A stretch of 64,000 bases of DNA from Pseudomonas kribbensis (GTDB taxonomy: Bacteria > Pseudomonadota > Gammaproteobacteria > Pseudomonadales > Pseudomonadaceae): positions 4,940,501 through 5,004,500 of the forward strand of contig NZ_CP029608.1 of NCBI RefSeq assembly GCF_003352185.1, written 5' to 3'. This document shows positions 1 through 64,000 of the stretch, in pieces. The translations under genes were made by a program, and so were the position numbers. Each line of letters opens with the position of its first letter. Within the stretch, counting starts at the first letter, position 1. The notes under the pieces were generated by a model. It saw only the letters and a program-made list of their open reading frames with translations. It had not been told where the DNA came from and made no database searches.

Positions 1-8286: not shown

Positions 8287-8529
8287 TTACCAGATCAGCT
8301 CGGCGTCATCAGTGACGCCCTTGAGCTTGTCCAGCTCATTGATGGCCGCTTCATCGGCGGCAATGGCGCCAGGGAAGACCTGGTCATTCAACAGTTTGTG
8401 AAAGCGTGGCGCACCGCCGTCGACCAGGGCCTTGACCGCGATTGCCGCGTGATAACCCTTGTTGCTGCCCAACTCGACGGGGACTACAGCGGAAACCGCT
8501 TCGAAGTGTTCGAACTCTTTACGTGCCAT
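8287..8529 (-). CDS. Conserved small hypothetical protein
   Basis: 80 residues, soluble and mildly acidic, without TM segments, Cys or recognisable motifs. AGGA precedes the ATG by about 10 nt, and the gene fits between the flavin reductase (stop 7 bp away, convergent) and the next gene in the same direction. I do not recognise the family. Support comes from clean start and stop positions and coding-like composition rather than homology. Confidence 0.55.
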   Translation of the reverse strand: MARKEFEHFEAVSAVVPVELGSNKGYHAAIAVKALVDGGAPRFHKLLNDQVFPGAIAADEAAINELDKLKGVTDDAELIW

Positions 8530-8572
8530 GTCGCAGGTCCTGGCTCAGTCAGATAGGCCGGCCATTAAACCC

Positions 8573-8926
8573 TCAACCGGCGAGTTTGTGTATCGGCGCG
8601 CAACTCTGGCCCAGCGCCTGCGCTGCCGACACGTCTTTAAACGTGTGGAAATCCAGGCTGTTGACCACCAGGTCCTGCACCAGCTCGGCAAACACTTCCA
8701 TCGACGGGCTGCTGAAATAGGCGGTCATCGACTGCTGGTTATTCCAGAAACCGGAAACCAGCCACAACTCCGGATCACACTGTGAATGCTGCAAGGAAAA
8801 GCTCAGGCAACCGGCGGCGGCGCGGGACGGTTCGATCAGCGCGCTCAGGCGCATGCCGAGTTCCGCCGAGCGCCCGGCGCGCGCTCGAACGAAGGCCATA
8901 TGACTGACGGGAATCTGCTTGGACAT
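8573..8926 (-). CDS. Antibiotic biosynthesis monooxygenase (ABM)-domain protein
   Basis: 117 residues from the ATG at 8926, which has an excellent GGGAGGG seven bases upstream; longer in-frame extensions lack a start signal. Residues ~10-95 fit the ABM ferredoxin-like fold: opening strand VSHMAFVRARAGRSAELGMRL, an AAGCLSFSLQ strand, then ELWLVSGFWNNQQSMTAYFSSP, where the W-x4-W-like pattern and the Ser/His-rich helix are typical. Family members are small cofactor-less oxygenases or stress-linked dimers; the substrate cannot be told from sequence. It is followed after 43 bp by the 8287-8529 gene on the same strand, so the two may be co-transcribed. Confidence 0.75.
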   Translation of the reverse strand: MSKQIPVSHMAFVRARAGRSAELGMRLSALIEPSRAAAGCLSFSLQHSQCDPELWLVSGFWNNQQSMTAYFSSPSMEVFAELVQDLVVNSLDFHTFKDVSAAQALGQSCAPIHKLAG

Positions 8927-9261
8927 GTTCAACCCTCCCAGGGAGTCGCGTGGCAGCCGGGGACGGGCTGCGACAGGATCCAAGGTTAAGGCCCGGGCAA
9001 TGCTCGCCGTTAGTCGATTCCTGCCGCCGCGTTGCACAATCCTGCGAGACTGTCTTCCAGACCTGTAACAGATCGTGAATTGCTGTCACCGTCCTGTCAC
9101 ACCGGTTTCGAGCAAGTTTGCCGGGATGCGCCCTGTCATGTCTGGGCAGGCACACAACGCCATGCAGGATCAGGCAAGCATTTCGCAGGATGTGTCTACC
9201 GCTTGCGCTTGCACAAACTTATGCTCTGCTCCCATTCCATCCCTTGCCGAGGAGGCTGTGC
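8927..9261. other. Divergent intergenic region
   Basis: 335 bp between the ABM gene (-) and the AraC gene (+). It should carry both promoters and probably the AraC operator. I see only an imperfect direct repeat, CTGTAACAG...CTGTCAC...CTGTCACAC around 9063-9100, which could be an operator but is weak. Confidence 0.3.
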
Positions 9262-10203
9262 ATGACGTCATTCGATCGTTTTCAGGCGCCGCGCGATGCC
9301 GACATGGCAGCCGACATGGAAAAGCACCGCGAGGAACTGGCGGCGATCATTCGCCGCAACACCTCCGAAGATGGCAGTTATGCCACCGCCGTCGGCTCGC
9401 TGTTCATGTCGCGCCACACAAAATCCCACGATTTCGCCCCGGTGCTCGCGCAACCGGCGCTGTGCATCATGGCCCAGGGTCGCAAGGAGGTTCGGCTGGC
9501 GGACGAATACTTCAATTACGATCCGCTGAATTATCTGGTGGTCTCGGTCTCGATGCCGTTGAGCGGTCGGGTGGTGAATGTCTCGCCCGAGGAGCCGATC
9601 CTCGCGGTGCGCCTGGACATCGACCCGGCGGAAATCACCGCGCTGATCGCCGACGCCGGCCCCATGGGCGTGCCGACCCGGCCGACCGGGCGCGGTCTGT
9701 ATGTAGAAAGGATCGACAGCGCGATGCTCGATGCGGTGCTGCGTCTGGCCCGACTGCTCGACACACCGAAAGACATCGCCATGCTCGCGCCGCTGATCCG
9801 CCGGGAAATTCTCTATCGCCTGCTGCGCAGCCCGCAGGGCCATCGGCTGTACGAAATCGCCATCGCCAACAGCCAGAGCCACCGCATCAGCCAGGCGATC
9901 AAATGGCTCAACGGCAACTTCGAGCAACCGCTGCGCATTGATGATCTGGCAAAGGAAGTGAACCTCAGCGTCTCGACTCTGCATCATCGTTTCAAGGCGA
10001 TGACGGCGATGAGCCCGTTGCAGTATCAGAAGCAGCTGCGCCTGCAGGAGGCGCGGCGTTTGATGCTGGCTGAGGGGTTGGAAGCTTCGGCGGCGGGGTA
10101 TCGGGTGGGGTATGAAAGCCCTTCGCAGTTCAGTCGTGAGTACAGCCGGTTGTTCGGCGCGCCGCCGCTAAGGGATCTGGCGCGCTTGCGACTCACGGTC
10201 TGA
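9262..10203 (+). CDS. AraC-family transcriptional regulator (AraC_N type)
   Basis: 313 residues from the ATG at 9262, which has GAGGAGG in front; an in-frame extension to 9118 is possible but lacks a ribosome binding site. The N-terminal ~190 residues match the AraC_N sensor domain (HDFAPVLAQPALCIMAQGRKEVRLADEY broken by a Tyr-rich strand, LVVSVSMPLSGRV). The C-terminal ~100 residues hold two helix-turn-helices (LRIDDLAKEVNLSVSTLHHR and AAGYRVGYESPSQFSREYSR). Regulators of this subtype usually control an adjacent dehydrogenase or small oxidoreductase; here the divergent ABM gene is the likeliest neighbour target. It ends with zero spacing against the convergent ABC ATPase gene. Confidence 0.85.
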   Translation: MTSFDRFQAPRDADMAADMEKHREELAAIIRRNTSEDGSYATAVGSLFMSRHTKSHDFAPVLAQPALCIMAQGRKEVRLADEYFNYDPLNYLVVSVSMPLSGRVVNVSPEEPILAVRLDIDPAEITALIADAGPMGVPTRPTGRGLYVERIDSAMLDAVLRLARLLDTPKDIAMLAPLIRREILYRLLRSPQGHRLYEIAIANSQSHRISQAIKWLNGNFEQPLRIDDLAKEVNLSVSTLHHRFKAMTAMSPLQYQKQLRLQEARRLMLAEGLEASAAGYRVGYESPSQFSREYSRLFGAPPLRDLARLRLTV

Positions 10204-11259
10204 TCAGGCGCCCAACACCCGACACGCCTCACTCGGCAACGTCACCGACACCGGATGCCCGATCCCCAAACCAAAGCCCTGACACGGTGTGCTCAGCGCC
10301 GTGAAGGTCACCCCGGAACATTCCACCGTGGTCTCGATGGTCGCGCCGATGTCCCGCACGAACGTCACCTTGCCCAGCAGGCGATTGCCCGCCGTGGCCT
10401 GGGGCGCCGACAGTTGCAGGTCTTCGGGACGGATCAGCATTTTCACTTTCTGCCCGACCACGATGCTGCTGCAGATCGGCACTTGCAGGGCATCGCCGCC
10501 CGGCAGCACGACCTTGCCATCGCCCAGCGCGGTGGCCGGGAAGATATTGCCGGAGCCAATGAAATCCGCGACGAACTCGTTGGCCGGATGGCGGTAGATT
10601 TCGATCGGCGTACCCACCTGCTGCACGCGATGCTCGCCCAGCACCACCACGATGTCAGCCATGGTCATGGCCTCGCGTTGATCGTGGGTGACCATGATGG
10701 TGGTGATGTTCAGGCGTTGTTGCAGTTGGCGGATTTCCACCTGCATCGACTCACGCAACTTGGCATCCAGCGCCGACAGCGGTTCGTCGAGCAGAAGGAT
10801 TTTCGGGTGCGAGGCAATGGCCCGGGCAATCGCCACCCGCTGACGCTGACCGCCGGAGAGTTTCGCCACCGGGCGGTCGATCATCGGTTGCAGCTGGATC
10901 AATTCCAGCAACTCCACCACCCGCGCCTGTTGATCAGCCTTGCTCACACCCCGCAGTTTCAGCGGATAGGCGATGTTCTCGCCCACGGTCATGTGCGGGA
11001 ACAGCGCCAGCGACTGGAACACCATGCCGAAGTTGCGCAGGTGCGCCGGGGTGTGGCCGATGTCCTCGCCGTCCAGGCGAATCTCGCCGCCGGTAAGGGT
11101 TTCCAGCCCGGCGATCATTCGCAGCAAGGTGGTCTTGCCGCAGCCCGACGGGCCGAGGAAGCACACCAGTTTGCCCTCGGGCAAATGCAGGTTGACGTCT
11201 TTTACCGCGCAGGCCGAGCCGTAGTGTTTCTCGACGTTTTCCAGAATCAGACCAGACAT
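10204..11259 (-). CDS. ABC transporter ATP-binding protein (PotA-like)
   Basis: 351 residues. Walker A GPSGCGKTT, Q-loop VFQSLALFPHMTV, signature LSGGQRQRVAIARA, Walker B ILLLDEPLSALD and H-loop MVTHDQREAM are all present, followed by a C-terminal TOBE domain (~residues 275-350) as in PotA/FbpC. It energises uptake through the two permeases encoded just upstream and the Tat-exported binding protein beyond them. It is the last gene of the minus-strand cluster, 15 bp after the preceding permease. The PotA subfamily transports polyamines and related cationic or organic substrates; the linked catabolic enzymes suggest a guanidino or amino compound here. Confidence 0.9.
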   Translation of the reverse strand: MSGLILENVEKHYGSACAVKDVNLHLPEGKLVCFLGPSGCGKTTLLRMIAGLETLTGGEIRLDGEDIGHTPAHLRNFGMVFQSLALFPHMTVGENIAYPLKLRGVSKADQQARVVELLELIQLQPMIDRPVAKLSGGQRQRVAIARAIASHPKILLLDEPLSALDAKLRESMQVEIRQLQQRLNITTIMVTHDQREAMTMADIVVVLGEHRVQQVGTPIEIYRHPANEFVADFIGSGNIFPATALGDGKVVLPGGDALQVPICSSIVVGQKVKMLIRPEDLQLSAPQATAGNRLLGKVTFVRDIGATIETTVECSGVTFTALSTPCQGFGLGIGHPVSVTLPSEACRVLGA

Positions 11260-11274
11260 AAAATCACCTCAAAA

Positions 11275-12123
11275 TCAGAAGGAAACGCCGCCTTCGCCCA
11301 CCAGCTTCTCCAGCGCCCAGATCAGGACGAAGTCGATCAGCACGATCAGCACGGCAAACGAGAACACGGTAGGGTCGAGCGATGACACGGTGCGGCTGTA
11401 CATCCAGATCGGCACGGTCATGACGTCGATGGTGTAGAGGAAATAGGTCACGGTGAATTCGTTGAACGAGACGATGAACGCCAGCAGCATCCCCGCCAGA
11501 ATCCCCGATTTCATCAACGGCACCACCACATCGACAATGGCGCGCAACGGCGAAGCGCCAAGCATCTGCGCGGCCTCTTCGACTTCGCTGCCGATGGAAA
11601 GCATGGCCGCCGTGCAGTTCTTCACCACGAACGGCAGCGCCAGAATCACGTGGGCAATCACCAGACGCGACGTAGTCATGTGGAACGGCAGGCTGTCGAA
11701 CACCAGCAGCAAGGCCAGCCCCAGCACCACCATCGGAAACACCAGCGGCAGCGACATCAGTTGCAGCGCCACACCCTTACCACGGAACTCGCAACGGGTC
11801 AGCGCATAAGCCGCCGGCACCGCGATCAGCGTGGCGAAAATCATCGTCAGGCACGACACCAGCAGACTGGTGCCCATGGCCTGGCCGAGGCTCAGCACAT
11901 CGCTGGCATCCGGCGAAACGAAGGTGTGCCACGCCGCCTTGTACCACTGCAGGCTGTAGCTGCTCGGCGGGAAGTCGAGGTTCGACGCGCCACTGAACGA
12001 CATCACGATCATCGTCAGGATCGGCAACACCGCCAGGAACAAAATGATCCCGGAAAGGATGCCGGCAAACTTGCCGGTATCGCCCGGCAACATCGACTGG
12101 CGCTTCTTGATCAGGGCACTCAT
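11275..12123 (-). CDS. ABC transporter permease (PotC-like)
   Basis: 282 residues with six predicted TM helices and the EAA coupling loop EEAAQMLGASPLRAIVDVVVP, typical of the PotC half of polyamine-type importers. Its start overlaps the stop of the upstream permease by 4 bp (ATGA), showing translational coupling. It forms the inner-membrane channel together with the 12120-13028 product. Confidence 0.88.
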   Translation of the reverse strand: MSALIKKRQSMLPGDTGKFAGILSGIILFLAVLPILTMIVMSFSGASNLDFPPSSYSLQWYKAAWHTFVSPDASDVLSLGQAMGTSLLVSCLTMIFATLIAVPAAYALTRCEFRGKGVALQLMSLPLVFPMVVLGLALLLVFDSLPFHMTTSRLVIAHVILALPFVVKNCTAAMLSIGSEVEEAAQMLGASPLRAIVDVVVPLMKSGILAGMLLAFIVSFNEFTVTYFLYTIDVMTVPIWMYSRTVSSLDPTVFSFAVLIVLIDFVLIWALEKLVGEGGVSF

Positions 12124-13028
12124 TGCGAAGCCTCCAGCAGGCGGCGACGGCGGCCGGTGATGTATTCGGACAAGGTCATGATCGCCAGCGTGGTGACAAT
12201 CAGCACCACCCCGGCGGCGGACGCGGCGGGCCAGTTCATCAGCGGGGCGATCTGGTCATGCACCATCACCGCGAGCATCGGCACGCGACGACCACCGAGC
12301 AGCAGCGGCACCACGAAGCTGCTGGCGTTGTAGGCGAACACCAGCGTCGCGCCGGTGATGATCCCCGGCAGGCTCATCGGCAACACCACCTGACGGAAAA
12401 CCTGGAAACGGCTGGCGCCAAGGGTCGCAGCAGCTTCTTCGTAGCTGCGGGCGACACCGCGCATGGCGCTGGCAATCGGCAGCACGGCCAACGGAAACGC
12501 GGTCTGCACCAGACCCATCAACACGCCGTTCTGGTTGTACAGCAACATGATCGGGCGCTTGATCAGACCGAGGCCCATCAGGGTCTGGTTGAGCATGCCG
12601 CCGGGGCCGAGGATCACCAGCCAGCCGTAGCTTTGCAGCAACAGGTTGACCAGCAACGGCAACAGCACCGCCGCCAGAAAGATCCGCCGCACGAACGGCG
12701 AGGTCAGGCGCGACATGGTGTACGCCACCGGGATTGCCAGCACCACAGCAATCACCGCGCTGATCAGCGCCAGACGCAAGGTCAGCAGCAACGATTTGAG
12801 GTAGTAGGGTTCGAGCAACTGGGCGTAACTGGCCAGGCTGAAACCGGACCACTCCGCGCCCTTGGTGCCGACGCTCATGCGCAACACCAGCAGGCTGGCG
12901 GCAATCAGCACGCCGAGAAACAGCATCGACGGCGTGAGGAAAAACCACGCCCGCGCCGTCGGTGAAACACCGCGCGCCGGACGCACGTCACCCGCGCCGA
13001 CCGGTTGGGTCAGGGATTGATGTTCCAT
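12120..13028 (-). CDS. ABC transporter permease (PotB-like)
   Basis: 302 residues. A ~30-residue cytoplasmic N-terminus is followed by six TM helices and the EAA loop EEAAATLGASRFQVFRQVVLP. The longer N-terminus and position in the cluster match the PotB half. It is coupled to the next permease by a 4-bp overlap. Upstream, a REPIN lies between this gene and the binding-protein gene, so the permease-ATPase segment may be expressed at a different level from the binding protein. Confidence 0.88.
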   Translation of the reverse strand: MEHQSLTQPVGAGDVRPARGVSPTARAWFFLTPSMLFLGVLIAASLLVLRMSVGTKGAEWSGFSLASYAQLLEPYYLKSLLLTLRLALISAVIAVVLAIPVAYTMSRLTSPFVRRIFLAAVLLPLLVNLLLQSYGWLVILGPGGMLNQTLMGLGLIKRPIMLLYNQNGVLMGLVQTAFPLAVLPIASAMRGVARSYEEAAATLGASRFQVFRQVVLPMSLPGIITGATLVFAYNASSFVVPLLLGGRRVPMLAVMVHDQIAPLMNWPAASAAGVVLIVTTLAIMTLSEYITGRRRRLLEASQ

Positions 13029-13080
13029 AGCAATGATCTCGTCAATGGAAAAACAACGGCTTCAAGCTCACCTTGGCCCT

Positions 13081-13172
13081 CTGTGGGAGCGAGCCTGCTC
13101 GCGATTGCGGACTGACATTGACCAACGATGTCGGCTGACAGATTGCTATCGCGAGCAGGCTCGCTCCCACAG
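13081..13172. repeat. REPIN (inverted pair of REP sequences)
   Basis: Left arm 13081-13105 (CTGTGGGAGCGAGCCTGCTC...) and right arm 13148-13172 are exact inverted copies 42 bp apart. This is the classic fluorescens-group REP doublet. It lies between the binding-protein and permease genes of one cluster, where it may act as an mRNA 3'-end stabiliser. Confidence 0.9.
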
Positions 13173-13210
13173 GAACTTTCAGTGTTTGAGCGCCTGTGTA
13201 CGTCACTCGA

Positions 13211-14314
13211 TCAGGAAGAAAAAATTTCCGTGTAGCGACGAATCCACTGGTCATGCACGGTCGCCAGGAAGGCGTTGTCGTGCATGATCGCCTTCTCCGC
13301 GATCTGCTCTGGGGTGAGGATGAACGGGCTCTTGCGCGCTTCGGCGGAGATGATCGCCTTGGCGTTGACCGGGCCGTTGAAGATGTCCTCGGCCATCTTG
13401 CCCTGCACCAGCGGGTCGAGGGAGTGGTCGATGAAGGCGTAGGCCAGGTCGGTGTCGCCCGGGCGGTTCTTCGGCATCACCGAGAGCATCAGGTCGGTGT
13501 AGAAACCTTCCTTCATGCCGAACGTGGCGCCCAGGCCGTAGTTCGGATCGCGGATCTGCTTGGGGAAAAACGCCGGGGCGTAGAGACCGCCCATGTCCAG
13601 GGAGCCGGTGCGGAACAGCTCGGCAATCTGGTTGGGGTTTTCGCCCAGGGTCACCACGCGTTCCTTGAGTTCGGCGAGTTTCTTGAAGCCCGGTTCGATG
13701 TTGTGCTCGTCACCACCGGCCAGTTTGGCGGCGATGATGATCAGGTCCATCGCCTCGGTCCAGTTCGGCGGCGGCAGGAAAATATTCGGTGCCAGATCGG
13801 CGTCCCACAGCGCGGCGTAACTGTCCGGCGCTTCCTTCTGGGTGCGGGTGCTGTAGACCAGACTGTTGCACCACAGCAGGTAACCGATGCCGTGACCGTT
13901 GGCCCCGGTGCGGTATTTTTCCGGGACGTCGATCAGGTTGGGAATACGGTTGAGGTCGGGTTTTTCCAGCAGTCCGGCAGCGGCCAGACCTTCGGCGCCG
14001 ACCCCGGCCAGGGTGATGATGTCGTACTGCGGACGATCACCGCCGGCCTTGAGTTTGGCGACCATTTCCGAGGTGCTGCCGGTGCGGTCGGCAATCACTT
14101 TGGCGCCGGTCTTGGCTTCGAACGTTGCAGCGATGTTGCGCAGTGCGGCCAGCCCAGTGTCATCGGACCAGGTCAGCAGGCGCAGGGTCTTGCCGGCAAA
14201 GCGGGTGTCGCTGGCACTGGCCCGGATAAAGGGCATGCTCATGGCCGCCGCAGCCACCGAGGCCACGCCGACGGTTTTGATGAATTGACGCCTGTTCAGA
14301 TCGTGCTCGCCCAT
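13211..14314 (-). CDS. Periplasmic substrate-binding protein, Tat-exported (PotD/F-like)
   Basis: 367 residues. The N-terminus carries a twin-arginine signal, NRRQFIKTVGVASVAAAAM, with cleavage near the ASA at ~residue 34; export of a folded protein by Tat is unusual but known for this family. The mature part is a type-II periplasmic binding fold of the PotD/PotF class (KTLRLLTWSDDTGLAALRNI, then KAGGDRPQYDIITLAGVG and the YLLWCNSLVYSTRT hinge). It delivers substrate to the permeases encoded downstream. It has its own ~200-bp leader with a 26-bp motif shared with the leader of the AruI-like gene, so it may start its own transcript. Confidence 0.88.
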   Translation of the reverse strand: MGEHDLNRRQFIKTVGVASVAAAAMSMPFIRASASDTRFAGKTLRLLTWSDDTGLAALRNIAATFEAKTGAKVIADRTGSTSEMVAKLKAGGDRPQYDIITLAGVGAEGLAAAGLLEKPDLNRIPNLIDVPEKYRTGANGHGIGYLLWCNSLVYSTRTQKEAPDSYAALWDADLAPNIFLPPPNWTEAMDLIIIAAKLAGGDEHNIEPGFKKLAELKERVVTLGENPNQIAELFRTGSLDMGGLYAPAFFPKQIRDPNYGLGATFGMKEGFYTDLMLSVMPKNRPGDTDLAYAFIDHSLDPLVQGKMAEDIFNGPVNAKAIISAEARKSPFILTPEQIAEKAIMHDNAFLATVHDQWIRRYTEIFSS

Positions 14315-14453
14315 TTGGGACTCCCATTATTCTTGTAAGTATGAGATTGACCGCAACCCTTGCCGTGCGTGATCGGACCGCTCAAGCCCCCGGTTTAAAA
14401 GGGCTTGAACGTGATCAGCGGGTTCATCCTGAGGTCGTGCAAAACACCTGACT

Positions 14454-14479
14454 ATCGATAAAAACTCATTGGAGCCATG
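14454..14479 (-). promoter_or_regulatory. 26-bp conserved leader motif, copy 1
   Basis: Read on the plus strand it is ATCGATAAAA-A-CTCAT-TGG-AGCCATG. It matches the motif at 17704-17729 at 22 of 26 positions. It lies ~140 bp upstream of the binding-protein start. Candidate LysR-regulator operator; see the copy at 17704. Confidence 0.55.
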
Positions 14480-14486
14480 ACGCCGG

Positions 14487-14511
14487 CGCATGCCTCGTTG
14501 CGAGGCATGCG
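14487..14511. other. Perfect 11-bp hairpin downstream of aldehyde dehydrogenase
   Basis: CGCATGCCTCG-TTG-CGAGGCATGCG lies 19 bp past the aldehyde dehydrogenase stop. On the minus strand it lacks a T-run, so it is more likely an mRNA 3'-end or processing hairpin than a full terminator. On the plus strand it is followed by CCTTTTT, but no plus-strand gene ends there. Confidence 0.55.
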
Positions 14512-14529
14512 CTGACCTTTTTCGGGCAT

Positions 14530-15981
14530 TCAGAGCGCGCGGATCACGTGCTTGATTTCCTGAAATGCCGCCAGGCCCCACGGCCCCAGTTCGCGGCCGA
14601 TGCTGCTCTGTTTGTAGCCGCCCCACGCGGTCTGCGGGAAGATCACCTGCGGCGCGTTGAGCCACACCAGCCCCGCCTGCAAGCCGTTGGCGACCCGATC
14701 TGCGGTCTCGGCATTGCGCGTGACCACGCTGGCCACCAGACCGAACTGACTGTCGTTGGCCAGGGCAATCGCCTCGGCCTCCGAAGCGAAACTGCGCACG
14801 CAGATCACCGGGCCAAAGATCTCTTCACACCACAGCGCACTGTCGAGGGGCACTTCGGTGAAGATCGTCGGCTGCAAGAAATAGCCGCGCGGCAGATCCG
14901 CCGGGCGATTGCCGCCACAAATCAGCTTGGCACCCGCGCTCAGACCACGGTCAATGTGACCGAGCACACGCTGGTACTGCGCCTGATTGACCAGCGCGCC
15001 CATCTCGACTTCAGGATCGAACGGGTCGGCCACACGGATTTTTTCCGCACGGGCCTGCAAACGAATCAGGAATTCATCGGCCAGTTCATCGGCGACCAGC
15101 ACCCGGCTGGTGGCCGAGCACATCTGCCCGGCGTTGAAGAAACCGCCGCCGCAGGCCAGCTCTACTGCGAGATCAAGGTCGGCATCTTCCAGAATCAGCA
15201 GCGAGGATTTTCCGCCCAGTTCCAGGCTCACGCCCTTCACGGATTCGGCGGCGCGCTGCATCACTTGCACACCGACAGCGTTGCTGCCGGTGAAGGAAAC
15301 CTTGGCGATGCGCGGATCCGCCGACAGCGGCGCACCGACCGCCAGACCGGTGCCGCACACCAGGTTGAACACGCCTTTGGGCAGGCCGGATTCGGCGATG
15401 ATGGTCGCCAGTTCCAGTTCCGGCAGCGGCGTAACTTCCGACGGCTTGAGCACCACGCAGCAACCAGCGGCCAGGGCTGGCGCGAGTTTCCACGCGGTGG
15501 TGACCATCGGGAAATTCCACGGCACGATCAGGCCGACCACACCGCACGGTTCGCGGCGCAGGCGTGCGCTGAAGTCGTCGCTCGGCAACGGCACATCGCT
15601 GTCCTGTTTCGCATCGAGGCCTTCGGCGAGTTCGGCGTAGTACTCGAAGGTGGCGATCACGTCGTCGACATCGATGCCCGCTTCGAACTGCGGTTTGCCG
15701 TTGTTGCTCGACTGCAACCTCATCAAGTGATCACGTCCGCTACGCACGCCATTGGCGATGTTGCGCAGGATCGCGCCGCGCTCGGCACCGGTGGTTTTCG
15801 ACCAGTCCTTGAAGGCTTCGGTCGCTGCCGTCACCGCTTGATTGACGGCGCTTTCGTCGCCGCCGTTGACCGTGGTCAGCAGCGCTTCGGTGGCCGGGTT
15901 GATCACGCGCAGGTGTTCGCGGCCGGCGGACCATTGGCCGTTGATGTACAGGCCGTCGAGTGTGGTCGGGAAATTCATCAT
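14530..15981 (-). CDS. NAD(P)-dependent aldehyde dehydrogenase (betaine/guanidinobutyraldehyde type)
   Basis: 483 residues from ATG 15981. This start overlaps the upstream decarboxylase stop (ATGA), and a longer in-frame extension has no start signal. Conserved features are VPWNFPMVTTAWK (cofactor site), GSNAVG (nucleotide loop), catalytic Glu in LELGGKS, catalytic Cys in NAGQMCSATSR and EEIFGPVICV near the C-terminus. It oxidises an aldehyde to the acid in the cytoplasm. Coupled to an AruI-like 2-ketoacid decarboxylase, the likely job is oxidation of the aldehyde that enzyme releases: 4-guanidinobutyraldehyde if the AruI call is right. Sequence alone cannot separate this from betaine-aldehyde or aminobutyraldehyde dehydrogenases. 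Confidence 0.85.
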   Translation of the reverse strand: MMNFPTTLDGLYINGQWSAGREHLRVINPATEALLTTVNGGDESAVNQAVTAATEAFKDWSKTTGAERGAILRNIANGVRSGRDHLMRLQSSNNGKPQFEAGIDVDDVIATFEYYAELAEGLDAKQDSDVPLPSDDFSARLRREPCGVVGLIVPWNFPMVTTAWKLAPALAAGCCVVLKPSEVTPLPELELATIIAESGLPKGVFNLVCGTGLAVGAPLSADPRIAKVSFTGSNAVGVQVMQRAAESVKGVSLELGGKSSLLILEDADLDLAVELACGGGFFNAGQMCSATSRVLVADELADEFLIRLQARAEKIRVADPFDPEVEMGALVNQAQYQRVLGHIDRGLSAGAKLICGGNRPADLPRGYFLQPTIFTEVPLDSALWCEEIFGPVICVRSFASEAEAIALANDSQFGLVASVVTRNAETADRVANGLQAGLVWLNAPQVIFPQTAWGGYKQSSIGRELGPWGLAAFQEIKHVIRAL

Positions 15982-17615
15982 TTGGCCACCGCCTTCATCC
16001 ATTGGGTCTGGTCGATTTCGATCAGGGTCGGGCCCTGACGATCGGTGGCGGCGCGCAGGGCGCCACGCAAATGTTCAGCCGAGCTGATCGCTTCCGCCGC
16101 GCAACCCAGGGCCTTGGCAACACCGATGAAGTCCGGGGTGTAGATGTCCACGCCCACTGGCTCGATGGCGCGGTTGACCATGTATTTCTTGATCTCTTCG
16201 TAACCCTGGTTATTCCACAGCAGGATGATCACCGGCGTGCGCGCTTCCACGGCGCTGGCCAGTTCCGGCAGGGTGAATTGCAGACCGCCGTCGCCGATCA
16301 GGCACACCACCGGCGGACGTGCGCCGTGTTCGAGGTGGCCACCGAGCCACGCGCCAATCGCCGCCGGCAAGGCGTAACCGAGGGTGCCGTAACCGGTGGA
16401 CGAGTTGAACCAGCGACGCGGACGCTCCGGGTTGAACGTCAGGTTGCCGGTGTATACCGGTTGCGTGGAGTCGCCGACGAACACCGCATTCGGCAGTTCG
16501 TGCAGCACGGTTTCGAGGAACCGGGTCTGAGCCAGCGTCGGTGCGTCCCAGGTTGCGGCCAGGTCTTCACGCAGACGGGCGGCGCGTACCTGGCCCCAAT
16601 CGTTGCGGCGTTCGGCCAGCGGCTTGTGCGACAGCGCGCTCAGCAATGCTTGTGCGGCGTTGCGCGAATCGGCCACCAGCGCCACATAAGGCGGGTAGTT
16701 GCGCACGGTCTGGTCCGGATCGATATCGACGCGCAGCAACTTGCCGGGGATTTCAAAACCGCCGGCGAAGGTCACGTCGTAGTCGGTTTCCGCCAGTTCG
16801 GTGCCGATCGCCAGCACCACGTCGGCATCCGCCACCAAGGCGCGGGTCGCGACCAGGCTCTGAGTCGAACCGATCAACAGCGGATGGCTGGACGGCAACA
16901 TGCCTTTGGCGTTGATGGTCAGAGCCACCGGCGCATCGAGCAGTTCAGCCAGTTCGGTGAGTTCGGCAGCCGCGTCGATGGCGCCGCCACCGGCGAGGAT
17001 CAGTGGACGCTGGGCGCCGGCCAGCAGTTCGGTCATGCGGCTCACGGCGGCCGGCGCGGCACCGGCGCGGTCGATGTTGACCGGCACATTGCTCAGCAGT
17101 TCGTCGGCTTCTTCGACCAGAACGTCCAGCGGAATTTCGATGTGCACCGGACGCGGACGCCCGGCCTGGAACAGCGCAAACGCACGGGCCAGCACGCCCG
17201 GCAATTCGGACGCCGACATCAGGGTGTGAGAGAACGCCGCCACGCCACCGACCAGTGCGCTCTGGTTCGGCAGTTCATGCAGCTTGCCGCGACCGCCGCC
17301 CAATTGGCTGCGCGACTGCACGCTGGAGATCACCAGCATCGGGATCGAATCGGCGTAAGCCTGCCCCATGGCGGTGGTGATGTTGGTCATGCCCGGGCCG
17401 GTGATGATGAAGCACACACCCGGTTTGCCGCTGGTGCGGGCGTAGCCGTCGGCCATGAAGCCGGCGCCTTGCTCGTGACGCGGAGTCACATGGTTGATGC
17501 TCGAACGGGCCAGCCCGCGATACAGCTCCACGGTATGCACCCCGGGAATGCCGAACACCTGCTCGACCCCATAATCTTCGAGTAACTTGACCAGTACTTC
17601 GCCACACGTCGCCAT
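15978..17615 (-). CDS. aruI: Thiamine-diphosphate decarboxylase, AruI-like (5-guanidino-2-oxopentanoate decarboxylase)
   Basis: 545 residues with three acetolactate-synthase-type domains. The N-terminal domain opens FGIPGVHTVELYRGLA and has the catalytic Glu in TPRHEQGAGFMADGYAR. The C-terminal domain has the ThDP/Mg site GDGGLQFTLPEL...NNQGYEE. The sequence strongly resembles the enzyme annotated as AruI in pseudomonads, which decarboxylates 2-ketoarginine in the arginine transaminase route. No aruH transaminase or aruR/aruS regulator is adjacent, so the substrate may be a related 2-keto acid. It is the first gene of the minus-strand cluster, divergent from a LysR regulator, and co-translated with the aldehyde dehydrogenase. 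Confidence 0.75.
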   Translation of the reverse strand: MATCGEVLVKLLEDYGVEQVFGIPGVHTVELYRGLARSSINHVTPRHEQGAGFMADGYARTSGKPGVCFIITGPGMTNITTAMGQAYADSIPMLVISSVQSRSQLGGGRGKLHELPNQSALVGGVAAFSHTLMSASELPGVLARAFALFQAGRPRPVHIEIPLDVLVEEADELLSNVPVNIDRAGAAPAAVSRMTELLAGAQRPLILAGGGAIDAAAELTELAELLDAPVALTINAKGMLPSSHPLLIGSTQSLVATRALVADADVVLAIGTELAETDYDVTFAGGFEIPGKLLRVDIDPDQTVRNYPPYVALVADSRNAAQALLSALSHKPLAERRNDWGQVRAARLREDLAATWDAPTLAQTRFLETVLHELPNAVFVGDSTQPVYTGNLTFNPERPRRWFNSSTGYGTLGYALPAAIGAWLGGHLEHGARPPVVCLIGDGGLQFTLPELASAVEARTPVIILLWNNQGYEEIKKYMVNRAIEPVGVDIYTPDFIGVAKALGCAAEAISSAEHLRGALRAATDRQGPTLIEIDQTQWMKAVAK

Positions 17616-17703
17616 GTCTTTGCCCTTCTTGTTCGTTGAGGCACCGGGCCTTAAGGGAACCGGTGATTGGCCTCATTGAAACGGGCGACCCGTAGCCGCA
17701 ACA

Positions 17704-17729
17704 ATCGATAAAAGCTCATACTAGCCATG
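17704..17729 (-). promoter_or_regulatory. 26-bp conserved leader motif, copy 2
   Basis: Plus-strand reading ATCGATAAAA-G-CTCAT-ACT-AGCCATG, in the 139-bp gap between the AruI-like gene (-) and the LysR gene (+). It is the same motif as 14454-14479, in the same orientation relative to the minus-strand genes. This is the place expected for a LysR regulator binding site, and the presence of a second copy in the cluster supports co-regulation. Confidence 0.6.
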
Positions 17730-17754
17730 TCCTCACGTCATACCTTGGATCCAC

Positions 17755-18633
17755 ATGAAACGACTGCCTCCCCTGCCCGCCCTGCATACGTTTCTGATCA
17801 CCGCGCAGTGCTGCAACTTCACCCGGGCCGCCGAGCAGTTGCACATCACTCAAGGTGCGGTGAGCCGGCAGATCGCCGGGCTGGAGGAACATCTGGGTTA
17901 TGAGTTGTTCATTCGCCTAGCCCGGGGCCTGGAACTGACAGCCGAAGGTCGCGAATGGCTGCCACGGGTGCAGCAGGTATTCAGCCTGATCGGCGACTCG
18001 ATGGAACAGATCGGCGCCAAGCGCGAAACCCTGCAACTCAAGGCCCCGAGCTGCGTGATGCGCTGGTTGTTGCCGCGCCTGCTGCAATGGCAGCGCGAGC
18101 GCCCGGACGTGCCGGTGAAACTCACGGCGTCGTTGCAACACGGCGTGGACTTTCATCGCGAGCAGTTCGACGCGGCGGTGATCTACGGCACCGCGCCCCA
18201 CGACTCCCCTGCCACGCTGCATCTGTTCGATGAACAACTGACGCCGGTCTGCTCGCCGACGCTGCTCAACGGTGGGCCGGCCCTGCATACACCGGCAGAC
18301 TTGCAACAACACTTGCTGCTGCACCCGACCCACACCGATGACGACTGGACGCTATGGCTGGAAGCCGCCGAACTGCACTTGAGCAACATCAGCAGCGGTC
18401 AGCATTTCGAGACGCTGGATCAGGCGATGTCGATGGCGTCCCACGGGACCGGGGTGGCGATCGGCGACTGGTCGTTGATCGGCGATGACTTGAACGCCGG
18501 GCGACTGGTGATGCCGTTCGATCTGAAGGTGAAGACGGGATCGGGTTATTACATCGTGGCGCCGGCGTCGGAGCCGTCGGCGAAGTTGCAGGAATTGATG
18601 GGGTGGCTGGTGGAGCAGGCTCATACGCGGTGA
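17755..18633 (+). CDS. LysR-family regulator (GcvA-like), divergent from the catabolic cluster
   Basis: 292 residues. The N-terminal winged HTH (ALHTFLITAQCCNFTRAAEQL, HITQGAVSRQIAGLE) is followed by a LysR substrate-binding domain from ~residue 90. The PSCVMRWLLPRL opening of that domain is typical of the GcvA-like subgroup, whose members usually regulate the divergently transcribed genes. The two 26-bp motif copies are candidate binding sites. It ends just before a REP hairpin that probably serves as its 3' boundary. Confidence 0.88.
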   Translation: MKRLPPLPALHTFLITAQCCNFTRAAEQLHITQGAVSRQIAGLEEHLGYELFIRLARGLELTAEGREWLPRVQQVFSLIGDSMEQIGAKRETLQLKAPSCVMRWLLPRLLQWQRERPDVPVKLTASLQHGVDFHREQFDAAVIYGTAPHDSPATLHLFDEQLTPVCSPTLLNGGPALHTPADLQQHLLLHPTHTDDDWTLWLEAAELHLSNISSGQHFETLDQAMSMASHGTGVAIGDWSLIGDDLNAGRLVMPFDLKVKTGSGYYIVAPASEPSAKLQELMGWLVEQAHTR

Positions 18634-18647
18634 ACACCCCAATATCC

Positions 18648-18675
18648 TGTGGGAGCGAGCAAGCTCGCTCCCACA
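18648..18675. repeat. REP palindrome
   Basis: GTGGGAGCGAGC-AA-GCTCGCTCCCAC is a perfect 12-bp stem with a 2-nt centre. It sits between convergent genes and shares the REP core of the 13081 REPIN. Confidence 0.9.
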
Positions 18676-18693
18676 TTGGATCGGTGTTGAGAT

Positions 18694-19308
18694 TCAGTAA
18701 CCGACAGTAAACCGCTGACGCGAATGCTTCGGCGTTTCCACTTCGTCGATCAGCGCAATCGCGTAGTCGGCAAAGCTGATGGAGCTCTGGCCTTCGGTGC
18801 TCACCAGCAAGTCATCCTTGCCGACGCGGAACTTGCCGGTGCGCTCGCCTTCGAAGAACAACGCCGACGGCGACAGGAACGTCCAGTCCAGCTCCTTCTC
18901 CTGACGCAAGGCATCGAGAAACGCTGCACCAGCACTGGCCTCAACCTTGTACTCGGCCGGGAAACCGGCGCTGTCGATCACGCGGGTGCCGTCCGGCAGC
19001 AACAGCGAACCGGCACCGCCGACCACCAGCAGACGTTTCACTCCGGCCTGTTTCACCGGGCCGATCAGCGCGCTGGCCGGCACCGTGGCGAAATGCGCGG
19101 CGCTGATTACCACATCGTTACCGGCGACTGCCGCTTGCAGTGCGGCGGCATCCAGCACGTCGACGTTCTTGCTGACCACACCGGCACGGGCGCCGATCTT
19201 CGAGGTATCCCGGGCGATGGCGGTGACGCTGTGGCCGCGACGCAGGGCTTCTTCCAGCAATTGGCTGCCGGCACGTCCGGTGGCACCAATGATTGCGATC
19301 TTGCTCAT
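18694..19308 (-). CDS. NAD(P)-binding epimerase-like oxidoreductase (YwnB/NmrA-type)
   Basis: 204 residues. An N-terminal Rossmann motif, IAIIGATGRAGSQLLEEAL, gives a dinucleotide-binding fold; VSKNVDVLDAAALQ and GNDVVISAAHF continue the atypical SDR pattern seen in YwnB and NmrA-like proteins. The canonical YxxxK catalytic pair is not evident, so it may be a sensor-type or divergent reductase. GGAGAA precedes the ATG. It is transcribed alone or with the downstream REP-flanked region; no pathway can be assigned. Confidence 0.75.
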   Translation of the reverse strand: MSKIAIIGATGRAGSQLLEEALRRGHSVTAIARDTSKIGARAGVVSKNVDVLDAAALQAAVAGNDVVISAAHFATVPASALIGPVKQAGVKRLLVVGGAGSLLLPDGTRVIDSAGFPAEYKVEASAGAAFLDALRQEKELDWTFLSPSALFFEGERTGKFRVGKDDLLVSTEGQSSISFADYAIALIDEVETPKHSRQRFTVGY

Positions 19309-19354
19309 GACATTCTCCAGTTGGCTTGAGAGTGCTGCGTTTTTCAGAATCGGG

Positions 19355-20233
19355 TTACCACTTCATTTCGCCCTTGGCGACTTTGGCGCTCAGCTCCAGG
19401 GAGCTCTCTTCGCCCAGTTTCGGGTAGCGTTTTTTCATCGCGACGATCAGCGCGGCAGAGTCCTTGGCCTTGGCGGTTTCTTCGTCGAAGGCCTTGATGT
19501 AATCGGCGGTGAACTTCACGGCGGCCAGCGAACGGGCGCTGTCACCCAGGTAGTGACCCGGTACCACGGTTTTCGGTTTCAGGGTTTCGATCGAGTGCAG
19601 GGTTTCCAGCCAGTCGGCGTGGGATTGTGCAGTCTGGGTATCGGCCATCCAGACGTGGATGTTCTCGGCGACTACCACACCACCGACCACGGCTTTCAGC
19701 GATGGAATCCACACGAAGCTGCGATCCGGTTGCTTGCCTTCCAGGCCGACCACCTGCAGTTTCTGGCCTTCGAGCATCAGGCTGTCGCCCTTGAGCACAC
19801 CCGGCACGATGGTTTTGGCCGGAACGTCAGCGCCCATTTTCGGGCCCCAGAATGCGAGTTTGCCGTCGACGGTTTGCTTGATGTGATCAACGGTCGGCTG
19901 CGAGGCCAGCACCTTGGCGTTCGGGAAGGCCTTGGTCAGGGTGTCGAGACCGAAGTAGTAATCCGGGTCACCGTGGCTGATGTAGATGGTGGTCAGTTGC
20001 TTGCCGCTGGCGCGGATCTTTTCCACCACTTGCTCGGCCTGGGACTTGCCGAACTGCGCGTCTACCAGAATCGCGTCCTTCTCTCCGCTGACCAGCACCG
20101 AGGTCACCGGGAAGATCGCGTTGGTGCCCGGGTTGTAGACGTCGAGGCTCAGGTTCGCGGCCGCTGCGTGGGCAGCAAAGCCGAGGGTGGCGGTGGCCAG
20201 TAAAACGCGCTTGAGAGTGGTGAAGCCGATCAT
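19355..20233 (-). CDS. Exported metallo-beta-lactamase-fold hydrolase
   Basis: 292 residues from the ATG at 20233 (GGAG upstream); the much longer open frame above it is an antisense shadow of the LysR gene. A Sec signal peptide (LLATATLGFAAHAAAA, cleavage ~residue 26) is followed by an MBL fold. The first metal motif is SHGDPDYYFG, with HxDxDxxx altered from HxHxDH; later ligands are in VPGHYLGD. The changed first motif suggests altered metal binding. Periplasmic. It is divergent from a LysR gene that probably regulates it. Quinoprotein-linked or quorum-quenching functions are possible but unsupported. Confidence 0.78.
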   Translation of the reverse strand: MIGFTTLKRVLLATATLGFAAHAAAANLSLDVYNPGTNAIFPVTSVLVSGEKDAILVDAQFGKSQAEQVVEKIRASGKQLTTIYISHGDPDYYFGLDTLTKAFPNAKVLASQPTVDHIKQTVDGKLAFWGPKMGADVPAKTIVPGVLKGDSLMLEGQKLQVVGLEGKQPDRSFVWIPSLKAVVGGVVVAENIHVWMADTQTAQSHADWLETLHSIETLKPKTVVPGHYLGDSARSLAAVKFTADYIKAFDEETAKAKDSAALIVAMKKRYPKLGEESSLELSAKVAKGEMKW

Positions 20234-20347
20234 GGGTTGCTCCGCTGTTCGAATGCCGTGCTTGGCGATGGGACAGAGCTTAGTTGCCAGACTCGTTACA
20301 AAAAATGCGATGCTTAAACATAGTTTGTTTCTGAAAGCGGGCAAATC

Positions 20348-21268
20348 ATGGATCGTCTCCAAGCAATGCGGGTGTTTGTCACGGTGGTGGATCTGGGTAG
20401 CCAGTCGGCGGCGGCCGATCATCTGGACCTGTCGCGGCCAGTGGTGTCGCGGTATCTGGCGGAACTGGAAGACTGGGTCGGCGCGCGCCTGATGCACCGC
20501 ACCACACGCAAGTTGAGCCTGACCGCGGCCGGCAACGAAATCCTGCCGCGCTGCCGGCAGATGCTGGAACTGTCGAGCGACATGCAAGCCGCCGTCAGCG
20601 AGCCCGACGATGCGCCACGGGGTCTGCTGCGAATCAGCGTCAGCACCTCGTTCGGCCAGGCGCAACTGGCCGATGCCATGGCTGCGTTCGTCAAACGCTA
20701 CCCCGGCGTCAATATCGACCTGCAAATGCTCGATCGCACGGTGAACCTGGTGGACGAACGCATCGACCTGGCGATCCGCACCAGCAACGACCTCGACCCC
20801 AACCTGATCGCCCGGCGCCTGACGGTCTGCCGCTCGGTGGTCTGCGCCGCTCCCGCCTATCTGCAGGAACATCCACAACCGCAGCGCGTAGAAGATCTGA
20901 GCCGGCACAACTGCCTGACCCACTCCTATTTCGGCAAGAGCCTGTGGCATTTCGAAGAGGACGGCGAGCCGGTCTCGGTGCCGGTGCAGGGCAACATCAG
21001 CGCCAACGAGGCCAGCACCCTGCTGCGCGCGACCCTCGCCGGTGCCGGGGTGGCGATGCTGCCGACCTATCAGGCCGGGGTGCATATCCACAGCGGCGAA
21101 CTGGTGCGCCTGCTGCCCAACGCCGAACCTCGGCGGATGAACATCTACGCGGTGTACGCCTCACGCAAGCACATGCCGGCGGCACTGCGCAGCATGCTGG
21201 ATTTCCTGGTACTGCGCTTTCCCGAAAATCCGCAATGGGATAAGGCAGTTGCAAGCGACAAGCCGTAA
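20348..21268 (+). CDS. LysR-family transcriptional regulator
   Basis: 306 residues. The N-terminal HTH is MDRLQAMRVFVTVVDLGSQS / AAADHLDLSRPVVSRYLAEL, with a LysR effector domain from ~90 (GLLRISVSTSFGQAQLADAM). It belongs to the large CrgA/AaeR-like subgroup. It is divergent from the MBL-fold gene across 114 bp and likely controls it. The last codons and the stop lie inside a palindromic repeat (21249-21337), so the C-terminal residues VASDKP are repeat-encoded. Confidence 0.88.
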   Translation: MDRLQAMRVFVTVVDLGSQSAAADHLDLSRPVVSRYLAELEDWVGARLMHRTTRKLSLTAAGNEILPRCRQMLELSSDMQAAVSEPDDAPRGLLRISVSTSFGQAQLADAMAAFVKRYPGVNIDLQMLDRTVNLVDERIDLAIRTSNDLDPNLIARRLTVCRSVVCAAPAYLQEHPQPQRVEDLSRHNCLTHSYFGKSLWHFEEDGEPVSVPVQGNISANEASTLLRATLAGAGVAMLPTYQAGVHIHSGELVRLLPNAEPRRMNIYAVYASRKHMPAALRSMLDFLVLRFPENPQWDKAVASDKP

Positions 21269-21337
21269 GCTGCAAGCGAACAGCCCGTTGCGTCCCGCTT
21301 CAATCTTGAAGCTTTCAACTCAAAGCTTGCAGCTGCT
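21249..21337. repeat. GCTTGCAGCT-type palindromic repeat pair
   Basis: AGCTGCAAGC (21268-21277) and its inverse GCTTGCAGCT (21325-21334) flank ~50 bp rich in AAGCTT-like words. The same repeat family recurs at 28446-28532. It overlaps the end of the upstream LysR gene. Confidence 0.65.
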
Positions 21338-21394
21338 CCCCTCTGGCCTATGCTGAAAGTAGTACCCAAGGGTATTCGTTCAGAGGTCAACGCC

Positions 21395-21577
21395 ATGATC
21401 ATGAGCACCAGAACAAGAAGATACCTCGCGATTTTCATCACCTGCGCGGCCACGCTGGCGCTGTACGGCACCGCGGCATGGCGCGTGGAGCAGTTGCGGC
21501 AACTGCCCCGTGAGTACGCGAGCTGCAACTTCGAGCGCTGCATCCCTCACAACGCCACCCTCAACGCCCTGCGCTGA
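21395..21577 (+). CDS. Small single-TM membrane protein, hypothetical
   Basis: 60 residues from ATG 21395 with AGAGG eight bases upstream. After a basic start (STRTRRY) comes one TM helix (LAIFITCAATLALYGTAAW), then a short periplasmic tail with two cysteines in CNFERC. Positive-inside charge supports an N-in, C-out orientation. I do not recognise it. It lies convergent with pobR, 9 bp from its stop. The ribosome binding site and topology support it, but the small size leaves doubt. Confidence 0.5.
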   Translation: MIMSTRTRRYLAIFITCAATLALYGTAAWRVEQLRQLPREYASCNFERCIPHNATLNALR

Positions 21578-21586
21578 TACAGGACG

Positions 21587-22483
21587 TCAGGCGTCGTCGT
21601 TCTGCTCGGCCTTCAAGCGGTCGCGGAACGCCTTTGGCGAGATCCCCACACGGCGCCGGAACAGGCGCGTGAAGTTGGTCGGATCGGAAAAACCCAACAC
21701 CTCGGACATCTCGTAAATCGTCATGCTGGTGTACGTCAGCAGACGCTTGGCTTCCAGCAACTGACGCTCATGCATGATCTGCAACGCCGGTTGCCCCGCC
21801 AGTTCGCGGCAAGTGCCGTTGAGGTGCGAGACGGAAATCCCCAGGCGATGGGCCAGGTCTTCGACCTTCACATGCTGACGGTAAGTCTCTTCGACCAACT
21901 GGATAAAACCGTTGAGGTACTCGCGTTGACGCTGCGGACGTTGGCTCGCGTTATGCCGGCGGATCGCCTGACGGCTGACCCAGACCATGATCACGCTGAC
22001 CAGCGAATGCATGAGCATTTCCCGCGCCGGTTGATGGCCGTTGTACTCGGCCTGCAACGCGGCAAACAGACTGTTGAGATACTCCGCGTCCTGCCCCGCC
22101 GGATAGCTTTCGGCCTGGGCCAGGGCCTGCACCGCGCTGCCCAGTTGCGCCTGCAAATGGTTGATCAACGGTGTGGCGAGGGTGACGACGAATCCTTCGA
22201 CGTCCTCGGAAAAACGGAATCCATGCACCGATAGCGGCGGCAGGATCTGGATCGCGGCTTCGTTCAGTTGCGTGCGTTGACCTTCGATTTCAAGCTCTGC
22301 CTGACCTTTGAATACGAAGAGCAACTGGCACAAATCAGCGTGGCGGTGGGGTTTGATTTCCCATTGATGTTCGCGGCTGCGTTTGGAAATGGTTTCACAG
22401 TGCAGCAAGTCAGGGGTCGGCCAGTCCAGGCTTTCACCGTAGAGCTTGAACACCGGAATCGAAGGCAGGTCAGGCTTGTTCAT
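21587..22483 (-). CDS. pobR: AraC-family activator of 4-hydroxybenzoate catabolism (PobR)
   Basis: 298 residues from ATG 22483. The N-terminal cupin sensor region (HRHADLCQLLFVFKGQAELE) and the C-terminal double HTH (VEDLAHRLGISVSHLNGTCR, MSEVLGFSDPTNFTRLFRRR) fit the AraC/XylS family. It is divergent from pobA, the arrangement of PobR in pseudomonads, where it activates pobA in response to 4-hydroxybenzoate. This PobR is the AraC type, not the IclR type of Acinetobacter. Confidence 0.85.
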   Translation of the reverse strand: MNKPDLPSIPVFKLYGESLDWPTPDLLHCETISKRSREHQWEIKPHRHADLCQLLFVFKGQAELEIEGQRTQLNEAAIQILPPLSVHGFRFSEDVEGFVVTLATPLINHLQAQLGSAVQALAQAESYPAGQDAEYLNSLFAALQAEYNGHQPAREMLMHSLVSVIMVWVSRQAIRRHNASQRPQRQREYLNGFIQLVEETYRQHVKVEDLAHRLGISVSHLNGTCRELAGQPALQIMHERQLLEAKRLLTYTSMTIYEMSEVLGFSDPTNFTRLFRRRVGISPKAFRDRLKAEQNDDA

Positions 22484-22640
22484 CACTTCAATCCAGGCCT
22501 CGAAGGTTGCGGGCGATAATCGCACCGATTGGCAGAATGTACAGGTATCGGCTCAGTTTTCACCTTCAATTGACAGACCCGCAAGGGAAAAATGCAAGCA
22601 CTCGAATCCTGAAAATCATTCACCGGCCGTTGTCGCGTGA

Positions 22641-23855
<1,215 letters not shown>

Positions 23856-23934
23856 CCTGCTACCGACTTACACTGGCGAGCATCCCCGCTCGCCTGACGA
23901 TCTGCGGGACCCTCACTGCCCGCAGGTTTTGCCC

Positions 23935-25452
23935 GTGACCAATCTCAACCACCCCGAAACGCCCAAACCGGCCATTCGCAGCGTGCTGGTCGCGCTGATG
24001 CTGGCGATCTTCCTTGGCGCGCTGGACCAGACCATCGTCGCCGTTTCCATGCCGGCCATCTCCGCGCAATTCAAGGACGTCAGCCTGCTGGCCTGGGTGA
24101 TTTCCGGCTACATGGTGGCGATGACCGTGGCGGTGCCGATCTACGGCAAGCTCGGTGACCTGTACGGGCGGCGCAAACTGATGCTGTTCGGCATGGGCCT
24201 ATTCACCCTCGCCTCGCTGTTCTGCGGCATGGCCCAGAGCATGGAGCAACTGGTGCTGGCGCGGATTTTCCAGGGCATCGGCGCTGGCGGGATGATTTCG
24301 GTGAGCCAGGCGATCATCGGCGACATCGTGCCGCCCCGCGAGCGTGGTCGCTATCAGGGTTACTTCTCCAGCATGTACGCGGTGGCCAGCGTGGCCGGCC
24401 CGGTCCTCGGCGGTTACATGACCGAGTACCTGTCGTGGCGCTGGGTGTTCCTGATCAACCTGCCGCTGGGCCTTGGCGCCTACTGGGTGGCGCGACGCAA
24501 CCTGGTCGGCCTGCCGATTCCCCAGCGAAAACCGGTCATCGATTACCTCGGCACACTGCTGATGATCATCGGCCTGACCGCGCTGTTGCTGGCGATCACT
24601 CAGGTCGGCCAGGGCCATGCGTGGCGCAGCCGTGAAGTGCTCGGGCTGTTCGCTTGCGCGGTGGCGGTGCTGGCGGTGTTCGTCTGGCATGAGCGCCGTG
24701 CCCGTGAGCCATTGCTGCCGATGCACCTGTTCACCAACCGCAACGCTCTGCTGTGCTGGTGCACGATTTTCTTCTGCAGCTTCCAGGCGATTTCGTTGAT
24801 TGTGCTGATGCCGCTGCGCTTCCAGAGCGTGACCGGTGCCGGGGCGGACAGCGCTGCGCTGCACTTGCTGCCGCTGGCGATGGGGTTGCCGATCGGCGCG
24901 TACTTCGCCGGTCGTCGCACCTCGATTACCGGGCGCTATAAACCGCAGATTCTCACCGGCGCGCTGCTGATGCCGATCTCGATCCTCGGCATGGCCTTCA
25001 GCCCGCCCGATGCAACGCTGATCAGCAGCCTGTTCATGTTGCTCAGCGGCATCGCCGGCGGCATGCAGTTCCCGACCTCGCTGGTCGGCACGCAGAACTC
25101 GGTGGAACAAAAAGACATTGGCGTCGCCACCAGCACCACCAACCTGTTCCGCTCGCTGGGTGGCGCGGTGGGCGTGGCGTTGATGTCGGCGCTGCTGCTG
25201 GCGTTGTTGCAGGACTCCAGCTTTGCCCACCTGACCGGCGCCTCGCTGATCGGCGAAGGTCACTCCGGCAACGTGCTGCTCGATGGCCTGAACGCGGCGC
25301 CCGGCGATGCACAGAATGCCTTGCGCGCCGAATTGCTGGTGACGTTCCGGCATTTGCTGATGGTCAGCGCCGGGGTGTCACTGCTCGGGCTGGCGGCGGC
25401 GATTGCCATGCCGAACCGCTTGTTGCGCGGGCGTGAGCACGGCGCCCGCTGA
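23935..25452 (+). CDS. DHA2-family 14-TM drug/H+ exporter (EmrB/QacA type)
   Basis: 505 residues. DHA2 features are LGALDQTIVAVSMPAI in TM1, GKLGDLYGRRKLMLFG in loop 2-3, RIFQGIGAGGMISVSQAII in TM4 and AGPVLGGYM in TM5 (motif C, marking an antiporter). The start is uncertain: GTG 23935 gives MTNLNHPE ahead of TM1, while an in-frame ATG at 23839 would overlap pobA and add 32 residues without obvious function. It follows pobA by 79 bp, so efflux of aromatics or unrelated drugs are both possible. It ends at a palindromic hairpin. Confidence 0.85.
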   Translation: MTNLNHPETPKPAIRSVLVALMLAIFLGALDQTIVAVSMPAISAQFKDVSLLAWVISGYMVAMTVAVPIYGKLGDLYGRRKLMLFGMGLFTLASLFCGMAQSMEQLVLARIFQGIGAGGMISVSQAIIGDIVPPRERGRYQGYFSSMYAVASVAGPVLGGYMTEYLSWRWVFLINLPLGLGAYWVARRNLVGLPIPQRKPVIDYLGTLLMIIGLTALLLAITQVGQGHAWRSREVLGLFACAVAVLAVFVWHERRAREPLLPMHLFTNRNALLCWCTIFFCSFQAISLIVLMPLRFQSVTGAGADSAALHLLPLAMGLPIGAYFAGRRTSITGRYKPQILTGALLMPISILGMAFSPPDATLISSLFMLLSGIAGGMQFPTSLVGTQNSVEQKDIGVATSTTNLFRSLGGAVGVALMSALLLALLQDSSFAHLTGASLIGEGHSGNVLLDGLNAAPGDAQNALRAELLVTFRHLLMVSAGVSLLGLAAAIAMPNRLLRGREHGAR

Positions 25453-25464
25453 GCGATGCCGATG

Positions 25465-25487
25465 GCTCCCACGCGTGACGTGGGAGC
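25465..25487. terminator. Hairpin between convergent genes
   Basis: GCTCCCACG-CGTGA-CGTGGGAGC, a 9-bp stem 13 bp past the MFS stop. There is no T-run. The arms carry the GTGGGAGC core of the local REP family, so it may be a REP remnant used as a 3' boundary. Confidence 0.55.
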
Positions 25488-25496
25488 ACACAGGGA

Positions 25497-26342
25497 TCAA
25501 GCGCTGTAATAACCAACCGCCACCAGGAACCCGCCGACCTTCTTCAGGTAGGCATGCTTGTCCTCGACCTTGCCGGTCACCGGGTTCTTCCAGCGGTATT
25601 CGTACTCGCCCTCATCCTGCTTGCCGATCAACGTCAGAATCGGTTCGCCCACCGGTTTGCCTTCCGGGTCCTTGACCTTGGCGAAGTCGGTATTGATCAA
25701 CCGCAGGTTGGTGCCATGGGCGACGTAGCGTTGGGTGTTCAGATCCACCACGAACACATACAGGTCATCCTGCAGGTAACCGCCCTTGAGCGAGTTGATC
25801 GCCGTCAGCGTGCCCTTTTCGTCCTTGGTCAGATCGGTGGCGGCTTTGTCGAGTAACGATTTCGCCTGTTCTGCCGATGCTCGCGGCAAGTAGTAGCCGA
25901 CGGCCAGAATCCGCTGACCGATGCGCTGGTAGAACACATGCTTGCGCTCGACCTTGCCGTCGGCCTGGTTCTGCCAACGGTATTCGGCCTGCTGGATGCC
26001 ATTGCCTTCCGGCACTTTCAACGCGTCCTTGAACGCCTTCTGCAAATCCGGGCCAAGCACTTCGCTCACATCCCGGCCGATCAACGCTGAGGACGGCCCG
26101 CCGCTGGCGAGCATCACGCCCTTGGTATCGACCACGAACACGTAGCGATCCTTGTCGACGAATTCGCCCTGGCGGCTGAATGCCGCGAACGCCTTGTCGC
26201 CGTTGTCGTGATAGTAGGCCAGAGCCTTTTCCAGCAAGGCGATGGCGGCCTTGCTGTCGTCCTTTTCCGTGGCCGCATTGGCCTGTCCGAAACTCAACAA
26301 CAGCACCGCGCCGAGCCAGGCCAGTTTTTGCACAAACCCCAT
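25497..26342 (-). CDS. Secreted stand-alone double Cache-domain protein
   Basis: 281 residues. A signal peptide (residues 1-23, ending QANA) is followed by two homologous halves. Half 1 has YVFVVDTKGVMLASGG...YRWQNQADGKVERKH...ILAVGYY (~residues 65-150); half 2 has LYVFVVDLNTQRYVAHG...YRWKNPVTGKVEDKH...FLVAVGYY (~residues 195-280). These are small Cache (Cache_2-like) ligand-sensing folds normally found on chemoreceptors and kinases. No TM segment or output domain follows, so it must act as a periplasmic ligand binder or partner of a separate receptor. Confidence 0.8.
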   Translation of the reverse strand: MGFVQKLAWLGAVLLLSFGQANAATEKDDSKAAIALLEKALAYYHDNGDKAFAAFSRQGEFVDKDRYVFVVDTKGVMLASGGPSSALIGRDVSEVLGPDLQKAFKDALKVPEGNGIQQAEYRWQNQADGKVERKHVFYQRIGQRILAVGYYLPRASAEQAKSLLDKAATDLTKDEKGTLTAINSLKGGYLQDDLYVFVVDLNTQRYVAHGTNLRLINTDFAKVKDPEGKPVGEPILTLIGKQDEGEYEYRWKNPVTGKVEDKHAYLKKVGGFLVAVGYYSA

Positions 26343-26436
26343 GACGCATCCCTCGTTCTTGTTGGTGTTTCAAGAGCGTAGACGGCCTGACGGCAGGTAT
26401 GGATTTTCAGAAAGCTTCTGAATGTTGCGATGGGTG

Positions 26437-26466
26437 TGTGGCGAGGGCGTTCGCGCCCTCGCCACA
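26437..26466. repeat. REP-like palindrome acting as 3' boundary
   Basis: TGTGGCGAGGGCG-TTCG-CGCCCTCGCCACA, a perfect 13-bp stem with a TTCG loop, 8 bp beyond the coiled-coil gene's stop. The TGTGGCGAGGG core resembles a second fluorescens-group REP family. Confidence 0.75.
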
Positions 26467-26474
26467 GAAGGGGC

Positions 26475-27329
26475 TCACGGCCGGGCGTTGAGTTGCTGTT
26501 GCAGGTTCTGGATCTGCGCCTGCAGGGTGTTGATGTTGCGGGTCATCTGCCCACGGAACGCATCGAACTCGGCGGTGCTGGAGCCGCCCTGTGCAGCGGC
26601 CGGACGGTTGTCCTGCTCGCTCTTGAGCACGACGATTTCCTGCTCCAGACGCTCGATGGCGGCGTTCGAACTGCCTTGTTTCTTCAGCGCCGTGATATCG
26701 GCACCGAGGCTCTTGAATTGCGCGTCGAAGCCCTTGAGTTGCGCATCGACCTTGCTGGTATCGGCCGGTGTGCTTTTCAGCGTCGCCAGCTCTGCACTCA
26801 GGGCTTTGACCTGAGCCTGCAACTGGGTGTTGGCGTTCTGTTGCTCAGTGGTCTGGGCGGTCATCTGCGCCAGACGCTTGTCCAGATCGGTCGCCTGACC
26901 CGCGACACCCTGCTGCTGTTTGCTCTGATCCTGCAGTGCGCTTTGCAGCTGTTTGATCTGCAGTTTCAGCGCTTCGCTGTCGGTGTTGACGTTTGTCTGG
27001 CTGGCCACGACCTTGCCGGAAATGTCCTGCAGGCGCCCGGCCGCTTCTTCACTGATCCGCGCGAAGCTTTCCTGGGTCGCCACCAGTTGCTGCTCCATCA
27101 GCGAAATCTGCTGGAAACTCCACCAGGCCAGGCCGATGAAAGCAAAGAACAACGCGCCGACCAGCGCCCACAACGGCCCGGTGCTCGCAGATTTGACCTT
27201 GACCACTGGCGGTGTGCGCGAATGCACGGAAGTGCGGGCGGTGGTCGGGAAATCGTCGTCATCGAGTGTGTCGGCGCGCAGGCTCGGAACATCGTCGAAA
27301 TCGTCGTGGGCATCGTTACGCATGGACAT
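26475..27329 (-). CDS. Single-TM protein with long periplasmic coiled coil
   Basis: 284 residues from ATG 27329. An acidic cytoplasmic N-terminus (~residues 1-50, many Asp) leads to one TM helix (ALVGALFFAFIGLAWWSF, ~55-72). About 200 residues of heptad-rich Gln/Leu/Ala coiled coil follow in the periplasm (KLQIKQLQSALQDQSKQQQ, AEFDAFRGQMTRNINTLQAQ). It resembles Pseudomonas proteins loosely annotated as 'ATPase', but no nucleotide-binding motif is present. A structural envelope or scaffold role is plausible. It is monocistronic and ends at a REP-like hairpin. Confidence 0.75.
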   Translation of the reverse strand: MSMRNDAHDDFDDVPSLRADTLDDDDFPTTARTSVHSRTPPVVKVKSASTGPLWALVGALFFAFIGLAWWSFQQISLMEQQLVATQESFARISEEAAGRLQDISGKVVASQTNVNTDSEALKLQIKQLQSALQDQSKQQQGVAGQATDLDKRLAQMTAQTTEQQNANTQLQAQVKALSAELATLKSTPADTSKVDAQLKGFDAQFKSLGADITALKKQGSSNAAIERLEQEIVVLKSEQDNRPAAAQGGSSTAEFDAFRGQMTRNINTLQAQIQNLQQQLNARP

Positions 27330-27434
27330 TGAGGCAACCTTTGTGAAACCCGGTAATGGCTGATTGCGGCGCAGTATAAACCCCGCAGCCGCAGGGATTG
27401 ACCCCCAACCCGCGGCGGGGTTCAGCACTTCGTA

Positions 27435-28427
27435 TCAACGAATGTCCTGGGCTTTCCACCAGCCACAGAACTCATCGAGGGCCGTCCAGAGACTGACTTT
27501 CGGATCGTAGTCCAGATAATGCCGGGCGCGGCTGATGTCGAGGGTGAAATTTTTGTTCATCACCTGCATGCCCAGGCGCGACAAGGTCGGCTCGGGCCGT
27601 CCCGGCCAGAGTTTGCACGCGCCTTCGTTGAGCGCCGCCACACTGTAGGCCAGCCCGTAGGACCGGTACTTCGTGACCTGTGGGACTTCCATCTTGCGCA
27701 TCACGTAATTGACCACATCCCACAACGGTACCGGCGCACCGTTGCTGATGTTGTAGGCCTTGCCCAGCGCCGAACCGGTCGCCAGCAGGCTGCTCAGCAA
27801 CGCTTCGTTGAGATTGTGCACGCTGGTGAAGTCGACCTTGTTCAGGCCGTTGCCGATGATCGCCAGACGCCCCTTGCGCTGCATTTTCAGCAGGCGCGGG
27901 AAGATGCTCATGTCGCCGGCGCCGGTGACGAAACGCGGGCGCAGGGCCAGGGTTTCGAGGCCGAACTCCTGGGCGCCGAAGACTTTCTGCTCGGCCAGGT
28001 ATTTGGTCGCCGCGTAGTGATGTTTGAAACGCTTGGGCACTTGTTCTTCAGTCAGGCCGAGGTGGTCGCGGCCGTCAAAATAGATCGACGGCGACGACAG
28101 ATGCACCAGACGCCGCACCCGCTGTTTGAGGCAGGCTTCGACCACGTTCTCGGTGACCTGCACATTACCCTGATGAAAGTCCTGATAGCGCCCCCACAGC
28201 CCGACCGCGCCGGCGCAATGCACCACGGCTTCGACGTCGGTGCAGAGCGCACGCACCAGGTCCGGGTCGCTCAGGTCGCCCTGGACGAACTCGGCGCCGC
28301 GACGCACTAGATGCTCGACGCCTTCGGCCCGGCGGCCGTTGACCCGCACGTCCAGGCCCTGCTCCAGGGCAAAACGCGCAAAGCGTCCGCCAATGAAGCC
28401 GCTTGCGCCGGTGACCAGAATTTTCAT
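27435..28427 (-). CDS. NAD(P)-dependent epimerase/3-beta-HSD-like reductase
   Basis: 330 residues from the ATG at 28427. Extended SDR fold: GASGFIGGRFARFAL (NAD site), DLSDPDLVRAL, and the catalytic YAATKYLAE (YxxxK) with Ser in HLSSPSIYFDG. The sequence resembles 3-beta-hydroxysteroid dehydrogenase/sugar epimerases and OleD-like ketoreductases; the natural substrate is unknown. The leader on the minus strand is occupied by a palindromic repeat pair. No pathway partner is adjacent. Confidence 0.82.
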   Translation of the reverse strand: MKILVTGASGFIGGRFARFALEQGLDVRVNGRRAEGVEHLVRRGAEFVQGDLSDPDLVRALCTDVEAVVHCAGAVGLWGRYQDFHQGNVQVTENVVEACLKQRVRRLVHLSSPSIYFDGRDHLGLTEEQVPKRFKHHYAATKYLAEQKVFGAQEFGLETLALRPRFVTGAGDMSIFPRLLKMQRKGRLAIIGNGLNKVDFTSVHNLNEALLSSLLATGSALGKAYNISNGAPVPLWDVVNYVMRKMEVPQVTKYRSYGLAYSVAALNEGACKLWPGRPEPTLSRLGMQVMNKNFTLDISRARHYLDYDPKVSLWTALDEFCGWWKAQDIR

Positions 28428-28445
28428 GTAGAGCTCCAACAAAAC

Positions 28446-28532
28446 CAGCTGCAAGCTTCAAGCTTCGAGCTGCAAGGTAAAAACAGTACGCAAGCGCTTT
28501 ACTTGCCGCTTGCAGCTTGACGCTCGTAGCTG
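28446..28532. repeat. GCTTGCAGCTTG-type inverted repeat pair
   Basis: Left arm 28446-28476 (CAGCTGCAAGCTTCAAGC...) and right arm 28507-28532 (CGCTTGCAGCTTGACGCTCG...) are imperfect inverted copies. This is the same family as 21249-21337. It fills almost the whole gap between the epimerase and argP genes. Confidence 0.7.
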
Positions 28533-28535
28533 CTT

Positions 28536-29423
28536 TCAGGCCACCAGCCATTGCGACGACGAACGCACCAATTGCTCGGTCAACAACCCCAGCAACTGGC
28601 CGCCATTGCGCCAATGATGCCAGTACAACGGCACGTCGATCGGTTTATCTGGCAACAGCTCGCGCAACACGCCGCGTTCCAGTTGCTCGCGCACCTGTAA
28701 TTCCGGTACCAGCCCCCAGCCGAGCCCGGCTTCGGTCAGGCGGATGAAACCTTCGGACGACGGGCACAAATGATGTTCGAAACCACCATCGACGCCGAGG
28801 GAAGCGAGATAACGATGTTGCAGAAAGTCGTCCGGGCCAAACACCAGCGCCGGGGTGCGCGGCAGTTGCTCGGCCCGCACGCCATCGGGGAAATGCCGCT
28901 CGATGAACGCCGGGCTGGCCAGCGCCCGATAACGCATGGCGCCGAGCAGCACGCTGCGGGCGCCCGCCACCGGCCGTTCGCTGGCGCACAGGCATGCGGC
29001 GACTTCACCGGCGCGCATGCGTTTGAGGCCGACGGTCTGGTCTTCGACGATCAGGTCCAGCAACAGGTGTTGTTCGGCGCAGAAGTCGCCCACGGCCTCG
29101 GCCCACCAGGTGGCGAGGCTGTCGGCGTTCAGGGCGATACGCAGCCGTTCCGGCAGGCCCTCTTCGTCCAGTGCCGGCACCAGCGTCTGCAGATCCCGTT
29201 CGAGCAGGCGCACCTGCTGCACATGGTTGAGCAGACGCCGGCCGATCTCGGTGGGTGACGGCGGTGTCCCGCGCACCAGCACCGGCTGACCGACCCGCGC
29301 TTCCAGCAGTTTGATCCGCTGGGAAATCGCCGATTGCGAAAGGCCCAGCACCTGCGCCGCCCGTTCGAATCCGGCCTGCTCGACCACGGCGGCCAGAGCG
29401 GAAAGCAATTTATAGTCGAACAT
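28536..29423 (-). CDS. argP: LysR-family regulator ArgP (IciA)
   Basis: 295 residues from ATG 29423. The HTH segment FDYKLLSALAAVVEQAGFERA / AQVLGLSQSAISQRIKLLE is the ArgP/IciA signature, followed by TPPSPTEIGRRLLNHVQQV. ArgP responds to lysine and arginine and controls the LysE/ArgO exporter gene, here divergent with one small gene between. PAO1 has the same order (iciA, small protein, lysE, sodB) as I recall it. The gene ends 3 bp from a palindromic repeat. Confidence 0.9.
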   Translation of the reverse strand: MFDYKLLSALAAVVEQAGFERAAQVLGLSQSAISQRIKLLEARVGQPVLVRGTPPSPTEIGRRLLNHVQQVRLLERDLQTLVPALDEEGLPERLRIALNADSLATWWAEAVGDFCAEQHLLLDLIVEDQTVGLKRMRAGEVAACLCASERPVAGARSVLLGAMRYRALASPAFIERHFPDGVRAEQLPRTPALVFGPDDFLQHRYLASLGVDGGFEHHLCPSSEGFIRLTEAGLGWGLVPELQVREQLERGVLRELLPDKPIDVPLYWHHWRNGGQLLGLLTEQLVRSSSQWLVA

Positions 29424-29519
29424 CAGTTTTCCTAATGAGCGATCAGCACTATTGGTTTTTCTTATACAGCGTCTGCCCGGAGAATAGCCAGCAAGCACTC
29501 TTTATCAAGGACCACCCCC

Positions 29520-29921
29520 ATGGCTGGCGAAACCTCGTTGTCCACCCTGCTGCGCAGCATGAGCCCGCAGCTCAATGCCGGCGAATATGTGTTCTGCACC
29601 TTGCGCGACGGGCAGTTGCCGAGCGGTCTGGAAGTTGTCGGAAGTTTCCGTGAGCAGGAAGGCCTGACGGTGATTCTCGAACGCTCCCACGCCGAACGCG
29701 CCGGTTTCAGCTTCGACTATGTCGCGGCCTGGATCACCTTGAACGTGCATTCGGCGCTGGAGGCGGTCGGACTGACCGCCGCATTCGCCACTGCACTGGG
29801 CAAGGCCGGTATCAGCTGCAACGTGATTGCCGGCTACTACCACGACCATTTGTTTGTCGGTCAGGCCGACGCTGAACGCGCCATGCAAGTGCTGCGCGAT
29901 CTCGCAGCCAACGCGGAGTAA
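29520..29921 (+). CDS. ACT-domain protein next to amino-acid exporter
   Basis: 133 residues, soluble. N-terminal YVFCTLRDGQLPSGLEVVGSFREQEGLTVILERSHAE and C-terminal WITLNVHSALEAVGLTAAFATALGKAGISCNVIAGYYHDHLFV match the tandem ACT-like fold of the family including DUF2241/CASTOR-like ACT proteins that bind amino acids. It lies 5 bp upstream of the LysE-type exporter and divergent from argP. A role sensing lysine or arginine and modulating export is an attractive inference. Confidence 0.75.
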   Translation: MAGETSLSTLLRSMSPQLNAGEYVFCTLRDGQLPSGLEVVGSFREQEGLTVILERSHAERAGFSFDYVAAWITLNVHSALEAVGLTAAFATALGKAGISCNVIAGYYHDHLFVGQADAERAMQVLRDLAANAE

Positions 29922-29926
29922 TTGTC

Positions 29927-30529
29927 ATGTGGCAAAGCTATACCAACGGCCTGCTGGTGGCCTTCGGGCTGATCATGGCGATCGGCACCCAGAATGCCTT
30001 TGTCCTCGCCCAGAGTCTGCGTCGTGAACACCACCTGCCGGTCGCCGCGCTGTGCGTCGCCTGCGATGCGTTACTTGTGGCGGCAGGCGTATTCGGACTG
30101 GCCACGGTGCTGGCGCAGAACCCGACGTTACTGGCGGTTGCCCGCTGGGGCGGCGCGGTGTTCCTGATCTGGTACGGCAGCCAGGCGTTGCGCCGGGCGT
30201 TTTCGAAACAGAGTCTGCAACAGGGTGAAAACCAGACCGTGCGCTCGTTGCGGGCGGTGATGCTCAGCGCGCTGGCGGTGACCTTGCTCAACCCGCACGT
30301 CTATCTGGACACCGTGCTGCTGATCGGCTCCCTCGGCGCGCAACAATCGGTGCCCGGCGCTTATGTCGTGGGCGCGGCGAGTGCTTCGCTGCTATGGTTT
30401 TTCACCCTGGCGTTCGGCGCGGCGTGGCTGGCACCGTGGCTGGCGCGGCCGGGCACCTGGCGAATTCTCGATCTGTTGGTGGCAGTGATGATGTTCACGG
30501 TAGCCGGGCAATTGATATTGGCTTCGTGA
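29927..30529 (+). CDS. LysE/ArgO-family amino-acid exporter
   Basis: 200 residues, six TM helices. The opening WQSYTNGLLVAFGLIMAIGTQNAFVLAQSLRREH with the IGTQNAF motif, and LLNPHVYLDTVLLIGSLG, are diagnostic for the LysE/ArgO branch rather than RhtB. It exports lysine or arginine across the inner membrane. Expression is expected to depend on ArgP, encoded divergently. It is likely co-transcribed with the ACT-domain gene 5 bp upstream. Confidence 0.92.
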   Translation: MWQSYTNGLLVAFGLIMAIGTQNAFVLAQSLRREHHLPVAALCVACDALLVAAGVFGLATVLAQNPTLLAVARWGGAVFLIWYGSQALRRAFSKQSLQQGENQTVRSLRAVMLSALAVTLLNPHVYLDTVLLIGSLGAQQSVPGAYVVGAASASLLWFFTLAFGAAWLAPWLARPGTWRILDLLVAVMMFTVAGQLILAS

Positions 30530-30705
30530 TTTATTCCAAAAGGCTCTGGAACCTCTATCCCACACAGTTGTTGCGTGGTTATGCCGCACCCCCGGTGCTA
30601 TGATCCGAACCCTGCGCCGCAAAGAGTAAAAACTCGCCGGTGCATTTCTGGCCGCCCGTGATCGGCCTTGCGCTCACCGCAACAGACCTGATTAGGAGAA
30701 TCATC

Positions 30706-31302
30706 ATGGCTTTCGAATTGCCGCCGCTGCCTTACGCACACGATGCCCTGCAGCCGCACATTTCCAAGGAAACCCTGGAATTCCACCACGACAAGCACCA
30801 CAACACCTACGTCGTGAACCTGAACAACCTGGTGCCAGGCACCGAGTTCGAAGGCAAGACCCTGGAAGAGATCGTCAAGACTTCCTCGGGCGGCATCTTC
30901 AACAACGCCGCTCAGGTCTGGAACCACACCTTCTACTGGAACTGCCTGGCGCCAAACGCCGGCGGTCAACCAACCGGCGCACTGGCTGATGCCATCAACG
31001 CGGCGTTCGGTTCGTTCGACAAGTTCAAGGAAGAGTTCAGCAAAACCTCGATCGGCACCTTCGGTTCCGGCTGGGGCTGGCTGGTGAAAAAGGCTGACGG
31101 TTCCCTGGCCCTGGCCAGCACCATCGGCGCCGGCAACCCGCTGACCAGCGGCGACACCCCGCTGCTGACCTGCGACGTCTGGGAACACGCTTACTACATC
31201 GACTACCGTAACCTGCGTCCGAAGTACGTTGAAGCGTTCTGGAACCTGGTCAACTGGAAGTTCGTGGCCGAGCAGTTCGAAGGCAAGACCTTCACCGCTT
31301 AA
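30706..31302 (+). CDS. sodB: Iron superoxide dismutase
   Basis: 198 residues with the SodB signatures: [20 protein letters not shown], ligand His in [12 protein letters not shown], His in [16 protein letters not shown], and the Asp/His pair in [13 protein letters not shown]. The iron-type markers (Gln in [13 protein letters not shown]) favour Fe over Mn. It dismutates cytosolic superoxide. A strong AGGAGA precedes the ATG at 30706, and a TATGAT hexamer at 30599 is a possible -10. A terminator follows directly. sodB next to bifA matches PAO1. Confidence 0.97.
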
Positions 31303-31317
31303 GCTGCGCGCCAGACA

Positions 31318-31344
31318 AAAACCCGGCTATTGCCGGGTTTTTTT
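31318..31344 (+). terminator. sodB terminator
   Basis: AAAACCCGGC-TATT-GCCGGGTTTT followed by T-run; classical intrinsic terminator 16 bp after the stop. Confidence 0.92.
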
Positions 31345-31656
31345 ATATCTGTGCAATCAGGTCGGCGAATCCCGTCACAAACAAGGCCATTTCCCACACG
31401 CAAAGCAGCCCTTGCCCCCTTGCTCCCAAGCCACAGCGGACTAACATCAAACAGAGGAAAAATTGTCCGAAGCCCCTCAAGTTGGAGAGCAAAACTACCG
31501 ACACAGTACAATCAGGGCAACTACTCCAGGCAGCCGCATTTCGGCCAAGGCCACGGACAAACTTTCCGCGGTTCGATTGTCCCTTTGACTGCCAACACGG
31601 GATTGCCAATACTCATGGCAACTTGACGCTACCCGCACGGAACAAGGAATAACCCT
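31345..31656 (+). other. Leader region of bifA
   Basis: 312 bp between the sodB terminator and the bifA start. It must contain the bifA promoter. No convincing -35/-10 pair, palindrome or small ORF stands out. A good AAGGAA lies 8 bp before the TTG start. Confidence 0.35.
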
Positions 31657-33708
31657 TTGAAGCTGGAACTCAAGAACAGCTTGTCGGTGAAGTTGCTCCG
31701 GGTCGTGCTCCTGTCGGCATTGATCGTCGGCGTGGTCTTGAGCTGCGCGCAGATTGTCTTCGATGCCTATAAAACCCGTCAGGCCGTCGCCGGCGATGCC
31801 GAACGCATCCTCGACATGTTCCGCGATCCCTCGACCCAGGCGGTCTACAGCCTGGACCGGGAAATGGGCATGCAGGTAATCGAAGGCCTGTTCCAGGACG
31901 ACGCCGTGCGCCAGGCCTCCATCGGGCATCCCAACGAAGCGATGCTCGCGCAGAAATCCCGTGAATTGCAGCAATCCAGCAGCCGCTGGCTGACCGACCT
32001 GATCCTCGGCCAGGAACGAACCTTCACCACCCAATTGGTGGGGCGCGGTCCCTACAGCGAATATTACGGCGACCTGAGCATCACCCTCGACACCGCCACC
32101 TACGGCCAGGGTTTCATCGTCAGCTCGGTGATCATCTTCATTTCCGGCGTGTTGCGCGCCCTGGCCATGGGGCTGGTGTTGTATCTGGTCTATCACTGGC
32201 TGCTGACCAAACCCCTGTCGCGGATCATCGAGCACCTCACGGAAATCAACCCGGATCGCCCCAGCGAACACAAGATTCCGCAGCTCAAGGGTCACGAGAA
32301 AAACGAACTCGGGATCTGGATCAACACCGCCAACCAGTTGCTCGAATCCATCGAACGCAACACCCATCTGCGCCACGAAGCGGAAAACAGCCTGCTGCGC
32401 ATGGCCCAATACGACTTTCTCACCGGTCTGCCGAACCGCCAGCAGTTGCAGCAGCAACTGGACAAGATTTTGGTGGATGCCGGCAAGCTGCAGCGCCGGG
32501 TCGCGGTGTTGTGCGTCGGGCTGGATGATTTCAAAGGCATCAACGAACAGTTCAGCTACCAGACCGGCGACCAGTTGCTGCTGGCCCTGGCGGATCGCCT
32601 GCGTGCCCACAGCGGACGCCTCGGCGCCCTCGCCCGACTGGGTGGCGACCAGTTCGCCCTGGTGCAGGCCGACATCGAGCAGCCTTACGAAGCTGCGGAA
32701 CTGGCGCAAAGCATCCTCGACGACCTGGAAGCCCCGTTCGCCCTGGATCATCAAGAGATTCGCCTGCGCGCGACCATCGGCATCACCCTGTTCCCGGAGG
32801 ATGGTGACAGCACCGAGAAGCTGTTGCAGAAAGCCGAGCAGACCATGACCCTGGCCAAGACCCGCTCGCGCAACCGCTATCAGTTCTATATCGCCAGCGT
32901 CGACAGCGAGATGCGCCGCCGTCGCGAGCTGGAAAAAGACCTGCGCGACGCCCTGCTGCGGGATCAGTTCTACCTCGTCTATCAACCACAGATCAGCTAC
33001 CGCGATCACCGCGTGGTCGGCGTCGAGGCGCTGATTCGCTGGCAACACCCGGAGCACGGACTTGTGCCGCCGGACCTGTTCATTCCGCTGGCCGAACAGA
33101 ACGGCACCATCATCGCCATCGGTGAGTGGGTGCTGGATCAGGCCTGCAAGCAACTGCGTGAATGGCACGATCAGGGTTTCGTCGACCTGCGCATGGCGGT
33201 CAACCTGTCCACCGTGCAACTGCACCACGCCGAGCTGCCGAGAGTGGTCAACAACCTGTTGCAGATGTACCGCCTGCCACCGCGCAGCCTGGAACTGGAA
33301 GTCACCGAAACCGGCCTGATGGAAGACATCAGCACCGCCGCCCAGCACTTGCTGAGCCTGCGCCGCTCCGGCGCACTGATCGCCATCGACGACTTCGGAA
33401 CCGGCTATTCCTCGCTGAGTTATCTCAAGAGTCTGCCGCTGGACAAGATCAAGATCGACAAGAGCTTCGTCCAGGACCTGCTGGATGACGACGATGACGC
33501 GACTATCGTTCGCGCCATCATTCAACTGGGCAAGAGCCTGGGCATGCAGGTGATCGCCGAAGGCGTGGAAACCGCCGAACAGGAGACCTACATCATCTCC
33601 GAAGGCTGCCACGAAGGTCAGGGCTATCACTACAGCAAGCCGCTGCCGGCGCGGGAACTGAGCGTGTATCTCAAGCAGGCGCAACGCAGCAACGCCGCCA
33701 TTCTCTGA
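31657..33708 (+). CDS. bifA: Membrane c-di-GMP phosphodiesterase BifA (degenerate GGDEF + EAL)
   Basis: 683 residues, TTG start with AAGGAA 8 nt upstream. TM1 (~residues 12-32) and TM2 (~155-180) flank a periplasmic domain. The GGDEF domain has GGDQF at 329-333 instead of GG(D/E)EF, so it is probably not a cyclase. The EAL domain is complete (EALIRW at 457, NLSTVQL, EVTETGLMED, DDFGTGYSS, KIDKSFV, EGVE), so it should degrade c-di-GMP. The GGDQF/EAL pairing and the position after sodB identify BifA, which promotes swarming and biofilm dispersal. Confidence 0.92.
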   Translation: MKLELKNSLSVKLLRVVLLSALIVGVVLSCAQIVFDAYKTRQAVAGDAERILDMFRDPSTQAVYSLDREMGMQVIEGLFQDDAVRQASIGHPNEAMLAQKSRELQQSSSRWLTDLILGQERTFTTQLVGRGPYSEYYGDLSITLDTATYGQGFIVSSVIIFISGVLRALAMGLVLYLVYHWLLTKPLSRIIEHLTEINPDRPSEHKIPQLKGHEKNELGIWINTANQLLESIERNTHLRHEAENSLLRMAQYDFLTGLPNRQQLQQQLDKILVDAGKLQRRVAVLCVGLDDFKGINEQFSYQTGDQLLLALADRLRAHSGRLGALARLGGDQFALVQADIEQPYEAAELAQSILDDLEAPFALDHQEIRLRATIGITLFPEDGDSTEKLLQKAEQTMTLAKTRSRNRYQFYIASVDSEMRRRRELEKDLRDALLRDQFYLVYQPQISYRDHRVVGVEALIRWQHPEHGLVPPDLFIPLAEQNGTIIAIGEWVLDQACKQLREWHDQGFVDLRMAVNLSTVQLHHAELPRVVNNLLQMYRLPPRSLELEVTETGLMEDISTAAQHLLSLRRSGALIAIDDFGTGYSSLSYLKSLPLDKIKIDKSFVQDLLDDDDDATIVRAIIQLGKSLGMQVIAEGVETAEQETYIISEGCHEGQGYHYSKPLPARELSVYLKQAQRSNAAIL

Positions 33709-33816
33709 AACCTCCGGCACAAGACTCCCCGCCACCGATACCGGGAAGAACCCACGCCGTTGATCCAGCGCAACCCCTGCGCAAACAGGAAATATTTCCA
33801 GCTACAACCCTTTACA

Positions 33817-33841
33817 CATAATGCGAAAGATTTGCATTATG
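33817..33841 (+). promoter_or_regulatory. Fur-box-like palindrome upstream of icmP
   Basis: CATAATGC-GAAAGATTT-GCATTATG is a perfect 8-bp inverted repeat with a 9-bp spacer, 59 bp before the lipoprotein start. Its core TGCGAAAGATTTGCA fits the 7-1-7 Fur pattern partly (9 of 13 defined bases). Imelysin genes are commonly iron-regulated. Confidence 0.55.
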
Positions 33842-33900
33842 TCGCAGCTTTTGCGCACCCCCGCGCCTGTCCACTCAATTACCGAAGCAGGATGTTCGCC

Positions 33901-35244
33901 ATGATTCGTATGCCTCTGGCTACCGCCAGTCTGCTGGCCATCGCCATTTCCCTCGCCGGTTGCGGCGAAGGTAAAGACAAGGCCGCCGCTCCAGCTGCGC
34001 CGACGCCAGCCGCCAGCACCGCCGCACCGGCGACGCCTGCCGCTGCCGGTAAAGTCGACGAAGCCGCTGCCAAGGCTGTGGTCGCGCACTACGCCGACAT
34101 GGTCTTCGCCGTTTACAGCGATGCCGAATCCACCGCGAAAACCCTGCAGACCACTATCGACGCCTTCCTCGCCAAGCCGAACGCCGACACGCTGAAAGCC
34201 GCACGTGAAGCCTGGATCGCCGCCCGCGTTCCTTACCTGCAGAGCGAAGTGTTCCGCTTCGGCAACACCATCATCGACGACTGGGAAGGTCAGGTTAACT
34301 CCTGGCCTCTGGACGAGGGTCTGATCGACTACGTCGACAAATCCTACGAGCACGCCCTGGGCAACCCGGGCGCCACCGCCAACATCATCGCCAACACTGA
34401 AGTACAGGTCGGCGAAGACAAGGTCGACGTCAAGGACATCACTCCGGAAAAACTCGCCAGCCTGAACGAGCTGGGCGGTTCCGAAGCCAACGTTGCCACC
34501 GGCTACCACGCCATCGAATTCCTGCTCTGGGGCCAGGACCTGAACGGCACCGGCCCTGGCGCCGGCAACCGTCCGGCGTCGGACTACCTGGAAGGCGCCG
34601 GCGCTACCGGCGGTCACAACGATCGTCGTCGTGCCTACCTGAAAGCCGTGACCCAACTGCTGGTCAGCGACCTGGAAGAAATGGTCGGCAACTGGAAGCC
34701 GAACGTGGCCGACAACTACCGCGCCACCCTGGAAGCCGAACCGGCTGAAAGCGGCCTGCGCAAAATGCTGTTCGGCATGGGCAGCCTGTCCCTGGGCGAG
34801 CTGGCCGGCGAGCGCATGAAAGTGTCCCTGGAAGCGAACTCCCCGGAAGACGAACAGGACTGCTTCAGCGACAACACCCACAACTCGCACTTCTACGATG
34901 CCAAAGGCATTCGTAACGTCTATCTGGGCGAGTACACCCGCGTCGACGGCACCAAGATGACCGGCGCCAGCCTGTCGTCGCTGGTGGCCAAGGTTGACCC
35001 GGCTGCCGACACCGCTCTGAAAAACGATCTGGCCGCTACCGAAGCCAAGATCCAGGTCATGGTCGATCACGCCAACAAGGGTGAGCACTACGACCAGTTG
35101 ATCGCCGCCGGCAACACCGCCGGTAACCAGATCGTCCGTGACGCCATCGCCTCGCTGGTCAAGCAGACCGGTTCGATCGAAGCGGCTGCCGGCAAACTGG
35201 GCATCAGCGACCTGAACCCGGACAACGCCGATCACGAGTTCTGA
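33901..35244 (+). CDS. icmP: Imelysin-family (peptidase M75) iron-regulated lipoprotein, IcmP/IrpA-like
   Basis: 447 residues from ATG 33901, chosen over 33892 because AGCAGGA lies 8 nt upstream. The lipobox SLAGC (Cys ~20) is followed by a low-complexity Ala/Pro linker (~25-50) and then an imelysin domain with the GxHxxE motif GYHAIEFLLWG and the tail NTAGNQIVRDAI. The family includes P. aeruginosa IcmP and cyanobacterial IrpA; members are envelope proteins tied to iron acquisition, and proteolytic activity is doubtful in most. First gene of a four-gene iron-linked group, with a Fur-box-like site upstream. Confidence 0.85.
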   Translation: MIRMPLATASLLAIAISLAGCGEGKDKAAAPAAPTPAASTAAPATPAAAGKVDEAAAKAVVAHYADMVFAVYSDAESTAKTLQTTIDAFLAKPNADTLKAAREAWIAARVPYLQSEVFRFGNTIIDDWEGQVNSWPLDEGLIDYVDKSYEHALGNPGATANIIANTEVQVGEDKVDVKDITPEKLASLNELGGSEANVATGYHAIEFLLWGQDLNGTGPGAGNRPASDYLEGAGATGGHNDRRRAYLKAVTQLLVSDLEEMVGNWKPNVADNYRATLEAEPAESGLRKMLFGMGSLSLGELAGERMKVSLEANSPEDEQDCFSDNTHNSHFYDAKGIRNVYLGEYTRVDGTKMTGASLSSLVAKVDPAADTALKNDLAATEAKIQVMVDHANKGEHYDQLIAAGNTAGNQIVRDAIASLVKQTGSIEAAAGKLGISDLNPDNADHEF

Positions 35245-35261
35245 TCATCGCTGTCTGACTG

Positions 35262-35289
35262 AACAAGGCGACCTTCGGGTCGCCTTGTT
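35262..35289 (+). terminator. Terminator/attenuator after icmP
   Basis: AACAAGGCGACC-TTCG-GGTCGCCTTGTT, a 12-bp perfect stem with a stable TTCG loop and a weak T-tail. It may only partly stop transcription into the next gene, 110 bp away. Confidence 0.75.
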
Positions 35290-35398
35290 CGTTTCGGCCG
35301 GCCTGACTTGTATCAAGCAAACGATAATTCCTCTTATTCAAACCCCCTCGCCCTGTTAGACTTTGCGCCTTTATTTTTGCCCGTCCGCAGGAAGTCTG

Positions 35399-36826
35399 AT
35401 GCCGTCGTTGCCTCTTCGCTTGTCCGCACTGTTTCTGGCCCTTGGCCTGAGTGCCTGCGATGACGCCCCGCGTTTCACCAAGGCCGAGCCCGGTGAAGCC
35501 CGCTCCGGCGGTGCCGCGACCGTGCGCAAGACCGATCAGAATTCATTTTCCCTGCCCTCGGCCAACCTGCCACCTTCGCGCCGGGTGGACTTCAGCGTCG
35601 GCAACAGTTTCTTTCGCAGCCCCTGGGTGATCGCGCCGTCGACCACCACCGCCCGCGATGGCCTCGGCCCGTTGTTCAACACCAACGCCTGTCAGGGCTG
35701 CCACATCAAGGACGGTCGCGGCCATCCACCGCCCCCGGATGCGCCGAACGCCGTATCGATGCTGGTGCGTCTGTCGATTCCCGATGCGCCGCAGTACGCC
35801 AGATTGATCGAGCAGGTCGGTGTGGTGCCGGAGCCAGTCTACGGCGGACAGTTCCAGGACATGGCCGTGCCTGGCGTCGCGCCGGAAGGCAAGGTGCGGG
35901 TCGATTACACGCCGGTGCCGGTGCGTTTCAAGGACGGCACCGAAGTCGAACTGCGCAAACCGGTGTTGCAGTTCTCTCAGCTTGGCTATGGCCCGATGCA
36001 CCCGGACACCCGTTTCTCCGCACGGGTTGCTCCGCCGATGATCGGCCTGGGCCTACTCGAAGCGATCCCCGAAGAAGCCATCCTCGCCAACGCCACCGCG
36101 CAGGCCAAAGAGAACAACGGCATCAACGGCCGGCCCAACCGGGTCTGGGACGACGCGCAGCAAAAGACCGTGATGGGCCGATTTGGCTGGAAAGCCGGGC
36201 AACCGAACCTCAATCAACAAAATGTTCACGCGTTTTCTGGTGATATGGGCCTCACCACGAGCCTGAGACCGTTTGATGACTGCACCGACGCGCAAATCGC
36301 CTGCAAACAGGCGCCCAATGGCAACGGCCCGGACGGCGAACCTGAAGTCAGCGACAACATCCTGCGCCTGGTGCTGTTCTACACCCGCAACCTCGCCGTT
36401 CCCGCACGCCGTGGCGTCAACGATGCTCAGGTGCTGGCCGGCAAGAATCTGTTTTTCCAGGCGGGGTGCCAGTCCTGTCACACGCCGAAATACACCACCG
36501 CCGCCAACGCGGCCGAACCTGAACTGGCCAATCAAGTGATTCGCCCGTACAGCGATCTGCTGCTGCATGACATGGGTGAAGGCCTGGCCGACAACCGCAG
36601 CGAGTTCCAGGCCAGCGGCCGCGACTGGCGCACCCCGCCGTTGTGGGGCATCGGTCTGACACAGGCAGTCAGCGGTCACACCCAGTTTCTGCACGACGGC
36701 CGCGCCCGCAACCTGCTCGAAGCCGTGCTCTGGCATGGCGGCGAAGCCCGGGCGGCGCAGCAACAGGTTTTGTCTTTCAATGCCGAGCAGCGTGCCGCGC
36801 TGCTGGCGTTCTTGAATTCACTTTAA
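35399..36826 (+). CDS. Di-heme DUF1111-type c-type cytochrome lipoprotein
   Basis: 475 residues from the ATG at 35399 (AGGAAG upstream). Lipobox GLSAC (Cys ~19). Two heme-c attachment sites, CQGCH (~residue 100) and CQSCH (~residue 360), and distal GRDWRTPPLWGIGLT...HDGRARN match the DUF1111 'di-heme oxidoreductase' family related to MauG and cytochrome c peroxidases. It is periplasmic and membrane-anchored. It sits between two imelysin genes; in pseudomonads this pairing recurs, suggesting a redox step in iron handling. The substrate is unknown. Confidence 0.85.
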   Translation: MPSLPLRLSALFLALGLSACDDAPRFTKAEPGEARSGGAATVRKTDQNSFSLPSANLPPSRRVDFSVGNSFFRSPWVIAPSTTTARDGLGPLFNTNACQGCHIKDGRGHPPPPDAPNAVSMLVRLSIPDAPQYARLIEQVGVVPEPVYGGQFQDMAVPGVAPEGKVRVDYTPVPVRFKDGTEVELRKPVLQFSQLGYGPMHPDTRFSARVAPPMIGLGLLEAIPEEAILANATAQAKENNGINGRPNRVWDDAQQKTVMGRFGWKAGQPNLNQQNVHAFSGDMGLTTSLRPFDDCTDAQIACKQAPNGNGPDGEPEVSDNILRLVLFYTRNLAVPARRGVNDAQVLAGKNLFFQAGCQSCHTPKYTTAANAAEPELANQVIRPYSDLLLHDMGEGLADNRSEFQASGRDWRTPPLWGIGLTQAVSGHTQFLHDGRARNLLEAVLWHGGEARAAQQQVLSFNAEQRAALLAFLNSL

Positions 36827-36852
36827 ACACTTAAAAGAATCGGGAGCCCGAC

Positions 36853-37917
36853 ATGTTCCGTCCCAAGCTGTTGTTCACCAGCCTTGCCGCACTGGCCCTC
36901 GGCGCCTGCTCACCGCAGGATCCGCAAGCCGTCACCTCGGCCGCCATCGCCAAATCGGTGATCCTGCCGACCTACACCCGCTGGGTCGAAGCCGACCGGC
37001 AACTGGCCGTCAGCGCCCTCGCCTACTGCCAGGGCAAGGAAAACCTGGAGACCGCCCGCGCCGACTTCCTGCACGCGCAGAAAGCCTGGGCCGAACTGCA
37101 ACCGCTGCTGATCGGCCCGCTGTCCGAGGGCAACCGTTCGTGGCAGGTGCAGTTCTGGCCGGACAAGAAGAACCTCGTCGGCCGTCAGGTCGAGCAACTG
37201 GTCACCGCCCAGCCGCAGATCGACGCCGCCGCCCTGGCCAAGTCCAGCGTTGTGGTGCAAGGCCTGTCGGCCTACGAATACATCCTGTTCGACGCCAAGC
37301 CTGACGTGGCCAACGACGAACAGAAAGCCAAATACTGCCCGTTGCTGGTAGCCATCGGCGAACGCCAGAAACAACTGGCCGAAGAGATTCTGAGCAACTG
37401 GAACAACAACGACGGCATGCTCGCGCAGATGAGCAAGTTCCCCAACCAGCGCTACGCCGACTCCCACGAAGCGATCGCCGATCTGCTGCGGGTACAGGTC
37501 ACCGCCCTCGACACCCTGAAGAAAAAACTCGGCACCCCGATGGGCCGCCAGAGCAAAGGCGTGCCGCAACCGTTCCAGGCCGATGCATGGCGCAGCCAGT
37601 CGTCGCTGACGGCGATGGAAGCCAGCCTCGCCGCCGCCAAGACCGTGTGGGAAGGCGTCGACAACAAAGGCCTGCGCGGCTTGCTGCCGGCCGAGCAGAA
37701 ACCGTTGGCGGACAAGATCGATGCGGCGTACGCAGCCTCGCTCAAACTGTTTGGCAGCACTCAGCGCTCGCTGACCGAAATGCTCGAAGACGACGCCGGT
37801 CGCCAGCAACTCAACGACATCTACGACAGCCTCAACGTCGTCCATCGCCTGCACGAAGGCGAACTGGCCAAGGCGCTGGGCATCCAACTGGGCTTCAACG
37901 CCAACGACGGTGACTGA
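36853..37917 (+). CDS. Second imelysin-family lipoprotein
   Basis: 354 residues. Lipobox ALGAC (Cys ~19). Imelysin-like helical domain (YTRWVEADRQLAVSALAYC, AQKAWAELQPLLIGPL, GLSAYEYILFD). The GxHxxE motif seen in the first imelysin is replaced by GLSAYEYILF, so any catalytic or metal role built on that His is lost; it likely serves as a binding or structural paralogue. It is coupled to the DUF1513 gene by a one-base TGATG overlap. Confidence 0.82.
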   Translation: MFRPKLLFTSLAALALGACSPQDPQAVTSAAIAKSVILPTYTRWVEADRQLAVSALAYCQGKENLETARADFLHAQKAWAELQPLLIGPLSEGNRSWQVQFWPDKKNLVGRQVEQLVTAQPQIDAAALAKSSVVVQGLSAYEYILFDAKPDVANDEQKAKYCPLLVAIGERQKQLAEEILSNWNNNDGMLAQMSKFPNQRYADSHEAIADLLRVQVTALDTLKKKLGTPMGRQSKGVPQPFQADAWRSQSSLTAMEASLAAAKTVWEGVDNKGLRGLLPAEQKPLADKIDAAYAASLKLFGSTQRSLTEMLEDDAGRQQLNDIYDSLNVVHRLHEGELAKALGIQLGFNANDGD

Positions 37918-39032
37918 TGAGGGCAACTGCCATGCTGCGACGCCAGGCTCTGACTTTAGGTAGTTTGCTGCTGGGAGCAGTGACACTGGGCGGCTGGACG
38001 CTGTTCAAGCGCAAGGATCAGAGCCCGCTGCTGCTGTCGGCGCGGGACGATACCGACGGCAAGCACTACGCCGTCGGTTATCGGCTGGACGGCACCCGGG
38101 TGTTCGCCACCGAAGTCGGTCAGCGCTGCCACGACATCATCAATCACCCGACGCTGCCGATCGCGCTGTTCGTTGCCCGGCGCCCGGGCACCGAGAGCTA
38201 CCTGATCGACCTGCGCGACGGTGCGTTGCTGCAGACCGTGACCTCGCAGCCGAACCGGCATTTCTACGGCCACGCGGTGATCCATCACAGCGGCGATTAC
38301 CTGTACGCCACCGAAAACGACACCACCGATCCGGGACGTGGCTTGCTCGGGGTGTACAAGTTCGAGGGTGAACGGCTGGTACACAGCGGCGAGATTTCCA
38401 CCCACGGTCTCGGCCCGCATCAAGTGTCATGGATGCCTGACGGCGAAACGCTGGTGGTGGCCAACGGCGGGATTCGCACCGAGGCCGAAAGCCGGGTCGA
38501 CATGAACCTCGACGCTATGGAACCAAGCCTGGTGTTGATGCAGCGCGACGGCACTCTGCTGAGCAAGGAAACCCTCGCCCAGCAGATGAACAGCGTGCGC
38601 CACCTGGGCATCGCCAGCGATGGCACCATCGTCGCCGGCCAGCAATTCATGGGACCTTCCCAGGAGCGTTCCGAGCTGCTGGCGATCAAGCGTCCGGGCC
38701 AGCCGTTCGAGGCGTTCCCGGTGCCGGAGCATCAGTTGCAGTCGATGGGGCACTACACCGCCAGCGTCGCCGTGCACAGCGATCTGCGTCTGGTGGCACT
38801 GACCGCACCGCGTGGCAACCGCTTCTTCATCTGGGATCTGGACAGCGGCGAAGTGCGCCTCGACGCACCGTTGCCCGACTGCGCCGGTGTCGGTGCGGTG
38901 AAGGACGGCTTTGTCGTGACCTCGGGGCAAGGACGTTGCCGCTACTACGATTGCCGCCAGGATGAACTGCTGGCCAAACCGCTGGATCTGCCCGCAGGGC
39001 TCTGGGACAACCATCTGCACCTGATGGCCTGA
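37917..39032 (+). CDS. DUF1513 beta-propeller-like exported protein
   Basis: 371 residues. The N-terminus MLRRQALTLGSLLLGAVTLGG has a twin-arginine-like start followed by a hydrophobic stretch, so it is probably exported or anchored. The body (HPTLPIALFVARRPG, HHSGDYLYATEND, LGPHQVSWMPDGETLVVANGG) matches DUF1513, a predicted seven-bladed propeller. The last member of the iron-linked four-gene group, translated from the stop of the second imelysin. Its precise role is undefined. Confidence 0.82.
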   Translation: MRATAMLRRQALTLGSLLLGAVTLGGWTLFKRKDQSPLLLSARDDTDGKHYAVGYRLDGTRVFATEVGQRCHDIINHPTLPIALFVARRPGTESYLIDLRDGALLQTVTSQPNRHFYGHAVIHHSGDYLYATENDTTDPGRGLLGVYKFEGERLVHSGEISTHGLGPHQVSWMPDGETLVVANGGIRTEAESRVDMNLDAMEPSLVLMQRDGTLLSKETLAQQMNSVRHLGIASDGTIVAGQQFMGPSQERSELLAIKRPGQPFEAFPVPEHQLQSMGHYTASVAVHSDLRLVALTAPRGNRFFIWDLDSGEVRLDAPLPDCAGVGAVKDGFVVTSGQGRCRYYDCRQDELLAKPLDLPAGLWDNHLHLMA

Positions 39033-39178
39033 AAATCGCCGCCGGCCGTTCGGTCGGCGGTTCTCCCCACTTCCACCTTATCCCCTCATACCCTGTAAAA
39101 ACTGGCAGTTGGAATCCCTGCCGGAGTCGGGGTAATGTTCCCGCCTGTCTCGCCTGATTTTCTCCAAGGAACTGGAAT

Positions 39179-40327
39179 ATGCTGCGTCGCCGCATGCTGA
39201 TCATGTTGGGTGTTGTACTGCTGATCGTTCTGCTTCTCGCCGGTTACAAGGCCTTCTCGATCTACACGATGATCCAGGGCTTTGCCAAACCGAAACCGCC
39301 GATCAGTGTCGCCGTGGCCACAGCCGCCGAGCGCCCGTGGCAGATGCGCCTGCCTACCGTCGGCACGCTCAAGGCGCTCCAAGGGGTCGAGCTGAGCCTG
39401 GAAGTCGCCGGCACCGTGACCGAGCTGAAGTTCGAATCAGGCCAGAAGGTCAAGGCCGGGCAACCGTTGCTGCAACTCGACAGCGCCGTCGAATCCGCCT
39501 TGCTGGAAACCGCCAAGGCCGACCTTGGCCTGGCGCAACTGGACTTCGGCCGCGGCAGCCAACTGGTGGGCAGCAGCGCGATTTCCAAGGGCGAGTTCGA
39601 CCGGCTCTCGGCGGTGCTGCAAAAGAACCGCGCCACGGTCAATCAGCTCAATGCGTCGCTGGCGAAAAAACGCATCGTCGCACCGTTCAGCGGCACCATC
39701 GGCATCCGTCAGGTCGACATCGGCGACTACCTCGCCAGCGGCACGAAAATCGCCACCCTGCAGGATCTGAGCAGCCTCTACGCCGACTTCTATGTGCCCG
39801 AACAATCAGTGCCGAAACTGGCCATCGGCCAACCGGTGCAGATTTCGGTAGCCGCGTATCCCGGCCAGAATTTTCCCGGCGCCATCAGCGCGATCAACCC
39901 GATTGTCGAAAGCACCACCCGCAACATTCTGGTTCGCGCGACGCTGGCCAACCCTGACGGCAAGCTGCTGCCGGGCATGTTCGCCAGCCTTGAAGTGCTG
40001 CTGCCGGATCCGCAGAAACACATCGTCGTACCGGAAAGTGCGATCACCTACACCCTCTACGGCAACTCGATCTACGTGGTCGGGCAGAAAAAGGCCGAGG
40101 ACGGCAGCGTCGAGAAAGACGACAAGGGCCAGCCGGTGCTGATCGCCGAGCGTCGTTTCATTGAAACCGGTGAGCGCCGCGAAGGCCTGGTGATGATCAA
40201 CAAGGGCGTGCAGAGCGGCGAGCAAGTGGTGACGGCCGGCCAGATCAAACTGGACAACGGCGCCCACATCGCCATCAGCGAAGACAAGACCCTCGGCGAG
40301 CAGAACAGTCCGCGCCGCGCCGACTGA
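39179..40327 (+). CDS. mexV: RND efflux periplasmic adaptor (MexV-like)
   Basis: 382 residues. A single N-terminal TM (MLIMLGVVLLIVLLLAGYKAF) is followed by the barrel-sandwich hybrid (GTVTELKFESGQKVKAGQPL), a helical hairpin and a beta-barrel domain (VEQ-type PEQSVPKLAIGQPVQIS) typical of the HlyD/MFP adaptors. It has no lipobox; the TM anchors it. It links the inner-membrane pump encoded 13 bp downstream to an outer-membrane channel, which is not encoded here. The MexV name rests on synteny with PA4374-PA4375 as I recall it. Confidence 0.82.
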   Translation: MLRRRMLIMLGVVLLIVLLLAGYKAFSIYTMIQGFAKPKPPISVAVATAAERPWQMRLPTVGTLKALQGVELSLEVAGTVTELKFESGQKVKAGQPLLQLDSAVESALLETAKADLGLAQLDFGRGSQLVGSSAISKGEFDRLSAVLQKNRATVNQLNASLAKKRIVAPFSGTIGIRQVDIGDYLASGTKIATLQDLSSLYADFYVPEQSVPKLAIGQPVQISVAAYPGQNFPGAISAINPIVESTTRNILVRATLANPDGKLLPGMFASLEVLLPDPQKHIVVPESAITYTLYGNSIYVVGQKKAEDGSVEKDDKGQPVLIAERRFIETGERREGLVMINKGVQSGEQVVTAGQIKLDNGAHIAISEDKTLGEQNSPRRAD

Positions 40328-40340
40328 TCAAGGAATTCTC

Positions 40341-43300
40341 ATGGCCTTTACCGATCCGTTCATTCGCCGCCCGGTGCTCGCCACCGTGGTCAGCCTGCTG
40401 ATTGTGCTGCTGGGCTTCCAGGCCTGGAGCAAGCTGCCGTTGCGCCAGTATCCGCAGATGGAAAACGCCCTGATCACGGTGACCACCGCTTATCCCGGGG
40501 CCAACGCCGAAACCATCCAGGGATACATCACCCAGCCGATGCAACAGAGCCTGGCGAGCGCCGAAGGTATCGACTACATGACCTCGGTCAGTCGCCAGAA
40601 CTTCTCGGTGATTTCGATCTACGCACGCATCGGTTCCAACAGCGACCGACTGTTCACCGAACTGCTGGCCAAGGCCAACGAGGTCAAGAACAAACTGCCG
40701 CAGGATGCCGAAGACCCGGTGCTGAGCAAGGAATCCGCCGATGCCTCGGCGCTGATGTACATCAGCTTCTTCAGCAAGGAATTGAGCAACCCGCAGATCA
40801 CCGACTACCTGTCGCGGGTGATCCAGCCAAAACTGGCGACGCTGCCAGGCATGGCCGAAGCCGAGATTCTGGGTAACCAGGTGTTCGCCATGCGCCTGTG
40901 GATCGACCCGGTGAAACTCGCCGGTTTCGGTCTCAGCGCCAGCGACGTGACCAATGCCGTGCGCCAGTACAACTTCCTCTCCGCCGCCGGCGAAGTGAAA
41001 GGCGAATACGTGGTCACCAGTATCAACGCCAACACCGAACTGAAGTCCGCCGAGGCCTTCGGCAAGATTCCGCTGAAGGTCAACGGTGACAGCCGCGTGC
41101 TGCTGAGCGATGTGGCGCGGGTGGAAATGGGCGCGGAGAACTACAACTCCATCAGCTCCTTCGGTGGCACACCCTCGGTGTACATCGGGATCAAGGCCAC
41201 CCCCGGCGCCAACCCGCTCGACGTGATCAAGGAAGTGCGCAAGATCATGCCGGAGCTGGAAGCCCAGTTGCCGCCCAACCTCAAGAGCGAAATCGCCTAC
41301 GACGCCACGCTGTTCATCCAGGCCTCCATCGATGAAGTGGTGAAAACCCTGTTCGAAGCCGTGCTGATCGTGATCGTGGTGGTGTTCCTGTTTCTCGGCG
41401 CCCTGCGTTCGGTGGTGATCCCGGTGGTCACCATTCCGCTGTCGATGATCGGCGTGATGTTCTTCATGCAGATGATGGGTTACTCGATCAACCTGCTGAC
41501 CCTGCTGGCGATGGTGCTGGCCATCGGTCTGGTGGTGGACGATGCCATCGTCGTGGTGGAAAACATCCACCGGCATATCGAGGAAGGCAAGACTCCGCTG
41601 GAGGCCGCACTCGAAGGCGCCCGGGAAATCGCGATGCCGGTGGTGTCGATGACCATCACCCTGGCGGCGGTGTATGCGCCGATCGGTTTTCTGACCGGGC
41701 TGACCGGGGCCCTGTTCAAGGAGTTCGCGCTGACCCTCGCCGGGGCCGTGGTGATTTCCGGTATCGTCGCCCTGACGCTGTCGCCGATGATGTGCGCCCT
41801 GCTGTTGCGTCACGAGGAAAACCCCAGCGGACTTGCCCACCGACTCGACCGCATCTTCGAAAACCTCAAGCGACGCTATCAAAGCATGCTCCACGGCACG
41901 CTCAACACCCGGCCGGTGGTGCTGGTGTTCGCAGTGATCGTGCTGTGCCTGATTCCGGTGCTGCTCAAGTTCACCAAATCGGAACTGGCGCCGGACGAAG
42001 ACCAGGGCATCATTTTCATGATGGCCAACGCGCCGCAACCGACCAACCTCGATTACCTGAACACCTACACCGAAGAATTCGTGAAAATCTTCAAGGAATT
42101 CCCGGAGTACTACTCGTCGTTCCAGATCAACGGCTACAACGGTGTGCAGAGCGGCATCGGTGGTTTCCTGCTCAAGCCATGGAACGAACGCAGCCGTACA
42201 CAGATGCAGATTCTTCCCGAGGTGCAGGGCAAGCTCGGCAGCATCCCGGGTTTGCAGATCTTCGGCTTCAACCTGCCCTCCCTGCCCGGCACCGGCGAGG
42301 GCCTGCCATTCGAATTCGTGATCAACACGGCCAACGACTACGAGCTGTTGCTGCAGGTGGCTGACCGGATCAAGAAACGCGCCATGGAGTCGGGCAAGTT
42401 CGCCTTCGTCGACCTCGACCTGGCCTTCGACAAACCGGAAGTGGTGGTCGATATCGACCGCGCGAAAGCGGCGCAGATGGGCGTGTCGATGCAGGATCTG
42501 GGCGGCACGCTCGCCACCTTGCTCGGCGAGGCGGAAATCAACCGCTTCACCATCGAGGGTCGCAGTTACAAGGTGATCGCCCAGGTTGAACGGGCCTATC
42601 GCGACAACCCGGACTGGCTGAACAACTACTACGTGAAAAACACCCAGGGCGAGTTGTTGCCGCTGTCGACCCTGATCACCGTGACCGACCGGGCACGCCC
42701 GCGACAGCTCAACCAGTTCCAGCAACTCAACGCGGCGAAGCTGTCCGGGTTCCCGCTGGTCAGCATGGGCGAGGCCATCGACAGCGTCGTGCAGATCGCC
42801 CGGGAAGAAGCGCCTGCCGGTTTTGCCTTCGACTACGGCGGTGCCTCACGGCAATTCGTCCAGGAAGGCAGTGCGCTGTGGGTGACTTTCGCCCTGGCAC
42901 TGGCGATCATTTTCCTGGTGCTGGCGGCGCAGTTCGAGAGTTTCCGGGATCCGCTGGTTATTCTGGTGACCGTACCGTTGTCGATTTGCGGGGCGCTGAT
43001 TCCGCTGTTCCTCGGCTGGTCGAGCATGAATATCTACACCCAGGTCGGGCTGGTAACGCTGATCGGCCTGATCAGCAAGCACGGGATCCTGATCGTCGAA
43101 TTCGCCAACCAGTTGCGCAAGGAAAAAGGCCTGACGGCCCGCGAGGCCGTTGAAGAGGCGGCGGCGATTCGCTTGCGGCCGGTGCTGATGACCACCGCCG
43201 CCATGGTGTTCGGCATGGTGCCGTTGATCATCGCCAGTGGTGCGGGCGCAGTGAGCCGTTTTGATATCGGTACGGTGATTGCCACCGGGATGTCGATCGG

Positions 43301-43376
43301 GACCTTGTTTACGCTGTTCGTCCTGCCCTGTGTCTACACCGTGCTGGCCAAACCCGATCCCGCACCCGCCCCGTAA
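40341..43376 (+). CDS. mexW: RND multidrug efflux permease (MexW-like)
   Basis: 1011 residues, the full length for HAE-1/HAE-3-type RND pumps, with 12 TM helices and two large periplasmic loops. TM4 carries the proton-relay VVDDAIVVVENIHRHIEEG, TM10 GLISKHGILIVEFANQLR with Lys, and the C-terminal RLRPVLMTTAAMVFGMVPL. AAGGA precedes the ATG. It extrudes drugs or other amphiphiles using the proton motive force. No outer-membrane factor is nearby, so it would borrow OprM/TolC. It ends at a bidirectional terminator. Confidence 0.88.
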   Translation: MAFTDPFIRRPVLATVVSLLIVLLGFQAWSKLPLRQYPQMENALITVTTAYPGANAETIQGYITQPMQQSLASAEGIDYMTSVSRQNFSVISIYARIGSNSDRLFTELLAKANEVKNKLPQDAEDPVLSKESADASALMYISFFSKELSNPQITDYLSRVIQPKLATLPGMAEAEILGNQVFAMRLWIDPVKLAGFGLSASDVTNAVRQYNFLSAAGEVKGEYVVTSINANTELKSAEAFGKIPLKVNGDSRVLLSDVARVEMGAENYNSISSFGGTPSVYIGIKATPGANPLDVIKEVRKIMPELEAQLPPNLKSEIAYDATLFIQASIDEVVKTLFEAVLIVIVVVFLFLGALRSVVIPVVTIPLSMIGVMFFMQMMGYSINLLTLLAMVLAIGLVVDDAIVVVENIHRHIEEGKTPLEAALEGAREIAMPVVSMTITLAAVYAPIGFLTGLTGALFKEFALTLAGAVVISGIVALTLSPMMCALLLRHEENPSGLAHRLDRIFENLKRRYQSMLHGTLNTRPVVLVFAVIVLCLIPVLLKFTKSELAPDEDQGIIFMMANAPQPTNLDYLNTYTEEFVKIFKEFPEYYSSFQINGYNGVQSGIGGFLLKPWNERSRTQMQILPEVQGKLGSIPGLQIFGFNLPSLPGTGEGLPFEFVINTANDYELLLQVADRIKKRAMESGKFAFVDLDLAFDKPEVVVDIDRAKAAQMGVSMQDLGGTLATLLGEAEINRFTIEGRSYKVIAQVERAYRDNPDWLNNYYVKNTQGELLPLSTLITVTDRARPRQLNQFQQLNAAKLSGFPLVSMGEAIDSVVQIAREEAPAGFAFDYGGASRQFVQEGSALWVTFALALAIIFLVLAAQFESFRDPLVILVTVPLSICGALIPLFLGWSSMNIYTQVGLVTLIGLISKHGILIVEFANQLRKEKGLTAREAVEEAAAIRLRPVLMTTAAMVFGMVPLIIASGAGAVSRFDIGTVIATGMSIGTLFTLFVLPCVYTVLAKPDPAPAP

Positions 43377-43400
43377 CCACCGTTTTCACACGCGCACAAA

Positions 43401-43426
43401 AAAGGCCTCGCATCTGCGAGGCCTTT
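43401..43426. terminator. Bidirectional terminator
   Basis: AAAGGCCTCGCA-TC-TGCGAGGCCTTT, with an A-run on the left giving a U-run on the minus strand. It separates mexW (+) from the small exported protein gene (-). Confidence 0.85.
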
Positions 43427-43443
43427 GGCACTCTTCAATCGAT

Positions 43444-43671
43444 TCAACTCTGCGGCCTCATCCCTTGAGAAAGCCCGAACATGAACAGCAGCAAATCATG
43501 GTCGGGTTTGGTTGCCACGGAGGCTTTCGCCACCCGCGGCATCGGACAATGGGCATCGCTGCTCGATGCCCCGATTACTTGCATGCGTGGCTGTTCCCAG
43601 GCCGCCACCGCCAAAGATGCAACTGCCAAGGCTCCTACCAGAAACAAACCTCGCGCAATTTCTAGTTTCAT
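43444..43671 (-). CDS. Small exported hypothetical protein
   Basis: 75 residues. A Sec signal peptide (MKLEIARGLFLVGALAVASLAVA, cleavage after ~Ala23/24) is followed by ~50 residues with one Cys and no recognised domain. The start lies 2 bp after the TAG of inaA, with AAGGG inside the inaA end, so it is probably translated from the colRS-linked methyltransferase-inaA mRNA. Unknown function; the genetic linkage suggests an envelope role. Confidence 0.6.
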   Translation of the reverse strand: MKLEIARGLFLVGALAVASLAVAAWEQPRMQVIGASSSDAHCPMPRVAKASVATKPDHDLLLFMFGLSQGMRPQS

Positions 43672-43673
43672 CG

Positions 43674-44387
43674 CTATAAACCCTTGATAGCGCTGCCAAA
43701 CGCCGTCTCATAAAAATAGACGAGTTTTTTCCAGTCCGTAGGGCTGAACGACGAGTGGCGGCGCAATTGTTTCATGTCATGGGAGGCCGCACGGTGAGCG
43801 GTGAGGCGTTGACGGCATTTTTCAAGATCGATCAGGGCCACTTCGACCTTGGCCGAGTCGCCTTCGCCGGTGACGCGGACAAAGACGTGCTTGATGTAAA
43901 TGCAGCTGTGCTGCCAACGGCCCTTGTGCATGCGGGCCAGGTTTTCGGCGAGGTCCTTGAGCACGCGTTCATACACGGCTTCACCGTACTGCTCGCGGCC
44001 ACCTGCCGCTTCCCACTGTTCAAATTCCTGGAAACCGTCCAGCGACTTGGTAACCAGCAACGCCCGCCACTTGTGCTGCGGATCAGGCTGGGCCCCGCAA
44101 AAAACGATTTCCGGCACCCGGACGCCAAGTCTGGCTACGCCGGTCAGCGCATCCAGTTCACGCAATACGGTCGGCCGGCCGAAGGGATGCAACCAGCTGC
44201 GATAGATATGTCCTGTCTGGCGTTTGGCATACAGCAGTTGACCATCGCGCCCTACCACCCGCTGCACGCCACTTTCGCCACCACGACGCACGTTGGGTTC
44301 TTCCACCCACTCACCGCGCTGGTTCCAGTAGTAGTCAAAGCGATCTTGGGGAGCGACTCCCGTTTCTGCTGCAAATTGCACTGCCAT
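43674..44387 (-). CDS. inaA: InaA/WapQ-like lipopolysaccharide kinase-family protein
   Basis: 237 residues from the ATG at 44387. Kinase-like features: LLYAKRQTGHIYRSW (Lys for ATP), GVRVPEIVFCG, ENLARMHKGRWQHSCIYIKHVFV (HRD-like catalytic loop replaced by QHSCIYIKH) and VALIDLEKCR (DxD/DFG-like metal site). This is the Kdo/WaaP-InaA family, which phosphorylates LPS core sugars. In fluorescens WCS365 the orthologous pair downstream of colRS is called orf222/wapQ; P. putida calls it warA/inaA. It lies 4 bp after the methyltransferase stop. Confidence 0.85.
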   Translation of the reverse strand: MAVQFAAETGVAPQDRFDYYWNQRGEWVEEPNVRRGGESGVQRVVGRDGQLLYAKRQTGHIYRSWLHPFGRPTVLRELDALTGVARLGVRVPEIVFCGAQPDPQHKWRALLVTKSLDGFQEFEQWEAAGGREQYGEAVYERVLKDLAENLARMHKGRWQHSCIYIKHVFVRVTGEGDSAKVEVALIDLEKCRQRLTAHRAASHDMKQLRRHSSFSPTDWKKLVYFYETAFGSAIKGL

Positions 44388-44391
44388 CCTC

Positions 44392-45063
44392 TTACCTCTT
44401 GCGTAGTACGTAAACTCGCCACATGGCATAGAGCGGAATGAAGTCCAGTTGTTCCTGGATCCTGAATCCTGCCTCTTCGAATTCCTTTTCAACCGTAGCG
44501 GCCGGTAGCACAAACCGGTTCTGATAACCTTCCTGGCCGCGGCGTTTCTCCGCGCGCTTGCGCTTCCAGGCCTTGAAATTGCCGTCTACCCACAACGAAA
44601 CGATCACACTGTCCCGGGTCACGCGTTCGAACTCGCGCAAAATCGTCTGCCGATGCTCGGCCTCGCCGATGTGATGCAGCAGACGCATGCAGAAAATGCT
44701 GTCCACGGAGTTGTCAGGCAGCGCGATATCGAACGCCGAGGTGTGCAAGGGTTGTACCCGCTTCACCACATCCGCCGGCTGGGCCTGCATCGCCGTCTTG
44801 ATCATCGACTCGGAATTGTCTGCCCCGATGATTACCCGATTGGGCTTTTCTGCCAGCAACGGCCAGAAACGTCCGGCGCCGCACGGCAGATCCAGCACCA
44901 GTCCCGGCTCGCCAACCAGCGTCAGCGCCTTGCGGGCCAACTGCTGATCACGCCAGTTGGACAGGCGACGCCCCAGACCATCCTGGTGCTTGCGCAAATA
45001 TTTCTGCGCATGGTTGTCGTCGTACTTCTCGGAAAAATCGAGTTTGATCGGGCCGGCCATCAT
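44392..45063 (-). CDS. SAM-dependent methyltransferase of the colRS-linked operon
   Basis: 223 residues. Class I Rossmann methyltransferase: motif I LVLDLPCGAGRFWPLL, motif II IIGADNSESMI, then DNSVDSIFCMRLLHHIGE. AGGAG lies 5 nt before the first of two ATGs (45063, 45060). It forms an operon with inaA and the small exported gene. A near-perfect ColR site lies 67-82 bp upstream. Its substrate is unknown, but mutant work on orthologues in P. fluorescens and P. putida ties the operon to outer-membrane integrity. Confidence 0.85.
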   Translation of the reverse strand: MMAGPIKLDFSEKYDDNHAQKYLRKHQDGLGRRLSNWRDQQLARKALTLVGEPGLVLDLPCGAGRFWPLLAEKPNRVIIGADNSESMIKTAMQAQPADVVKRVQPLHTSAFDIALPDNSVDSIFCMRLLHHIGEAEHRQTILREFERVTRDSVIVSLWVDGNFKAWKRKRAEKRRGQEGYQNRFVLPAATVEKEFEEAGFRIQEQLDFIPLYAMWRVYVLRKR

Positions 45064-45129
45064 CGGGACTCCTGAATTGCTGATATCCCCACCTTATGCA
45101 GGGGCGTGTCAGCGTCAGGTCATCCCTTT

Positions 45130-45145
45130 GTGAAAAAAACGTCGC
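45130..45145 (-). promoter_or_regulatory. Candidate ColR-binding site (methyltransferase-inaA operon)
   Basis: On the minus strand GCGACGTTTTTTTCAC matches the P. putida ColR consensus YYNASNNYTTTTTCAC (as I recall it) at every defined position except the first. It lies in the 121-bp gap between colS and the methyltransferase gene, in the right orientation. Confidence 0.65.
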
Positions 45146-45184
45146 GTAAACCCACGAACTATTTCAAGGTTATACAGGTTTCGT

Positions 45185-46495
45185 TCAGGTTGGCAGCTTT
45201 TTTGTGCCATTTGGGAGGGATTCCTGTTTGCCCAGATCTACCTCGAAACGGCAGCCATTGGGCTCCATCGTACTCAAAGTGACGCTCCAGCCCTGGTTTT
45301 CACAGATGCGCTGCACCAGTGACAACCCCAGTCCAAGGCCTTCACCGCGTTTTTCGCTGCCGCGCACGAACGGTTTGAACATTTCCTCGCGCTTTTCCTC
45401 GGGAATGCCTACACCCGAGTCTTCGACCACGAAGCCGTTGTCGTTGAGCGTCAGCCGAATGAAACCCTGCTCTGTGTAGTGCAGGGCATTACGCAGCAGG
45501 TTACCCATCACGGCATTGAGCAGTGTGGCGTTATAAGGGGTGTCCGGCGGGTTGCCCGGTTCGAAAATCAGCTTCAACCCCTTGGATTCGATCGGCTCGC
45601 GCCATACGCCCAACAGATTGTCCGCCACCTGACCCAGACTGTGCCGCGGCGCCGCCCCCGCATCTTCGCGCTGGGCACGGGCCAGCATCAGGAAGGTCTG
45701 TACCAGTTCGCGCATTTCTTCGCTGGCACGGGCAATACGTTCGACCTGGGCTCGGCCGCGCTGATCGATGCCCGGGTTTTCCAGCAGCAGTTCACAGGAG
45801 GTAGCCAGTACCATCAACGGTGTGCGCAATTCGTGGCTGACGTCACTGGTGAACAACCGCTCACGGGTCAAAGCCTGACGCAAGCGCCCGAGCGTCGCAT
45901 CGAAGGCCACCGCCAGTTCACCCACTTCGTCAGCGGCGTAGTCCGGCGCCAGCGGCGGTGCCAGCCCCAGCAACTGATCGCGATGACGCACCTGGCGCGC
46001 CAGCCGGACCACCGGCGCCATCACCTTGCGCGCCAGCACCCAGCCGAGGAAAACCGCCAGCGCCAGACTGAGCACGAAGCCCACCAGCACCACGGCAAAC
46101 AGCACGCGCTCGCGCTCTTCGAAATCGCTTTGATCCTGAAGCAACACGTAACGCCGACCGTCGACGATTTCGACCATCGCGTGATAGGACAGCTGTTCGC
46201 GGAAGACTTCGTGGAACCCCGAATCCAGATGCCGCAAGTCCTTGGGCAACTCGAAGTCCCCCGGGCCGCCGCTGAAATAGAACAACTGGTCCGGCTCCGG
46301 CCGATGGCTCCAGTCCGAAACGTTGTCCATCAGCAACAGGCGCTGCAGATCACCGCCCAATCCAGCAGAAATCAGTTTCTCTTCCACCAGGTGCACGGTC
46401 GCGACAATGCCCATGGCGAAGGCCCCCGCCACCAGTGCGCTCATCAGCGCAAAAGCGATGATGATCCGCTGGGCAAGGCTCTGCTTAAACTCCAT
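45185..46495 (-). CDS. colS: Sensor histidine kinase ColS
   Basis: 436 residues. TM1 (IIIAFALMSALVAGAFAMGIV, ~10-32), a short periplasmic loop of ~100 residues rich in Glu and Asp (its acidic residues bind Zn/Fe in P. putida ColS), TM2 (~131-152), HAMP, then HisKA with DVSHELRTPLMV and an ATPase core NLLRNALHYTE, EDSGVGIPEE, GEGLGLGLSLV. It phosphorylates ColR, whose gene overlaps its start by 11 bp. The system guards against toxic metal and maintains the outer membrane. Confidence 0.92.
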   Translation of the reverse strand: MEFKQSLAQRIIIAFALMSALVAGAFAMGIVATVHLVEEKLISAGLGGDLQRLLLMDNVSDWSHRPEPDQLFYFSGGPGDFELPKDLRHLDSGFHEVFREQLSYHAMVEIVDGRRYVLLQDQSDFEERERVLFAVVLVGFVLSLALAVFLGWVLARKVMAPVVRLARQVRHRDQLLGLAPPLAPDYAADEVGELAVAFDATLGRLRQALTRERLFTSDVSHELRTPLMVLATSCELLLENPGIDQRGRAQVERIARASEEMRELVQTFLMLARAQREDAGAAPRHSLGQVADNLLGVWREPIESKGLKLIFEPGNPPDTPYNATLLNAVMGNLLRNALHYTEQGFIRLTLNDNGFVVEDSGVGIPEEKREEMFKPFVRGSEKRGEGLGLGLSLVQRICENQGWSVTLSTMEPNGCRFEVDLGKQESLPNGTKKLPT

Positions 46496-47168
46496 CGCGG
46501 CCCTCGGCCAAGCGATAACCCACGCCGTGCACGGTGTGCAGCAGTGGTTTGGCGAACGGTTTGTCGATCACCTGACGCAATTGGTGGACGTGGCTGCGCA
46601 GGCTGTCGCTGTCCGGGCAATCGTCGCCCCACAGGGCTTCTTCGAGAATTTCCCGACGCAGGACGTGGGGGCTCTTCTGCATCAGCACCGCGAGCAGTTT
46701 CAGGCCCACCGGGTTGAGCTTGAGCAGCTTGCCTTCGCGGGTCACTTCCAGTGTGTCGAGGTCGTAGCTCAGGTCGCCGACCTGCAGGGAACGGCGACCA
46801 CCGCCCTGGGTGCGGCGCATCACGGCTTCGATTCGTGCAGCCAGTTCCGACAGCGCGAAGGGCTTGACCAGGTAATCGTCAGCCCCGGACTTGAAGCCCT
46901 GCAAGCGGTCATCGAGCTGATCGCGTGCGGTGAGCATGATCACCGGCGTGTCGCGGCGGGCGTCTTCACGCAGGCGTTTGCACAGGGTGTAGCCGTCGAT
47001 GCCCGGCAACATGATGTCGAGCACGATCAGGTCATAGTGCTCGGTGGCGGCCAGATGCAGGCCCGACAGACCGTCCTGGGCGCAATCGACGGTATAGCCT
47101 TTCAGGCCCAGGTAATCGGCCAGGTTGGCCAGGATATCGCGGTTGTCTTCGACCAATAGAATTCGCAT
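46485..47168 (-). CDS. colR: Response regulator ColR (OmpR family)
   Basis: 227 residues from ATG 47168 (AGAGG upstream; an in-frame GTG at 47174 is less likely). Receiver domain with LVEDNRDIL, phospho-Asp in VLDIMLPGIDG and Lys in LVKPFALSE; C-terminal winged helix with RREILEEALWGDDCPDSDSL and VHGVGYRL. It binds sites ending TTTTTCAC upstream of envelope genes; candidate sites are present on both sides of the colRS genes. Confidence 0.93.
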   Translation of the reverse strand: MRILLVEDNRDILANLADYLGLKGYTVDCAQDGLSGLHLAATEHYDLIVLDIMLPGIDGYTLCKRLREDARRDTPVIMLTARDQLDDRLQGFKSGADDYLVKPFALSELAARIEAVMRRTQGGGRRSLQVGDLSYDLDTLEVTREGKLLKLNPVGLKLLAVLMQKSPHVLRREILEEALWGDDCPDSDSLRSHVHQLRQVIDKPFAKPLLHTVHGVGYRLAEGRDGV

Positions 47169-47285
47169 GGGCACCTCTTCCGTACACAGTAACGGCCGTC
47201 ATGGCCCGCGCAGCTTAAGGCCTGTTTCGGCTCAGGGCCAGCGCTGGTGCCCCGGCGGATGAAATTGCCCGGAAGAAATAAATCT

Positions 47286-47301
47286 TTAACAAAGTTTTCA
47301 C
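47286..47301 (+). promoter_or_regulatory. Weaker candidate ColR site before the transferase gene
   Basis: TTAACAAAGTTTTCAC matches 9 of the 11 or so defined positions of the recalled ColR consensus and lies 70-85 bp upstream of the 47372 start. Less convincing than the 45130 site. Confidence 0.4.
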
Positions 47302-47371
47302 TATCGATTCACAACCTGACTACAGTGGCGCCGCGAAACTCCCGCGCCATTGATAAAAGGAAAAGAAAACA

Positions 47372-49321
47372 ATGGGTTTCTTCAAGACAGCGCCTATGCG
47401 CTATCTGTTGTTGGTCACCGGCGCCTGGCTGGTCGTGTTTCTCCTCACCCGCACTGTACTGCTGCTGACTCATCTGGATGAGGCCGGTGGCGGTGCGCTG
47501 TCCGTGTTCGGCGTCGGCCTGGTCTACGACCTGGGCTTTCTCGCCTATGCGGCCCTGCCGATGGGCCTGTATGTGCTGCTGTGCCCGCCGGGCCTGTGGC
47601 GGCGGCGCGGTCACCGCTGGTTCCTGCAAGGACTGCTGACGGTCAGCCTGTACGCCATGCTGTTCACGGCGGTGGCCGAGTGGCTGTTCTGGGATGAGTT
47701 CGGGGTGCGCTTCAACTTCATCGCCGTCGATTATCTGGTGTATTCCGACGAAGTGCTGAACAACGTGCTGGAGTCCTACCCGATCGGCAAGTTGCTGAGC
47801 ATCCTGGCGGTGCTGGCCATCGCGTTGAGTTTCGCGCTGCGCAAACCTTTCAACGCGGCACTGGATGCCCCGCTGCCGCCATTGCGCGGGCGGCTGCTCA
47901 ATGCATTGGTCTTGCTGGTGGTCGCGGGTCTGAGTCTGCAACTGATCAGCCAGGACGCACCGCGCGCCCAGGGCGGCAATGCCTATCAGAACGAACTGGC
48001 GAGCAACGGCCCGTATCAGTTCTTCGCTGCGTTCCGTAACAACGAGCTGGACTACAGCCAGTTCTACAAGAGCCTGCCAGCGGACAAAGTCGCCGGTCAG
48101 ATGCGTGCCGAACTGAACGAGCCCAATGCCCGCTTCGTCGGTCAGGATCCACAGGACATCCGTCGCGATATCGACAACCCGGGCGTCACCCGCAAGCCGA
48201 ACATCGTGCTGGTGACCATCGAAAGCCTCAGCGCCAAATACCTGGGCAGCAATGGTGATGGCCGCAACCTGACGCCGAACCTCGACGCGTTGCGCAAACA
48301 GAGCCTGTACTTCAACAATTTCTACGCCACCGGCACCCGCACCGACCGCGGTCTGGAAGCCATTACCCTGGCCATTCCGCCGACGCCGGGCCGTTCGATC
48401 GTCAAGCGCATCGGTCGCGAAAGCGGTTTCGCCAGCCTCGGCCAGCAATTGAGCGCGGTCGGCTATGACAGCGTGTTCGTCTACGGTGGCCGTGGCTACT
48501 TCGACAACATGAACGCGTTCTTCAGCGGCAACGGCTATCGCGTTGTCGACCAGAGCAGCGTCGACGAGTCGGAAATTCACTTCAAGAATGCCTGGGGCAT
48601 GGCCGACGAGGACCTGTACAAGCAGACGCTGAAGCTGGCGGACGCCGATTACGCCAAGCAGCAGCCTTTCCTGTTGCAGCTGATGACGACCTCCAACCAT
48701 CGTCCGTACACCTACCCGGAAAACCGCATCGACATCAAATCCGGCAACGGTCGCGATGGTGCGGTGAAGTACACCGACTACGCCATCGGCCAGTTCCTGG
48801 AGCAGGCGCGGCAGAAACCGTGGTTCGACAACACGATCTTCATCTTCGTCGCCGACCACACCGCCGGCAGTGCGGGCAAGGAAGACCTGCCGATCACCAA
48901 CTACCAGATCCCGCTGTTCATCTATGCACCGAAGCTGATCGAAGCACGGGAAAACGCGCAACTGGCCAGCCAGATCGACCTCGCGCCGACGCTGCTGGGA
49001 CTGCTGAACCTGGATTACCAATCGACGTTCTTCGGTCGCAATCTGCTGCAGGATAACCCGCTGCCACCTCGGGTCGTGGTGGGCAACTATCAGCATCTGG
49101 GGCTGTTCGACGGCAAGGATCTGGCGATCCTCAGCCCGCGCCAGGGTCTGCGTCGGCATGACGACGCACTGACCGAAAGCCGCGAGTCCCGGGTCAACAG
49201 CGACGACCCGCTGGTCAGCCGCGCCATCTCGTATTACCAAACCGCCAGTTATGGCTTCAAGCAACAGCTGCTTGGCTGGAAAGCACCCAAGGAGGGTGCC
49301 GCGCAAGTCAGCGATCGTTAA
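47372..49321 (+). CDS. Membrane phosphoglycerol/phosphoethanolamine-type transferase (LtaS/OpgB-like sulfatase fold)
   Basis: 649 residues. Five TM helices in the first ~200 residues are followed by a periplasmic alkaline-phosphatase-fold domain. Metal/nucleophile elements: NIVLVTIESLSAKYLG (Glu ligand), nucleophile Thr in GTRTDRGLEA, GGRGYFDNMNAFF and VADHTAGSAG (Asp-His). This is the LTA synthase/OpgB family, which moves phosphoglycerol or similar head groups onto envelope glucans or lipids. It is divergent from colR with a candidate ColR site in its leader, and a PAP2 phosphatase gene follows. Confidence 0.85.
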   Translation: MGFFKTAPMRYLLLVTGAWLVVFLLTRTVLLLTHLDEAGGGALSVFGVGLVYDLGFLAYAALPMGLYVLLCPPGLWRRRGHRWFLQGLLTVSLYAMLFTAVAEWLFWDEFGVRFNFIAVDYLVYSDEVLNNVLESYPIGKLLSILAVLAIALSFALRKPFNAALDAPLPPLRGRLLNALVLLVVAGLSLQLISQDAPRAQGGNAYQNELASNGPYQFFAAFRNNELDYSQFYKSLPADKVAGQMRAELNEPNARFVGQDPQDIRRDIDNPGVTRKPNIVLVTIESLSAKYLGSNGDGRNLTPNLDALRKQSLYFNNFYATGTRTDRGLEAITLAIPPTPGRSIVKRIGRESGFASLGQQLSAVGYDSVFVYGGRGYFDNMNAFFSGNGYRVVDQSSVDESEIHFKNAWGMADEDLYKQTLKLADADYAKQQPFLLQLMTTSNHRPYTYPENRIDIKSGNGRDGAVKYTDYAIGQFLEQARQKPWFDNTIFIFVADHTAGSAGKEDLPITNYQIPLFIYAPKLIEARENAQLASQIDLAPTLLGLLNLDYQSTFFGRNLLQDNPLPPRVVVGNYQHLGLFDGKDLAILSPRQGLRRHDDALTESRESRVNSDDPLVSRAISYYQTASYGFKQQLLGWKAPKEGAAQVSDR

Positions 49322-49327
49322 TCGAAG

Positions 49328-49356
49328 CGCCCCGGACTGATGCTCCGGGGCGTTTT
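49328..49356 (+). terminator. Terminator after the transferase gene
   Basis: CGCCCCGGA-CTGATGC-TCCGGGGCG then TTTT, 6 bp past the stop. The next gene starts 18 bp later, so read-through is probably needed for it unless it has its own promoter inside the transferase gene. Confidence 0.85.
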
Positions 49357-49373
49357 CCCGTTCTGGACGCGTC

Positions 49374-50117
49374 ATGTCATCAAGCGTTGTACGCCCTGCC
49401 CCTCGCCCGCTGAACTTCTGGCTGTGCCTGGGGATTCCCGCCGTCGCGGCCACTCTTCTGATCCTGCTGGAACTCACCGATCTGGACATGAACCTGGCGC
49501 GGATGTTCTACGACCCCGCCGCCGGCGACTTCATCGGGCGCCACAGTTACTTCCTGGAAAACATCCTTCACGATCGCGCCAAGCAGGTGGTGATCGCATT
49601 TTCGGTGTTCGCCGTCATTGGTTTCATCGGTGCGTTTTTCATCGACCGGATCAAACCGTACAAGCGTGAACTGGGCTGTCTGGTGCTGTCCCTCGGCCTG
49701 GCGACCTCATTCGTGACACCGATGAAAGCCGTGACCGCCGTGCAGTGCCCGTGGAGCCTCGAGCAGTTCGGCGGCCATGAAACCTACAGCAAACTGCTGG
49801 ATCACCGCCCGCCGACCGACAAGCCCGGCCGCTGCTGGCCCGGTGGCCATGCCGCAACGGGTTTCACCTTGTTTGCGCTGTTCTTCGTGCTGCGTGATCG
49901 TCGCCCGCGACTGGCGCGGCAGGCGTTCATCTTTGCCTTTGCGCTGGGCTCGGTGTTCTCGATCAGCCGGATGATGCAGGGCGCGCACTTTTTTTCGCAC
50001 AACGTGTGGACGGCGATTTTCTGCTGGCTGATCTGTCTGGGGTCGTATTACTGGGTGCTGTATCGCCCGACAGTCAAAGCTGAAGCGGTCATGAAGGCAC
50101 AACCGGTAAACGCCTGA
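49374..50117 (+). CDS. PAP2-family membrane phosphatase (LpxE-like)
   Basis: 247 residues, about six TM helices. PAP2 motifs: KRELGCLVLSLGLATS region with Lys (motif 1-like KPYKRE), CWPGGHAATGF (motif 2, PSGH variant) and SRMMQGAHFFSHNVW (motif 3 with catalytic His). These enzymes dephosphorylate lipid A, undecaprenyl pyrophosphate or phosphatidylglycerol phosphate at the periplasmic face. It lies directly behind the head-group transferase gene, so the pair may edit envelope lipids together. Confidence 0.85.
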   Translation: MSSSVVRPAPRPLNFWLCLGIPAVAATLLILLELTDLDMNLARMFYDPAAGDFIGRHSYFLENILHDRAKQVVIAFSVFAVIGFIGAFFIDRIKPYKRELGCLVLSLGLATSFVTPMKAVTAVQCPWSLEQFGGHETYSKLLDHRPPTDKPGRCWPGGHAATGFTLFALFFVLRDRRPRLARQAFIFAFALGSVFSISRMMQGAHFFSHNVWTAIFCWLICLGSYYWVLYRPTVKAEAVMKAQPVNA

Positions 50118-50151
50118 TTACTCAAACGCCAGATAACAAAATCAGGACATA

Positions 50152-50188
50152 AAAAAACCCCGCCTGCTCATCGCAGGCGGGGTTTTTC
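50152..50188. terminator. Bidirectional terminator (PAP2 gene / groEL)
   Basis: CCCCGCCTGC-TCATC-GCAGGCGGGG with 7 A before and 5 T after; works on both strands between convergent genes. Confidence 0.95.
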
Positions 50189-50207
50189 GTTTCGGGGTAA
50201 GGCTGGC

Positions 50208-51866
<1,659 letters not shown>

Positions 51867-51905
51867 TTAAATACTTTGTAGTAGCGGGAAAATGAACGGG
51901 GGTAA

Positions 51906-52199
51906 TCAGCCTTCGATAACGGCGAGGATTTCGTTCTCGCTCATTACCAGCAGGTCTTCGCCGTCGACTTTCACGGTGTTGCTGCCGGAGTACGGACCGA
52001 ACACAACCTTGTCGCCCACTTTCACGGACAGTGCGCGCACTTCACCGCTTTCCAGTGCCTTGCCCGGGCCTACAGCCAGAATCTCACCGTGGTTGGCTTT
52101 CTCGGCAGCCGAACCTGGCAGGACGATACCGCCAGCGGTTTTCTTTTCTTCTTCGCTGCGACGGATGACGACGCGGTCATGCAGAGGACGAAGCTTCAT
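51906..52199 (-). CDS. groS: Co-chaperonin GroES
   Basis: 97 residues. [20 protein letters not shown] start, mobile loop [15 protein letters not shown] and C-terminal [16 protein letters not shown]. Lid of the GroEL chamber. First gene of the operon; a sigma-32-like promoter lies ~145 bp upstream. No CIRCE element is seen, as expected for a gammaproteobacterium. Confidence 0.99.
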
Positions 52200-52342
52200 T
52201 GTCGATCTCTCCTAATTGTGGTTTTCATCGGCCGGTGTAGTCCCGGCGGGTTTAACGAATCCGGCCTGCGCCGGTTGCGGCTCGTCGAGCGAACCGCGGA
52301 AGTCTGTCCGGTTCAAATACCGGAAACCTTTCGGTGACCGAT

Positions 52343-52370
52343 ACATAAGGGCGCATAAGCTTATTACAAG
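52343..52370 (-). promoter_or_regulatory. Sigma-32 (heat shock) promoter of groES-groEL
   Basis: Minus strand CTTGTAA-N12-CCCTTATGT matches the sigma-32 pattern CTTGAAA-N11-16-CCCCATNT with one mismatch in the -35 and about two in the -10 box. The predicted leader is ~135 nt. Confidence 0.7.
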
Positions 52371-52423
52371 GGCAGGCCTAAAATTTTTTCATCGCGGCTC
52401 GTCATGTGCGCGGCCGTAAACGA

Positions 52424-52447
52424 ACACGGCACCCGAAGGTGCCGTGT
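52424..52447 (-). terminator. Hairpin terminator after fxsA
   Basis: ACACGGCACC-CGAA-GGTGCCGTGT, a 10-bp stem with a stable CGAA-type loop, 11 bp beyond the fxsA stop. The minus-strand tail TCGTTTAC is only weakly T-rich. Confidence 0.75.
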
Positions 52448-52458
52448 GAGTGCAGAAG

Positions 52459-52935
52459 TTACTTGGTGTCGCGGTGTTCGAACTCGCCTTCGATCACATC
52501 GCCTTCGCGGCCCAGAGGCTGACGCGGTGCGGGACCGCCGCGAGGTTGCAGGTCATCGGCGAACGCACGCTGACGCATGGCCTGTTCTTCGGCGCGCTGG
52601 CGCATCTTGTTGGCGAACAGACGACGGCTGAACGGCAACAGCAGGATCAGACCGGCCACGTCACTGATGAAACCCGGCAGGATCAGCAGGCCACCGGCCA
52701 GGGCCAGCATCAGGCCTTCGAGCATGGTCTGCGCAGGCAGTTCGCCGCGGTTCAGGCTTTCACGGGCACGCAGGGCGGTGGCCAGTCCGGCGATACGCAG
52801 CACGAATACGCCGAACATCGAGCCGAGAATGATCAGCAGCAGGGCCGGGAAAAATCCGATCGAACCTGCCACTTTGACGAATACGAACAGCTCCAACACC
52901 GGGAACAGCAGAAAGAGCAACAAAAAAGGGCGCAT
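52459..52935 (-). CDS. fxsA: FxsA-family membrane protein
   Basis: 158 residues from ATG 52935, with GAGGA 7 nt upstream (an in-frame TTG one codon earlier is ignored). Three to four TM segments: MRPFLLLFLLFPVLELFVFV, a second helix IGFFPALLLIILGSMFGVFVL and LMLALAGGLLILPGFISDVAGLIL (split by the conserved PGF). These are FxsA signatures. FxsA eases exclusion of phage T7 by F-plasmid PifA in E. coli; its normal role is unknown. The C-terminal tail is soluble and Arg-rich. Adjacent to groES as in many gammaproteobacteria. Confidence 0.9.
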   Translation of the reverse strand: MRPFLLLFLLFPVLELFVFVKVAGSIGFFPALLLIILGSMFGVFVLRIAGLATALRARESLNRGELPAQTMLEGLMLALAGGLLILPGFISDVAGLILLLPFSRRLFANKMRQRAEEQAMRQRAFADDLQPRGGPAPRQPLGREGDVIEGEFEHRDTK

Positions 52936-53000
52936 CAAAGTTTCCTCAACGCAAGAAATGCCTTGCAGTAAGCCTTAGATGACGTCGCCCTTTCGTGAAT

Positions 53001-53732
53001 TCAAGCGTCGGCCACCGCATTTTTTGGCCAGACCTCGGCGTGAGCCAGAGAAACCAAGGCTTCGCGCACTTGTATCGGCGTATGACAAGGCGCTTGAAAC
53101 GGCAGCCAGTACAGCGCCTGACCGATGCGCAGGTGCATGCCTTCGGTGTCGATCCCGGCCATTTGTGCCGGTACGGTTTTCGGCAGCCCGGCGAGGTCGA
53201 CGTAATGCGCGATGGCCTTGGCGTGGTCGCTGTTCATGTGCTCGACCATGCTGATTTCGGCCTTGCCGGCGAACGGGTTGGCCAAGGTCAGGTGATCGAC
53301 CCAGTGGATCGCGCCGAAACCGCCGATGTAGCGATGACGCACCGGTTTGAGCACCCAGAAATCGAAATCGTGGGCCTTGTGGTAATTCTGCGAATCGGGG
53401 AAATAGCGGTAGTAACGCTCGGCGGCGGCTTCGATGGCGGCCGTGTCTTCGAGTTTTTCCGCTTCGGCCAGATAGGTCAGGCGACCAACGGCTTGCACAT
53501 CGTCGGCCTCGCGCTCCCCCACCAGCATCGAACATTTCGGGTCTTTCTGCAGGTTGTGAGTGTGCTGGGCGATACGGCTGATCAGGATCAGCGGCCGGCC
53601 CTGCTCGTCCAGGCAGTAGGGAACCACGGAGCCAAACGGAAAACCGGGCATTGATTTGGAGTGGGTCGACAGCACGCCACGGTATTCCTTGAGAAGCAAT
53701 TCTCGGGCATTCTTAGCCGCTTCAACGCTCAA
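53001..53732 (-). CDS. hugZ: HugZ-family heme-utilisation protein
   Basis: 243 residues from a TTG start at 53732, chosen because AAGGAG lies 8 nt upstream and translation then begins SVEAAKNARELLL, the N-terminus I expect for pseudomonad HugZ; an upstream ATG-like extension has no ribosome binding site. Split-barrel FMN/pyridoxamine-oxidase-like domain (GVLSTHSKSMPGFPFGSVVPY, LILISRIAQHTHNL) then a DUF2470 C-terminal domain (EHMNSDHAKAIAHYV). Heme-binding or heme-degrading role as in Campylobacter/Helicobacter HugZ. Confidence 0.88.
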   Translation of the reverse strand: MSVEAAKNARELLLKEYRGVLSTHSKSMPGFPFGSVVPYCLDEQGRPLILISRIAQHTHNLQKDPKCSMLVGEREADDVQAVGRLTYLAEAEKLEDTAAIEAAAERYYRYFPDSQNYHKAHDFDFWVLKPVRHRYIGGFGAIHWVDHLTLANPFAGKAEISMVEHMNSDHAKAIAHYVDLAGLPKTVPAQMAGIDTEGMHLRIGQALYWLPFQAPCHTPIQVREALVSLAHAEVWPKNAVADA

Positions 53733-53894
53733 TTTATGACTCCTTAAATAGAATCCGTCGAAAAAACGGACGGGCGACACGGATAAGTATCAGTCGCCAC
53801 AGGGGCAGTTCTCATGTGCAGCCGGGCCATGTCAGGCGCAGATCGAGAGGCTCTCTAAAGGACACCACTCTGACCTGCTCTCGGGGACATGCGA

Positions 53895-54653
53895 ATGCAA
53901 CTCAACGACAAAGTAATCATTATCACTGGCGGTTGCCAAGGCTTGGGCCGCTCGATGGCCGAGTATTTCGCAGGCAAGGGCGCGAAGCTGGCACTGGTCG
54001 ACCTGAACCAGGAAAAACTCGATGACGCGGTCGCGGCCTGCAAGGCCAAGGGCGTCGAGGCCCGCAGCTACCTGTGCAACGTCGCCAATGAAGAGCAGGT
54101 GACGCACATGGTTGCCCAGGTCGCCGAAGACTTCGGCGCGATCCACGGTCTGATCAACAACGCCGGGATCCTGCGCGACGGTCTGCTGCTCAAGGTCAAG
54201 GACGGCGAAATGACCAAGATGAGCCTGGCCCAGTGGCAGGCGGTGATCGACGTCAACCTGACCGGCGTGTTCCTCTGCACCCGTGAAGTGGCGGCGAAAA
54301 TGGTCGAGCTGAAGAACAGCGGCGCGATCATCAACATCTCGTCGATCTCCCGCGCGGGCAACGTCGGCCAGACCAACTATTCCGCCGCCAAGGCCGGTGT
54401 GGCGGCAGCGACCGTGACCTGGGCCAAGGAACTGGCGCGCTACGGCATCCGCGTGGCGGGCATTGCACCGGGCTTCATCGAAACCGAGATGACCCTGGGC
54501 ATGAAGCCGGAAGCGCTGGAAAAAATGACCTCGGGCATTCCGCTCAAGCGCATGGGCAAGCCGGAAGAGATCGCCCATTCGGCGGCGTACATCTTCGAGA
54601 ACGACTACTACACCGGCCGGATTTTGGAGATGGACGGCGGGTTGCGCATCTGA
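53895..54653 (+). CDS. FabG-like short-chain dehydrogenase/reductase
   Basis: 252 residues from ATG 53895; ATG 53889 is possible but only 2 nt from the GGGG ribosome site. Classical [18 protein letters not shown] cofactor site, [11 protein letters not shown], catalytic Ser ([10 protein letters not shown]) and YSAAKAGV (YxxxK), C-terminal PGFIETEM. It matches 3-oxoacyl-ACP reductase-like proteins (PA4389 type). It is not in a fab cluster, so a role outside housekeeping fatty-acid synthesis is likely. Confidence 0.85.
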
Positions 54654-54669
54654 CCTCTGTCGCGCAATG

Positions 54670-54705
54670 AAAAACGCCCCGGTGCACTGGCACCGGGGCG
54701 TTTTT
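54670..54705. terminator. Bidirectional terminator
   Basis: CGCCCCGGTGC-ACTG-GCACCGGGGCG with flanking 5 A and 5 T; lies between the SDR gene and apbC. Confidence 0.95.
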
Positions 54706-54721
54706 GTTTAAACCGCAGGCA

Positions 54722-55816
54722 TCAATCGTCGCTGATGGTGATGTTCGGCATCGCCGGCGACGCCGCTTCCTGCAACACGATCCGCGCGCCGACGTGACGG
54801 GCCAGCTCCTGATAGACCATGGCGATCTGGCTGTCCGGCTCGGAAATCACTGTCGGCTTGCCGCCATCGGCCTGTTCGCGGATCAGCATCGACAGCGGCA
54901 GCGACGCCAGCAGTTCGACGCCGAACTGGGTCGCCAGCTTCTCGCCACCGCCCTCACCGAACAGATGCTCGGCGTGTCCGCAGTTCGAGCAGATGTGCAC
55001 GGCCATGTTTTCCACCACACCCAGCACCGGAATGTTGACCTTGCGGAACATCTCTACGCCTTTGCGCGCATCGAGCAGCGCCAGATCCTGCGGCGTGGTG
55101 ACAATGACGGCGCCCGCCACCGGGACTTTCTGCGCCAGGGTCAGCTGGATGTCGCCGGTGCCTGGCGGCATGTCGATGACCAGATAATCCAGGTCGCCCC
55201 AGGCGGTTTGCGTGACCAGTTGCAGCAGCGCGCCGGAAACCATCGGCCCGCGCCAGACCATCGGCGTGTTGTCGTCGGTCAGGAAGGCCATCGACATCAC
55301 TTCCACGCCATGGGCCTGCAGTGGCACGAACCACTTCTGATCCTTGACCTGCGGACGGGTGCGCTCAGGAATGCCGAACATGATGCCCTGGCTCGGACCG
55401 TAGATATCGGCGTCGAGAATCCCGACCTTCGCGCCTTCGCGGGCCAGTGCCAGCGCCAGGTTGGCGGCGGTTGTGGACTTGCCCACGCCACCCTTGCCGG
55501 ACGCCACGGCGACCACGTTCTTGACGTTGGCCAGCCCCGGAATCTGCGCCTGGGCCTTGTGCGCGGCGATCACGCTGTTGACTTCGACCTTGGCCGACAC
55601 CACGCCGTCGAGGTTTTCGATGGCCAGTTGCAGCAATTGCGCCCAGCCGCTCTTGAACAGACCAGCGGCATAACCGATTTCCAGCTGCACGCTGACGCGG
55701 TCACCGGTGATTTCGATGTTGCGCACGCAACCGGCGCTGACCGGGTCCTGGTTCAGGTAAGGGTCGGTGTATTGGCTGAGGACGGCTTCCACCGCTGCGC
55801 GAGTGACGGCGCTCAT
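54722..55816 (-). CDS. apbC: Iron-sulfur carrier P-loop ATPase ApbC/Mrp
   Basis: 364 residues from ATG 55816. N-terminal DUF59/MIP18-like domain (~1-90), deviant Walker [18 protein letters not shown], Walker B-region [20 protein letters not shown] and the cluster-holding CxxC in [18 protein letters not shown]. It carries and transfers 4Fe-4S clusters in the cytoplasm. Divergent from metG, the usual arrangement in proteobacteria. Confidence 0.95.
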
Positions 55817-55971
55817 GGGCAACTCCGATAACAAGACTGGGAAAAGATGGCGGGTATCCTACCCCTTCTCTCCTCCGGACGGCATGCCCGGCAACGATTT
55901 GCAGGGGTGAAATATCTTTCCCGGCGCTTTATAGTGGCCGACCTCCGTTTCATCAAGTAGCGAAGCCCCAC

Positions 55972-58023
55972 ATGTCCGAACCACGCAAGATTCTCGTCAC
56001 CAGCGCCCTGCCCTACGCCAACGGTTCGATCCACCTTGGCCATATGCTGGAATACATCCAGACCGATATGTGGGTGCGCTTCCAGAAGCATCGCGGCAAT
56101 CAGTGCATTTATGTCTGCGCCGACGACGCCCACGGTTCGGCGATCATGCTGCGCGCGGAAAAGGAAGGCATCACCCCGGAACAACTGATCGCCAACGTCC
56201 AGGCCGAACACAGCGCCGACTTTGCCGAGTTCCTGGTGGACTTCGACAACTTCCACTCCACTCACGCCGAAGAAAACCGTGAGCTGTCGAGCCAGATCTA
56301 CCTGAAGCTGCGTGACGCCGGGCACATCGCCCAACGTTCGATCACCCAGTATTTCGACCCGGAAAAGAAAATGTTCCTGGCCGACCGCTTCATCAAGGGC
56401 ACCTGCCCGAAGTGCGGCACCGAAGACCAGTACGGCGACAACTGCGAAAAATGCGGTGCAACCTACGCACCGACCGACCTGAAGGATCCGAAGTCGGCGA
56501 TCTCCGGCGCCACCCCGGTGCTCAAGGATTCCCAGCACTTCTTCTTCAAGCTGCCTGACTTCCAGCAGATGCTGCAGACCTGGACCCGTAGCGGCACCCT
56601 GCAGGATGCCGTGGCCAACAAGATCGCCGAATGGCTGGACGCCGGCCTGCAACAGTGGGACATCTCCCGCGATGCGCCGTACTTCGGTTTCGAGATCCCG
56701 GGCGAGCCGGGCAAGTACTTCTACGTGTGGCTGGACGCGCCGATCGGCTACATGGCCAGCTTCAAGAACCTGTGCAACCGCACGCCGGAGCTGGACTTCG
56801 ACGCGTTCTGGGGCAAGGACTCCACCGCCGAGCTGTACCACTTCATCGGCAAGGACATCGTCAACTTCCACGCCCTGTTCTGGCCGGCAATGCTCGAAGG
56901 CGCGGGTTTCCGCAAGCCGACCGGGATCAACGTGCATGGCTACCTGACCGTCAACGGTCAGAAGATGTCCAAGTCCCGTGGCACCTTCATCAAGGCCCGT
57001 ACCTACCTGGATCACCTGTCGCCGGAATACCTGCGCTACTACTACGCGGCCAAACTGGGCCGTGGCGTGGACGACCTCGACCTGAACCTCGAAGACTTCG
57101 TGCAGAAGGTCAACTCCGACCTGGTCGGCAAAGTGGTCAACATCGCCAGCCGTTGCGCCGGTTTCATCCAGAAAGGCAACGCCGGTCTGCTGGTGGACAA
57201 CAACGCCGCACCGGAACTGACCGAAGCGTTCCTGGCCGCTGCGCCGAGCATCGCTGACGCTTATGAAGCCCGCGACTTCGCCCGTGCCATGCGCGAAACC
57301 ATGGCCCTGGCCGACCGCGCCAACGCCTGGATCGCCGACAAGGCGCCATGGTCGCTGAACAAGCAGGAAGGCAAGCAGGATGAAGTCCAGGCAGTCTGCG
57401 CCACGGCGATCAACTTGTTCCGCCAGTTGGTGATCTTCCTCAAGCCGGTGCTGCCGGTGCTGGCCGCCGATGCCGAGGCTTTCCTCAACGTCGCCCCGCT
57501 GACCTGGAACGACCACACCACCCTGCTGGCCAACCACCAGTTGAACGAATTCAAACCGTTGATGACCCGCATCGACCCGGTAAAAGTGCAAGCCATGACC
57601 GACGCCTCGAAAGAAGACCTGACCGCCAGCCAGACCGACACCGGCGCCGCCGCGCCTGCCGGCAACGGCGAACTGGCCAAGGATCCGCTGTCGCCGGAAA
57701 TCGACTTCGACACCTTCGCCGCCGTCGACCTGCGCGTGGCGCTGATCGTCAAAGCCGAACACGTTGAAGGTGCGGACAAGCTGCTGCGCCTGACCCTGGA
57801 CATCGGCGACGAACAACGCAACGTATTCTCCGGGATCAAGAGCGCTTACCCGGATCCGTCGAAACTCGACGGTCGTCTGACCATGATGATCGCCAACCTC
57901 AAGCCACGGAAAATGAAGTTCGGCATCTCCGAAGGCATGGTGATGGCGGCCGGCCCTGGCGGTGAAGAAATCTACCTGCTAAGCCCGGACAGCGGCGCCA
58001 AGCCGGGTCAGCGCATCAAGTAA
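55972..58023 (+). CDS. metG: Methionyl-tRNA synthetase
   Basis: 683 residues, the long dimeric form. HIGH-type motif HLGH (residues 21-24), Zn knuckle [18 protein letters not shown] (~145-163), KMSKS at ~331-335 and a C-terminal tRNA-binding OB fold ([16 protein letters not shown], ~580-683) joined by a linker. Charges tRNA-Met. A strong terminator follows. Confidence 0.98.
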
Positions 58024-58040
58024 GGTTCTGCACTGACCGA

Positions 58041-58076
58041 TCCCACAGGCGTACTCCGTGCGCCTGTGGGATTTTT
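58041..58076 (+). terminator. metG terminator
   Basis: TCCCACAGGCG-N9-CGCCTGTGGGA followed by TTTTT, 17 bp after the stop; the arms resemble REP sequence. Confidence 0.92.
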
Positions 58077-58154
58077 CATATCTGGCCCGCCCGTCATGGC
58101 GGCCGGATAATGCCTAATCTTAAGTGACACCCGCCCGCTCTCACCGGCAGAACC

Positions 58155-58724
58155 ATGACCGAACTCGTGCTTACGCTCTTCAGTGCTGCGCTGATCAACA
58201 ACTTCGTGTTGCACTGGCCGCTGGGCGTCGATCCGCTGCTGGCGGGCGAACGCCGTCAGGTGCATGCGCTGGGGCTGGCAACGTTGTGCCTGATGCTGAT
58301 TGTCGGTGTGGCGGGTTACGTGATCTGGCATTGGCTGCTGGTGCCGTTGCAACTGGAATTCCTGCGGCTGTTTGTGTTTCTGCCGCTGAGCGTCCTGCTG
58401 ATCGCGCCGCTGCTTAAGTTGCTGGCGCGTTGGCGACCCGATATGCCATTCGACGGTTTGTGGCCGCTGCTGCTGGGAAATGCCGGTGTGCTGGGGCTGA
58501 CGCTGATCAACGCGCAAGCGGATAAGGGCCTGTTTCATGCAACGGCGCTGAGCCTCGGCGCCGGCCTGGGTTTCTGGCTGGTGCTGAGCCTGTTCAGCGA
58601 TTTGCGCGAGCGCACGGCCGACAACGATATTCCCCTGCCCTTTCGTGGCCTGCCGATCCAGTTGATCGGCGCCGGACTGATGGCGGTGGCTTTTCTCGGA
58701 TTCAGTGGACTGATCAAAACATGA
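58155..58724 (+). CDS. rnfA: RnfA-like membrane subunit lacking the Fe-S cysteines
   Basis: 189 residues, six TM helices. It aligns without gaps to RsxA/RnfA from the start: [18 protein letters not shown] against the usual NNFVL...LGLCP, and [15 protein letters not shown] against TTNCAVLG; the C-terminal [27 protein letters not shown] is also clearly RnfA. Both conserved cysteines that hold the intramembrane 2Fe-2S cluster together with RnfE are replaced, by Asp26 and Ala110. It therefore cannot bind that cluster in the known way. First gene of a six-gene overlapping operon; overlaps rnfB by ATGA. Confidence 0.88.
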
Positions 58725-59935
58725 GTCTGATTCAACGCATCGATGCCCTGTTGCCGCAGACCCAATGCGGCAAGTGCGGCCATCCCGGATGCAAACCCTA
58801 CGCTGCAGGCATCGTCGCCGGCGAGCCGATCAACAAGTGCCCGCCAGGTGGCGATGAAACCATCGCGGCACTGGCCGAACTGCTGAAAATTCCGGTGCTG
58901 GAACTGGATATCAGCCGTGGCAGCGCGCCGCCGCAAGTGGCGTTCATCCGCGAAGCCGAATGCATCGGCTGCACCAAGTGCATTCAGGCCTGCCCAATCG
59001 ATGCCATTGTCGGCGCGGCAAAACTGATGCACACGGTGATCATCGACGAGTGCACCGGTTGCGATCTATGTGTGGCGCCCTGCCCGGTGGATTGCATCGA
59101 GATGCACCCGCTGCCGATCGGAACGCTGCCAGTGGTGGGCGGCCTGGCCAGCAGCCTCGAAGAGCAACAGGCACGCACCAAAAAGCGCGATCACGCCCGG
59201 CAACGTTTCGAACGGCGTAACGCCCGGCTGCAACGCGAAGAACAGCAGAAGCAGGCCGAACGCGAAGCTCGCGCACAACGTGCAGCACAGGTTGAAGTTG
59301 CGTCCGCCACGCTCGATCCGGTGCAGGCAGCGCTGGAACGGGTGCGCGCACAAAAAGCCGCAACCGCCGACGCCGCGCTGAAAAAGGCCAAGATCGACGT
59401 GGCGATGAGCCGCGCCCAGTTGCACAAATCGCTGAAAGCCTTCGGCCATCCGCCGACCTTCGAGCAGCAGTCGCAATTGATCGTGTTGCAGCAGCAATTC
59501 GAAGCCGCCGAACAGGCCCTGGCTAAACTGGAAAGCAGCGCCGTACCTGCGCCGGTCGTGACAGCCCCGGCGAAAGACGCCGATCTGAAACGAGCAAAAA
59601 TCCAGCTGGCGATGCGCCGTGCCGAGCTGAAAAAGGCGCAGACCGCAGAGGCTCCGCCGGAACAGATTGCAGCGCTCGAACAAGCGCTGCGTGACGCCGA
59701 ACAAGCGTTGCACGACGCAGAAGCCGCCAGCGATCAACCGGCCCCCGACCTTGTGCGCGTGGAGAAACGTCCGATCGACAATCAGCTTCGTCAGCTGAAA
59801 ACCGAACTGGCCTACGCGCGCGCCGACCTGAACAAATTGCAGCGACGTGACGGCACGCCGGCCGAAGTCCTCGACAAGGCCCGCACCCGCCTGCAAGAGG
59901 CGGAGCGGCAGGTGGAAGCCCATGTCATCCATTGA
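58721..59935 (+). CDS. rnfB: RnfB-like ferredoxin subunit with RnfC-like helical tail
   Basis: 404 residues, about twice the usual ~190. The normal N-terminal TM helix is missing: it starts [20 protein letters not shown]. Cluster motifs are intact: C16/C19/C24/C40, C81/C84/C87/C91 and C111/C114/C117/C121. From ~145 to the end is a charged helical tail with three ~70-residue repeats ([20 protein letters not shown] ~223-242; [16 protein letters not shown] ~293; [16 protein letters not shown] ~359), the type of tail seen on gammaproteobacterial RnfC. It should act as a soluble or peripheral iron-sulfur electron carrier of the complex. Confidence 0.87.
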
Positions 59936-60905
59936 AACCAGAGACGAACGTCTGCAACAGGCAATGAAGCTGGTTCTGCTGGCGACATTGCCGGGGTTGT
60001 TGGTGTTGTTCTGGTTTTACGGCTGGGGCGTGTTGATCAACCTGATCCTGTCCGTTGCCACAGCCTTGAGCGTCGAAGCCGCCGTGACCTCTCTGCGCCG
60101 ACAGCCGCCGCAAGCGACCCTGACCGATGGCAGCGCGGTGGTCAGCGCCACGCTGCTGGCCATCGCCCTGCCGCCTTATTGCCCTTGGTGGCTGACGGTC
60201 ACGGCGATCGGCTCAGGCCTGCTGTTGGGCAAACACTTGTACGGTGGCGTGGGCCGAAATCCTTTCAACCCGGCCATGCTCGGTTTTGCTCTGGCAATGG
60301 TGATGTTCCCGCAACCGATGACCCATTGGCCGGCCCATGGCATGGATCTGACGGCGGCTTTTGGCCAAGTGTTCAATCTGGGCACGCAGCCGGACGCCTG
60401 GGTTCAGGCCACTGCGCTGGACAGTCTGCGCATCAACAAAAGCCTGACCATGGATGAACTGTTTGCCGGCAATCCGGCATTCGGCCGTTTTGGCGGTCAT
60501 GGTATGGAGTGGGTGAATCTGGCGTTTCTCGCCGGCGGGCTGTTCCTGCTGCAGCGGCGGGTGATCGGCTGGCAGGCGCCGGTCGGCATGCTCGCCAGCC
60601 TGTTTGTCATCAGCCTGCTGTGCTGGAATGGCTCAGGGTCCGACTCCCATGGCTCACCACTGTTTCATCTGCTGAGCGGCGCCACCATGCTTGGCGCGTT
60701 CTTCATCGTCACCGAGCCGGTTTCCGGTGCAAAAAAACCGCTTGCACGCCTGTTGTTCGGCGTGGGCGCCGGCCTGCTGACCTATTTGATTCGTACCTGG
60801 GGCGGTTATCCGGATGGCGTGGCATTTGCGGTGTTGCTGATGAACCTTTGCGTGCCGACACTGGAACGCTTTGCAGCCGCTCGTCAGGCGCAGGTGAAGC
60901 CATGA
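59922..60905 (+). CDS. rnfD: RnfD-like membrane flavoprotein subunit
   Basis: 327 residues from ATG 59922, overlapping rnfB by 14 bp. About eight TM helices; family blocks [53 protein letters not shown] and [15 protein letters not shown]. The FMN-attachment site is kept in VQATALDS, with Thr164 corresponding to the flavinylated Thr of E. coli RsxD. It should carry covalent FMN and be functional as an electron carrier. Overlaps rnfG by ATGA. Confidence 0.9.
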
Positions 60906-61507
60906 ACCGCACGAACAGCCTGATCACCCTGGCCTTGCTGACAACGATAGGCGTCGGTGTGACCTATGTTGTGCAACGCAGCAATGCGCCGCACATCGCT
61001 GCCGAACAGCGCCAGCTCGAAAGTCGCAAACTGCTGGATGTGCTTTCAGTCGATGCCTACGACAATCAGCCTCTGGAACAACCTCTGGCGCTGGCCGACG
61101 TCAATCTGAGCCACAGCGAGTTGCTGGGTGGTTATCAGGCGACCAAGGCCGGCCAACCGGTGGCGGTGCTGCTGCGCACCCGGACCGAGGGCTATGCGGG
61201 TCCCATCGAGTTGCTGATTGCCATCGATGCCAATGGCCGATTGCTCGGCGTGAAAACCCTGGAGCAAACTGAAACACCGGCGCTGGGCGGGCACATCGGC
61301 GACTGGCCGAACACCTGGCTGCAGGCGTTTATCGGCAAATCCGGCAGCCAACCGACCGATGCCGGATGGGCCCTGAAAAAGGATCAGGGGCAATTCGACC
61401 AGATCGCTGGCGCAACCATCACGTCCCGTGCGGCCATCAACGCCATTCACGATGCCCTGCGTTATTTCGATGATCACCGGACGACCCTGCTCGGGAGCGC
61501 GCCATGA
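60902..61507 (+). CDS. rnfG: RnfG-like periplasmic flavoprotein subunit
   Basis: 201 residues. One N-terminal TM (ITLALLTTIGVGVTYVV), then a periplasmic FMN domain. The flavinylation motif is AGATITS with Thr172; the usual Ser/Thr at the first position is Ala, but the modified Thr and the following TITS are kept. EQTETPALGGHIGDW is the conserved RnfG block. Flavinylation needs an ApbE transferase, which is not encoded in this window. Overlaps rnfE by ATGA. Confidence 0.9.
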   Translation: MNRTNSLITLALLTTIGVGVTYVVQRSNAPHIAAEQRQLESRKLLDVLSVDAYDNQPLEQPLALADVNLSHSELLGGYQATKAGQPVAVLLRTRTEGYAGPIELLIAIDANGRLLGVKTLEQTETPALGGHIGDWPNTWLQAFIGKSGSQPTDAGWALKKDQGQFDQIAGATITSRAAINAIHDALRYFDDHRTTLLGSAP

Positions 61508-62085
61508 ACACGTCAGCGACGCTGTCGAACTCAATGATGCTGGCGCTGTTGATCGGCGCCACTGACTCCGTGGCCGGTGCGCTGGCGATTGTGCTGATGT
61601 TCGCTGTTGTGGTGAGCCTGTACGGCGTGTGCATGGCACCGCTGCGGGCACGACTGAGCTCCGAGAGCCTGTTACCGGTCAGCCTGGTACTGGCCGCGAC
61701 GCTGACGGGGTGCGCCGATATTCTGTTGCAACGCAGCGCTGTTCAATGGCATCAACTGGTCAGCCTTTACGCCGGCCTGATCGGTTTGCAGTGCGTCATA
61801 TTCGAACACAATGGATTCTTTCGACTGCCAGCCCGAGGACGTCTGAAACTGTGCGGCTTGTTCATCGCACTGATGACCGTGCTGGCGGTGTTGCGCGAGC
61901 TGCTCGGTCAGGGCAGCATCGGCCATCACCTGTCGGATCACTGGCAAGGTTTGATTCTGTTCGGCGACGGCCTGCATTTCGCGACGCTGGCTGCCGGCGC
62001 CTTCATATTGCTGGGGCTGTTGCTCGCCGCCCGTCAGGCCTGGACTCGCTCCGCCGCCCCTCCCGAGGAAACGCATCACCCATGA
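61504..62085 (+). CDS. rnfE: RnfE-like membrane subunit, divergent
   Basis: 193 residues, six TM helices. It is recognised by position and by the LRELLGQGSIG...F...PGAF-like end (AAGAFILLGLLLAARQAW), but it is much more diverged than the others. The first cluster cysteine (LLGLCP in typical RnfE) is lost in LLIGATDSV; the second seems kept as Cys97 in GLIGLQCVIFE. With RnfA lacking both cysteines, a standard 2Fe-2S site cannot form. It overlaps nth by ATGA. Confidence 0.8.
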   Translation: MNTSATLSNSMMLALLIGATDSVAGALAIVLMFAVVVSLYGVCMAPLRARLSSESLLPVSLVLAATLTGCADILLQRSAVQWHQLVSLYAGLIGLQCVIFEHNGFFRLPARGRLKLCGLFIALMTVLAVLRELLGQGSIGHHLSDHWQGLILFGDGLHFATLAAGAFILLGLLLAARQAWTRSAAPPEETHHP

Positions 62086-62720
62086 ATGCCGCAAAACGTC
62101 TGGAGATCTTCCGCCGGTTTCACGAGGACAATCCCGAACCCAAGACCGAACTCGCCTACTCTTCGCCTTTCGAATTGTTGATCGCGGTGATTCTGTCCGC
62201 GCAATCAACTGATGTCGGCGTAAACAAGGCGACGGCAAAGCTTTACCCGGTGGCCAACACACCGGCCGCCATTCATGCCTTGGGCGTCGAAGGTCTGTCC
62301 GAGTACATCAAGACTATCGGCCTCTACAACAGCAAGGCCAAAAACGTGATCGAAACCTGTCGCATGCTGGTCGAGCTGCACAATGGTGAAGTCCCGCAGA
62401 CGCGCGAAGAGCTGGAGGCTTTGCCCGGCGTAGGTCGCAAGACCGCCAACGTCGTGCTCAATACCGCGTTCCGACAGTTGACCATGGCGGTGGACACCCA
62501 CATTTTCCGGGTCAGCAACCGCACCGGCATTGCCCCTGGCAAGAATGTGGTCGAAGTGGAAAACAAACTGATGAAGTTTGTGCCAAAGCAATACCTGCTC
62601 GACTCACACCACTGGCTCATTCTTCACGGGCGCTACGTGTGCCTGGCCCGCAAGCCACGGTGCGGCAGCTGTCGGATCGAAGACTTGTGCGAATACAAGG
62701 CCAAAACTTCGGACGATTGA
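62082..62720 (+). CDS. nth: Endonuclease III
   Basis: 212 residues. HhH motif LPGVGRKTANVVL with catalytic Lys, catalytic Asp in VDTHIFRVSNR, and the 4Fe-4S loop CLARKPRCGSCRIEDLC (C-x6-C-x2-C-x5-C). Removes oxidised pyrimidines from DNA. It is the last gene of the rnf operon, co-translated with rnfE; the rnf-nth link is widespread in gammaproteobacteria. Confidence 0.97.
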   Translation: MNAAKRLEIFRRFHEDNPEPKTELAYSSPFELLIAVILSAQSTDVGVNKATAKLYPVANTPAAIHALGVEGLSEYIKTIGLYNSKAKNVIETCRMLVELHNGEVPQTREELEALPGVGRKTANVVLNTAFRQLTMAVDTHIFRVSNRTGIAPGKNVVEVENKLMKFVPKQYLLDSHHWLILHGRYVCLARKPRCGSCRIEDLCEYKAKTSDD

Positions 62721-62827
62721 GCGTCTATTGGAATTATTGATATTGCGATTGAAAAAATCTTTTTTACGATCTGCTGGAATGTCGATATAAGGAGCGCCAA
62801 AGGCAGTCTTAGCCTGGAGTTAACCTT

Positions 62828-63001
62828 ATGAGCACCAGCAAAGAGCAAGTGGACGTAGAAGACGATTTCGTCGCGGATGCGGACGACGAACCGGTGGTTG
62901 AGGTCGCCAAGACCAACCTGAGCAAACGCCGGACCATCGATAACATGCTTGAGGAACGCCGACTGCAAAAGCAATTGGCCGATTACGACTTTGATCTCTG
63001 A
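62828..63001 (+). CDS. Small acidic PA3496-like protein
   Basis: 57 residues: STSKEQVDVEDDFVADADDE, a Val/Lys middle, then the basic helical KRRTIDNMLEERRLQKQLAD. It matches the PA3496 family located after nth in pseudomonads; its function is unknown, though an envelope-integrity role has been suggested by annotation. It lacks a signal peptide. A terminator follows 6 bp after the stop. AAGGAGCG upstream at ~62789 is too far for the ATG, and GGAGTTAACCTT fits better. Confidence 0.75.
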   Translation: MSTSKEQVDVEDDFVADADDEPVVEVAKTNLSKRRTIDNMLEERRLQKQLADYDFDL

Positions 63002-63007
63002 CATTTA

Positions 63008-63032
63008 AAAGCCTCCGCAACGGAGGCTTTTT
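63008..63032 (+). terminator. Terminator after the PA3496-like gene
   Basis: AAAGCCTCCG-CAA-CGGAGGCTTT plus TT, a strong intrinsic terminator. Confidence 0.92.
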
Positions 63033-63088
63033 CGTTTCTGCTGCAAGCTGATGCCGATCTGCCCATGATCCGTCAGCATCTGAAGCGG

Positions 63089-63715
63089 TCAGACCAGACC
63101 ATTGCGCTGGGCCAGCTCGATCAGATCCACCAGCGAACGCGCGTTGAGCTTCAACAGCAACCGTGTCTTGTAGGTGCTGACGGTCTTGTTGCTGAGAAAC
63201 ATGCCATCGGCGATTTCCTTGTTGGTCTTGCCGCGTGCCAGCTGCTGCAACACCATCATCTCGCGCCCGGAAAGACGATCGACCATATCGGCTTCACTGG
63301 CGTTTCCCAGGCTGGTGCGTACGGTGTGCAACGCCTGATTCGGAAAATAACTGTACCCGGACAGCACAGCCTTGATAGCACTGAGCAGTTCGGTCAAATC
63401 CTGTTGTTTACAGACATATCCTGCTGCCCCCGACTGCATGCAACGCATGGAGAAATGCCCCGGAGCCTGGGATGTCAGTACCAGCACTTTCAAGGGCATC
63501 GCGCTGGTCGTAAGTCGCGCAATCACTTCCAGACCGTCAAGTTTCGGTATACCGATATCCAGAATGACAATATCGGGCATCTGGTCGCGAGCCAGTTGTA
63601 AGGCATCCACTCCGTTATCCGTTTCTGCAATGACTTCGTAGCCATGACGCTCCATCAGCATACGCACCGCAAGACGAATGACAGGATGATCATCCACGAT
63701 CAGCACTTTATTCAT
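63089..63715 (-). CDS. NarL/LuxR-family response regulator
   Basis: 208 residues from ATG 63715. Receiver: VLIVDDHPVIRLAVRMLMER, phospho-Asp in VILDIGIPKLDG, Lys in YVCKQQDLTE. LuxR HTH: LSGREMMVLQQLARGKTNKEIADGMFLSNKTVSTYKTRLL, split by normal linker. It resembles the RocA1/BvgA-like fimbrial regulators of Pseudomonas. No partner kinase is within the window, so it may be an orphan or be paired with a gene beyond 64 kb. Confidence 0.88.
   Translation of the reverse strand: MNKVLIVDDHPVIRLAVRMLMERHGYEVIAETDNGVDALQLARDQMPDIVILDIGIPKLDGLEVIARLTTSAMPLKVLVLTSQAPGHFSMRCMQSGAAGYVCKQQDLTELLSAIKAVLSGYSYFPNQALHTVRTSLGNASEADMVDRLSGREMMVLQQLARGKTNKEIADGMFLSNKTVSTYKTRLLLKLNARSLVDLIELAQRNGLV

Positions 63716-64000: not shown

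Follow-up and report, generated by a model that had tools for sequence, protein, structure and literature searches.

The rnf locus of Pseudomonas kribbensis (GCF_003352185.1, contig NZ_CP029608.1) raises the question of what an Rnf complex may still do when the gene for RnfC is missing and most ligands of the intramembrane [2Fe-2S] cluster are gone. The matching family models are those of RnfABCDGE/Rsx, a name that implies an NADH-linked ion pump, which is impossible in such a form. A first-pass annotation of the sequence had suggested a modified complex with a different donor or route, perhaps a membrane flavin relay. Here, the locus was analyzed in a window of 64,000 nucleotides, the whole stretch under study, and all coordinates refer to positions within it.

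Layout of the locus and the search for rnfC

The metG-rnf-nth arrangement and the gene order match those of the complete rnf loci of Pseudomonas, the Rnf/Rsx type of gammaproteobacteria. The order rnfA-B-D-G-E-nth, with overlaps of 4, 14, 4, 4, and 4 nt at the successive junctions and no gap where rnfC could lie, agrees with the first-pass annotation (Table 1). The rnf genes probably form their own transcript, because a terminator-like hairpin separates them from metG. An Rfam scan of positions 55800-64000 gave no matches. The nth gene is a conserved neighbor and is present in 111 of the 112 other loci of this variant type.

Table 1. Features of the rnf locus of P. kribbensis and the evidence for each.
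Feature	Position	Strand	Evidence
Intrinsic-terminator-like hairpin, metG/rnfA intergenic	58039..58073	+	Pattern search: stem of 16 pairs, then a T-run; consensus match only
rnfA, 189 aa; Asp26 and Ala110 at ligand sites	58155..58724	+	PF02508; best PDB match 7zc6_A, E 1e-27; ligand columns
rnfB, 404 aa; RnfB head and RnfC tail	58721..59935	+	TIGR01944 above cut-off; tail comparison; 12-Cys motif
rnfD, 327 aa; Thr164, Asn116, Glu265	59922..60905	+	TIGR01946, 360 bits, above cut-off; structure-sequence alignments; column counts
rnfG, 201 aa; FMN_bind domain, Thr172	60902..61507	+	TIGR01947, PF04205
rnfE, 193 aa; shortened N-terminus, Ala14, Cys97 and Cys70 present	61504..62085	+	PF02508; 8ahx_E, E 2.6e-7; column counts
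nth (endonuclease III), outside the complex	62082..62720	+	TIGR01083 above cut-off

The absence of rnfC extends to the whole genome of 6.3 Mb. The RnfC model TIGR01945 finds only two stretches there, whose scores of 57 and 26 bits fall short of its cut-off of 246, and the sole PF01512 match, which overlaps the 57-bit stretch and lies away from the rnf locus, is read as NuoF of complex I; an RnfC with NAD and FMN sites is thus not found in this genome. PF02508 matches no genes besides rnfA and rnfE, and therefore the genome holds neither a second Rnf nor an Nqr. The Nqr membrane subunits were likewise not found, as PF03116 matches RnfD only and the apbE-sthA locus contains no nqr genes. A detached rnfC and a second canonical rnf, both sought at the suggestion of the first-pass annotation, are ruled out for this genome by the TIGR01945, PF01512, PF02508, and PF03116 searches. 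Another RnfC above the cut-off occurs in 6 of the 113 variant genomes: G022 has a complete second rnf, and among the other five, all three inspected show an rnfC-rnfD pair. An RnfC acting in trans therefore cannot be the general answer.

Composition of the remaining subunits

Rnf holds its intramembrane [2Fe-2S] cluster by four cysteines of RnfA and RnfE, and only one of them, RnfE Cys97, is left in the window. The ligand columns confirm the losses that had been noticed at the outset, namely Asp26 and Ala110 in RnfA and the first RnfE cysteine, which is Ala14. Among the aligned variant rows of the genus sample, no RnfA ligand cysteine and no first-position RnfE cysteine occurs, and all 44 named loci without rnfC fail a two-motif cysteine test in RnfA and RnfE alike. 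Cys97 is kept in 107 and Cys70 in 101 of 111 variant RnfE rows. The Arg67/acid115 ion pair of the pump (A. woodii numbering) is missing from the window RnfE, which has Leu56 and Gly104 at these positions, or Asn103 by HMMER alignment. A role of RnfA Asp26 as a contact to RnfB was considered, as this residue is common in genomes with RnfB and rare in those without it (3/16). It is also lost in four of the nine RnfB-bearing members of the clade to which the rnfB-less genomes belong, which indicates lineage erosion instead of an RnfB contact.

The RnfB of the window is a soluble three-cluster head joined in frame to a C-terminal RnfC tail. Over 188 aa this tail shares 55% identity with the tail of canonical RnfC (E 3e-45), and it gave no match to canonical RnfB. 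The N-terminal membrane helix, which all four complete Pseudomonas loci compared possess, is missing. All twelve cluster cysteines that the annotation had reported are intact, and the same [4Fe-4S] motif was found in 96/96 variant RnfB proteins. The acquisition of the tail and the loss of the anchor had gone unnoticed in the annotation, as had the rnfB-rnfC fusion as the probable cause of the missing gene; the RnfC-derived tail is shorter in many relatives. The rnfC gene was probably lost through an in-frame deletion that fused rnfB and rnfC. In A. vinelandii the counterpart of this tail contacts RnfB within the complex (PMC12174285). The overlap of rnfB with rnfA is 4 nt in 92 of 96 loci, and that with rnfD is 14 nt in 81 of 95. 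The gene has been lost repeatedly, with A-D-G-E remaining in 16 sampled genomes; relocation is ruled out, as a profile search found no RnfB above the cut-off elsewhere in any of the 16.

The flavin-carrying parts are retained. The flavinylation sites RnfD Thr164 and RnfG Thr172 are present, as had been proposed, and among 112 variant rows RnfD has Thr in 111 and Ser in one, and RnfG has Thr in 110 and Ser in two. The reference structures for Rnf were 8ahx (A. vinelandii, according to a review), 7zc6, and 9eri, and the site residues of RnfD were located by alignment to 8ahx_D, 7zc6_D, and 9eri_D. Asn116 of the riboflavin site is kept in 194/194 rows, and the riboflavin Asp has become Glu (Glu265 in the window), with Glu in 155/155 variant rows and Asp in 39/39 complete rows. 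Loss of riboflavin-site residues of RnfD abolishes Rnf function in A. woodii (PMC11889175). The domain scan of RnfD gave PF03116 only, with no C-terminal NqrF-type NAD domain (PF00175). The N-terminal helices of NqrB that form its quinone site are lacking in RnfD (PMC12174285), and the window RnfD is not longer than others, so that no known entry for quinol is seen.

The genome encodes one ApbE, one FMN_bind protein (RnfG), and one PF03116 protein (RnfD), and RnfD and RnfG are the only recognizable substrates of ApbE here. ApbE is present in 140/140 genomes with an RnfA-type match (113 variant, 24 complete, and 3 with Nqr only) and in 10/59 without one (Fisher 5.5e-37), profile counts and a test that both ignore phylogeny. 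In six variant genomes inspected, three of them rnfB-less, apbE lies beside sthA and nqr is absent; in a seventh, L271, the apbE beside sthA likewise has no nqr and adjoins an rnfC-rnfD pair.

Distribution and selection

Of the 199 genomes sampled from the genus, 113 carry the locus without rnfC, the window genome and 112 others, which rules out chance or a sequencing error. The variant is neither local nor recent. The variants form one clade within the Pseudomonadaceae, separated from complete Rnf with an SH-aLRT of 100. In 110 of the 112 other variant loci, rnfA, rnfD, and rnfG are whole; of the two exceptions, L144 lies at a contig end and L081 belongs to a genome in which metG and nth are broken too. 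No RnfA-type match was found in 59/199 genomes, and the complex is therefore dispensable in many lineages. The losses appear stepwise, first rnfC, then the RnfA/RnfE ligands, and then rnfB.

Selection was compared by dN/dS in sister pairs, comprising 18 + 4 variant and 2 complete pairs (dS 0.05-1.0) and 7 complete pairs (dS 0.05-1.2), with some genes of some pairs dropped because dS fell outside the limits. The values for variant versus complete loci were 0.20 versus 0.03 for RnfA, 0.26 versus 0.07 for RnfE, 0.12 versus 0.07 for RnfD, 0.18 versus 0.10 for RnfG, and 0.11 versus 0.05 for RnfB, which corresponds to increases of about 7-fold for RnfA, about 4-fold for RnfE, and about 2-fold for the other three. 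Because the ratios are raised in all subunits, partial erosion is real. Relaxation is greatest where the lost RnfA/RnfE cluster sat; both proteins are clearly relaxed, with purifying selection still present. The initial statement that the genes show no decay holds only roughly, and for RnfD, RnfG, and RnfB alone. The neutral evolution named beforehand as the opposing outcome did not occur, every subunit staying well below 1. Comparison of all pairs gave 0.19 (variant) and 0.18 (complete) for rnfD, 0.26 and 0.32 for rnfG, and 0.10 for the RnfB head; it includes saturated pairs with higher ratios in every group, and the sister pairs are preferred.

Comparison with known systems and possible function

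The variant shares with Rnf/Rsx the homologous subunits A, B, D, G, and E, the FMN threonines in RnfD and RnfG, and an ApbE in the genome. It differs in lacking RnfC with its NADH/FMN site and three of the four RnfA/RnfE cluster cysteines, in its anchor-less, RnfC-tailed RnfB, absent altogether from the 16 genomes mentioned, and in the Glu at the riboflavin Asp of RnfD. In Na+/H+-NQR the membrane core is homologous, and in relatives that bear Nqr the apbE beside sthA adjoins nqr; the P. kribbensis genome has no nqr, and the variant has no NAD-binding or quinone-site part. Meheust et al. (2021; PMC8238504) reported NQR/RNF-like half-pathway clusters, mainly from the candidate phyla radiation and Actinobacteria, in which the NqrB/RnfD part carries a fused NAD domain of the NqrF type and electrons are proposed to flow one way through this part to an FMN domain outside the cytosol. 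The variant resembles these clusters in keeping partial Rnf/Nqr machinery with an FMN_bind partner (RnfG, PF04205) and ApbE, and differs in an RnfD without NAD domain and in the retained RnfA and RnfE. Four loci of other gammaproteobacterial families (L281, L284, L287, and L288) have likewise lost the NAD/FMN domain of RnfC by fusion with RnfB, but unlike the variant they keep the two-cluster ferredoxin domain of RnfC. Among these, L281 and L284 retain the membrane anchor of RnfB together with the ligand cysteines of RnfA and RnfE, L287 has lost the first RnfA ligand, and A, D, G, and E are all missing from L288. An obligatory coupling from loss of the RnfC NADH domain to loss of the RnfA/RnfE cysteines is not general, since in two genomes of other families RnfB and the RnfC ferredoxin domain are fused and the cysteines retained.

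With slightly better than even confidence, we read the complex as a derived, non-pumping, NADH-independent descendant of Rnf (Rsx), in which RnfD and RnfG would form a membrane flavin relay on an RnfA/RnfE scaffold. After a presumed rnfB-rnfC deletion had removed rnfC, ApbE would flavinylate RnfG and RnfD, and the two FMNs together with the riboflavin of RnfD would make a single-pass flavin wire. A cytoplasmic donor would reduce the riboflavin, electrons would pass from the FMN of RnfD to that of RnfG and on to a periplasmic acceptor, and no ions would be pumped. The donor may be RnfB where present, docked at the RnfD site formerly touched by the ferredoxin domain of RnfC, and in rnfB-less genomes another ferredoxin, a flavodoxin, or a membrane donor. 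The orientation of the relay and the identity of its donor and acceptor are guesswork, whereas the sequences do show that the flavin core of RnfD and RnfG, with their FMN threonines, has been retained. The relay suggested by the first-pass annotation fits the constrained RnfD and RnfG, the ApbE in 113/113 variant genomes, and the loss of the NADH and [2Fe-2S] parts. A need for RnfB in the new route is not supported, as rnfB has been lost several times while A-D-G-E was kept. Against the relay count the twelve cysteines kept in every RnfB though the canonical acceptor is gone, the unexplained retention of RnfE Cys97 and Cys70, the lack of a visible quinol entry, and the partial erosion together with the genomes that have no RnfA-type match.

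These last two facts, with the stepwise losses, the relaxed selection on RnfA and RnfE, the doubled ratios of the other subunits, and the shortening tail of RnfB, would also suit a slowly eroding Rsx remnant, whose useful function left with rnfC and whose other parts are being lost piecemeal. We consider this unlikely, as the ratios of RnfD and RnfG and of every other subunit remain well below 1, rnfA, rnfD, and rnfG are whole in nearly all variant loci, the Asp-to-Glu change is fixed, apbE is kept, and one clade has spread over the family. Reduction of SoxR has been proposed for Rsx, and soluble RnfB could be an independent Fe-S reductase, of SoxR for example, exchanging no electrons with a separate membrane flavoprotein of A-D-G-E. 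The missing anchor, the vanished partner site in RnfA/RnfE, the dN/dS of 0.10 of the RnfB head over all pairs, the repeated loss of rnfB alone, and L288, with a solitary RnfB-type fusion that lacks the anchor and is flanked by metG and nth, speak for such a division; the conserved overlaps of rnfB with its neighbors, and an RnfC tail whose A. vinelandii counterpart contacts RnfB (PMC12174285), make it quite improbable. An inward relay, from a periplasmic donor through the FMN of RnfG and RnfD to RnfB and cytoplasmic acceptors, would agree with forward Rnf, where the D-G half conducts electrons inward (PMC9588780; PMC12174285), and with the kept RnfB clusters. The neighbors metG and nth hint at no periplasmic donor, however, and the core persists in rnfB-less genomes, so that this direction seems very unlikely.

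The titles and abstract openings of papers available without subscription that were surveyed yielded no report of a Pseudomonas Rnf without RnfC. More tentatively than the relay itself, RnfADGE might be a distinct class of membrane conduit in a large part of Pseudomonas, a one-way flavin wire linking cytoplasmic side and periplasm, its riboflavin site retuned by the fixed Asp-to-Glu change, with no NADH, intramembrane cluster, or pumping and in some lineages no Fe-S subunit. If the relay works, it would be a natural dissection of Rnf, of the kind now attempted by structural studies, into its pumping part (RnfA/RnfE and their cluster) and its electron-carrying part (RnfD and RnfG), and would offer a natural Asp-to-Glu variant at a debated riboflavin/Na+ residue. 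It would also give a reason for apbE outliving the nqr operon, and a testable flavin-only route for electrons across the membrane in ordinary plant- and soil-associated Pseudomonas.

The rnfC-less locus and its distribution in Pseudomonas

The window belongs to a one-contig genome of 6.32 Mb, and the five plus-strand genes between metG and nth were identified with NCBIfam, Pfam and solved Rnf structures as those for RnfA, RnfB, RnfD, RnfG and RnfE; the first-pass annotation had placed them correctly. A terminator-like hairpin stands between metG and rnfA, and successive genes from rnfA through nth overlap by 4, 14, 4, 4 and 4 nt. RnfB, RnfD and RnfG passed their model cut-offs; RnfA (119 bits, cut-off 229) and RnfE (47 bits, cut-off 213) scored far under the NCBIfam cut-offs, which is in line with drift of both subunits. 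The residues read from the sequence alone were also confirmed: the ligand positions of the intramembrane [2Fe-2S] cluster between RnfA and RnfE (A/E cluster) are occupied by Asp26 and Ala110 in RnfA and by Ala14, where the first cysteine is lost, and Cys97 in RnfE, and RnfD Thr164, RnfG Thr172 and the twelve cluster cysteines of RnfB are present. By RnfD, the closest named relative among the best 80 of 592 is Pseudomonas bananamidigenes (93% identity).

A TIGR01945 search of the whole genome for rnfC gave two stretches of 57 and 26 bits, none over the cut-off of 246; the single PF01512 match overlaps the 57-bit stretch and is presumably NuoF of complex I. Since PF02508 matches only rnfA and rnfE, PF03116 only rnfD and PF04205 only rnfG, the genome contains neither a second Rnf nor Nqr.

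Among 199 sampled genus genomes, an RnfA-type match was found in 140 and RnfC over cut-off in 30. Match lists and coordinates, read together, divide them into 113 with an rnfC-less locus (the window genome counted), 24 with rnfC beside rnfA, 3 with Nqr only (G001, G147 and G164) and 59 with none. All 112 further rnfC-less loci were fetched; they contain rnfA (112), rnfD, rnfG and nth (111 each), rnfE and metG (110 each) and rnfB (96), and rnfC in no case. Locus L144 ends at a contig edge, no rnfE was detected in L177, and L081 is probably an assembly error because its frameshifts reach metG and nth too. In the 16 rnfB-less loci rnfA directly precedes rnfD, with a 4-nt overlap in ten, and RnfB over cut-off was found elsewhere in none of these 16 genomes.

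The named loci are those of the best 80 among 592 relatives. In these 80, rnfC is absent from 44, all of which fail a two-motif cysteine test in RnfA and RnfE. It is present in 36, where the test is passed by 33 RnfA and 35 RnfE, the misses being an rnfA cut at the locus edge (L221), a split rnfA (L253), a split rnfE (L226) and a locus without rnfA (L255). Named variants include P. fluorescens, P. chlororaphis, P. protegens, P. otitidis, P. subflava and Stutzerimonas urumqiensis; P. entomophila and P. mosselii are among the variants without rnfB.

Additional Rnf genes were also observed. In one genome (G022), an rnfC-less variant (L140) occurs together with a second, complete rnfABCDGE (L279) that has an apbE of its own at a distance of about 8 kb. 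Five variant genomes have a second RnfC of another kind, and all three examined contain a stand-alone rnfC-rnfD pair next to an apbE of its own and without A, B, G and E (L270:8092-11700, L271:7722-11866, L272:267-3999), which appears to be another half-Rnf of different design.

Origin of the rnfC-less state

Two trees were built by quick search without bootstraps, one from RnfA, RnfD and RnfG (118 rows, L081 and L144 omitted) and one from RnfD with outgroups (95 rows). In both, all variants form a single clade inside Pseudomonadaceae (SH-aLRT 100). The complete locus closest to them is L229 (support 92). The trees point to one origin of the rnfC-less state. On the RnfA, RnfD and RnfG tree, five changes are required to explain the rnfB-less state, four of them forced by well-supported branches. 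By RnfD, three public records labelled Pantoea sp. Ap-967, P. syringae PA-6-8C and P. viridiflava p13.H9 (L246, L218 and L250) fall with other Pseudomonas clades, and may be misnamed.

Seven loci (L179-L185) were fetched from the 24 genus genomes with complete rnf. Their RnfB is short and has a membrane helix in all four loci inspected for it; their RnfC is long and has a charged repeat tail at its C-terminus. The window RnfB is without the membrane helix and keeps the three-cluster head, followed by a tail of about 260 residues. This tail matches the canonical RnfC tail with up to 55% identity over 188 residues (E 3e-45), or 59% over 116 residues with low-complexity filtering (E 2e-35), without a match to canonical RnfB (best E 0.65). 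The final 60 residues of the tail scored 54.7 bits against L181 RnfC and up to 64.7 against RnfC of the other complete loci fetched, and the maximum of 200 shuffles against L181 RnfC was 21.6 bits. The simplest reading is that rnfC was lost by an in-frame rnfB-rnfC deletion. In A. vinelandii, the long C-terminal helix of RnfC was described as contacting RnfB and RnfH, in a role not understood (PMC12174285). The RnfC-derived tail is shorter in many relatives, with RnfB lengths of 225 to 410 residues when L081 (broken), L144 (cut), L141 and L161 (misplaced starts) are set aside, and only 31 of 96 variant RnfB match a narrow pattern drawn up for its C-end.

In a class sample of 185 genomes, RnfD was over cut-off in 113 and RnfC in 107. 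Besides the window, five genomes with apparent RnfD and no RnfC were examined, the fifth (G308) counted by a low RnfD score. G351 is cut off by the edge of its contig, a full-length but weak RnfC occurs in G306, and in G291, G333 and G308 RnfB is fused to the RnfC ferredoxin domain, with the A/E cysteines kept in the first two and His as the first RnfA ligand in G308. In a fourth genome, G289, a fusion of this kind stands by itself between metG and nth. By this survey, the Pseudomonas state is rare elsewhere in the sample, but the NADH domain has been lost through fusion to RnfB more than once. Two of the three fusion loci L281, L284 and L287 keep the RnfA/RnfE cysteines (L287 has His as the first RnfA ligand), and these fusions may represent Rnf pumping without NADH.

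RnfB-RnfC fusions found in the class sample
Feature	Locus and coordinates	Strand	Context
RnfB fused to the two-cluster ferredoxin domain of RnfC, without NAD/FMN domain	L281:7249-8220	-	other gammaproteobacterial family
RnfB fused to the two-cluster ferredoxin domain of RnfC, without NAD/FMN domain	L284:4650-5585	+	other gammaproteobacterial family
RnfB fused to the two-cluster ferredoxin domain of RnfC, without NAD/FMN domain	L287:6966-7976	-	other gammaproteobacterial family
RnfB-RnfC-ferredoxin fusion without anchor, alone between metG and nth	L288:7882-8799	+	genome without RnfD match

Selection and conserved residues

The dN/dS ratio was calculated as summed dN over summed dS across sister pairs (17-18 variant, 5-6 complete, 4 rnfB-less). 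Variant versus complete values were 0.20 and 0.03 for rnfA, 0.26 and 0.07 for rnfE, 0.18 and 0.10 for rnfG, 0.12 and 0.07 for rnfD, 0.11 and 0.05 for rnfB, and 0.03 and 0.05 for nth; rnfB-less pairs gave 0.24 (A), 0.15 (D), 0.17 (G) and 0.23 (E). Every subunit is under purifying selection, and relaxation is greatest in RnfA and RnfE, the former holders of the cluster. Columns at least 95% identical in 110 to 112 variant rows number 116 in RnfD, 35 in RnfG, 31 in RnfA and 9 in RnfE.

The residue counts cover 39 complete rows and, among variants, up to 132 rows with rnfB and 24 without it; some genomes are apparently represented by both a named and an unnamed row. Cys is absent from both RnfA ligand positions and from the first RnfE position in every variant row; the second RnfE Cys is kept in 125/130 rnfB-bearing and 23/24 rnfB-less variants. 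The RnfE ion-pair acid is kept in 13/130 and 0/24, and its Arg partner in 52/130 and 7/24, respectively. All 194 rows retain RnfD Asn116, which corresponds to the riboflavin residue Asn124 in C. tetanomorphum. RnfD Glu265 is Glu in all variants (131/131 rnfB-bearing, 24/24 rnfB-less) and Asp in 39/39 complete rows; it aligns (numbering counted on the alignment) with C. tetanomorphum Asp248, which was called strictly conserved and located at riboflavin and at a possible Na+ site (PMC9588780). In A. woodii, activity and growth were reported to be abolished when the A/E cysteines, the FMN Thr of RnfG, or either riboflavin residue (Asn or Asp) was lost; the same authors argued that A/E is the pump and RnfD an electron carrier only (PMC11889175). 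By these counts, the pump half has for the most part been dismantled and the half that carries electrons is retained, its riboflavin site bearing one fixed substitution. Within RnfE (window 61504-62085), Cys97 is conserved in 107/111 and Cys70 in 101/111 variants, despite loss of the [2Fe-2S] site.

Flavin transferase and proposed electron flow

When presence lists were matched by eye, the flavin transferase ApbE was found in 140/140 genus genomes with an RnfA-type match and in 10/59 without (Fisher p 5.5e-37, ignoring phylogeny). Three of these ten were examined and contain a distant ApbE paralog (162-181 bits) beside a large protein, which we take to be PepSY-like. The window genome has one ApbE, lipoprotein-like and adjoining sthA (gene names at this locus follow our own reading). 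At the same site, two Nqr-bearing genomes have the nqr genes, then apbE, then sthA, and six variant genomes fetched for it (three rnfB-less) have apbE and sthA without nqr. From this gene order, nqr appears to have been removed and apbE retained. At L186:8741-11250, the apbE beside sthA resembles a scar left in that genome by deletion of an nqr operon. Because RnfG is the sole FMN_bind protein and RnfD the sole PF03116 protein of the window genome, we infer that ApbE was kept to flavinylate both.

The canonical route was described as RnfB, A/E cluster, FMN-G, FMN-D, riboflavin, RnfC and NAD (PMC12174285). In the variant, both the entry to FMN-G via A/E and the exit via RnfC are cut, and the predicted remaining carriers, FMN-G, FMN-D and riboflavin, would form a single membrane crossing. 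RnfB is not essential, as its repeated loss shows; where present, it may feed the flavin relay. The most economical working model is that electrons would flow one way across RnfD to RnfG and then to a periplasmic acceptor, as was proposed for other half-pathways (PMC8238504).
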